DNA from: Acidimicrobiia bacterium
GTDB taxonomy: Bacteria; Actinomycetota; Acidimicrobiia; Acidimicrobiales; SHLQ01
NCBI GenBank assembly: GCA_029858875.1
Contig: JAOUEE010000003.1
Coordinates: forward strand, 1-39,354
DNA length: 39,354 nucleotides
Reading direction: 5' to 3'
Under the pieces are notes generated by a model. That model ran no database searches and had not been told where the DNA came from. It worked only from the letters and a program-made list of their open reading frames with translations. Both the position numbers and the translations under genes were made by a program. Within the stretch, counting starts at the first letter, position 1; every line of letters begins with the position of its first letter. Shown here one piece after another: positions 1 through 39,354 of the stretch.

Positions 1-1
1 G

Positions 2-208
2 ACCGTGGCGCCCAGCACCGAGGCGCCGCCGCCCCCCCCGCCGCCACCGCCTCCTCCTCCTCCTCCACCGTCGACACCGTCGACCTCCGTTGCCCCGGGG
101 ACCGTGCCGCCCACGGGCACCGATGAGCCCGAGACCCAGGTCCTCGGCGCCGTCGAGGAGGCCGGAGTGGCCACCGCGGTCGCCGCCGAGCCCGACTTCA
201 CCGGCTGA
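2..208 (+). CDS. C-terminal end of a proline-rich protein (5' truncated)
   Basis: The reading frame is open from the first bases of the window and stops at TGA 206-208, so this is probably the tail of a gene that begins upstream. The visible part has about 15 consecutive prolines spelled with mixed CCG/CCC/CCT/CCA codons, then a Ser/Thr/Pro-rich stretch and an acidic end (PEFTG-like, reading EPDFTG). Such low-complexity tails are common in exported or cell-wall-spanning actinobacterial proteins, but no domain is visible and no function can be given. The GTG at 5 reported by the ORF track is unlikely to be the true start because the frame continues upstream of it. Confidence 0.5.
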   Translation, partial: TVAPSTEAPPPPPPPPPPPPPPPSTPSTSVAPGTVPPTGTDEPETQVLGAVEEAGVATAVAAEPDFTG

Positions 209-2816
<2,608 letters not shown>

Positions 2817-2820
<4 letters not shown>

Positions 2821-3272
2821 AGGTCGCCGTGCTCATGGGGTCCGAGAGCGACACCGAGAAGATGGCCAAAGCGGGTCAGACCCTCGCCGAGTTCGGCATC
2901 GAGGCCGACGTGCGGGTGCTGTCGGCCCATCGGAATCCCGACGAGGTGGTCGGGCTGGCCCGATCGGCACGCGAGAACGGGTATGTGGCCTTCATCTGCG
3001 GCGCCGGGATGGCGGCGCACCTCGCTGGTGCGGTGGCAGCCAACACGACGTTGCCCGTGGTCGGCGTGCCGCTGTCGGGCGGCGCCCTCAACGGGGTCGA
3101 TGCGTTGTACAGCACCGTCCAGATGCCCAAGGGCATTCCGGTGGCGACCGTGGCCGTCGACGGGTCACAGAACGCCGCGCTGCTGGTCGTGCAGATGTTG
3201 GCCATCACCGATGCCGGTTTGGCCGAGAAGCTGGCGGCCCGACGGGCCGAGTCGGCTGGTGGGCCGCGGTGA
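2817..3272 (+). CDS. purE: N5-carboxyaminoimidazole ribonucleotide mutase
   Basis: PurE moves a carboxyl group to make CAIR. The 151-residue protein shows [10 protein letters not shown] (phosphate binding), the SAHRNPDEV motif with the catalytic histidine, [14 protein letters not shown] and [12 protein letters not shown]. The SAHR and GAGxAAHLxG motifs match class I (bacterial mutase) rather than the class II AIR carboxylase, so a PurK partner is expected elsewhere in the genome. The true start is the ATG at 2817, with AAGGAG at 2801-2806; the ORF-track line beginning at 2133 merely runs in frame through purD. The ATG overlaps the purD stop. Confidence 0.96.
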
Positions 3273-3286
3273 GGGCTGGCCGCGGC
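3263..3286. terminator. Possible hairpin at the end of purE
   Basis: GCCGCGG and CCGCGGC form a perfect 7-bp stem around a 10-base loop that contains the purE stop codon. It lies in the short gap between convergent genes, where termination for both strands would be expected. There is no T-tract, so this is only a candidate. Confidence 0.3.
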
Positions 3287-3292
3287 GGGGGT

Positions 3293-3577
3293 TCAACCGT
3301 CGATGCGGGCCGCTTCCTCGCGGGCGTGGATCTTGTAGCGCCGACGACGGGCGAACACGTTGAGCCGGCTCCGTGTGCGACCGTTGCGATGGAACCCCAG
3401 CACCTTGGCCGCACAACCCACGCACATCGGCTTGTGGTCGCGACCCCGAGGGTAGGCCAGGCATTCGGCGCAGTATTCATGGCCGCATCGGGGACAGACG
3501 CCCCGAGCCGGCAGGAAGCGGTGTTGAGCACAGCGTCCGCTGAGCTCGGAATCGTCGGATCGGTGCAGCAGTCCCAT
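3293..3577 (-). CDS. Small B-box-like zinc-binding protein
   Basis: This 94-residue cytoplasmic protein has evenly spaced metal ligands: C-x2-H near residue 17, then CPRCGHEYCAEC around residues 28-39 and a closing CVGC near residue 52. The arrangement resembles the B-box/treble-clef zinc modules of many small actinobacterial proteins. The C-terminal third is strongly basic (ARRRRYKIHAREEAAR) and could touch nucleic acid or acidic partners. It is read against the purine genes, convergent with purE and divergent from purB. The start could be ATG 3577 or GTG 3580; neither has a strong ribosome binding site. No enzymatic function is claimed. Confidence 0.7.
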   Translation of the reverse strand: MGLLHRSDDSELSGRCAQHRFLPARGVCPRCGHEYCAECLAYPRGRDHKPMCVGCAAKVLGFHRNGRTRSRLNVFARRRRYKIHAREEAARIDG

Positions 3578-3619
3578 CACTTCTCATCATCGGCGGTCGG
3601 TTCCCCACTCTTGAGAAAC

Positions 3620-3629
3620 CGTGATCACG
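3620..3629. promoter_or_regulatory. Perfect palindrome CGTGATCACG upstream of purB
   Basis: This 10-bp perfect palindrome sits in the 95-bp divergent gap between purB and the zinc-protein gene. The same decamer occurs again at 38936-38945 in another divergent gap. Its GTGATC core is shared with the purA upstream palindrome. It could be a regulator site; the evidence is symmetry and placement only. Confidence 0.3.
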
Positions 3630-3672
3630 AATTGGTCGGACCGTCCGCGGCGTCGGGGTGTGTGGTTCGACC

Positions 3673-5091
3673 ATGATCGTCAACGTTCTCGCCGACCGCT
3701 ACGCCAGCGCCGAGATGGTCCACATCTGGTCGCCCGAGAACAAGATCGTGCTCGAACGCCGGCTCTGGTTGGCGGTTCTGGCCGCCCAACACGAGCTGGG
3801 TGTCGAGGTCCCCGATGGGGTGATGGCGGCCTACGAGGCCGTCGTCGATCACGTCGATCTCGACAGCATCCGTCGGCGTGAGGAGATCACGCGCCACGAC
3901 GTGAAGGCCCGCATCGAGGAGTTCTGTGCCCTGGCCGGACACGAGCACATCCACAAGGGGATGACCTCGCGCGATCTCACCGAGAACGTCGAGCAGGTCC
4001 AGGTTCGGTCCTCGTTGGCTCTCGTCCGTGATCGGGCCGTGGCCACCCTGGCGCGGCTGGCTCGGCTGGCCGTCCAGTTCCGGGATCAGCCCCTGGCCGG
4101 CCGTTCGCACAACGTCGCCGCGCAGGTCACCACCCTGGGCAAACGGTTCGCCACGGTCGCCGAGGAACTGCTCGAAGCGACCGAGCGGCTCGAGCACCTG
4201 ATCGAGCGGTATCCGCTTCGTGGCATCAAAGGCCCGGTGGGAACCCAACAGGACATGGTCGACCTCTTCGACGGTGACCCGGCCCGGGCCGAGTCGCTGG
4301 AGGGCCGAGTCGCCGACCACCTCGGTTTTGCCCGCACCTTCGCCAGCGTGGGCCAGGTGTACCCCCGTTCTCTGGATCTCGATGTGGTATCGGCCCTGGT
4401 CCAGGCGGCGTCGGGGCCGGCCAACCTGGCCACCACCGTTCGACTGATGGTGGGCCACGAACTGGTGACCGAGGGGTTCAAGGAAGGCCAGGTCGGTTCA
4501 TCGGCGATGCCCCACAAGATGAACACCCGCAGCAGCGAGCGCATCAACGGTCTGCACACCATCCTCACCGGTCATCTCACGATGGCCGCGGGTCTCACCG
4601 GCGATCAGTGGAACGAGGGTGACGTCAGCTGCTCGGTGGTGCGGCGAGTCGTGCTGCCCGACGCCTTCTTCGCCACCGACGGCCTGTTCGAGACCACGCT
4701 GACCGTGCTCGACGAGTTCGGCGCCTATCCCGCGGTGATCGAGCGCGAGCTCGATCGGTACCTGCCGTTCCTCGCCACCACCAAGGTGCTGGTGGCCGCC
4801 GTGAAGGCGGGCGCCGGCCGCGAGGTGGCGCACGAGGCCATCAAGGAGCACGCCGTGGCCGTGGCGCTCGACATGCGCCGCTCTGGTCGCGTCGAGAACG
4901 ATCTGGTGGCGCGTCTGGCGGGCGACGATCGGCTGGCGATGTCGGCCGAGGAGCTCAAGGCCGCCATCGGTGCCCCCCTGTCGCTGGCTGGTCGGGCCGG
5001 TGAGCAGGTCACCGAGGTTGCAGCGCGCATCGCGCCCTGGGTGAAGCGTTTCCCCGACGCCGCTGCCTACGATCCGGCTCCGGTGTTGTGA
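3673..5091 (+). CDS. purB: Adenylosuccinate lyase
   Basis: PurB eliminates fumarate from SAICAR (IMP pathway) and from adenylosuccinate (AMP branch), so it serves both purC and purA in this cluster. The 472-residue protein carries the superfamily signature GSSAMPHKMNTRSSERI around residues 276-291, the flexible loop with the catalytic serine, plus GMTSRDLTENVEQ and AGRSHNVAAQVTTLGKRF. Its N-terminus (MVHIWSPENKIVLERRLWLAVL) is typical. ATG 3673 is preferred over GTG 3658 because the conserved protein begins at IVNVLADRYAS. A 37-bp gap separates it from purC. Confidence 0.96.
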   Translation: MIVNVLADRYASAEMVHIWSPENKIVLERRLWLAVLAAQHELGVEVPDGVMAAYEAVVDHVDLDSIRRREEITRHDVKARIEEFCALAGHEHIHKGMTSRDLTENVEQVQVRSSLALVRDRAVATLARLARLAVQFRDQPLAGRSHNVAAQVTTLGKRFATVAEELLEATERLEHLIERYPLRGIKGPVGTQQDMVDLFDGDPARAESLEGRVADHLGFARTFASVGQVYPRSLDLDVVSALVQAASGPANLATTVRLMVGHELVTEGFKEGQVGSSAMPHKMNTRSSERINGLHTILTGHLTMAAGLTGDQWNEGDVSCSVVRRVVLPDAFFATDGLFETTLTVLDEFGAYPAVIERELDRYLPFLATTKVLVAAVKAGAGREVAHEAIKEHAVAVALDMRRSGRVENDLVARLAGDDRLAMSAEELKAAIGAPLSLAGRAGEQVTEVAARIAPWVKRFPDAAAYDPAPVL

Positions 5092-5128
5092 GCGGGCGCC
5101 CGCCCGCCGACCGACCAGGAGGATGGAC

Positions 5129-6013
5129 ATGAGTGTGACGCTTCCGCACATCTATTCGGGCAAGGTGCGCGACATCTACGACGCCGGCGACGACCGTCTG
5201 TTGATGGTCACCTCCGACCGCATCTCGGCCTTCGACGTGGTGATGGCCGAGCCCATCGCGCACAAGGGCCGGGTGTTGACGGCCACCTCGGCGTTCTGGT
5301 TCGAGCAGCTGGCCGACGTGGCCCCCAGCCACCTGATCTCGACCGATCTGGCCGACTTCCCCGTCGGGGCTCGCGAGCCCGACGTCGAGGGTCGGTCGAT
5401 GTTGGTGCGACGCGCCCGGATGCTGCCGGTCGAGTGCATCGTCCGGGGCTACATCACCGGATCGGCGTGGAAGGAGTATCGCGACCACGGCACCATGCAC
5501 GGCACCCGGATGCCGAGCGATCTGCAGGAGTCCTCCCAGCTCCCCGAGCCGGTGTTCACTCCCTCCACCAAGGCCCCCGACGGTGAGCATGACATCAACA
5601 TCTCGTTCTCGGAATCCGTCGACCTGATCGGTGCGGAGCTGGCCGAGCGGGCGCGGGATGTCTCGCTGGAGCTGTACACGCGTGGAGCCGAGTGGGCGGC
5701 GGAGCGCGGCATCATCATCGCCGACACGAAGTTCGAGCTGGGGCTGGTCGACGACGAGCTCGTCGTGGCCGATGAGATGCTCACCCCCGACTCGTCACGG
5801 TTCTGGCCGGCCGACCAGTGGCAGCCCGGAACCACACCTCCCTCGTTCGACAAGCAGCCGGTGCGCGATCACCTCGACGGGCTGGACTGGGACAAGACGC
5901 CGCCCCCACCCGCCCTCCCCGCTGACGTGGTGGCCGCCACCAGCGCCCGCTACGTCGAGGCGTACGAGCGCATCACGGGACGACGCTTCGCCGACTGGCC
6001 GGGAACGAGCTGA
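5129..6013 (+). CDS. purC: SAICAR synthetase
   Basis: PurC joins CAIR and aspartate with ATP to give SAICAR. The 294-residue protein has the SGKVRDIYDAG nucleotide loop, SDRISAFDVVM, the VECIVRGYITGSAWKEY motif and IIIADTKFELGLVDDELVVADEMLTPDSSRFWP, in the order found in the longer eukaryote/actinobacterial-type enzymes. The start is decided by the ribosome binding site: AGGAGG at 5117-5122 touches the ATG at 5123 directly, but lies six bases before the ATG at 5129, so the second ATG is the better choice and the ORF-track start is two codons too long. Confidence 0.95.
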   Translation: MSVTLPHIYSGKVRDIYDAGDDRLLMVTSDRISAFDVVMAEPIAHKGRVLTATSAFWFEQLADVAPSHLISTDLADFPVGAREPDVEGRSMLVRRARMLPVECIVRGYITGSAWKEYRDHGTMHGTRMPSDLQESSQLPEPVFTPSTKAPDGEHDINISFSESVDLIGAELAERARDVSLELYTRGAEWAAERGIIIADTKFELGLVDDELVVADEMLTPDSSRFWPADQWQPGTTPPSFDKQPVRDHLDGLDWDKTPPPPALPADVVAATSARYVEAYERITGRRFADWPGTS

Positions 6014-6055
6014 GCGCGCCCATGAGCCCGCCTGGTTCCGGACGGGTCGGCTCGG

Positions 6056-6061
6056 TACCGT
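6056..6061 (+). promoter_or_regulatory. -10 box for a leaderless GTG start
   Basis: TACCGT (TANNNT) is followed by exactly seven bases and then the GTG of the Asp-box gene, with no ribosome binding site between. The identical hexamer and spacing occur before purL. This arrangement predicts a transcript that starts at or next to the start codon. Confidence 0.45.
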
Positions 6062-6068
6062 CGAGTCG

Positions 6069-8261
6069 GTGCGCGACCTGAGGTCAGCCGTTCGATCGCA
6101 GGTGGCCATCGCCCTCGTCGCCGTGGTGACCCTCGTGGCCGGCGGCAGTCACCCGGTCGGTGCCCACACGCCCCACGATGACATCTTCGACGTGGCCCTC
6201 TCGCCGACCTTCTCGATCGATGAGACGGTGTACGCCATCTCCCGGTCGTTGCTGCTGCGCTCCGACGATGGCGGTGCCACGTGGGCCCGGCTGACCAACG
6301 GACTGGACCACAACCGCCAGTACCAGGTGCTGGCGGTGTCTCCCAGCGATCCCGACATCGTGCTGGTGGGCACGGAGGGCACGGGGATCAGTCGCTCCGT
6401 CGATGGCGGCGCCAGCTGGCAGCGCCTGGATCAGGCCCCGTCCGGGGTCGACATCGACGTGTTGGATATCGCCGCCGACGGCCTCGTGGTGGCTGGTGGC
6501 CCCGACCCGGCCGTGCATGTGAGCGGCGATGGCGGTGCATCGTGGTCGACGGTCGATCAGCCGGCCGGGGTGCGTGCGGCCGCCTTCGACTCGGATCGAG
6601 GGACGGTCCTGCTCGGGCTCGAGAATGGAGTGGTCGCGGTCAGCGACGATGGTGGGACCAACTGGCGGCGCCGGGTCGTGGCCGACTCGGCCGTCACCGC
6701 GCTGGCCGTGGGGGCCGACGGTTCGGTGTGGGCGGGCACGGCAGCCGGGGTGGTGTTGTCCTCGCCGGACGGGGGCGCCACCTTCACGGCCGGCGAAGTC
6801 GCCCCGGGGTCCTCGCCGGTGATGGCGCTGGCCCCGATGGGGGCCGACCGACCGGCGTTGTGGGCGGTGACCGGGGCCGACGGGCCAGTGGTGATGCCGT
6901 TGGACGGCAGTGGCCGCTGGGAAGTGCGGGCCACCGGACTCTCGGTCGACGCCCAGTCCGGCGAGCCCGGGTACGAGGGGAGGGAGGACTTCAGCCGCCT
7001 GGCGGTGTCCGATGACGGAGCCACGCTGTTCGTCGCCGGCTTCGACGGGCTCTTCCGGTCCGACGACCTCGGCGCCGGGTGGACGGAGGTATCCACGCTG
7101 CAGGACGTGATCGTGGGGTTCGACGTGTCCCCGGACTACCAGCTCACCCCTGAGGTGGTGGTGTCCACCTACGTGGACGGAGTCCATCGGTCGGTCGACG
7201 GCGGCGATCGTTGGGATCGCCCTGACGGCAACCTGGGTGACTTCGGGCTCGGCGGTGGTAGCGGCCCGGTCCGGTTGTTCAACGTGGTGATGTCGCCGGA
7301 CTACGGCACCGACCGGACCTTGTACACATCCACCGACGACGAGTTGCTCCGCAGCACCGACGGGGGCACGACGTGGGAGGGCATCGACCCCGGTGAGGAT
7401 CGGCCCGCCGGGTCGCCTCGGGTCGACATCGTTGCCCTCTCGCCCGGGTTCGCGACCGATGCCCAGGTGTTCATGGGCACCCGCGAAGGGGCCTTCCTCG
7501 TGTCCGAGGACCGCGGCGACACGTTCAGTGCGACCGCCGACCACGGGGGGGCGGTTCGATCCATCGGCGTGTCGCCCACCTTCGCTCGGGATCGAACGCT
7601 GTTCGTTTCGCACAGCGCCGGGCGCGACGGTTCGGGCGAGCCCGCGCCGCCGGGCGTCCGACGCAGCCGTGACGGTGGCCGCACCTGGGAGACGCTGCTG
7701 TCCGACGTGACCGGTCACCTGGCCGTGTCCCCGGCCTTTGCCAGCGATGGCACCATCTTCCTGGCCACGGCGAGCGGTGTCCTTCGCAGCCAGGACTCGG
7801 GTGACGGCTGGCAATCGCTCACCATCGGCGGGTCACCCGATGAGCGCCTCGCGGTGGAGGCCATCGCCGTCTCACCGGGCTACGCCAACGACCAGACGGT
7901 GCTCATCAGCGTGCGAGGATCGGGGCTGTGGCGCTCCATCGATGGCGGTGAGCGGTTCCAGCCGGTCGGCTCCGATCTGATCGAACAGAACCTCCTGGCC
8001 TCGGACTTCGACAAGCCGACGACCCGGCCGATCCAGTTCTCCCCTGGTTATGCCGAGGACGGCACGATCTTCGTCTCCACCATCACCCAGCTGTATCGCA
8101 CGATCGACCGTGGGCAGACGTGGACGCGTGTGACGCCTGCCCTCGCCGAGCCGTCGCCCTCCGCATCCGCCGCGTCGGTGCCGATCGTGTGGATCCTCGC
8201 CGTCGGCACGGCTCTGGTCATCGTGGCGGCCGGGATCCTCGGCTGGCGCCGAACCCGATGA
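6069..8261 (+). CDS. Exported, membrane-anchored Asp-box (BNR) repeat protein
   Basis: From GTG 6069 the protein is 730 residues: an N-terminal signal peptide (VAIALVAVVTLVAGG, likely cut near VGA-HT), a long repeat region, and a C-terminal transmembrane anchor (VPIVWILAVGTALVIVAAGILGW) followed by RRTR. I count twelve Asp-box-like motifs of the SxDGGxTW type from about residue 65 to 678 (SDDGGATW, SVDGGASW, STDGGTTW, SRDGGRTW, TIDRGQTW and others). At least eight copies of an SPxFxxDxTvF motif are interleaved with them. Asp boxes lie in beta-propeller blades of sialidase, Vps10 and Ycf48-like proteins. No sialidase catalytic residues are evident, so binding or scaffolding is more likely than hydrolysis. 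The ORF-track start at 5631 overlaps purC and is wrong. The stop overlaps the comB start (ATGA). Confidence 0.85.
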   Translation: MRDLRSAVRSQVAIALVAVVTLVAGGSHPVGAHTPHDDIFDVALSPTFSIDETVYAISRSLLLRSDDGGATWARLTNGLDHNRQYQVLAVSPSDPDIVLVGTEGTGISRSVDGGASWQRLDQAPSGVDIDVLDIAADGLVVAGGPDPAVHVSGDGGASWSTVDQPAGVRAAAFDSDRGTVLLGLENGVVAVSDDGGTNWRRRVVADSAVTALAVGADGSVWAGTAAGVVLSSPDGGATFTAGEVAPGSSPVMALAPMGADRPALWAVTGADGPVVMPLDGSGRWEVRATGLSVDAQSGEPGYEGREDFSRLAVSDDGATLFVAGFDGLFRSDDLGAGWTEVSTLQDVIVGFDVSPDYQLTPEVVVSTYVDGVHRSVDGGDRWDRPDGNLGDFGLGGGSGPVRLFNVVMSPDYGTDRTLYTSTDDELLRSTDGGTTWEGIDPGEDRPAGSPRVDIVALSPGFATDAQVFMGTREGAFLVSEDRGDTFSATADHGGAVRSIGVSPTFARDRTLFVSHSAGRDGSGEPAPPGVRRSRDGGRTWETLLSDVTGHLAVSPAFASDGTIFLATASGVLRSQDSGDGWQSLTIGGSPDERLAVEAIAVSPGYANDQTVLISVRGSGLWRSIDGGERFQPVGSDLIEQNLLASDFDKPTTRPIQFSPGYAEDGTIFVSTITQLYRTIDRGQTWTRVTPALAEPSPSASAASVPIVWILAVGTALVIVAAGILGWRRTR

Positions 8262-9013
8262 GTCCCGCTCGCCTGCGTGCCGAGCATCGCCAGGCCGGCT
8301 TCCGAGTTCGGTTCGACTGGGGCCCGAACGGCCTGCGGGCGTTGGCCTCGATGGTGGAGATCGTGGTGGTGGTTGATGTGTTGTCGTTCAGCACCAGTGT
8401 CGACATCGCGGTGGGTCGCGGCGCCGTGGTGCTGCCGTACCGTTGGCACAACGGCACCGAGGCGTCGTTCGCGGCTGAGCGCGATGCGCTGCTGGCCCGG
8501 CGTCGTGGCGAGGATGGTTTCACACTGTCGCCGTCGTCCCTGGAGGCGATTCCGGCGGGATCCCGGTTGGTGCTGCCATCGCCCAATGGCTCGGCATTGA
8601 GCTTCGGCGCTCGTGAGGCGGGCGCCGAGCGGGTGGTGGTGGCCTCGCTTCGCAACGCCGGCGCCGTGGGGCGGTTCGTCGCTCGAACGGGCGACACTGT
8701 CGGTGTGGTGGCCTCAGGCGAGCGGTGGCGAGGCGATACGGGACCCATCCGTCCTGCGGTCGAGGATCTGCTCGGGGCCGGGGCCGTCATCGCGGCCATC
8801 CCTGGTGATGGCCGCTCGCCGGAGGCGGCGGCGGCGGCCGCCGCCTTCGACGAGGCGAGGCGCTCGTTGGCCGCCCGTCTGCCGCAGACGGCTTCGGGGC
8901 GGGAGCTGATCACCGGCGGGTTCGCGCGGGATGTGACCCTGGCCGCCGAGCACGACCGCAGCCGGGTCGTTCCGGTCCTGCTGGGCGACGAGATCGTCGA
9001 CGCGCTGGGGTGA
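8258..9013 (+). CDS. ComB-like 2-phosphosulfolactate phosphatase family protein
   Basis: The 251-residue protein resembles the ComB family (Mg-dependent 2-phosphosulfolactate phosphatase; in methanogens a coenzyme M step, in bacteria of uncertain use). Recognisable blocks are VVVVDVLSFSTSVDIAVGRGAVVLPY, LVLPSPNGSALS, VVASLRNA, VVASGERWRGDTGPIRPAVEDLLGAGA and SGRELITGGFARDVTLAAEHD. The ATG at 8258 overlaps the stop of the Asp-box gene, so it is likely translated from that message. Its position between purC and purS is not explained by pathway logic. Substrate in this organism is unknown; the family assignment is fairly secure, the reaction less so. Confidence 0.8.
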   Translation: MSPARLRAEHRQAGFRVRFDWGPNGLRALASMVEIVVVVDVLSFSTSVDIAVGRGAVVLPYRWHNGTEASFAAERDALLARRRGEDGFTLSPSSLEAIPAGSRLVLPSPNGSALSFGAREAGAERVVVASLRNAGAVGRFVARTGDTVGVVASGERWRGDTGPIRPAVEDLLGAGAVIAAIPGDGRSPEAAAAAAAFDEARRSLAARLPQTASGRELITGGFARDVTLAAEHDRSRVVPVLLGDEIVDALG

Positions 9014-9034
9014 CATCGGGCCACTTCGCTGTGG

Positions 9035-9040
9035 CAGAGT
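9035..9040 (+). promoter_or_regulatory. Possible -10 box of leaderless purS
   Basis: CAGAGT (a CANNNT variant of the -10 consensus) ends six bases before the GTG start of purS, and no ribosome binding site is visible in the 33-bp gap after comB. It fits the leaderless pattern seen at other genes here, but the first base departs from consensus. Confidence 0.3.
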
Positions 9041-9046
9041 GGCGAC

Positions 9047-9298
9047 GTGAAGTACTCCGTGCTCGTCGAAGTCAGGCTCCGCCCCGGGATCGCCGATCCG
9101 CAGGGGTCCACCATCGAGCGATCGCTGTCCACCCTGGGATTCGATGGCATCGGCGGCGTCCGGGTCGGTAAGAGCGTGCGTTTCGGCATCGAGGCGAGCG
9201 ACGAGGCCACGGCCCGTGCGCAGGTCGACGAGCTGTGTGCTCGGTTCCTCACCAACCCGGTCATCGAGGACGCGCTCGTCTCCATCGAAGCCGCCTGA
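9047..9298 (+). CDS. purS: FGAM synthase subunit PurS
   Basis: PurS is the small subunit that bridges PurL and PurQ in the three-part FGAM synthase of Gram-positive bacteria and archaea. The 83-residue length is typical. The sequence shows KYSVLVEVRLRPGIADPQGSTIERSLSTLGFDGIGGVRVGKSVRFGI, matching the family fold (beta strand, the DPxGxTI turn, and the VRVGK strand). GTG 9047 is the only suitable start. The stop overlaps the purQ ATG by one base (TGATG). Confidence 0.93.
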   Translation: MKYSVLVEVRLRPGIADPQGSTIERSLSTLGFDGIGGVRVGKSVRFGIEASDEATARAQVDELCARFLTNPVIEDALVSIEAA

Positions 9299-9969
9299 TG
9301 ACCACCGTCGGGGTCGTGCAGTTCCCGGGCACCAACTGCGAGCTCGACGCGCTCGAGGCCATCGGCCACCTCGGCGGTACCGGACAGCTGCTGTGGCACG
9401 GCGATGACACGGTGGCCGGCGTGGACGCGGTGATCGTGCCGGGCGGGTTCGCCCATGGTGACTATCTGCGGCCCGGCGCCATCGCCCGGTTTTCGCCGGT
9501 GATGCAGGCGGTGGTGGCCTTTGCCCGCTCGGGCGGGCCGGTGGTGGGGATCTGCAATGGGTTTCAGGTACTGACCGAGGCCGGGCTGCTGCCCGGCGCC
9601 CTCCAGAAGAACCGTGATCTGAAGTTCCTGTGCGCCATGGCCGAGGTGCAGGTTGCGTCCGACAACTCGGTGTTCACTTCACGCACCAACGTCGGTGATG
9701 TTCTTCGGATACCCGTCAATCACTTCGAGGGCAACTACACCTGTTCGGCCGAGACCCTGGCCGAGCTGGAGGCCGAGGAGCGGGTGGTCCTGCGCTACGT
9801 GGACAACCCGAATGGCTCGGTGGGCGACATTGCCGGGATCTGCAACGGGACCCGCAACGTGGTGGGCCTCATGCCTCACCCCGAGCGCGCGAGTCACCGG
9901 CTGCTGGGCAGCGAAGACGGCCTGCCGCTGCTGGGATCGTTGCTCGATGCGGCGGGCGTAACCGCCTGA
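9298..9969 (+). CDS. purQ: FGAM synthase glutaminase subunit PurQ
   Basis: PurQ is the class I glutamine amidotransferase that feeds ammonia to PurL. From ATG 9298 it is 223 residues. The opening VGVVQFPGTNCELDALEA, the PGGFAHGDYLRPGAIARFSP loop, the nucleophile elbow GICNGFQVLTEAGLLPGAL and the His/Glu pair in GLMPHPERAS are all present, so an active glutaminase is expected. The ORF-track line starting at 9235 includes upstream purS sequence in another frame. It is convergent with the 137-residue gene; only nine bases separate the two stop codons. Confidence 0.96.
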   Translation: MTTVGVVQFPGTNCELDALEAIGHLGGTGQLLWHGDDTVAGVDAVIVPGGFAHGDYLRPGAIARFSPVMQAVVAFARSGGPVVGICNGFQVLTEAGLLPGALQKNRDLKFLCAMAEVQVASDNSVFTSRTNVGDVLRIPVNHFEGNYTCSAETLAELEAEERVVLRYVDNPNGSVGDIAGICNGTRNVVGLMPHPERASHRLLGSEDGLPLLGSLLDAAGVTA

Positions 9970-9978
9970 TCTCCGGTG

Positions 9979-10392
9979 TCAGCCGGCGCGGGAGATACCG
10001 GCCGACTTGAGAACAGCGGCGGGAACGCCGGCCTCGCGCCACGCCGTATAGCTGATGCCCTTGCTCTGCGAGTAAGCCTTGGCCAGGGCGACGAAGTCCT
10101 TCTCGAACGATGAGATGTCGACGGAGACGGTCTTGGCTTCGAGCTCCTTGGTGAGGTCGAGACGCTTCTGCAACAACTGCACCCGCTTGAGTGGATCGGC
10201 CGAGTCGATGTCCTCCTCGACCGCGGCGAGCTGTTTCTTGATCGTTTCAGGGGTCCGTTGCCGGCCCCGCTTGGGCTTGTGCGCTTCGAGCGCTTCGAGG
10301 TAGCGACGCACGGCTCGGCTCTGGTTCCGCCCCTCAGCCAGAGCCGCCTTGTGTTCGCTGCTCAATGATTTGGGACCACGTCTCTGTGCCAT
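9979..10392 (-). CDS. Conserved-looking 137-residue protein of unknown function
   Basis: The protein is charged and predicted helical: an N-terminal KSLSSEHKAALAEGRNQSRAVRRYLEALEAHKPKRGRQRTPETI segment, a heptad-like middle (KKQLAAVEEDIDSADPLKRVQLLQKRLDLTKELEA) likely to form a coiled coil, and a C-terminal helical part ending GISYTAWREAGVPAAVLKSAGISRAG. The last part resembles a helix-turn-helix in layout, and the basic N-terminal part also suggests nucleic acid contact. I recall similar short proteins in other actinobacteria without assigned function. It lies on the opposite strand in the purQ-purL gap. No signal peptide or membrane segment is seen. Confidence 0.75.
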   Translation of the reverse strand: MAQRRGPKSLSSEHKAALAEGRNQSRAVRRYLEALEAHKPKRGRQRTPETIKKQLAAVEEDIDSADPLKRVQLLQKRLDLTKELEAKTVSVDISSFEKDFVALAKAYSQSKGISYTAWREAGVPAAVLKSAGISRAG

Positions 10393-10680
10393 GCACGGTA
10401 GTAAAGGCCACCGGCAAGACCTTCCGCAAACCCACGCTCGAACCTGTTGGCGGTGTCATATGTCCTTGCCGGTCGGTTGGCATCCCTTTGCCGGAAAGCC
10501 GAGGTCTGGCGCGCTCACCATTGATCACTGGATCTCCGGGCCTGGCCCGTCCTGTCGTTGGTGACATGCCATTCTCGAACGCGGTGCGTTGATCGCCCGT
10601 GGTCGACGGGTGCACATCGAAAATCGGCGAATCTCGGTCCCGATCCATTGTTGTCCTGGCCGTGGGATCATTGGTGAGGG

Positions 10681-10697
10681 CACGGTGAGACACCGTG
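10681..10697. promoter_or_regulatory. Perfect inverted repeat CACGGTG-AGA-CACCGTG upstream of purL
   Basis: Two 7-bp arms are separated by three bases and end 12 bases before the purL -10 box, so a bound protein would cover the -35 region. An operator is more plausible than a terminator because the hairpin loop is tight and no T-tract follows. The binding protein is unknown. Confidence 0.4.
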
Positions 10698-10709
10698 TCG
10701 CGGCCGGAC

Positions 10710-10715
10710 TACCGT
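10710..10715 (+). promoter_or_regulatory. -10 box of leaderless purL
   Basis: TACCGT is followed by seven bases and the ATG of purL, the same hexamer and spacing as before the Asp-box gene. No ribosome binding site is present. The alternative GTG at 10714 lies inside this hexamer, which argues for ATG 10723. Confidence 0.5.
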
Positions 10716-10722
10716 GCCGACC

Positions 10723-12939
10723 ATGTCGGAACCGCTCTATCGCGCCCTCGGGTTGACCGACGACGAGGCCGAGGCCATCGAGAAGCTCCTGGGCCGCCAG
10801 CCCAACAACCTCGAGCTGTCGATGTACTCGGTGATGTGGAGCGAGCACTGCTCGTACAAGTCGTCGCGCCTGCATCTGCGCCGCCTGCCCACCGAGGCAC
10901 CCTGGGTGCTCGTCGGACCAGGCGAGAACGCCGGTGTGGTGGATGTCGGTGACGGCATCGCCGCCGCCATCCGGATCGAGTCCCACAACCACCCGTCGGC
11001 CATCGAGCCGTATCAGGGTGCGGCCACCGGTGTCGGCGGCATCCTCCGCGACATCTTCACCATGGGCGCCCGGCCCATCGCCTTGATGGACCCGCTCCGA
11101 TTCGGTCCCCTCGAGGATGCCCGCAGCCGGTGGATCGCCGAAGGTGTGGTCAGCGGCGTGAGCGGCTACGGCAACTCCGTCGGCGTTCCGACGGTTGGTG
11201 GCGAGACGGTGTTCGATGCCACGTATCAGGGCAATCCGCTGGTCAACGTGCTGTGTCTGGGGACCCTGCCGGTCGACCGGTTGGTGCTGGGAGTGGCCAC
11301 CGGGGTGGGAAACCTCGCCGTGCTGCTCGGCAATCGAACCGGTCGCGACGGCATCGGTGGCGTCAGCGTGTTGGCCTCGGTCGGGTTCTCCGACGACGAG
11401 GATGACGCGGCCAAGAGACCGTCGGTCCAGGTGGGTGACCCCTTCGAGGAGAAGCGTCTCATCGAGGCCTGCCTCACCCTGCTCGACGAAGGCCTCGTGG
11501 TCGGTATCCAGGATCTGGGCGGTGCCGGACTGACCTGCGCAGCCAGTGAGACCGCTTCTCGTGGCGGCACGGGGATGGACTTCGATGTGTCGGCCGTTCC
11601 CCGTCGCGAAGCGGGCATGGAGCCCTTCGAGGTCATGACCAGCGAGAGCCAGGAACGCATGCTGGCCATCGTCGAGCCGGCCGGGATCGATCGGGTCATG
11701 GAGTTGTGCGCCCGCTGGGAGGTGGAAGCCACCGTGGTCGGGCGGGTCACCGCCGGAGGCCAGCTCCGGATCCTGCAGGGCTTCGATGGTGAGGTGCTGG
11801 CCGACGTGCCGGCCTCCACGCTGCACGACGACGCGCCGCTGTACGACCGGCCGATGGCCCCGCCGGCCGGCATCGACGACTTCCGGGCCGACCTGGCCTC
11901 GGTCGCCCTGCCCGCACCCGACGATGTCGGCCTCGACCTGCTGGAGATGGTCACCGACACCAGCTGGGTGTGGTCGCAGTACGACCACCAGCTGTTCCTC
12001 AACACCGTGGTCGGGCCCGGCGGTGACGCCAGCGTGCTGCGACTGAAGCATCCCATCAGCGGGATCGACACCGGGCGAGGTCTGGCCCTCACGACCGACG
12101 GCAATCATCGCTGGTGCGCACTCGATCCCCGTGAGGGCACCGCGGCGGTCGTGGCCGAGGCGATGCTCAACCTGGCCTGTGTCGGTGCCCGTCCGCTGGC
12201 CCTCGTCAACTGTCTCAACTTCGGCAATCCCGAGCACCCCGAGGTCATGTGGCAGCTCAGTGAGGCCATCGACGGCATGACCGAGGCCTGCCGCGTGTTC
12301 GACGTGCCGGTGGTCGGGGGCAACGTCAGCCTCTACAACGAGTCACAGGGAGCCGACATCGACCCCAGCCCCGTGGTCGGGCTGCTGGGCATGGTGGACG
12401 ACCTCGCGGCGGTGCCGCCCGGGCTGACCTGGGCCGATGGCGACCGGCTGCTGCTTGTGGGTTCGGCCTCGTCACACGAGCTCAGCGGCTCGGCGTGGGC
12501 GTTCGGTCGGGGCCATCGACGGGGCACCCTGCCGCCGCTCGACCTGGTCTCGGTCACTGCGGTCGCCTCCGTCGTGCGGGATCTCGTGGCCGCCGGGCTG
12601 GTCTCGGCGGCCCACGATGTCTCCTCGGGCGGTCTGGGTGGCTGTGTGGCCGAGATGGCGGTGGCCTCGGGCATCGGCGCCCGCCTGGCCCGGGTGGCCG
12701 ATCACGCCGACCTCTTCCACGAGTCCATGGGGCGGGTGGTGCTGGCCGTGCACCCCGATCGGCTGGCGACCGTGGAAGACCGGCTGGGCGACGCGGCCGT
12801 CGAGGTGGCCCGCATCGGTCTGGCCAGCGGCGACCGTCTGAGCGTGAAGGGCCTGTTCGACCTGTCGGTCGGCCAGCTCACCGAGCGCAGCCGCGGCCGA
12901 CTTCCCGACGCCCTGGGACACGGGAACACCCAGGCCTGA
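10723..12939 (+). CDS. purL: FGAM synthase large subunit PurL (small-type)
   Basis: PurL uses ATP and ammonia from PurQ to turn FGAR into FGAM. At 738 residues it is the shorter form that requires PurS and PurQ, both encoded just upstream. Motifs include [22 protein letters not shown] near the N-terminus, the nucleotide/metal segment [59 protein letters not shown], and in the second half [31 protein letters not shown] and [11 protein letters not shown]. The ATG is chosen over GTG 10714 because it fits the leaderless promoter spacing. A 79-bp gap separates it from purF. Confidence 0.97.
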
Positions 12940-13004
12940 GTGGCCCGGCCCGGTGAGGGGTCGAGGATGGGCCCCGGGTTTCCCACCGAGGCGGCCCACT
13001 GTGT

Positions 13005-13010
13005 CAGGAT
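13005..13010 (+). promoter_or_regulatory. Possible -10 box of purF
   Basis: CAGGAT lies eight bases before GTG 13019. The A and final T of the -10 consensus are kept but the first base is C. It is consistent with a leaderless purF message; a downstream ATG at 13058 is an alternative start. Confidence 0.3.
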
Positions 13011-13018
13011 GGCGCTCC

Positions 13019-14581
13019 GTGAGTACTCAGGCGTCCGGGTTCGAAGACCCGACTGCGATGGCCGACCCCGACGCTGACTCCCCCAAGGAGGCGTGCGGCG
13101 TCTTCGGTGTCCATGCCCCGGGCCAGCCGGTCGCCCATCTGACCTATCTCGGCCTCTACGCCCTGCAGCATCGGGGCCAGGAGAGCGCGGGGATCGGTGT
13201 CAGCGACGGTGAGACGGTCACCGTCGTGAAGGACATGGGCCTGGTGTCGAACGCCTTCGACGACCGCACGTTGGCGTCGTTGCCCGGTGACTCGGCCATC
13301 GGCCAGACCCGGTACAGCACCACGGGATCGAGCACGTGGCGCAACGCCCAGCCGGTGTACCGGGGTGTGGGCGAGGCCGAGTTCGCCCTGGGCCACAACG
13401 GAAATCTGGTCAACACCGAAGAGTTGGCGGCCGAAGCGGGCATGCTCCCGGGCACCGTGGCCAGTGACAGCGATCTGGTGGCCGAGCTCGTTGCCGCCGA
13501 GATGATGCGACTGGGCGAGGACGGCGAGCATCGCCACGGCGTGCTCAGCACCGCCCTCCAGTCGGTGCTCCCCCGCCTGCACGGTGCGTTCTCGTTCGTG
13601 CTCCTCGATCAGCATCGGGTGATCGGTGTCCGGGACCCCAACGGCTTCCGTCCGCTGTGCCTGGGGCGGCTCGATGCCGGGTGGGTGCTGGCCTCGGAGA
13701 CCCCGGCTCTCGATGTGGTCGGCGCCCACTTCGTGCGCGAGCTCGAGCCGGGCGAGATGGTGGTCATCGACGAGGAGGGTGCGCACAGCGTCCGCCCGTT
13801 CCCCTCCGAGGCGGTCGACCCCAAGCTCTGCCTCTTCGAGTTCGTGTACTTCGCTCGCCCCGACAGCCAGCTCTACGGTCAGTCCGTCCATCAGGCCCGG
13901 GTGCGGATGGGAGAAGAGCTGGCCCAACAGGCGCCCGTGGACGCCGATCTGGTCATGGGGGTACCCGAATCCGGGTTGCCCGCGGCCGAAGGATTCGCCC
14001 GCCAGTCCGGCGTGCCCTATGGGCAGGGGCTGGTCAAGAACCGCTACATCGGCCGCACGTTCATCGCTCCCACCCAGGAACTGCGGGCGCTGGGTGTGCG
14101 CATGAAGCTCAATCCCGTGCGCGACAACATCGCCGGTAAGCGGTTGGTGGTGGTGGATGATTCCATCGTCCGAGGTACCACCACCCGGGCCATGGTGCAG
14201 ATGCTGCGCCAGGCCGGTGCGGCGGAGGTGCACATGCGGATCTCGTCGCCGCCCTACCGCTGGCCCTGCTTCTACGGGATGGACACCGGGACCCGCGGTG
14301 AGCTGTTGGCAGCCAACCTGACGGTTGACGAGATCCGGCAGTACCTCGATGTCGACAGCCTGGCCTACCTCACCCTCGACCGTTTGCAGTTGGCCACCGG
14401 TGCGGTGAACGCCGGGTTCTGCGACGCCTGTCTCACCGGCCACTACCCGGTGGAGATACCGGTGTCGTTGGGCAAGCACGTACTCGAGCTCGATGGACCC
14501 GAGGGCGCGCCGCGCGCGTCCAGGCAGTTGATGCTGGGGACCGAAGCCGAGTTGCCGGCCGATCAGGCTCGCCGGGCCTAG
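13019..14581 (+). CDS. purF: Amidophosphoribosyltransferase
   Basis: PurF makes phosphoribosylamine from PRPP and glutamine, the first committed purine step. From GTG 13019 it has 520 residues; the catalytic cysteine of the glutaminase domain is in EACGVFGVHAPG, so a propeptide of 25 residues (12 if ATG 13058 is used) must be removed. The glutaminase domain shows LGLYALQHRGQESAGI, TRYSTTG and GHNGNLVN; the PRPP loop is RLVVVDDSIVRGTTTR. Cysteines in KLCLFEFVYFARPDS and the C-terminal GFCDACLTGHYP match the iron-sulfur-containing Bacillus-type enzyme, which is oxygen-sensitive and nucleotide-inhibited. purM follows four bases downstream. Confidence 0.96.
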   Translation: MSTQASGFEDPTAMADPDADSPKEACGVFGVHAPGQPVAHLTYLGLYALQHRGQESAGIGVSDGETVTVVKDMGLVSNAFDDRTLASLPGDSAIGQTRYSTTGSSTWRNAQPVYRGVGEAEFALGHNGNLVNTEELAAEAGMLPGTVASDSDLVAELVAAEMMRLGEDGEHRHGVLSTALQSVLPRLHGAFSFVLLDQHRVIGVRDPNGFRPLCLGRLDAGWVLASETPALDVVGAHFVRELEPGEMVVIDEEGAHSVRPFPSEAVDPKLCLFEFVYFARPDSQLYGQSVHQARVRMGEELAQQAPVDADLVMGVPESGLPAAEGFARQSGVPYGQGLVKNRYIGRTFIAPTQELRALGVRMKLNPVRDNIAGKRLVVVDDSIVRGTTTRAMVQMLRQAGAAEVHMRISSPPYRWPCFYGMDTGTRGELLAANLTVDEIRQYLDVDSLAYLTLDRLQLATGAVNAGFCDACLTGHYPVEIPVSLGKHVLELDGPEGAPRASRQLMLGTEAELPADQARRA

Positions 14582-14585
14582 TCCG

Positions 14586-15623
14586 ATGGGCGAGACCTAT
14601 GCGGCCGCCGGGGTCAGTATCGAGGCCGGTGAGCAGGCCGTCGAACGCATCGGCGCGGCGGTGCGATCGACGAACCGGCCGGGAGTGGTGGGTGGCATCG
14701 GGGGCTTCGGCGGCCTGTTCGATCTGGCCGCCGCCGGGCATGGCGACTCGATGTTGGTGTCGTCCACCGATGGCGTGGGCACGAAGGCCATGGTGGCCTC
14801 GGCGGCCGGGCGCTTCGACACCATCGGCATCGACCTGGTGGCCATGTGCGTCGACGATCTGGTCTGCCAGGGCGCCGAGCCGTTGTTCTTCCTTGACTAC
14901 GTGTCGGTCGGCACCCTGGATCCCGACATGGTGCAGGCGTTGGTCGGTGGCGTGGCCGAGGGCTGCCGCCGAGCCGGCTGCGCACTCGTCGGCGGTGAGA
15001 TGGCCGAGCACCCCGGCGCCATGGTTCCCGGGGAGTTCGACCTGGTGGGGTTCGCCGTGGGCGCCGTCGACCGGTCGGCCGTGATCACCGGCGAGGCCGT
15101 CACCGAGGGTGATGTGCTGGTGGCGCTGCCATCGCCCAACCTCCGCAGCAACGGCTATTCGCTGGCCCGCCGGCTCTACTTCGACGTGGCCGCCCGCAGC
15201 CTCGACGACCCCGCCTGGGACGGTGCCGAACAGACGGTTGGCGAGACCCTGCTCGATCCCTCGGTCATCTACGCCCCGGCGGTACTGGCGGTGTGCCGAG
15301 AGGTCGACGTGCACGGTGTGGCCCACATCACCGGCGGCGGACTACCGGGGAACGTGGTCCGGATGCTCGGCCCGCAGGTCGATGCCGTCATCGATCCCAC
15401 CAGCTGGGAACCGCCCCGGGTGTTCGACGAGTTGGCGCGGCTGGGCGATGTCAGCGCAACCGAGATGCGGCGGACGTTCAACTGTGGAGTGGGCATGGTC
15501 CTCGCCGTGCCGTCGACGCAGCTGACGTCGGCGGTCTCGGTGCTGGGTGACGCGGGGCACCGGGCCCACGTCATCGGCGAGGTCACCGCGGGCCACGGCG
15601 CGGTCCGCTTCACGGGTGAGTGA
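14586..15623 (+). CDS. purM: AIR synthetase (phosphoribosylformylglycinamidine cyclo-ligase)
   Basis: PurM closes FGAM to AIR with ATP. The 345-residue protein shows TYAAAGVSIEAGEQAVERI, the GGFGGLFDLAA loop, LVSSTDGVGTKAMVA, GIDLVAMCVDDLVCQGAEPLFFLDY, LVGGEMAEHPG, LPSPNLRSNGYSLAR, HITGGGLPGNVVRM and the C-terminal FNCGVGMVLAV, all in family order. It starts four bases after the purF stop and ends seven bases before the pyrE start, so purF-purM-pyrE look like one transcription unit. Confidence 0.97.
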   Translation: MGETYAAAGVSIEAGEQAVERIGAAVRSTNRPGVVGGIGGFGGLFDLAAAGHGDSMLVSSTDGVGTKAMVASAAGRFDTIGIDLVAMCVDDLVCQGAEPLFFLDYVSVGTLDPDMVQALVGGVAEGCRRAGCALVGGEMAEHPGAMVPGEFDLVGFAVGAVDRSAVITGEAVTEGDVLVALPSPNLRSNGYSLARRLYFDVAARSLDDPAWDGAEQTVGETLLDPSVIYAPAVLAVCREVDVHGVAHITGGGLPGNVVRMLGPQVDAVIDPTSWEPPRVFDELARLGDVSATEMRRTFNCGVGMVLAVPSTQLTSAVSVLGDAGHRAHVIGEVTAGHGAVRFTGE

Positions 15624-15629
15624 TCGACG

Positions 15630-16190
15630 ATGTCGGGACACGCCGTGACGCACGACGCACTGGTCGCCCATCTGCTCGAGCACTCGGTGCGCACGGGGGA
15701 CTTCACCCTGAAGTCGGGCAGGAAGAGCAACTGGTTCATCGACGCCAAGCAGACGGTGTGTCGGGCCGAAGGGATCCTGCTGGTGGCCGACGCGGCGCTG
15801 GCCGTGATCCCCGACGACGTCGACGCCATCGGGGGCCTCACCGCCGGCGCCGACCCGGTGGCCTTCGGCGTGGCCGCCATCGCCGCCACCCGGGGTCGAT
15901 TCCTGCGGTCCTTCAGCATTCGCAAGGAAGCCAAGGACCACGGCGTGGCCGGTCGCCTGGCCGGAGCGCTCGAGCCCGGTGATCGGGTCGTCATCACCGA
16001 GGACGCCGTCACCCGTGGGACCTCGCCCATGGAGGCCGTGTCCGTGGTGCGGGCGCTGGGTGCCGAGCCGGTGATGATCATGCCCGTCGTCGACCGGGGC
16101 GGCACGTGCGAGGAGCTGGCCCGGGCCGACGGGTTGGCTTTCGCGCCGCTCGTCACCGCCCCCGACCTGGGCTTCCCCTACGAGGGATGA
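15630..16190 (+). CDS. pyrE: Orotate phosphoribosyltransferase-like protein
   Basis: PyrE joins orotate and PRPP to give OMP, the fifth step of UMP synthesis. The 186-residue length fits. Seen are FTLKSGRKSNWFIDAKQ (orotate-binding), IGGLTAGADPVAFGVAA, RKEAKDHGVAGRLAG (catalytic loop Lys/Asp/His) and the PRPP loop region RVVITEDAVTRGTSPMEAV, where the usual VEDVxTTGGS pattern is slightly altered. PurF, PurM and PyrE share PRPP-linked metabolism, which makes joint transcription sensible. A different type I phosphoribosyltransferase specificity cannot be fully excluded, but the KSGRKSNWFID motif strongly favours PyrE. Confidence 0.9.
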   Translation: MSGHAVTHDALVAHLLEHSVRTGDFTLKSGRKSNWFIDAKQTVCRAEGILLVADAALAVIPDDVDAIGGLTAGADPVAFGVAAIAATRGRFLRSFSIRKEAKDHGVAGRLAGALEPGDRVVITEDAVTRGTSPMEAVSVVRALGAEPVMIMPVVDRGGTCEELARADGLAFAPLVTAPDLGFPYEG

Positions 16191-16195
16191 CGGCC

Positions 16196-16211
16196 GCCGG
16201 TCATCGCCGGC
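16196..16211 (+). terminator. Weak hairpin after pyrE
   Basis: GCCGG-TCATCG-CCGGC forms a 5-bp GC stem six bases after the pyrE stop, with neighbouring CCGGC repeats allowing other pairings. There is no T-tract. It could mark the end of the purF-purM-pyrE message before the malic enzyme promoter. Confidence 0.25.
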
Positions 16212-16264
16212 CGGCTCAGACGATACGAGAAGGCCCTGATTGGGTCGAAGCGCGTCCGGGACCG

Positions 16265-16270
16265 TAGCGT
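16265..16270 (+). promoter_or_regulatory. -10 box of the leaderless malic enzyme gene
   Basis: TAGCGT (TANNNT) lies eight bases before ATG 16279, with no ribosome binding site. This fits the recurring leaderless layout and separates the malic enzyme transcript from the purine cluster. Confidence 0.45.
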
Positions 16271-16278
16271 TCGTGCCC

Positions 16279-17685
16279 ATGACCACCACGCCCACGGCCG
16301 CCTATTCCATTGCTCTGCAGGTCGAGTTGCACAACGTACCCGGCGTCCTGGGCCGGCTGGCGTCGTCCATCGGTGAGGCCGGCGGCAACATCGCCCACAT
16401 CGGCGGGTTCGAGGCCAAGGGCCCCTCCATCGTGGAGGAGATCTACGTCAACGCCCGCGACGAGCAGCACGCGCAACGGCTGGCCAAGGTGGTGGCCGAT
16501 GTCGAGGGCGTCACCCTCCACGGCTGGTACGACCGCACCTTCGAGATGCACGAGGGTGGCAAGATCGAGGTGCTGCCGCTGTGCCCCGTGGGCGACAAGG
16601 ACGATCTGTCCATGGCCTACACACCGGGGGTCGCCCGGGTGTGCATGGCGATCCACGAAGACGCGGCGATGGCTCACACCCACACCATCAAGAAGAACAC
16701 CGTGGCCATCGTCAGCAACGGCACGGCCGTGCTGGGTCTGGGTGACATCGGTCCGGTGGCGGCGATGCCCGTCATGGAGGGCAAGGCGTTGTTGTTCAAG
16801 GAGTTCGGCGGGGTCGACGGTTTCCCGATCTGCCTCGACGTGGAGACGGCCCAGGATGTCATCGACGCGGTGGTGGCCATCGCGCCCACGTTCGGTGGCA
16901 TCAACCTCGAGGACATCGCCGCTCCCGACTGCTTCGCCATCGAGGACGCGCTCAAGGCTGCGCTCGACATCCCGGTGTTCCACGATGACCAGCACGGCAC
17001 GGCAGTGGTCACGCTGGCCGCGTTGCGCAACGCTCTGCGTCTCACCGACCGGGCGATGGGCGACCTGTCGGTGGTGATCGCCGGCATGGGCGCCGCCGGA
17101 GTGGCCATCGGCAAGATCCTGATCAACGCCGGGGTGGGTGAGATCGTGGGTGTCGACCGCGCCGGCGCGGTGCACGACGGGCGCGATGGCCTCAACTACG
17201 CCAAGCAATGGTTCGCCGAGAACACCAACCCCGACCGCAAGGCCGGCACGCTGGCCGAGGTAGTGGTCGGCGCCGACGTGTTCATCGGGGTGAGTGGACC
17301 GGGTCTGCTCACCTCGGCCGATCTGCGCACCATGTCCTCCGATCCGGTGGTCTTCGCCATGGCCAACCCCGATCCCGAGATCCGCCCGGAGCAGGCCGAT
17401 GGCATCGCCTCGGTGATGGCCACGGGGCGCAGTGACTATCCGAACCAGATCAACAACGTGCTGGCCTTTCCGGGGATCTTCCGGGGTGCGCTCGATGTGG
17501 GCGCCCGCGACATCACCGAGAACATGAAGCTGGCTGCCGCCGGCGCCATCGCCGACTCGGTCACCGACGATCTGCTGGCCCCGGACTTCATCGTGCCGTC
17601 GGTCTTCGACAAGTCGGTGCCCTACCGGGTGGCCGAGGCCGTGGCCGCCGCCGCGCTCGATGACGGGGTGTGCCGCGACCGCTGA
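16279..17685 (+). CDS. ACT-domain malic enzyme (oxaloacetate-decarboxylating malate dehydrogenase)
   Basis: Malic enzyme converts malate to pyruvate and CO2 with reduction of NAD(P), linking the TCA cycle and pyruvate. The 468-residue protein has an N-terminal ACT domain (residues about 9-80: YSIALQVELHNVPGVLGRLASSIGEAGGNIAHIGGFE), then the bacterial malic core: DDLSMAYTPGVARVCMAI, LGLGDIGPVAAMPVMEGKALLFKEFGGVDGFPICLD, NLEDIAAPDCFAIE, PVFHDDQHGTAVVTLAALRNAL, and the Rossmann motif VVIAGMGAAGVAIGKIL. The ACT domain suggests allosteric control by an amino acid or similar effector. ATG 16279 is chosen because the ACT strand starts there. Cofactor preference is not evident. Confidence 0.92.
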   Translation: MTTTPTAAYSIALQVELHNVPGVLGRLASSIGEAGGNIAHIGGFEAKGPSIVEEIYVNARDEQHAQRLAKVVADVEGVTLHGWYDRTFEMHEGGKIEVLPLCPVGDKDDLSMAYTPGVARVCMAIHEDAAMAHTHTIKKNTVAIVSNGTAVLGLGDIGPVAAMPVMEGKALLFKEFGGVDGFPICLDVETAQDVIDAVVAIAPTFGGINLEDIAAPDCFAIEDALKAALDIPVFHDDQHGTAVVTLAALRNALRLTDRAMGDLSVVIAGMGAAGVAIGKILINAGVGEIVGVDRAGAVHDGRDGLNYAKQWFAENTNPDRKAGTLAEVVVGADVFIGVSGPGLLTSADLRTMSSDPVVFAMANPDPEIRPEQADGIASVMATGRSDYPNQINNVLAFPGIFRGALDVGARDITENMKLAAAGAIADSVTDDLLAPDFIVPSVFDKSVPYRVAEAVAAAALDDGVCRDR

Positions 17686-18403
17686 GACCGCGCCGGGCGC
17701 GCCGGAGCTGCGGGCGATCACCTTCGACTTCTGGAACACCCTGGTTCGACTGGACGAGACGGTCGGGCATCAGCGCCGCGACGGGTTGGCCGCCGTGCTT
17801 GCCGAGCACGGCCGAGACCTCGGACTCGAGGCGGTGGAGGCGGCGCTCGGCTACACGCGTGATCGCTTCGACCACCACTGGCGCCGCAATCGGCAGTACG
17901 TCCTCGACGATGCGGTCGCCGACCTGTTGGCCGTGCTGGGCGTCGAAGCCGACGATGCGCTGTCGGCCGCGCTGCGGGAGTGCTGGTTGGCCGGCGGTGC
18001 GGCCGCGTCCGTGTCGCTGACCGAGCCGGCGCTGCCGTCGGTGTTGGCCGAGCTGCGGGGGCGGGGACTGTGCCTGGGCATCGTGTGCGACACCGGGCTC
18101 ATGCCGGGAATCGTGCTTCGTGGACATCTCGACCGGCTGGGTCTGTCGCCGTTCTTCACTCACCTCTCGTTCAGCGATGAGGTCGGCGTGTACAAGCCGG
18201 CGGCCGGTATCTTCGAAGATGCCTTCGTCGGCCTGGGCGTGACCGGAGCCGAGGCTCTCCATGTCGGTGATCTGCACCGCACCGATGTCCTCGGCGGCCG
18301 AACGGTCGGTGCCCGCGTGGTGCGCTACCGCGGCGCGGTCGACGACCCCGACGCCCCAGCCGCGGACCCGGCCCCCGTCATCGATTCCCTCACCGACCTG
18401 TAG
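17660..18403 (+). CDS. HAD-family hydrolase
   Basis: This 247-residue cytoplasmic protein carries the four haloacid dehalogenase motifs: nucleophile Asp in ITFDFWNTLVRLDE (about residue 23), motif II threonine in GIVCDTGLMPG, motif III lysine in GVYKPAAGIFEDAF and motif IV aspartate in ALHVGDLHRTDVLGG. The DFWNT form with Asn at the general-acid position instead of Asp is common in a subset of HAD enzymes and may mean phosphatase activity is altered. An alpha-helical cap lies between motifs I and II. It overlaps the end of the malic enzyme gene by 26 bases, so the two are co-transcribed. Substrate unknown. Confidence 0.85.
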   Translation: MTGCAATAETAPGAPELRAITFDFWNTLVRLDETVGHQRRDGLAAVLAEHGRDLGLEAVEAALGYTRDRFDHHWRRNRQYVLDDAVADLLAVLGVEADDALSAALRECWLAGGAAASVSLTEPALPSVLAELRGRGLCLGIVCDTGLMPGIVLRGHLDRLGLSPFFTHLSFSDEVGVYKPAAGIFEDAFVGLGVTGAEALHVGDLHRTDVLGGRTVGARVVRYRGAVDDPDAPAADPAPVIDSLTDL

Positions 18404-18469
18404 CGGGGTCCGGAACCCGATACGGGTGGGAACCCTCAGAGAGGGGGGTGATCGGCCGACGAAGGATTG

Positions 18470-19447
18470 GTGCGTGTACCGGCCTTTCGCTGGGCGCTCT
18501 GCTGGCTGGGAGTGTGCGGGGCGATCCTTACTTCTCTGGTGTTGACGAGACCGCCCGCGGCGCAACCGCGGGCGGTGCCGGAGGTGGTGGCATCGGGACC
18601 CGCCGTCGACCGTGCCGTACCGGAGGTCCAGTCGGTGACCAGCACCGTGGTCCCGGGCGTCGAGGTGGCACCGGGCACCTGCGCCGTCGTGACGTACACC
18701 CCGCCGACAGCCACGTCGCCCCAGGTGGGCGAGCTGTGCGCGCCCGAGGACCCGATCGGGATCGGCATGATCCTGGTGCACGGCGGTGGGGGCACCAGCG
18801 GCGAGTACGCCGACGCCGATCAGTGGGCGGCGGTCTACCGGGCGGCCGGCATCCACACGCTGGCCATCGACTACGAACTGGTGGAGCGTGACGTGGACGC
18901 GGGCGTCTGGCCCATGCCCGAACGCCACACCAAGGCGGCGGTGCAGTATCTCCGTCGCCGGGGCGCCGACCTGGGCATCGAGTCGGTCCAGCTGCACGGC
19001 TGGTCGGCCGGCGCTCGCCTGGCGGGCATCGCCCTCACCACCCCTGACCATCCCGACTTCTTCGGCCCCGACCGCTGGGACGATGTGTCCGATGCCCCCG
19101 ACGCCGTGGTCCTGTACTACGGCTACTACAGCGGGTTCGTGTACGAGCCCGACGAGTACTGGGGCGGCCAGGAGATCCCGGCCACGGCCATCCCCGAGAA
19201 CCTCGCCGCATCGGCCTCGGGACCAGCCCTGCTGGTCCACGGCGACGTCGACTTCCTGGTCCCGGCCGGCGAGTCGGTGGGCTTCGCCGCAGCCTTGCGG
19301 GTGGCCGGCCAGGAGCAGACCCTGTGGATCATCAACGGCAGGCCCGATCACGGGTTCGACGGCTACGGCACCGACTCGCTCAGCGGACCCGGTGCCGAGC
19401 TGGTGGAACCGACGCTGGACTGGGTGCGGGCCGCGGCCGCCCGGTAG
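18470..19447 (+). CDS. Exported alpha/beta hydrolase (esterase/lipase-like)
   Basis: The 325-residue protein begins with a hydrophobic segment (ALCWLGVCGAILTSLVL) that is a signal peptide or N-terminal anchor, then a Ser/Thr/Pro-rich linker. The catalytic domain has the oxyanion-hole motif HGGGGTSGEYA, the nucleophile elbow HGWSAGARLAG, an acid in LLVHGDVDFLVPAGES and the histidine in GRPDHGFDGYG, so a complete Ser-Asp-His triad is present. HGGG places it near the hormone-sensitive-lipase/carboxylesterase group. The start is uncertain: TTG 18467 and GTG 18470 both follow AAGGA closely. It is convergent with the sulfatase, 12 bases apart. Substrate unknown. Confidence 0.82.
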   Translation: MRVPAFRWALCWLGVCGAILTSLVLTRPPAAQPRAVPEVVASGPAVDRAVPEVQSVTSTVVPGVEVAPGTCAVVTYTPPTATSPQVGELCAPEDPIGIGMILVHGGGGTSGEYADADQWAAVYRAAGIHTLAIDYELVERDVDAGVWPMPERHTKAAVQYLRRRGADLGIESVQLHGWSAGARLAGIALTTPDHPDFFGPDRWDDVSDAPDAVVLYYGYYSGFVYEPDEYWGGQEIPATAIPENLAASASGPALLVHGDVDFLVPAGESVGFAAALRVAGQEQTLWIINGRPDHGFDGYGTDSLSGPGAELVEPTLDWVRAAAAR

Positions 19448-19459
19448 CGGACCGCGGGC

Positions 19460-20926
19460 TCACTCCGGGACGCCGCTTGGCTGATCGGGAGCCAGCCGGG
19501 CCTGGGCCTCGGCCTTCTGGAGACGGAAGGCCCGGACGTTTCCCGGCCGCTTGGCGGTCAGCTGGGCTCGGGTGATGGCCCGGAACAAGCCCTCGCGAAG
19601 CTCGAGCTCGACGTCGCGGTGGCCGGTGAGCACGTTGTGCTGTTCGCCAGGGTCCTGCTGGAGGTCATGGAGGACCACCGAGTCGGCGTCGCGGTTGACC
19701 ACCAACCGATACCGTCCGTCGGACACCATGTAGTCCCGCTTGTACTCGCTGATGTGGACCGCTCGGGCCGGTGCGGTCGGGTCGTGACACGACGGCACGA
19801 GGCTCTGCGCGAACTGCTCGACCACGAGTGGGGCCGCGGCCAGCTCGGCCAGGGTCGGTCCCACGTCGTGCAGCTCGACCAGTGCGGCCGAACGTTCGCC
19901 TCGGGTGACACCGGGGATCCGGATGATGAGGGGGACGCTCACCGCGCTCTGGTAGAAGTTGCCCTTGTAGACACGGCCGTGGTCACCGTTCATCTCCCCG
20001 TGGTCGGAGGTGATGGCGATGACGGTGTGCTCCCATTCGCCCCGCTCGCGGATCAGCTCGAGGACCCGCCCGACCTGGTCATCGATGAGCCTGACCGACC
20101 CGGCGTAGTTGGCCTGCAGGCCGGCGATGACGGCGCGATCGCGATGGGCCACTCCCCGCAGCATCTTGTCGAGGTAGCTCGGCGCCGCCGGCTCGGCATC
20201 GGTGGCGACCGGCACCGGGGTCGGCGCATCCTCCGGTGCGTACATCGAGGCGTACGGCTCGGGAGCGTCCCAAGGCTCGTGGGGCCCCGGGAAGCTGAGG
20301 TTGCAGAACCACGGCCGATCCGCGGGCAGGGCGGCGATGTGGTCGATGGCTCGGGACGGAACGTAGACGTCGTAGTACAGATCGAGCGGCAGCATCGACG
20401 GCCGCGCCTCCAATGGGGCATTGGCCAGTCGATCGGCGTGGTCGTCGCGAAAGGCCTCGAGGAGGCCGGCGTCGGCCCAGGCCTGGGTCATGTGGCTCAT
20501 CTTGGCGAAGCACCCTCGCGCATCGAGCGCCTCGTTCACCGTGTCGAAGCCGATGCTGACGGCGTGGTCTTCGTTCTTGCGCAGATCTTTGCCCAGACGG
20601 CCGAGATGCAGCTTGCCGAACGTGCTGGTGTCGTAGCCCGCATCGCGTATCGCACTCATCCAGGTGGGCGCCCCGGCGGGCACGAACCCGGGCCCGTTGG
20701 ACCACAGTCCGAAGTTGTGGGGGTACTGACCCATCGCCAACGACAGCCGCGCCGGCTGACAGGCCGGCGACACCGTCACCGCTCGGTCGAAGATCGTGGA
20801 CGATCGGGCCAGCTCGTCGATGTGGGGTGTGTCGGCCCACGAGCCGTAGACACCGAGGGCGTCGCGCCGGAGCTGGTCGGCCATGATCAACAAGATGTTC
20901 GGGCGGCGCACGTCGGTGGCGGACAT
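19460..20926 (-). CDS. Sulfatase family protein
   Basis: Sulfatases and related phosphonate monoester hydrolases use a formylglycine made from cysteine or serine. The 488-residue protein (from ATG 20926) has the N-terminal metal site NILLIMADQLRRDALG, the modification motif SPACQPARLSLAMGQYPHNFG (C-x-P-x-R), the catalytic GKLHLGR motif and the second metal site ITSDHGEMNGDHG. All residues needed for activity appear present. No signal peptide is visible, so it probably acts in the cytoplasm. The ORF-track start at 21229 covers an unrelated upstream region. Substrate cannot be told; the sequence does not look like a canonical arylsulfatase with the C-terminal sandwich domain found next door. 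Confidence 0.88.
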   Translation of the reverse strand: MSATDVRRPNILLIMADQLRRDALGVYGSWADTPHIDELARSSTIFDRAVTVSPACQPARLSLAMGQYPHNFGLWSNGPGFVPAGAPTWMSAIRDAGYDTSTFGKLHLGRLGKDLRKNEDHAVSIGFDTVNEALDARGCFAKMSHMTQAWADAGLLEAFRDDHADRLANAPLEARPSMLPLDLYYDVYVPSRAIDHIAALPADRPWFCNLSFPGPHEPWDAPEPYASMYAPEDAPTPVPVATDAEPAAPSYLDKMLRGVAHRDRAVIAGLQANYAGSVRLIDDQVGRVLELIRERGEWEHTVIAITSDHGEMNGDHGRVYKGNFYQSAVSVPLIIRIPGVTRGERSAALVELHDVGPTLAELAAAPLVVEQFAQSLVPSCHDPTAPARAVHISEYKRDYMVSDGRYRLVVNRDADSVVLHDLQQDPGEQHNVLTGHRDVELELREGLFRAITRAQLTAKRPGNVRAFRLQKAEAQARLAPDQPSGVPE

Positions 20927-20998
20927 GGCTGCCCATGGTCCCAGACCCCGTGACGGGACGAAAGACGCGCGCCGGGGCGGCGACGACCGGGCTTCCGC

Positions 20999-21265
20999 GT
21001 GACCCGCCGCTACGACGGCACCGGGCTGGGCGAGCTGCTGGTCGACGGCCGTTCGGCCGGGTCGATGGCGCCCACCCGCAACCGCTTCTTCGTGACCATC
21101 TCGTGGTCTGCTCTCGACGCGGTCCTCGACCGCGGCAGTCCGGTGGGTGACTACCCTGCGCCGTTCGCCTTCACCGGTTCGCTCCGGCGGGTGGTGGTCG
21201 ACCTGGTCGATGACCAGGACCTGGACCACCGTGCGGCCGGCGAGGCCGAGCTCGGTCGGGAATGA
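20999..21265 (+). pseudogene. Orphan C-terminal fragment of an arylsulfatase
   Basis: The 88-residue reading frame matches the C-terminal beta-sandwich end of AslA-type arylsulfatases: GTGLGELLVDGR, then LDRGSPVGDYPAPFAFTGSLRRVVVDL, which corresponds to the family pattern DxGxPVxxDYxxPFxFTGxxxxVxIDL. The catalytic domain, and even the first part of this C-terminal domain, are absent; the frame begins at a GTG without ribosome binding site. It is therefore most likely the remnant of a deleted arylsulfatase gene, though an expressed stand-alone piece cannot be ruled out. It lies just upstream of, and divergent from, an intact sulfatase and runs into the degV stop. Confidence 0.65.
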
Positions 21266-21272
21266 CCGGTCA
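21263..21272. repeat. Palindrome TGACCGGTCA made of two opposing stop codons
   Basis: The + strand stop of the arylsulfatase fragment (TGA 21263-21265) and the - strand stop of degV (TCA 21270-21272) form the two ends of a perfect 10-bp palindrome. It may be chance given the compact convergent end, or part of a short bidirectional terminator. Confidence 0.4.
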
Positions 21273-22103
21273 GGGCGAGCCGGCCGGCCAGTAGAAGCCC
21301 CCGGCGGTGCCCGGTCCGGTGTGGGCGGCGATGCTCGGCCCCACCCGGTATCGGGTCACGTCCAGCACGTGGTCCAGGTCGGCGAGCGCCCTCTCGAGGT
21401 ATCGGCAGAACACGGCGGTTGCCGGATCGGCCAGGCACACCGCGGCGCGGATGGGCCCCTCGATCTGGAGGAAGGGCGCCAGCAACAGCTCGTTCAGCTC
21501 GTCGACCGTGGTGCCAGAACCCACCTCGTGGATGTCCGATCCCACCCCGGCGTACACCGCGGCGGGCTCGTCGGTCAGTCGGTCTGCCGCTATGCGGCCG
21601 CCGGCCGAGACGAACTCCAGTCCCTGTAGCAGCACCGATGTGCCGATGCGGGGGGTGAGGGATCGGGCCCAGGCCATGGCCGCGTCGGGCGCGCAGCCCT
21701 GCTCCATGGCGACGGCCAGTTCCCACAGACAGGCGGTGATGCCGAAGGACGCGGTGCCGCTGTCGATGATGTGCACGGGCACGTCGCTGTGCTCGGCCGC
21801 CACCTCGGCGCTGTTGACGCAGCCCGAGAAGTCCGATCCCACGAGCACGGCGATGATCTGTCGGGCGCCGCGGTCCACCATGCGGCGGTACGCGGCGACG
21901 AACTCGCCAGGCGACGGCTGGGCGGTCTTGATCAGTGGCGGGGGATCGGTCAGGTGCTCGTAGAACTGGTCGGCGGTCAGGTCCACCCCCTCGCGGTAGT
22001 CGCGAGCGCCGATCGAGACGGTGACCGGCACCACCTCGACGTCGTAGCGATCCCGCAGCGCGGGGGGAATCTGGGAGCTGGAGTCCGTCAACAGTCCGAT
22101 CAT
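21270..22103 (-). CDS. DegV family fatty-acid-binding protein
   Basis: DegV/FakB proteins bind a fatty acid and present it to the kinase FakA, which makes acyl-phosphate. The 277-residue protein starts MIGLLTDSSSQIPPALRDRYDVEVVPVTVSIG, typical of the family, and has KTAQPSPGEFVAAYRRM, VLVGSDFSGCVNSAEVAAE, VHIIDSGTASFGI and the C-terminal GPSIAAHTGPGTAGGFYW motif that contacts the carboxylate. The ATG at 22103 is used; the longer ORF reads through plsY in another frame. It lies 16 bases after plsY on the same strand, which suggests that acyl groups from the FakAB route feed PlsY. No fakA is in this window. Confidence 0.9.
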   Translation of the reverse strand: MIGLLTDSSSQIPPALRDRYDVEVVPVTVSIGARDYREGVDLTADQFYEHLTDPPPLIKTAQPSPGEFVAAYRRMVDRGARQIIAVLVGSDFSGCVNSAEVAAEHSDVPVHIIDSGTASFGITACLWELAVAMEQGCAPDAAMAWARSLTPRIGTSVLLQGLEFVSAGGRIAADRLTDEPAAVYAGVGSDIHEVGSGTTVDELNELLLAPFLQIEGPIRAAVCLADPATAVFCRYLERALADLDHVLDVTRYRVGPSIAAHTGPGTAGGFYWPAGSP

Positions 22104-22119
22104 GAAGGAGGGAACCCGC

Positions 22120-22734
22120 TCACCCGGCGGAGACTTCCTCGACGCCTTCCTGGAGGAACCGGATGAGGATCGCCGTACTGCTGACGGCGGCGGCGATCGG
22201 GAGTGCGGCCGATGGCGGCGGGCCCCACAGGTTGGGCCAGCCCTTGCGCCACCACAGCAGCGACGACCCCACCCACGCCACCGATGCGGCGACCGTGGCC
22301 GCGAAGGTGCGGCGGGTCCAGGAGGGAACGGCGGCGACCGTGCCGGCCACGGCGATGTCGATGGGGACGTAGGCGGGGAAGGTGCCCAGCACCTGTCCCA
22401 CACTGGTGGCCACTCCTTTCCCGCCCCTGAAGCCGTACCACACCGGGTAGCAGTGGCCGATCACCGCGGCGGCCGCGGCGGCGTGGGCACCATCGTCACC
22501 GGCCACCGCGTGACCGATCCGGGCGGCGAGCACCCCCTTGCCGACATCGGCCACCAGCACGGCCGCGCCCCAGGTCTTACCGATGGCGAGGGAGGTGTTG
22601 AGCGCTCCCGGGTTGCCGGTGCCGGCCTCGTGGACATCGAGCTCACCGTGGGTGGCTGCGCCCACGGCGAGCTCGGCCGAGGGAAAGGTGCCGGCCAGGT
22701 AGCCGATGGCCGCAGCCGCGAGCGAGCGCCACAT
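22120..22734 (-). CDS. plsY: Glycerol-3-phosphate acyltransferase PlsY
   Basis: PlsY is a membrane enzyme that transfers the acyl group from acyl-phosphate to glycerol-3-phosphate, starting phospholipid synthesis. The 204-residue protein is strongly hydrophobic with several membrane helices and carries the diagnostic motifs: AGTFPSAELAVG (motif 1 region), GTGNPGALNTSLAIGKTWG (S/TGNxGAxN), ADVGKG, GHCYPVWYGFRGGKGVATSVG (GHxxPxxxxFxGGKGVAT). The start at 22734 follows TACGGT by eight bases, so it appears leaderless. The gene is divergent from tRNA-Glu and co-oriented with degV. Confidence 0.93.
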   Translation of the reverse strand: MWRSLAAAAIGYLAGTFPSAELAVGAATHGELDVHEAGTGNPGALNTSLAIGKTWGAAVLVADVGKGVLAARIGHAVAGDDGAHAAAAAAVIGHCYPVWYGFRGGKGVATSVGQVLGTFPAYVPIDIAVAGTVAAVPSWTRRTFAATVAASVAWVGSSLLWWRKGWPNLWGPPPSAALPIAAAVSSTAILIRFLQEGVEEVSAG

Positions 22735-22742
22735 CGTCGCTG

Positions 22743-22748
22743 ACCGTA
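22743..22748 (-). promoter_or_regulatory. -10 box of leaderless plsY
   Basis: On the - strand TACGGT is followed by eight bases and the ATG of plsY. No ribosome binding site is present. This and the tRNA promoter form a divergent pair in a 66-bp gap. Confidence 0.45.
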
Positions 22749-22785
22749 GTGCCTTTCTCCGGTGCGAGGCGCCGATCGGGGTCGC

Positions 22786-22791
22786 TACGCT
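22786..22791 (+). promoter_or_regulatory. -10 box of tRNA-Glu
   Basis: TACGCT lies nine bases before the first base of the mature tRNA, so transcription would begin within a few bases of the tRNA 5' end. A clear -35 hexamer is not visible. Confidence 0.4.
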
Positions 22792-22800
22792 TGTCGGGCC

Positions 22801-22873
22801 GCCCCGTTCGTCCAGCGGCCCAGGACGCCGGCCTTTCACGCCGGTAACACGGGTTCGAATCCCGTACGGGGTA
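22801..22873 (+). tRNA. tRNA-Glu (anticodon UUC)
   Basis: The sequence folds into a complete cloverleaf: acceptor stem GCCCCGT/ACGGGGT (with the G1-U72 wobble pair usual for this tRNA in actinobacteria), D-arm with AGCGGCCCAGGA, anticodon stem CCGGC/GCCGG with loop CTTTCAC giving anticodon TTC at 22835-22837, and T-arm ACGGG-TTCGAAT-CCCGT. The discriminator base is A. CCA is not encoded (CTC follows) and must be added after transcription. Confidence 0.97.
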
Positions 22874-23332
22874 CTCGCGCGGTGAGCAGCATCACGTGTC
22901 GCCTCGCCAGACGGCTGGTTCGAAGAGCGTTTCGTCGGCTCGACCGGACGGGTACAGGGCAACGATCGTCCGCGGCCCTGGGGCCTGGCGATGGCCATGC
23001 TCGATTCGGCCGGCCTCGTCCGGTGGGCGCATCAGCCGGCCGCCGGACCAGGGATCCGGAGGCGGGCGACATCGCCCGAGACCCCCGGTGATCAGCACTA
23101 CTTCGCTGACGGCTCGCTTTCGTCATACGACGCGCCCGCAGCCGAGCTGCTCATGGCGCGGGTGACCGAGTTCCACGTCCGCGTCTCGTCGGATTCCGAC
23201 GAGTCGGCCTGTGCTCGACGCCTGGATCAACGGATCCTCCGCCGACGATCATCTCCCGATCGGGTGTCGCGGTGTCTGATCGATCGGCCCCCCCGGTGGC
23301 CTCGCTCCCTGCCCGAGCGGGTTTGGCCGCGC
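22874..23332. other. 459-bp region without a supported gene
   Basis: Between tRNA-Glu and the stop of the downstream hydrolase no ORF has both a start signal and a recognisable product. One + frame (within the ORF 22991-24169) looks briefly protein-like around 23090-23215, with GC-rich third codon positions, but it has no stop of its own and runs antisense through the hydrolase. An 8-bp perfect hairpin, CTCGTCGG-ATT-CCGACGAG, lies at 23185-23203 and could terminate the tRNA transcript, although it has no T-tract. A decayed gene is possible. Confidence 0.45.
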
Positions 23333-24154
23333 CTACGGCACGACCGACCGGACGAAGTCCAGCACCAGTCGGTTGAGCTCGTCGGGCTGGTCGAGCGAGG
23401 GGCAGTGGGCCGAGTGGGCGATGGTGCTGAGCCGGGCGTCGGGCAGGGTCTCCACCAGCTGGCCGCACAGATCGGCGATGCCCGGCAGGTCGTGTGCTCC
23501 CACCACCACCAACGTGGGAATCGCGATCTGCGCCAGACGCGGCCACACCGAAGGGTGATCGGCCGCGTCACCGACGGGCATGGCCCTCAGGGCCAGCCCG
23601 TTCATCTCGATCAGCAGGTCGCGTGGCGATCCGGCGACCCGCCCCTCGGGCTGCTCGACGCCGTCCAGCCAGTAGCGGACCTCGAGGTGGTTCACCAGAT
23701 CGAGATCCCCCGACGCCTCCGCCTGCTCCAGGAGCTCGTCCTGGTCGGCCTCGGCGGGAATGGTGGCCCAATCGTCGTCGGGAAACCCCGACGGCGAGGG
23801 CGCGATCAAGACCAGCCCGGCGACGTGGGCGGGGTGGCGCAGGGCCAGATCGAGGGCCAGGCCGCCGCCGCGACTGTTGCCCACGACCACCGCCGGACGA
23901 GCCGCGTTCGCCTCGGTGACGGCCAGGAGATCGGCGAGGTCGTCGTGGGGTTCGGTGAGGTACCGCGTGGCACCGAATCCTCGTCTGTCGTAGGCGACCA
24001 CCCGGAAGCCGGCCTCGGCCCACACCGGCGCGCACCACTGCCAGATCCGGCGGTCACCCACCCCCGGGTGCAGGGCCACGATGGGCGATCGGTCACCGGC
24101 CCACGTTCCGACGGCCAGCTCGGCCTGGCCGCTGCGCACCGTGGACGACTCCAT
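23333..24154 (-). CDS. Alpha/beta-fold hydrolase
   Basis: The 273-residue cytoplasmic protein has the standard alpha/beta hydrolase layout: oxyanion segment IVALHPGVGDRRIW, RVVAYDRRGFGATRY, nucleophile elbow VVVGNSRGGGLALDLAL (serine about residue 96), acid in VVVGAHDLPGIADL and the histidine in TIAHSAHCPSLDQPDEL. The lid region is charged and short. The layout is like that of haloperoxidase, esterase and C-C hydrolase relatives; the exact reaction cannot be told. The start at 24154 is supported by a TAGGTT box eight bases upstream, so the gene seems leaderless. The ORF-track start at 24295 is too long. Confidence 0.88.
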   Translation of the reverse strand: MESSTVRSGQAELAVGTWAGDRSPIVALHPGVGDRRIWQWCAPVWAEAGFRVVAYDRRGFGATRYLTEPHDDLADLLAVTEANAARPAVVVGNSRGGGLALDLALRHPAHVAGLVLIAPSPSGFPDDDWATIPAEADQDELLEQAEASGDLDLVNHLEVRYWLDGVEQPEGRVAGSPRDLLIEMNGLALRAMPVGDAADHPSVWPRLAQIAIPTLVVVGAHDLPGIADLCGQLVETLPDARLSTIAHSAHCPSLDQPDELNRLVLDFVRSVVP

Positions 24155-24162
24155 CGGTGCAG

Positions 24163-24168
24163 AACCTA
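24163..24168 (-). promoter_or_regulatory. -10 box of the leaderless alpha/beta hydrolase gene
   Basis: On the - strand TAGGTT (TANNNT) is followed by eight bases and ATG 24154. No Shine-Dalgarno sequence is present. Confidence 0.45.
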
Positions 24169-24255
24169 GGACCTCGGGCGGATGGTCGCGTCGGTCGCCT
24201 GCGGCGCCTGCACTGGGGGCGGTTCGGCACCCTCGGCTGACGGTGGCCGCCGCTG

Positions 24256-24548
24256 TTACGGCGATGAGAGGTCGGCCGATGCCACCACCTCGCACTGGTG
24301 CACCGACGCGGCGCAGATCATCGGAGCCAGCGCGTCGGGTGGCCCGGAGCCACGGAACGCCTCGGCATCATCAGCGCCCTCCCGGGCTTCGTACCCGTTG
24401 ATCCGCTCGGTCTCGAGGGGATCGGGCGCGAGGTGGAAGTCGCGGCACCCCTCGGCCGCCCGCGCCGCGGCGATGACGGGTAGACACGCCTTCAGGTACG
24501 GCCGCGGTCGGATTGGGCGACGTGGATGCTTCTGCTCACGGTGATCAT
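24256..24548 (-). pseudogene. Frameshifted antibiotic-biosynthesis-monooxygenase (ABM) domain protein
   Basis: Two reading frames on the - strand together make one ABM-like ferredoxin-fold protein of about 97 codons. The first, from ATG 24548, reads MITVSRSIHVAQSDRGRT and then hits TGA. The second, one frame over, continues YLKACLPVIAAARAAEGCRDFHLAPDPLETERINGYEAREGADDAEAFRGSG and ends at TAA 24256. The junction lies near 24495-24503; inserting one base there restores a continuous ABM domain (VSRSIHV...YLxxxxPVxxAARxxxGCxDFxLxPDP...RINxYExxE). So this is either a recent one-base deletion or a sequencing error. ABM proteins act as small quinol or aromatic oxygenases or heme-related enzymes; specificity is unknown. 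Confidence 0.7.
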
Positions 24549-24590
24549 CGGCGCAGTGTGCACGCGTCCCTCGCGTCGCGGCGTTCGCCG

Positions 24591-24600
24591 ACCGTACAGT
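24591..24600. promoter_or_regulatory. Overlapping divergent -10-like boxes
   Basis: The sequence ACCGTACAGT contains TACAGT on the + strand (24595-24600, towards the DUF998-like gene) and TACGGT on the - strand (24596-24591, towards the ABM remnant). Both fit TANNNT and could serve the divergent pair. Confidence 0.3.
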
Positions 24601-24658
24601 GGGGAGCTTCGAGCAGGACGCCGACGGGAGCAGGAGACGCGGCCGAGATGACCGGGGG

Positions 24659-25342
24659 ATGAGACGAGCGTCGGCCAGCGGTCTCGATGGTGACGGTCCG
24701 GTGCCCGAGCAAGGGGTTCGGTACCGATTGACCGGTGGGGCGCTCGCCGCCACGGGCGCGTTGTTCGGCGCCGTCTTGGTGCTCAGCGACGTGTCCGATC
24801 CCGCGCATGAGGCGTGGCGCGATCCGCTCAGCTTCTTCGGGTCGCCCGAGGCCCCGCGTCCCCAGCTCTTCAACGTGGTCCTGGCCGCCCTCGGTGTGGC
24901 GGTCGTGTTCTGGGCCGCCGTTCGGGCGGGGACGGGTCCGCGACCGGCCTTGGCCTTGGTGGCAGCTGCCGGCGCGGCCATGATGCTGCTGGCGCTGTGG
25001 CCGATCGACTGCTCGCCGATCGACGTGTTCTGCGAGGTGGTGATCCGCGGGCGCGCCGTGTCCGATGCCCATGTCGCCCACTCGGTGGTGGCGCTGGTGT
25101 TCTTCGTGCTCCTCGGCGCGATCACGGTGTCGTCGTGCTGGCCTCTCGTCCGCTCGGGGGATCGACGGCGGCTTGCCGGCGCGGTGTTGGTGGTCGGTTC
25201 GCTCGCGTGCGCATTGGTGATCGTGCGGCCGTTCAGCCCGGGGGCCGGTCTCACCCAACTGGTGGCGCTCAGCTGTGCGGTCGGCGGCCTGGCGCTCGGT
25301 CTGTCGACGGCTCGAACAACGGGGACTCCAACGGGACCTTGA
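24659..25342 (+). CDS. DUF998-like integral membrane protein
   Basis: The protein (227 residues from ATG 24659) is mostly hydrophobic, with about six predicted membrane helices such as LTGGALAATGALFGAVLVLSDV, LFNVVLAALGVAVVFWAAV, PALALVAAAGAAMMLLALWPIDC and VVALVFFVLLGAITVSSCW. The general layout, with DPLSFFGSP after helix 1 and a polar loop with DAHVAHSVVAL, resembles the DUF998 family of unknown function. The GTG at 24599 would add a 20-residue charged extension and is less likely. The ribosome binding site is a run of G immediately upstream and is not convincing. Confidence 0.65.
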   Translation: MRRASASGLDGDGPVPEQGVRYRLTGGALAATGALFGAVLVLSDVSDPAHEAWRDPLSFFGSPEAPRPQLFNVVLAALGVAVVFWAAVRAGTGPRPALALVAAAGAAMMLLALWPIDCSPIDVFCEVVIRGRAVSDAHVAHSVVALVFFVLLGAITVSSCWPLVRSGDRRRLAGAVLVVGSLACALVIVRPFSPGAGLTQLVALSCAVGGLALGLSTARTTGTPTGP

Positions 25343-25414
25343 CCGGTCGAGGTGCGGTCGTCGGTCAAGGGCACCGGGTGCCGCTCCGACTCGACGCGCG
25401 TCCGCTGGAGTCGA

Positions 25415-25420
25415 TACTGT
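25415..25420 (+). promoter_or_regulatory. Likely -10 box of the lipoprotein gene
   Basis: TACTGT fits TANNNT and would give a start site near 25427. The resulting short leader contains GAGGGGG at 25436-25442, which serves as ribosome binding site for ATG 25451. Confidence 0.4.
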
Positions 25421-25450
25421 CGAGGCATCGATATGAGGGGGCAATCACCC

Positions 25451-26167
25451 ATGCTCGAGTCCACGACGCCCAATCGTCGCCATTTTCGGCTGGTGCCGGT
25501 CGTACTGGTGCTGGCACTGCTCAGCACGGCCTGCAACTACCTGGACTGGGGCCCCGGCGGGCCCGAGCGTCCATGGTGGTGCGATCCCACCGACACCGAG
25601 GTCAATGATGGCCACGGTGGTGGCGCGCATGGTGGCCATCATTTCCCGTACACCGAGCCCAAGGGCCCCCTCACGGCCGGCAACTGCCTGGTGACCGACT
25701 ACATGATCGAGCAGGCTCTTCCGCTGGCCGAGCAGTTCCCGACCGCCGGCGACGCCGAGGACAATGGTTGGTTCCAGCTGGCGCCGTGGATCCCGGGACA
25801 GGGCACCCACCACCTCGACCTCAGCTACGGCATCCCCAGCCAGTTCGACTGGACCCGCCCGACGATGCTCATGTACGACAGCAACAGTCGCAGCGGCCAG
25901 CTCACCGGCATGGTGTGGGCCGTCGCTTCGGGCATGCATCCACCGGCCGGCTTCCCGGGCGACAACGACCATTGGCACGCCCACCAGGCCCTGTGCTTCC
26001 GAAACGGCACCATCATCGGTGACGGGCTCACCGATGCCGAGTGCGCGGCACTCGGCGGGAACAACGTCGATTCCTCCGGCATCTGGCTGCTGCACGTGTG
26101 GCTGCCCGTCTACGACGGCTGGCTGGCCACCGACATCTTCAACAAGGAACATCCCAGCATCAACTGA
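25451..26167 (+). CDS. Histidine-rich lipoprotein of unknown function
   Basis: The 238-residue protein has a lipoprotein signal peptide: RRHFRLVPVVLVLALL followed by the lipobox LSTAC, with lipidated cysteine at about residue 28, so it is anchored outside the membrane. The mature part has a His/Gly cluster (NDGHGGGAHGGHHF), a soluble domain with TMLMYDSNSRSGQLTGMVWAVASGMHPPAGFPG, the motif DNDHWHAHQALCF and a C-terminal SGIWLLHVWLPVYDGWLATDIFN. The histidine groups suggest metal binding. ATG 25451 is chosen over 25433 because GAGGGGG lies eight bases upstream. I recognise no named family. It is convergent with the SDR gene. Confidence 0.8.
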   Translation: MLESTTPNRRHFRLVPVVLVLALLSTACNYLDWGPGGPERPWWCDPTDTEVNDGHGGGAHGGHHFPYTEPKGPLTAGNCLVTDYMIEQALPLAEQFPTAGDAEDNGWFQLAPWIPGQGTHHLDLSYGIPSQFDWTRPTMLMYDSNSRSGQLTGMVWAVASGMHPPAGFPGDNDHWHAHQALCFRNGTIIGDGLTDAECAALGGNNVDSSGIWLLHVWLPVYDGWLATDIFNKEHPSIN

Positions 26168-26255
26168 TCGACCACCACGGGATCCGTCACCGAGCGGGGC
26201 GACGGATCCCGGCGGTGCGCCGGCGGCACCACCGCTGGTTGAGGTCGATCAGTTG
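26161..26255. terminator. Nested inverted repeat between convergent genes (bidirectional terminator candidate)
   Basis: The outer arms are a perfect 13-bp inverted repeat, CAACTGATCGACC at 26161-26173 and GGTCGATCAGTTG at 26243-26255. They contain the last codon (Asn) and TGA stop of both flanking genes. Inside lies a perfect 11-bp inverted repeat, CGGGATCCGTC (26178-26188) and GACGGATCCCG (26201-26211), with a 12-base loop. A further GC-rich hairpin-prone stretch (GGTGCGCCGGCGGCACC) follows. No T-tract is present, as is common for GC-rich actinobacterial terminators. Confidence 0.7.
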
Positions 26256-27241
26256 GCGGCGGCGAAATTGTCGCCGAGGCCCGCCCGATCGATGCAGAAC
26301 TGCCACAATGCGGCGCGACGAGCCGGTGTGTCGGTCTTGCGGGTGCGGCCCAGTTTGTGGATCGGTCTCACCCGGCGATCCAGCCAGAAGCGGCCGTTTT
26401 CGCGGCCGGGCTCGTCGGCCGCGGCCAACCACACCATCGTGTCGGCGCCCTGAGCCGGCGTCCGCAGCAGCGGGCCCACCACCCGGCGGAAGGTGGGGAG
26501 CGACTCGGCCACACCCGGGGTGTCGGCCCAGCCGGGATGCAGCGCGTGGAAACGCACTCCTGATCCGGTCGGGTGGGCGGCCCACATCTCGTTGAGCGCC
26601 ACCTGTGCCCGCTTGGCCCGGGCGTACTGCTCGGAGCCGTTGTAGTCCCCGGCCGGCATCTCCAAACGGTCGACTCGCAGACGGGTGGCGTACATGCCAC
26701 CCGACGACATGGTGATCACCCGCCCGGGACGGTGCTGATCGCTCAGCCGATCGAGGAGCAGCGCCGTCAACAGGAAGGGACCGATCACCTGACTGGCCAC
26801 GGTGGCCTCCGAGCCATCGGGTGCCTCGGAACGGGTGTCGGCCAGAGCGCCGGCATTGTGGAGCAGGGCATCGACGCGCGGGTGCTCGGCCCGGATCTGC
26901 TCGGCGGCGGCGCGAACCGCGGCGAAGTCGCCCATGTCGGCGATCACGATGCCGATGGCGTCGTTGCCGCTGACCCGCCGGATCTGGTCCCGGACCGCCT
27001 CGGTCTTGTCGGGGTTGCGGCCCAGCAGCACGAGCTCGGCACCACAGCGAGCCAGCTGCTCGGCCGCGGCCAAACCGAGGCCGCTGGTGGCGCCGGTGAG
27101 TACCATCACCCGACCGTGCAGGTCGTAGTCGTCGAGCGGCTTCCAGTCGTCCAACCGGGACCGGACGGCGTAACCCAGTCGGGTGAAGCTGGTGACCACC
27201 GGCGCCTCGATGGCGGTGTCGAGCAGGTCGGCCACGCCCAT
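26249..27241 (-). CDS. Short-chain dehydrogenase/reductase (DHRS12-like)
   Basis: The 330-residue protein is an SDR with an extra N-terminal stretch (APVVTSFTRLGYAVRSRLDDW) seen in the DHRS12-like group. The cofactor motif is LTGATSGLGLAAAEQLA, followed by LLHNAGALADTR, a serine in VITMSSGGMYATRL and the active-site YARAK. A complete Ser-Tyr-Lys set is present. The start overlaps the stop of the SRPBCC gene by one base (TGATG), so the two are one operon. Substrate is unknown; the group is often annotated as dehydrogenase of hydrophobic substrates, which I give only as background. It ends inside the nested inverted repeat. Confidence 0.88.
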   Translation of the reverse strand: MGVADLLDTAIEAPVVTSFTRLGYAVRSRLDDWKPLDDYDLHGRVMVLTGATSGLGLAAAEQLARCGAELVLLGRNPDKTEAVRDQIRRVSGNDAIGIVIADMGDFAAVRAAAEQIRAEHPRVDALLHNAGALADTRSEAPDGSEATVASQVIGPFLLTALLLDRLSDQHRPGRVITMSSGGMYATRLRVDRLEMPAGDYNGSEQYARAKRAQVALNEMWAAHPTGSGVRFHALHPGWADTPGVAESLPTFRRVVGPLLRTPAQGADTMVWLAAADEPGRENGRFWLDRRVRPIHKLGRTRKTDTPARRAALWQFCIDRAGLGDNFAAAN

Positions 27242-27699
27242 CAGGTCACGTCGCTTCGATGGAGGGCCGATCCTTGCAGAGCCTGACGCAGGCCAGCAGC
27301 AGCTCGATTGCCGACGCGACCGAACACCAGCCGAAGGCCCAGTTCGCCCACCCGGAGGATGCCGTTGAGCGTCAGCTCGGCGTCGTAGGTGACGGCGCAT
27401 CCCTCACCGTCGGGTTCGATGGTGATCAGGTCGGTCGACGTGAGCGCAGCCGATCGAGCGACCACCAGTAGCCGCCTCGGCGCGTCATGCTCCATGGTCC
27501 GGTACCGCAGGGTGAGATCTCGTCCTGGACCAGCCACCGTCACATCGAAGACGCCGCCGGGACCGCCGCCCTCGCCGGCGACCTGGCTCACGGCGCGAAC
27601 GCCCGGGTCCCAATCGGCGAAGTTCCGCAGATCCGCCAGGTAGGCGAACGCGGTCTCCGGGGGGTGGGGTGATCGGATGCGAGTGGTGTAGCGAGCCAT
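27241..27699 (-). CDS. SRPBCC (START-like) family protein
   Basis: The 152-residue protein begins MARYTTRIRSPHPPETAFAYLADLRNFADWDPGVRAV, the standard opening of the SRPBCC/polyketide cyclase-like fold that binds hydrophobic ligands in a deep cavity. Later strands include GGVFDVTVAGPGRDLTLRYRTMEHD and a C-terminal long helix. ATG 27699 is chosen because AGGAGG lies six bases upstream on the - strand; the ORF-track start is longer without support. It is translationally coupled to the DHRS12-like SDR, so it may deliver, sequester or cyclise that enzyme's substrate. Confidence 0.85.
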   Translation of the reverse strand: MARYTTRIRSPHPPETAFAYLADLRNFADWDPGVRAVSQVAGEGGGPGGVFDVTVAGPGRDLTLRYRTMEHDAPRRLLVVARSAALTSTDLITIEPDGEGCAVTYDAELTLNGILRVGELGLRLVFGRVGNRAAAGLRQALQGSALHRSDVT

Positions 27700-27745
27700 G
27701 GGCGACCTCCTGGGGCATCTGCTGGTTCGCCGGGCGGAATGATCC

Positions 27746-27755
27746 GGATGCATCC
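27746..27755. promoter_or_regulatory. Perfect palindrome GGATGCATCC in a divergent gap
   Basis: This 10-bp palindrome sits in the 166-bp gap between the SRPBCC-SDR operon and the cyclic-nucleotide-binding gene. It could be a regulator site. It does not match the CRP consensus. Confidence 0.25.
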
Positions 27756-27865
27756 ATCGTTGAACACAGCACGAACCGAAGAGTGTGCACGAAACCGCTC
27801 AAGGTCGTCGTGCCGTCGGGCCGATACCCCTCATCGGTTCATTCCCTTCCCCCGAGGAGCCCTTC

Positions 27866-28282
27866 ATGTTCGGGAAAACCCAATCCTTCGATGACTCTGT
27901 ACTGCCTCCCGAGCTGGTGGGTGACGGGGATTCCAACGCCCGCGAGCAGATCGAGAAGCTGTTCACCCCACTGCATGTCTCGGCCGGCCGGACCCTCATC
28001 GAAGCCGGCCACTTCGGTCGCGAGTTCTTCGTGATCACCGCCGGGCGAGCCGTGGTGCTGCGTGACGGCGACGAAGTGGGCCAGCTCGGCGCCGGCGACT
28101 TCTGCGGAGAGATCGCGCTGCTCGAAGGCGAGCGGCGCAACGCAACGGTGCGAGCCCTCACCGACATGAAGGTGTTGGTGGCCAATCCTCGCGAGTTCCG
28201 GGCGCTGCTCGGTGCCTCACCCCGATTCGCCGCCGCGATCCAGGCCATGTCCAGCGCCCGACGGCTGGCGCTGGCCTCCTGA
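27866..28282 (+). CDS. Single-domain cyclic-nucleotide-binding (CAP_ED) protein
   Basis: The 138-residue protein consists almost only of a cyclic-nucleotide-binding beta barrel: LFTPLHVSAGRTLIEAGHFGREFFVITAGRAVVLRDGDEVGQLGAGDFCGEIALLEGERRNATVRALTDMKVLV. The phosphate-binding cassette FCGEIALLEGERRNATVRA keeps the Glu and Arg that usually contact cAMP or cGMP. There is no DNA-binding domain, kinase or channel attached, so it probably acts as a sensor subunit or partner-binding protein. ATG 27866 follows GAGGAG with six bases spacing. The ORF-track start at 27785 lacks support. Confidence 0.88.
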   Translation: MFGKTQSFDDSVLPPELVGDGDSNAREQIEKLFTPLHVSAGRTLIEAGHFGREFFVITAGRAVVLRDGDEVGQLGAGDFCGEIALLEGERRNATVRALTDMKVLVANPREFRALLGASPRFAAAIQAMSSARRLALAS

Positions 28283-28340
28283 CCCAACCGGTGCCATCGG
28301 AGCCGGTTGCCGCTTGCGGGACCGCGATGGTGGCTCCGGG

Positions 28341-28346
28341 TAGAGT
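28341..28346 (+). promoter_or_regulatory. Likely -10 box upstream of an SDR gene
   Basis: TAGAGT fits TANNNT; a start near 28353 would leave a 20-base leader with AAGGGGGG at 28360-28367 as ribosome binding site for ATG 28373. Confidence 0.35.
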
Positions 28347-28372
28347 CGGCCCGCCCGACAAGGGGGGCCTCG

Positions 28373-29113
28373 ATGTTCGATCTGGCGACAAGGACGGCGC
28401 TCGTCACCGGCGGCGGCCAGTCCGTCGGCGAGGGCATCGCTCGCACCCTTGGCGGGCAGGGCGCCCACGTGCTCGTCAACGACATCGTCGCTGAGCGGGC
28501 GCATCGGGTGGTCGACGCCATCCAGGCCGCAGGCGGTTCGGCCGAGGCGGTCATCTTCGACGTGACCGACCTGGACGCCGTCCAACGCTCGTGTGCATCC
28601 ACGGGCGTCATCGACATCGTGGTCAACAACGCAGGCAACGGCGGCGCCGAAGGGATGCGACCGCGGCCTTTCAAGGACATGACGCCGGCCGACTGGGAAG
28701 GGCCCATCCGGGTCAACCTGTACGGGGTGCTGCACACGACCCATGCCGTCATCAACGGGATGCTCGAGCGGGGATGGGGACGCCTCATCACCATCTCATC
28801 GGGTGCGGGCAGCATTGGCGTCGGCATCGGGGTCAGCCCCTACTCGGCGGCCAAGGGTGCCGGTCAGGCGTTCATGCGCTCGATCGCCGTCGAGGTGGCC
28901 CGCACCGGGGTGACGGCCAACTCGGTGGCACTGGGCCTGATGGAGAACGTGGCCGGCGGCGAGGTGACCGGGCCGTTGGCCAAGAGCATCCCCGTCGGTC
29001 GGCTGGGGACCCCCGACGACGTCGGGGCGATGTGCGTGTACCTGGCCTCGGACGAAGCGGCATGGGTCACCGGCCAGACCGTGCACGTGAACGGTGGCAG
29101 CCTCACCACGTGA
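28373..29113 (+). CDS. Short-chain dehydrogenase/reductase
   Basis: The 246-residue classical SDR has the cofactor motif ALVTGGGQSVGEGIA (TGGGxxxGxG, slightly unusual with SV), the NNAG motif in VVNNAGNGGAEG, catalytic serine in TISSGAGSIG and YSAAK in the active site, and the C-terminal VTGQTVHVNGGSLTT end. VNDIVAER with Asp after beta-2 suggests NAD rather than NADP. AAGGGGGG five bases before ATG 28373 supports the start. It is followed 45 bases later by the NAD-binding dehydrogenase gene, with its own promoter box. Substrate unknown. Confidence 0.92.
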   Translation: MFDLATRTALVTGGGQSVGEGIARTLGGQGAHVLVNDIVAERAHRVVDAIQAAGGSAEAVIFDVTDLDAVQRSCASTGVIDIVVNNAGNGGAEGMRPRPFKDMTPADWEGPIRVNLYGVLHTTHAVINGMLERGWGRLITISSGAGSIGVGIGVSPYSAAKGAGQAFMRSIAVEVARTGVTANSVALGLMENVAGGEVTGPLAKSIPVGRLGTPDDVGAMCVYLASDEAAWVTGQTVHVNGGSLTT

Positions 29114-29146
29114 CGGGCACGTTGGTCGCCCGGTCCGGGACCCAAC

Positions 29147-29152
29147 TAGCTT
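29147..29152 (+). promoter_or_regulatory. -10 box of a leaderless dehydrogenase gene
   Basis: TAGCTT lies six bases before ATG 29159, with no ribosome binding site, repeating the leaderless pattern. Confidence 0.4.
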
Positions 29153-29158
29153 CGCTCC

Positions 29159-30007
29159 ATGACCACCTGTGGGTACATCGGACTGGGCGACATGGGTTCG
29201 GCCATGGTCGAGTGCTTCCTCGCGGCCGGCGGCGAGCTGGTCGTGCACGATCTCGACGTCGAGCGGGTGGACGCCATGGTCGCTCTGGGGGCGTCGGCGG
29301 CGGGGTCCGCAGCCGAGGTGGCGCAACGGTGCGACGTGATCGAGGTCTGCGTGCCGGCGGCCCACCACGTCGAGGCCGTGCTCAACGGTCCCGACGGGGC
29401 CGCCCGGTCAGGCCGCGCCGGAACCGTGGTGCTGATCCACTCCACCGTCCATCCCAAAACCGTGGTGGCCGAAGCCGAGCGGGCCCGGGCCTGGGGTGGG
29501 CAGGTCTTCGACGTCTGCGTCGGCGGTGGCGTGGTCAACGCCCGGGAGGGCGAGCTGACCCTCTTCGTCGGCGGGCTGGGTGACCTGGCGCCCGAAGTCG
29601 TCGCCCTGCTCGACGTGTACGGGTCGCAGGTGATCGATGCCGGGCCGGTGGGGGCGGGGGCCGCCCTCAAGATCGGATTCAACGTGATGACCTACGCCCA
29701 GTTCGCCGCCGCCCGCACCGGTGTCGACCTGGTGAAGGCCCACGGCGCCGACCCCGAAGCGCTGATCGACGCCTGGCGCCACGTGGGCCAGCTGGGTGTC
29801 CTCACCGAGCGGGCCCTGCCTCTCTTCTCCATGACCCCCGACCAGATCGAGGAGCTCGGCATGGCAGGGTTCATGCGGGGTCATGTCGAGCTGGCCGAGA
29901 AGGACCTGACCCTGGCCCGTGAGGTGGGTGGCGCCGCCGACGCCATCAACGGCTTCCTCGACGGTGTCCGCCGGGCCATGCCGTCCGTCTACTCCCTGGA
30001 GACCTGA
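29159..30007 (+). CDS. NAD(P)-dependent 3-hydroxyisobutyrate-dehydrogenase-like enzyme
   Basis: This 282-residue beta-hydroxyacid dehydrogenase family protein opens with GYIGLGDMGSAMVECFLAAG (GxGxMG cofactor loop). The substrate-binding segment reads VFDVCVGGGVVNAREGELTLFVGG, and the catalytic lysine and asparagine are in GPVGAGAALKIGFNVMTYAQ. The C-terminal helical domain ends with EKDLTLAREVGG, which matches the family's KDLxLA motif. The enzyme should oxidise a hydroxyacid or reduce an imine or semialdehyde; the substrate is not evident. Its stop overlaps the start of the CMD gene (TGATG), suggesting a shared pathway. Confidence 0.9.
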   Translation: MTTCGYIGLGDMGSAMVECFLAAGGELVVHDLDVERVDAMVALGASAAGSAAEVAQRCDVIEVCVPAAHHVEAVLNGPDGAARSGRAGTVVLIHSTVHPKTVVAEAERARAWGGQVFDVCVGGGVVNAREGELTLFVGGLGDLAPEVVALLDVYGSQVIDAGPVGAGAALKIGFNVMTYAQFAAARTGVDLVKAHGADPEALIDAWRHVGQLGVLTERALPLFSMTPDQIEELGMAGFMRGHVELAEKDLTLAREVGGAADAINGFLDGVRRAMPSVYSLET

Positions 30008-30408
30008 TGAGCACCGATGACCCCACCGCCTTCGAGCGGGGACAGGCCATGATCCGAGAGGTGTACGCCGGCGCCGTGGCCGACATCCCCAAGGGCCTGA
30101 TTCCGTTCAACGACGTGATGATCGAGACGCTCTTCGCCGAGGTATGGACCCGCGAAGAGCTGTCCATCCGCGATCGACGGCTTTTGATCATGGGGGTCAT
30201 CGCCGCGGGCGGGAACATCGAGGTGTGGAAGATCCAGGCCCGAGCCGCACTGGCCCGGGGCGAGCTCAGTCCGGCCGAACTGCGCGAGACCCTCATCACC
30301 CTGGCCCCCTACGCCGGGTACCCCAACGTGGCCGGGCTGGTCGGCGAGGCCGAGGGACTCATCGCCGAACACGAGCGCGAACCGGCGACCCCGAGCGACG
30401 CGGACTGA
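30007..30408 (+). CDS. Carboxymuconolactone decarboxylase family protein
   Basis: The 133-residue all-helical protein matches the CMD fold: LIPFNDVMIETLFAEVWTREELSIRDRRLLIMGVIAAGGNIEVWKIQARAALARGELSPAELRETLITLAPYAGYPNVAGLVG. It lacks the CxxC pair of AhpD-type peroxidases, so a lactone decarboxylase or isomerase-type role is more likely than peroxidase activity. It is coupled by a one-base overlap to the hydroxyacid-dehydrogenase-like gene, which supports a catabolic pair acting on a small acid or lactone. Confidence 0.87.
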   Translation: MSTDDPTAFERGQAMIREVYAGAVADIPKGLIPFNDVMIETLFAEVWTREELSIRDRRLLIMGVIAAGGNIEVWKIQARAALARGELSPAELRETLITLAPYAGYPNVAGLVGEAEGLIAEHEREPATPSDAD

Positions 30409-30414
30409 TGGCCC

Positions 30415-30434
30415 GCCGGCCTCGAACGGCCGGT
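30415..30434. terminator. Hairpin after the CMD gene
   Basis: GCCGGCC-TCGAAC-GGCCGGT forms a 6-bp perfect stem extended by a G-T pair around a six-base loop, seven bases after the CMD stop and in the convergent gap to the next SDR. No T-tract follows. Confidence 0.4.
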
Positions 30435-30518
30435 CCCGCCACGCCTCGCACGCGGCAGGCGATCCACACCGGCCATCGAGACCGCGCCGCACATGGTGAG
30501 CCGCACCAGACGGGCGGG

Positions 30519-31388
30519 TCACTCGCTGACGCTGGGACCCCGTGTCACGTCGGTGAGGCCGTCGCGGGTGAGGAAGTAGTTGGTGCTCTCCTGCATCCAT
30601 CGACCGGTCATGGCGAACACCGACCCGCCGTCGAGGTCGACGATGCTGCCGTGGGCCCATCGGGAGGCTGGGCCACACAGCGCCACCATCGACTCGGCGA
30701 TGTCCTCGGGTGTGGCGCCGTGCTGAAGTGGGTGGGTCCGCTCCTCGGCCTCGACGGCGTAGGCGTACAGATCCCCGAGCATGGACTTGATCGAGTCTCC
30801 CAGGATTGTGCCCGGGTTGACGCCGAGGAGGGTGATGCCGGTGGGTCCCAGCTCGACGGCCAGATACCGGATCATCGCCTCCATGGCCGCTTTGGCGCCG
30901 GCCAGGATGCCGTGGGCCGGGATGTACGTGCGGGTGTCGGCACCCGACACCCCGACGATCGTGCCGCCACCCTCCTGCATCAACGGCACACACCGCTGCA
31001 CGACCGACAGGAAGCCCACGCACGAGATCTCGTAGGTCCGGCGCAGGTGTCGCGGCTCGGCGTCGAGCAGGGGCCGGAAGCTGGTCGCGGCGGCGTTGAG
31101 CACACAGATGTCGAGGCCGCCGATGTCATCGGTGATGGCCCGGAAGAGGTGATCGATGTCGTCGGTCTGCTCGAGATCCAGGGGATACACCCAGCTGCGC
31201 CGTCCACCCGACCTGATCTCGTCGGCCACCCGTGCTGCCTCGTCGGCCTGGCTGCGGTAGGTCACCACGACATCGGCGCCGGCGCGGGCCAAGGCCAGCG
31301 CCGTCGCTCGGCCCAGACCCCGCGATGCTCCCGTGACCAGCGCCACCCGGCCGGTGAGGTCGGGCAGGTTCGGCTCGGTCTCGGTCAT
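30519..31388 (-). CDS. FabL-like SDR lacking the catalytic tyrosine
   Basis: The 289-residue protein has the NADP(H) loop ALVTGASRGLGRATALALA and the LNAAATSFRPLLD motif typical of FabL-type (enoyl-ACP reductase III-like) SDRs. The active-site region reads IVGVSGADTRTYIPAHGILAGAKAAMEAMIRYLAVELGPTGI. The lysine is present, but the residue four before it is Leu and the residue seven before it (the FabL Tyr position) is His; the nearest Tyr is eleven before. Catalysis by the usual Tyr is therefore doubtful. The gene's ATG overlaps the stop of the upstream gene (TGATG), so they form an operon. It could be a reductase with altered mechanism or a binding protein. Confidence 0.87.
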   Translation of the reverse strand: MTETEPNLPDLTGRVALVTGASRGLGRATALALARAGADVVVTYRSQADEAARVADEIRSGGRRSWVYPLDLEQTDDIDHLFRAITDDIGGLDICVLNAAATSFRPLLDAEPRHLRRTYEISCVGFLSVVQRCVPLMQEGGGTIVGVSGADTRTYIPAHGILAGAKAAMEAMIRYLAVELGPTGITLLGVNPGTILGDSIKSMLGDLYAYAVEAEERTHPLQHGATPEDIAESMVALCGPASRWAHGSIVDLDGGSVFAMTGRWMQESTNYFLTRDGLTDVTRGPSVSE

Positions 31389-32518
31389 CAACCGGGCGGG
31401 CGGATGGCCCCGGTGAGACCGTACGGCCGGTAGGGCCCCAGGATGTTCTGCTCCAACACGCCGACACCGGTGCGTTCGCCCATCCGCACCTTCATCAGAT
31501 GCTGTACGTGCTGGTTCTCGAATGAGGTGTCGTCCACCGAGTCCAGCGACCACTGCTCGGCCCCCACGGCCACCTCGCCCTTCCACTGACCGTGGCCCCA
31601 CTCGGGGTGTGAGTACCCGATGCCCTTCATCCGATAGGTGAACTGCTTCTCGAACTCGATCTCGTGGCGAGTGCCGTCATCGATGGAGGTGAACGCCAAC
31701 TGTGCCGTCTCGATCATGCGGCTGGTGTCGCTGAACGTCACCCGGTGCTCCAGGTTGCGCATGTGGGTGGCCCCGGGATCCTCGACACCCGGGAGATCGG
31801 CGATCGAGTCGTACACCGGGAGAAAGGCCCCGACCGTGTAGAGCGGGCGTCCCTTGGTGTCCTCGAACAGCTGGTAGTGCACCCCCAGATCGTCGAAGTG
31901 CAACGGCGCCCAGAGGAAGAACAGGCCGGTCTCCCGAGGCAGCGGTGGTGCACCGCGTGGGTCCCCACCGACGAGAGGGCGCAGCCCCCACGATCGATCC
32001 TTGGTCCCGGGCATGTCGGTGCCGGTGAAATGGATGGTCTCCTCGCCGTAGGTGAGCGAACCGGTCCAATGGCCCAGCTGGGTGAAGCGGGTGGTGTCCA
32101 TCACCCGGCGCAGACCGTGCATCCACGTGTGCCGAGGCTCCTCGATGTTGGCCGTACGGCCCTGGAACAGGAGGTCCGCCTTCCAGCCGGTCTCGTTGTC
32201 GTCGAGCGTGAGGCGACACGATCGCATCGGCTCCACGATCTCCAATCGGAACGGGCCGATCTGGAGGTCGGTGGGCTCGTCGGTGGCGCGGGCCGAGGCG
32301 TGGAAGGCGTGTTGAACCCCGTCGATCACGAAGCTGATGCCACAGTCCTTGATGCCCAGGTGCGGGTAGTAGGCGGTGGCCACGCCGAGGTAGGTGCTGG
32401 CATCGGACGAGTAGCCGTTGAACCAGTAGCGCTCGTACACGTCGCGGTCGCTGGACGCGGGGACCGCGATCGGGTCAGGGGTCTGGTGGACCGGGTAGTC
32501 GTCGAAGAGGCTGAGCAT
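31388..32518 (-). CDS. CrtC/AttH-like protein of unknown function
   Basis: The 376-residue protein (from ATG 32518) has no signal peptide. It is rich in beta strands and contains RYWFNGYSSDASTYLGVATAYYPHLGIKDCGISFVIDGVQH, MRSCRLTLDDNETGWKADLLFQG, HTWMHGLRRVMDTTRFTQLGHWTGSLTYGEETIHFTGTDMPGTKDRSWGLRPL and a C-terminal WGHGQWKGEVAVGAEQW. The DMPGTKDRSWGLR motif recurs in a family of uncharacterised proteins with a lipocalin-like double fold, sometimes annotated as hydroxyneurosporene synthase-like. Members I recall sit near SDRs, acyl-CoA enzymes and phosphotransferases in lipid or steroid degradation regions. Here it is coupled with the FabL-like SDR. No reaction is claimed. Confidence 0.72.
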   Translation of the reverse strand: MLSLFDDYPVHQTPDPIAVPASSDRDVYERYWFNGYSSDASTYLGVATAYYPHLGIKDCGISFVIDGVQHAFHASARATDEPTDLQIGPFRLEIVEPMRSCRLTLDDNETGWKADLLFQGRTANIEEPRHTWMHGLRRVMDTTRFTQLGHWTGSLTYGEETIHFTGTDMPGTKDRSWGLRPLVGGDPRGAPPLPRETGLFFLWAPLHFDDLGVHYQLFEDTKGRPLYTVGAFLPVYDSIADLPGVEDPGATHMRNLEHRVTFSDTSRMIETAQLAFTSIDDGTRHEIEFEKQFTYRMKGIGYSHPEWGHGQWKGEVAVGAEQWSLDSVDDTSFENQHVQHLMKVRMGERTGVGVLEQNILGPYRPYGLTGAIRPPG

Positions 32519-32524
32519 CCCGAG

Positions 32525-32530
32525 ATCATG
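32525..32530 (-). promoter_or_regulatory. Possible -10 box of the CrtC/AttH-like operon
   Basis: On the - strand CATGAT (CANNNT) lies six bases before ATG 32518. It fits the spacing of the leaderless pattern but not the first consensus base. Confidence 0.25.
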
Positions 32531-32634
32531 CCGCGCTCGTCGGTCGGCGGCGATTCCTCCGCCGGGCCTGGTGATCTGGCGCCGATACGGCACCGGGTGC
32601 GACGCTGATCGGACTGGACGAGCGAGACCGGATC

Positions 32635-33663
32635 ATGAAGGCACTACTACTCAACGATGGTGAGCTACGGGTCGGGCGGACGGAGGATCCCTCGGCCGGG
32701 CCGGGCCAGGTACTGGCCAGGACCCTCGCCTGTGCCATCTGCGCCAGCGATCACCACATGGTCCATCATGGGCGTCGGCTGGCCGATTGGTCCAACAACC
32801 ACGATGGCCCGTTCCACTTCGACCCCGACCAGGACCTGGTGCTGGGTCACGAGTTGTGCGCCGAGATCGTCGAGTTCGGCCCCGAGACCGACCGCGTGCT
32901 GCCCCTCGGCCAGCGAGTGGTCGGACCGCCCACGCTCTTCCATCCGGGCGGGATGGCGGTGCTCGGTTACTCCAACGACTACCCCGGTGGCTTCGGCGAG
33001 TACCTGTTGATGTCCGAGTCCGTCCTGCTGGCCGTGCCCGACGCGGTCACCACCGACCAGGCCGCCCTGGTCGAGCCGCTGTCGGTCGGCATGCAGTACG
33101 CGCGGGTGGCCGACATCGCGCCCGGTGAGGTGCCGCTGGTCATCGGATGTGGCGCCATCGGCATCGCCGTGATCGCCGCGCTTCGACGCCAAGGGGTGCG
33201 ACCGATCGTGGCGGCGGACTTCTCGCCGATGCGTCGGGCCACGGCGGCGGCATCCGGAGCCGACGAGGTGGTCGATCCCGCCGAGGAGACGGCGTTCGCG
33301 GCCTGGGCCCGCCTGGCGCCGCGGGGTGCTCGGTGCGTGATCGTCGAGTGTGTCGGCGCCAGCGGCGTGCTGAACGGGATCTTCACCGATGCCCCCTGGT
33401 TCAGCCGGGTGATCGTGGCCGGGCAGAACCTCGATGACGATGTCTTCTTCACCGCTTCGGCCCACACCAAGATGCTGAACGTCCAGTTCGGCAGCCTGCC
33501 CATCCCGGCCGACTTCGTCCACGCCCTCGGCGCCATCGCCGACGGCTCCATCGATGTGAGCGGCTGGCTCACCGGAACGGCCCTCCTCGACGACGCGGTG
33601 GACGCGTTCGCCCGCTCGGCCGACACCGAGACCCACACCCGGCTGGTGATCCACCCCGCCTGA
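32635..33663 (+). CDS. Zinc-type medium-chain alcohol dehydrogenase
   Basis: The 342-residue protein has the MDR fold: KALLLNDGELRVGRTEDPSAGPGQVLARTLACAICASDHHMVHHGR with the catalytic zinc Cys (CASD), a GHELCAEIVEFG segment with the second-shell His/Glu, GGFGEYLLMSE, VEPLSVGMQYARVADI, and the Rossmann motif PLVIGCGAIGIAVIAAL. The usual four-cysteine structural zinc loop after GHE is missing; the segment instead reads VVGPPTLFHPGGMAVLGYSNDYPGG. So it resembles MDRs without structural zinc. AADFSP after beta-2 suggests NAD. It is divergent from the CrtC/AttH-like operon. Confidence 0.9.
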   Translation: MKALLLNDGELRVGRTEDPSAGPGQVLARTLACAICASDHHMVHHGRRLADWSNNHDGPFHFDPDQDLVLGHELCAEIVEFGPETDRVLPLGQRVVGPPTLFHPGGMAVLGYSNDYPGGFGEYLLMSESVLLAVPDAVTTDQAALVEPLSVGMQYARVADIAPGEVPLVIGCGAIGIAVIAALRRQGVRPIVAADFSPMRRATAAASGADEVVDPAEETAFAAWARLAPRGARCVIVECVGASGVLNGIFTDAPWFSRVIVAGQNLDDDVFFTASAHTKMLNVQFGSLPIPADFVHALGAIADGSIDVSGWLTGTALLDDAVDAFARSADTETHTRLVIHPA

Positions 33664-33699
33664 GCGGCGTCGCCGTTCGGCAGGTCCGGAGGTCACCAC

Positions 33700-33705
33700 T
33701 AGGAT
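33700..33705 (+). promoter_or_regulatory. Likely -10 box of the LLM oxidoreductase gene
   Basis: TAGGAT fits TANNNT. A start about 7 bases downstream leaves a leader of roughly 27 bases with GGGGGA about ten bases before ATG 33739. Confidence 0.4.
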
Positions 33706-33738
33706 CCCAGCGCCATCGAGACGGGGGACATCATCGCC

Positions 33739-34776
33739 ATGCAGGACCTTCGCGAGCTGGGGTTCTACGCCCTGGCCGGCCAGCCGGAGTCGTCGCGTGA
33801 GCTGGTGGCCGAGGTGCAACACGCCGAATCCATGGGGTTGGGCACCGCGTTCATCTCCGAGCGCTACAACAAGAAGGAGGCGGCCGTGCTCAGCGGGGCC
33901 GCGGGTGCCGTCACCGAGCGCATCACCATCGCCACCGCGGCCACCAACCACAACACCCGCCACCCCATGGTCACCGCCGGCTACGCCCGCACCATGCAGA
34001 GCCTCACCGGCGGCCGCTTCGTGCTCGGTCTGGGCCGAGGCATCGGCCTCCTGCAGCAGGCCTACGGGCTGAGCTCGGTCACCACCGCCCAACTGGAGGA
34101 CTTCATCGGCCTCATGCGCCGGCTGTTCCGCGGGGAGTCGATCCTCGGTCACGACGGACCGGCCGGAACGTACCCCTATCTCGGCCTCGACCCCGGGCTC
34201 GACGAGCACCTCCCCATGAACCTGGTGGCCTTCGGTCCCAACACCCTGGCCCTGGCCGGGCGATGCGTGGACGAGGTCATCCTGCACACGTACTTCACCG
34301 ATGAGACCACGGCCCGGTGCGTGCAGACCGTGAAGGTCGCGGCCGAACGGGCCGGCCGTGACCCAGCCGATGTCCGGGTGTGGTCGTGCCTGGCCACGAT
34401 CGGTGACCACCTGCCCGAGGACCGACGCCTGATGAAGTCCGTGGGACGACTGGCCACCTACCTCCAGGGGTACGGCGATCTCCTGGTGCGGACCAACGAC
34501 TGGGATCCGGCGGTGCTCGACCGGTTCCGGGCCGACCCCCTGGTTTCGAGCTTCGCCGGGGGCTTCGACATCTCGGCCACGACCGCCCAGTTGGAGCACG
34601 TGGCCGAGCTGATCCCCGACGATTGGCTGGCCGCCAGCGCCACCGGCAGTCCGGCCGACTGCGTAGAGGCCATCCGCCACCAGGTGGACCTGGGATGCGA
34701 CGCCGTCATCATGCATGGGGCCACGCCGGCCGAGCTGGAACCCATCGTGGCCGAGTACCGGGCCACCCGTCGGTGA
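33739..34776 (+). CDS. LLM-class flavin/F420-dependent oxidoreductase
   Basis: The 345-residue protein has the luciferase-like TIM barrel: ELGFYALAGQPESSRELVAEVQHAESMGLGTAFISERYNKKEAAVLSGAAGAVTERITIATAATNHNTRHPMVTAGYARTMQSLTGGRFVLGLGRGIG. The TNHNTRHP strand and the GGRFVLGLGRG loop are typical of the F420-dependent actinobacterial TIGR-type group rather than FMN luciferases, but cofactor choice is inference. These enzymes reduce or oxidise carbonyls and alcohols in complex substrates. The gene is followed 61 bases later by an SDR on the same strand. Confidence 0.9.
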   Translation: MQDLRELGFYALAGQPESSRELVAEVQHAESMGLGTAFISERYNKKEAAVLSGAAGAVTERITIATAATNHNTRHPMVTAGYARTMQSLTGGRFVLGLGRGIGLLQQAYGLSSVTTAQLEDFIGLMRRLFRGESILGHDGPAGTYPYLGLDPGLDEHLPMNLVAFGPNTLALAGRCVDEVILHTYFTDETTARCVQTVKVAAERAGRDPADVRVWSCLATIGDHLPEDRRLMKSVGRLATYLQGYGDLLVRTNDWDPAVLDRFRADPLVSSFAGGFDISATTAQLEHVAELIPDDWLAASATGSPADCVEAIRHQVDLGCDAVIMHGATPAELEPIVAEYRATRR

Positions 34777-34837
34777 CCGGTCCGACCGACGCCGTCGAGA
34801 CGCCGAGCGGCCTCGCCCTGGCCCACGAGGCGGCCTG

Positions 34838-35692
34838 ATGGATCCCGACCTGCCGGGCGTCCCACTGATCGAGCGGTGGGACCGACTGCTCGACGGCAAG
34901 GTGGCGGTGGTCACCGGTGGTGGTGCGGGCATCGGTGGCGGCATCGCCCGCCTGTTCGCCGAACACGGCGCGCTCGTGGAGGTGGCCGAGATCGTGCCCG
35001 AGCGGGCGGCCGGCGTGCGTGCCGAGATCGAACACGCCGGCGGTGTCTGTCGGACCCATGTCGTGGACGTGCGCCGGGCCGACCACGTCGACCGGTTGCG
35101 AGACGCCGTGCTCGAGGCCCACCAAACGGTCGACGTGCTGGTCAACAACGTCGGTGACCACCGACCGCTGGTGCGGTTCCGGGACTCGTCGCCCGAGTCG
35201 TGGCGGCAGATGTACGACATCAACCTGGGCCACGTGCTGTTGGTCACCCGGGCCTTCCTCGGTCCGATGATCGACGGTGGCGGCGGATCGATCGTGAACG
35301 TGCACTCGGTGGAGGGGATGCGGGGCTACCCCGGCGAGCCGGTGTACGCAGCCATGAAGGCGGCGGTGGCGCACTTCACCACATCCCTCGCCGTGGGCGA
35401 GGGACGGCACGGGGTGCGGGTCAACGGCATCGGCACCGACCTCACCCAGACACCGCAGGTCGACTATCGCACGGGGTACGAGGACGCCGAACACCTGTGG
35501 GAGTCCTGGGCGCCGGTCGGACGACTGGGTTGGCCCGAGGACCAGGCCCGGGTGGCGTTGTTCCTGGCCAGCGATCTCAGTGCCTTCGTCACCGGTCACA
35601 ACATCCCCGTCGACGGCGGGTCGCGGGCGGGGGGCGGCTGGTTCTACTCACCGAGCGCTCGACGCTTCGTGAACCGACCGAAGACCCTGTAA
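34838..35692 (+). CDS. Short-chain dehydrogenase/reductase
   Basis: The 284-residue SDR has the cofactor loop AVVTGGGAGIGGGIARLFA, the structural motif VLVNNVGDHRP (NNVG instead of NNAG), catalytic serine in IVNVHSVEGMRGYPG and YAAMK, and the closing VTGHNIPVDGGSRAGGGWFYS. EIVPER after beta-2, with an acidic residue, favours NAD. The ATG at 34838 follows GAGG with about eight bases spacing; the longer ORF from 34715 overlaps the LLM gene and is not used. It probably shares a message with the LLM gene. Confidence 0.9.
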   Translation: MDPDLPGVPLIERWDRLLDGKVAVVTGGGAGIGGGIARLFAEHGALVEVAEIVPERAAGVRAEIEHAGGVCRTHVVDVRRADHVDRLRDAVLEAHQTVDVLVNNVGDHRPLVRFRDSSPESWRQMYDINLGHVLLVTRAFLGPMIDGGGGSIVNVHSVEGMRGYPGEPVYAAMKAAVAHFTTSLAVGEGRHGVRVNGIGTDLTQTPQVDYRTGYEDAEHLWESWAPVGRLGWPEDQARVALFLASDLSAFVTGHNIPVDGGSRAGGGWFYSPSARRFVNRPKTL

Positions 35693-35767
35693 CCCGCCCA
35701 CCCTCACCGATCTGGCGTGACTTCGTCGCGCTGGTTGGCACGAACCAACGCAAATTCGGTCAGCTGG

Positions 35768-35773
35768 CATACT
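35768..35773 (+). promoter_or_regulatory. Possible -10 box of leaderless sulfatase gene
   Basis: CATACT lies seven bases before ATG 35781 and no ribosome binding site is present. It fits the CANNNT variant of the leaderless pattern. Confidence 0.35.
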
Positions 35774-35780
35774 CGGGCGG

Positions 35781-37247
35781 ATGACGACCAGTGATCGGCC
35801 GAACCTGCTGCTGTTCATGCCCGACCAGTTGCGGGCCGATGCGGTGGGTGCCTTTGGCAATCCGGTGGTCCAGACCCCCAACATCGACGCCCTGGCCGCC
35901 CGGGGCACCCGGTTCACCAACGCCTACGCCCAGCACACGGTGTGCTCGCAGAGCCGGATCTCGATGTTCACCGGGTGGTACCCGCATGTGAACGGTCACC
36001 GCACGCTGTCGCACCTGCTCCAGCCCCACGAGCCGAACATCTTCCGGTCGCTGCGAGCCGGTGGGTACCACGTGGCGCTGGCCGGGGCGCGCGGCGACAT
36101 GATGGGCGAGGGGGTGACGGCCGCATGCAGCGACCGCTTCGGCTGGACCCGGGCCCCCGTGATGGCCGATGTCAGCTGGGTCCGGGGCTCGCGGTTCGAG
36201 CCCGGCGACAAGTGGCACGCCGCCTTCTACGAGGGGTGCCTCGATTCGGAGCCCTTCGACCTCGATGCGGCCACGGTGGCCACTGCGCTCGACTGGTTGG
36301 CCGAGGGGCTCCCCGAACCCTGGTGCCTGTTCGTGCCCCTCATCTACCCACACCCGTCCTTCGAGGTCCACGAGCCCTGGTTCTCCCGACACGACCGCAC
36401 CGCCGTGCCGGCACCGGTGCCGCCCACGTTCGAGGGCAAACCCCGGTTCTACGAAGCCATCCACCACCGCTACGGCCTGGACCGGCTCGACGAGAACGAC
36501 TGGCGGGAGATCATCGCCACCTACTACGGGATGACGGCGAGGGTGGACGAGCAGCTCGGTCAGGTGTTGACCGGCGTCGAACGGGCTGGCGCCACCGATG
36601 ACACCGTCGTGTTCTTCTTCACCGATCACGGCGAGTACCTGGGTGACTACGGCCTGGTGGAGAAGTGGATGTCGGGACTCGACGACTGCCTCACCCGCAA
36701 CCCGCTGATCGTGGCCGATCCCCGAGCCCGGGCCGGACTCGCCCATGACAGCTTCGTGGAGCTGGTCGACCTGACGGCGACGCTCGAGGACTACGCCGGT
36801 CTGGAGCGGACCTACACCCACATGGGCCGCAGTCTGCGGCCGCTGCTCGACGATCCGACGGCCACCCATCGCGATGCGGCCTTCAGCGAGGGTGGGTTCG
36901 TGCGGAGCGAAGAGCCCCTCCTCGAGTCGGGCGCCGGTGGCCACTACCGGCACAAGCAGGACCTCCAGCACGAGGACACCACCCTCACCGGTCGAGCCAT
37001 CTCCATCCGCACGGAGCAGTGGACCTACATCGAGCGGCTGTACGAGGGGCCCGAGCTGTACCACCGGGTCGACGACTCTCGCGAGACCACCAATCTGGCG
37101 GCCCGGCCCGAGCACGGTGACATCGTCCGCCAGCTGAAGGACCGGATCTTCGCCTGGCTGTTCGAGACCAGTGACGTGATCCCGTGGGAGCCCGATCCCC
37201 GGATGGACCCGGTGTTCTTCGAGCAGTGGCGAGCTGCCTCCCCCTGA
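35781..37247 (+). CDS. Sulfatase family protein with altered active-site motifs
   Basis: The 488-residue protein has the sulfatase fold: NLLLFMPDQLRADAVGAFGNPVVQTPNIDALAARGTRFTNAYAQHTVCSQSRISMFTGWYPHVNGHRT and later FFFTDHGEYLGDYGLVEKW. The formylglycine motif is C-S-Q-S-R rather than C-x-P-S-R, and where active sulfatases have GKxHxG this one reads LAGARGDMMGEG, so the catalytic Lys and His are not at the usual place. The metal-site aspartates and the DHGE motif remain. No signal peptide is seen. It may be a divergent hydrolase of the alkaline phosphatase superfamily. It is the last gene of the accessory + strand series and is convergent with the META lipoprotein. Confidence 0.85.
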   Translation: MTTSDRPNLLLFMPDQLRADAVGAFGNPVVQTPNIDALAARGTRFTNAYAQHTVCSQSRISMFTGWYPHVNGHRTLSHLLQPHEPNIFRSLRAGGYHVALAGARGDMMGEGVTAACSDRFGWTRAPVMADVSWVRGSRFEPGDKWHAAFYEGCLDSEPFDLDAATVATALDWLAEGLPEPWCLFVPLIYPHPSFEVHEPWFSRHDRTAVPAPVPPTFEGKPRFYEAIHHRYGLDRLDENDWREIIATYYGMTARVDEQLGQVLTGVERAGATDDTVVFFFTDHGEYLGDYGLVEKWMSGLDDCLTRNPLIVADPRARAGLAHDSFVELVDLTATLEDYAGLERTYTHMGRSLRPLLDDPTATHRDAAFSEGGFVRSEEPLLESGAGGHYRHKQDLQHEDTTLTGRAISIRTEQWTYIERLYEGPELYHRVDDSRETTNLAARPEHGDIVRQLKDRIFAWLFETSDVIPWEPDPRMDPVFFEQWRAASP

Positions 37248-37255
37248 GGGTGGGG

Positions 37256-38092
37256 CTACTCGGCGGCCATCTCGGCTCGATAGACCAGGCCCAGGGCATC
37301 GGCGCCGGTCAATGTCAGCTGGTCACCGTCGATGCTGAAGGTCACGTCGGTGCCGAGCACGGTGGTGATGTGGTCGGCCTGGGTCATCACGTCGGGTTCG
37401 CACAGCTTCCGGGTCTGGGCGAGCGGTCCCACGCCCAAGGTCCCACCCTCGAGGGTGTACTCGCCGTTGAAGGCGTTGCAGCCGTCGGTGCCGGTGAGGC
37501 GACCGCCCTCTTCGAGGACCAGGTCGATCTCGCCACCGTCGAGGGGGGAGGACACGGCGTCACCGTCGACCAGGCTCTCGAGGAGCCAGTTGGTGCCGGT
37601 GAGCTCGTGGTCAGGGGTGTCGGGCACGGCTTCGAACCGTAGTTCCACGCCGTCGCCGGTCAGCACCAGTGTGTCACCCTCGAGCGTGGCGGCGCTGACC
37701 GTGATGAGGGCGTCGAGGTAGAGGGTCTCCAGGTCCATGGCGGCCGGTGGCTCGCAGGCCATCTCGGTCACGGCGAAGCCATCGAAGATGGTGTCACCGG
37801 TGGCCAGCGCGCCGCTGTAGCCGTTGCACGCCGCGGTACCGCCGACCGTGGTGCCGTCGATCGTGAGCGTCACGGGGTGTGAGTCGAGCAGGTCCGCCGG
37901 CTGGTCGGCGACGGTTGCCGAGGTCAACATCCAGTTCCCCGCCGCGAGCGGGTCGACACCGGGAGTGGTGGTCGTCGAGCCCGGGTCACCGTCGGTTCCG
38001 GCGGTGCCGTTGTCGTCGCTGCCGCAGGCGCTGATGAACAGCACGAGGGCGAGCAGGGTCAGCAGGAAGCGGGTTGGATGTCGCATGTCCAT
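37256..38092 (-). CDS. Lipoprotein with two META (HslJ-like) domains
   Basis: The 278-residue protein has a lipoprotein signal (FLLTLLALVLF with lipobox ISAC, Cys about residue 23) followed by an acidic Gly/Thr linker. Two META domains follow: the first around residues 56-150 (GNWMLTSATVADQP...VGGTAACNGYSGAL...VTEMACEPPAAMDLETLYLDAL), the second around residues 170-278 (GTNWLLESLVDGDAV...GRLTGTDGCNAFNGEYTLEG...LCEPDVMTQ). The CNxxxG and CEPP motifs carry paired cysteines in each copy. HslJ relatives are linked to stress and antibiotic tolerance, but the role here is unknown. The start could be ATG 38092 or 38086. Confidence 0.88.
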   Translation of the reverse strand: MDMRHPTRFLLTLLALVLFISACGSDDNGTAGTDGDPGSTTTTPGVDPLAAGNWMLTSATVADQPADLLDSHPVTLTIDGTTVGGTAACNGYSGALATGDTIFDGFAVTEMACEPPAAMDLETLYLDALITVSAATLEGDTLVLTGDGVELRFEAVPDTPDHELTGTNWLLESLVDGDAVSSPLDGGEIDLVLEEGGRLTGTDGCNAFNGEYTLEGGTLGVGPLAQTRKLCEPDVMTQADHITTVLGTDVTFSIDGDQLTLTGADALGLVYRAEMAAE

Positions 38093-38095
38093 TCG

Positions 38096-38201
38096 ACGAC
38101 GGCCACCGTCATCTGGTTCCTCGCCGGGCGAGGTCACCGCCGAGGCCGGCCATGTCATCGGCCGGTCGACCGGCATCACCTGGTGCTCGGGCCGTCGTCG
38201 C
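38096..38201. repeat. Inverted-repeat-rich spacer downstream of tauE
   Basis: This spacer of about 105 bases between two - strand genes holds CCTCGCC-G-GGCGAGG (38119-38133), GGCCGGCC (38144-38151) and a perfect 14-bp palindrome GCCGGTCGACCGGC (38161-38174). They could terminate the TauE/SafE transcript or regulate the META lipoprotein gene. Some symmetry is expected by chance in such GC-rich DNA. Confidence 0.4.
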
Positions 38202-38918
38202 TCAGAACGCGGCTCGGCCCAGGGCCACCAGCGCAGCCGAGGCCGACAACACCAGGATCACGGTGCGCGTGTGGCCGCGATCGAGGAGCCGGGCGAAGGG
38301 CCTCGACACGGCGAAGCCCGAGACGGTACCCGGCAGCAGCGCCAGTCCGGCAACGAGGTCGTCGGGGTCGAACTGCCCGAACGCGGCGAGGGTGAGCAGC
38401 GAGAGCACCACGCCGATGGTGAAGAAGCGGGCCAGCGTGCTGCGCACGACCGGGCCCTCCGATGACTGCATCACCAGGGCGATGGGTGGTCCGCCGACGG
38501 CGATCGATGTGGCGGTGAATCCGGCGCCGAACCCACCGGTGAAGAGGGTCGCCCGGGTCACTCGCACGTGCAGCCCCGAGGCCGACAGGGCCACCACCAC
38601 GAGCACCGAGATGGCGAAGAACCAGCGCAGCGCGTCGCCGCTGAGCACCACCAGGACCGCGGCGCCGGCGATGTTGCCGGGCACGCGACCGGCGAGGGCG
38701 GGCACCACCCGACCCCAGTCGCCCTCGCCCTTGTCCCGTTGCACCATCAACACGTTGACGGCCAGGGCCGAGACCAGAGCCGGACCCGGCACCAGCTCGG
38801 GGTCGATGAGCACCAGGAACGGCGCTGCGAACATGTTGCCACCGAAGCCGGCCGCACCCTGCACGATCGACCCGATCAGCAGCACCGCATTGGCCAGCAC
38901 CCAGTCGACGAACGTCAT
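38202..38918 (-). CDS. TauE/SafE family anion exporter
   Basis: The 238-residue protein is strongly hydrophobic with about seven or eight membrane helices. It opens FVDWVLANAVLLIGSIVQGAAGFGGNMFAAPFLVLIDPELVPGPALVSALAVNVLMV, the family's first repeat with GxGGN, and repeats this with FTGGFGAGFTATSIAVGGPPIALVMQSSEG. TauE/SafE proteins export sulfite, sulfoacetate and related anions. The start ATG 38918 is chosen at the beginning of the first helix; the ORF-track start at 39149 overlaps the divergent phosphotransferase. Two sulfatases in the window fit a role in organosulfur use, but this is inference. Confidence 0.88.
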   Translation of the reverse strand: MTFVDWVLANAVLLIGSIVQGAAGFGGNMFAAPFLVLIDPELVPGPALVSALAVNVLMVQRDKGEGDWGRVVPALAGRVPGNIAGAAVLVVLSGDALRWFFAISVLVVVALSASGLHVRVTRATLFTGGFGAGFTATSIAVGGPPIALVMQSSEGPVVRSTLARFFTIGVVLSLLTLAAFGQFDPDDLVAGLALLPGTVSGFAVSRPFARLLDRGHTRTVILVLSASAALVALGRAAF

Positions 38919-38935
38919 GGCCGGTGCAGGCCCGT

Positions 38936-38956
38936 CGTGATCACGCAGGCACCGTA
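38936..38956. promoter_or_regulatory. Divergent gap with palindrome CGTGATCACG and a - strand -10 box
   Basis: The perfect palindrome CGTGATCACG (38936-38945) is identical to the one upstream of purB. TACGGT on the - strand (38956-38951) could be the -10 box of the TauE/SafE gene; the palindrome would then lie just downstream of the start site, where a bound repressor could block transcription. Confidence 0.35.
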
Positions 38957-39006
38957 GCGGCGCGCGACAGTCGGCGGGGCGGTCGGCGGAGCGCGAGGAT
39001 GACACC

Positions 39007-39354
39007 ATGACGACCCCACCGCTGCGGCTACCCCTGTCGCTCGACGGCCTCGACGCAGCCTGGCTGCAGCGAGCGCTGGCGATTGCCCACCCGGGTACCC
39101 AGGTCGACGCCGTTCGCCATGCGAGGGTCCTGGGGGGATCGCTCACCAAGGTCGAGCTCGAGGTCGACTACGGGTCGAATCCCCACCATGTTCCTTCGTC
39201 GTTGTACGTGAAAGCCGCGTTCGAGGACCATGGCATCCCCGTGTCGATGCGGTCCGAGGCGCTGTTCTACGCCGTTGTTCGTCCCCTCATCGACGTCAAC
39301 GCGCCGCAGTGCTTCTACGCCGAAGCCGACGGGCAGGACGGCATCGTCGTGATG
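39007..39354 (+). CDS. Phosphotransferase (APH/EcKinase-like), 3' truncated by window end
   Basis: The frame from ATG 39007 stays open to the end of the window (116 residues seen), and is missing from the ORF track for lack of a stop. It reads LSLDGLDAAWLQRALAIAHPGTQVDAVRHARVLGGSLTKVELEVDYG, then SSLYVKAAFEDHG with the probable ATP-binding lysine, then SEALFYAVVRPLIDVNAPQCFYAEAD. This is the N-lobe layout of aminoglycoside-phosphotransferase and ecdysteroid-kinase-like proteins. Such genes often lie near lipid or steroid degradation genes in actinobacteria. GAGGAT at 38995-39000 may be a ribosome binding site or a -10-like box. The catalytic loop is beyond the window. Confidence 0.75.
   Translation, partial: MTTPPLRLPLSLDGLDAAWLQRALAIAHPGTQVDAVRHARVLGGSLTKVELEVDYGSNPHHVPSSLYVKAAFEDHGIPVSMRSEALFYAVVRPLIDVNAPQCFYAEADGQDGIVVM

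Follow-up and report, generated by a model that had tools for sequence, protein, structure and literature searches.

The 95 bases at positions 26161-26255 of the window, the 39,354-nucleotide stretch of an uncultured actinobacterial (Acidimicrobiia) genome that we analyzed, are predicted to fold into a nested hairpin that probably serves two convergent genes as a shared, bidirectional 3'-end hairpin of the I-shaped kind, which lacks a U-tract. The structure is genuine and stands out within its genome; its function we infer from sequence. On one side lies a lipoprotein-like gene (25352..26167, plus strand; stop 26165-26167) with the lipobox STAC and a likely start near 25451, to which no Pfam or NCBIfam family matched. 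On the other side lies a short-chain dehydrogenase/reductase (SDR) gene (26249..27400, minus strand; stop 26249-26251), whose true start is probably near 27250. The two genes converge on stop codons 81 bp apart.

The outer symmetry is formed by the gene ends themselves. The left arm, CAACTGATCGACC (26161..26173, plus strand), comprises the final 4 coding bases of the lipoprotein gene (C and the Asn codon AAC), its TGA stop, and 6 bases beyond; CAACTGATCGACC read on the minus strand (26243..26255) holds the SDR gene's final 4 coding bases, its TGA stop, and the next 6 bases, the two frames ending ...ATC AAC TGA and ...GCC AAC TGA, respectively. These arms are perfect reverse complements with a sharp end at 13 bp, and a gap of only 81 bp brings both stop codons into them. 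They enclose a main hairpin foldable on both strands (26178..26211), whose perfect 11-bp arms, CGGGATCCGTC (26178-26188 and 26201-26211), extend to 14 bp if one mismatch is allowed; it is predicted at -25.9 kcal/mol alone and has no U-tract behind it. A second hairpin on the plus strand (26219..26239) has 8 pairs, 2 of them G-U, with -13.9 kcal/mol predicted for 26212-26242. Outer and inner arms are separated by 4 bases on one side but 31 on the other. The inner GC hairpin starts ~10 nt downstream of the lipoprotein gene's stop; for the SDR gene, this distance is ~37 nt. The sequence-only reading had described a perfect 13-bp outer repeat containing the last Asn codon and TGA of both genes, a perfect 11-bp inner repeat, and an additional GC hairpin, all within 95 bases, and each of these elements is present as described.

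The predicted fold of the whole 95-nt element is -65.0 kcal/mol (z = -8.0), and none of 200 shuffles was equally stable. Its interior without the outer arms is predicted at -44.4 kcal/mol, and about -50 kcal/mol remains when the left outer arm is scrambled. The minus strand with flanks has about the same predicted stability as the plus strand; since two of the second hairpin's pairs are G-U, minus-strand RNA would fold that part differently. Genome statistics were drawn from a 373-kb sample, about 9% of the assembly, with genes called by a simple purpose-made caller. In this sample, the element ranks first of 24,768 95-nt segments by GC-corrected stability, and the gap is the most structured of 48 convergent gaps (z = -8.6; the runner-up has -4.8), a ranking to which some selection bias applies because the gap was chosen by an oddity-seeking reader. 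The single match in an Rfam covariance-model search was far below its family cut-off and lay outside the gap.

We propose that a transcript from either gene would fold the 11-14-bp GC hairpin, after which the outer 13-bp stem would close in read-through RNA. The hairpin would help RNA polymerase to stop, whether alone, with Rho, or by head-on polymerase collision, and/or would shield a trimmed 3' end from exonucleases. Position is consistent with this proposal, as both stops of a convergent pair lie within reach of a stable hairpin predicted on both strands. The element also has the feature by which I-shaped terminators are defined, a GC stem that lacks a U-tract and lies no more than about 50 nt from a stop (PMC12288462). 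Across the 48 convergent gaps, arms of at least 10 bp were observed 5 times against 0.42 expected, and arms of at least 9 bp 6 times against 1.7. Simple GC hairpins followed by little or no U are also present between other convergent genes (10 bp at L081 6770/6823; 8 bp at L069 7681/7710). Of the three explanations that the sequence-only reading had offered, a bidirectional terminator is the best supported, given the position, the folding of both strands, the enrichment of hairpins at convergent ends, and the unrelated hairpin that follows the ortholog in a relative. On the other side, perfect short-loop hairpins are just slightly more frequent past stops than within genes, and most convergent pairs lack them, so the genome does not depend on them. 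Neither a U-rich tract nor a predicted terminator pattern follows any stem of the element (1 T in the 8 bases past the inner stem on the plus strand), which does not fit a canonical, L-shaped intrinsic terminator; a lack of predicted U-tract terminators fits a genome of 69% GC. The genome encodes Rho, or at least the N-terminal part of it (at a contig edge), and a Rho-plus-hairpin 3' end is thus equally possible.

Known systems offer partial parallels. Like bidirectional intrinsic terminators, the element is a single symmetric segment within a short gap between convergent genes, whose hairpin both transcripts would fold; unlike them, it has no U-tract on either side, an extra outer stem over both stops, and a second hairpin. 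In Bacillus cereus, overlapping terminators common to convergent genes are more conserved (PMC5381666). With the I-shaped or U-poor ends of GC-rich actinobacteria it shares a GC-rich stem less than 50 nt from a stop, a single U in the next 8 nt, and a 69% GC genome, but it is nested and multi-branched where those are single stems. In Streptomyces clavuligerus, structured U-poor transcript ends are more numerous than U-rich ones (PMC8269248), I-shaped terminators have been described in mycobacteria (PMC12288462), and hairpins that lie, mostly in clusters, no more than 80 nt from a stop have been reported as the usual termination units (PMC8355165). Termination without a U-tract is disputed: among the papers that PMC12288462 cites, one is cited for the U-tract being dispensable, and another states in its title that mycobacterial polymerase requires a U-tract. 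In E. coli, head-on polymerase collision combined with a hairpin is a studied route to termination (PMC13082048). If our reading holds, the element would clearly exemplify strong bidirectional 3'-end hairpins without a U-tract in an uncultured actinobacterial lineage, whose relatives point to Acidimicrobiales, and would lend itself well to testing whether they can end transcription. It would leave the general picture unchanged, being ordinary in kind and extreme in degree.

The lipoprotein gene has its nearest ortholog, 76% identical, in genome G001, on a contig that is apparently a contig of MAG SS_bin_33. This ortholog ends CATCAAC TAG TCGAC, and the left-arm ending is thus common to both genomes. 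The G001 locus has no SDR gene, a co-directional gene instead, no right arm, and no symmetry; an unrelated 12-pair GC hairpin lies ~36 nt past the ortholog's stop. Local alignment of the 3' flanks of G001 and the window beyond TCGAC was equalled by 209 of 2000 shuffles, and homology of the inner left arm to G001, for which local alignment likewise did no better than shuffles, was dropped. Weak DNA matches in relatives (L004, L006, and L007) were rejected as homologous palindromes, being short, GC-rich, and inside long open frames. The best SDR relatives are 58% identical, come from other genera, and have different ends. Sought as a source of compensatory substitutions, the same gene pair was not found among 19 genomes of the family or in GTDB contigs, which yielded four lipoprotein relatives only. 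Most simply, then, the symmetry would have arisen after both genes met in the window's lineage, with loss in G001 as the alternative. An inversion or a hairpin-mediated duplication, which the sequence-only reading also suggested, may have produced it.

Two accounts of how the outer arms originated overlap with the functional reading, and both are compatible with a terminator at the inner hairpin. By one of them, which we consider improbable, a polymerase paused at the inner hairpin switched template by folding back and copied the lipoprotein end over the SDR end, giving it the same Asn-TGA; the outer stem would then need no selection for a terminator. The left arm is likely the older one, since CATCAAC-stop-TCGAC is present in G001 without an SDR gene or a partner arm, and such a copying event is also suggested by the sharp limit of the arms at 13 bp and by the rarity of AAC as last codon (5 of 318 genes). 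However, the unequal arm spacing means that a single fold-back copy requires a later insertion, the G001 flank beyond TCGAC gives no significant alignment in the shuffle comparison above, and C-termini are so variable among SDR relatives that they supply no ancestral SDR end for comparison. It is somewhat unlikely, by our estimate, that the gap holds an ordinary hairpin between gene ends whose 13-bp match is coincidental, aided by common TGA stops followed by TCG. TGA is the stop of 266 of the 318 genes, 20 of which have TGATCG, and perfect 13-bp inverted repeats occur genome-wide at about chance frequency (for arms of at least 13 bp and a maximum loop of 100, 5 in 373 kb against 4 in two Markov replicates, ~2 per replicate). 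Coincidence fares less well at convergent ends, where arms of at least 13 bp appeared in 0 of 7,200 simulated segments; 6,000 simulations of a 141-nt segment also gave no 13-bp arm, and scaling to the whole genome gives at most about 0.2 such pairs (extrapolated). The two comparisons with chance thus differ: the matching gene ends are surprising, yet not impossible at the scale of a genome that may have some 500 convergent pairs (extrapolated).

A mobile or repeated palindromic element (REP/BIME-like or a MITE) that landed in the gap and took over the stop codons of both genes, another possibility raised at the outset, seems to us scarcely credible. Nested symmetry and unusual predicted stability would suit such an element, and REP/BIME units are likewise intergenic palindromes close to gene 3' ends, but the element here is single-copy and belongs to no repeat family. 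A 135-bp region spanning it matches only itself in its own 4.06-Mb assembly, and the lipoprotein end is also present in G001, which lacks the element. Whole-element searches gave no match in phages and plasmids and, in relatives, only weak, short low-complexity or coding matches besides the lipoprotein coding end in G001. Within its own genome, the 13-mer has no second exact copy and its one-mismatch copies are scattered singles, while the 11-mer occurs seven further times, never paired. Being single-copy and absent from phages and plasmids, the element does not support a mobile palindrome. Sites of the attC type have the consensus RYYYAAC/GTTRRRY; the flanks do not match it, and an attC-like recombination site was rejected. 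We also think it very doubtful that the outer stem was selected for sequestering each stop codon in a read-through 3' structure, which would couple translation termination in both genes with the ending or decay of their transcripts.

Two other very strong hairpins of this genome likewise lack a U-tail: a perfect 17-bp GC stem lies between co-directional genes (L074 3330-3420), and a perfect GC stem of at least 15 bp (L081 14930-15040) adjoins a putative tRNA gene, in a segment that the simple caller treated as coding. The lipoprotein-like gene is itself a member of a multi-copy family in these Acidimicrobiales (G000 C510, C521, and C464; G001 C381 and C393), whose conserved stretches are PWWCDPTD, DAEDNGWF, and DNDHWHAH, and its Gly/His-rich stretch contains a perfect 12-bp inverted repeat of its own (AATGATGGCCAC / GTGGCCATCATT, 25604-25643).
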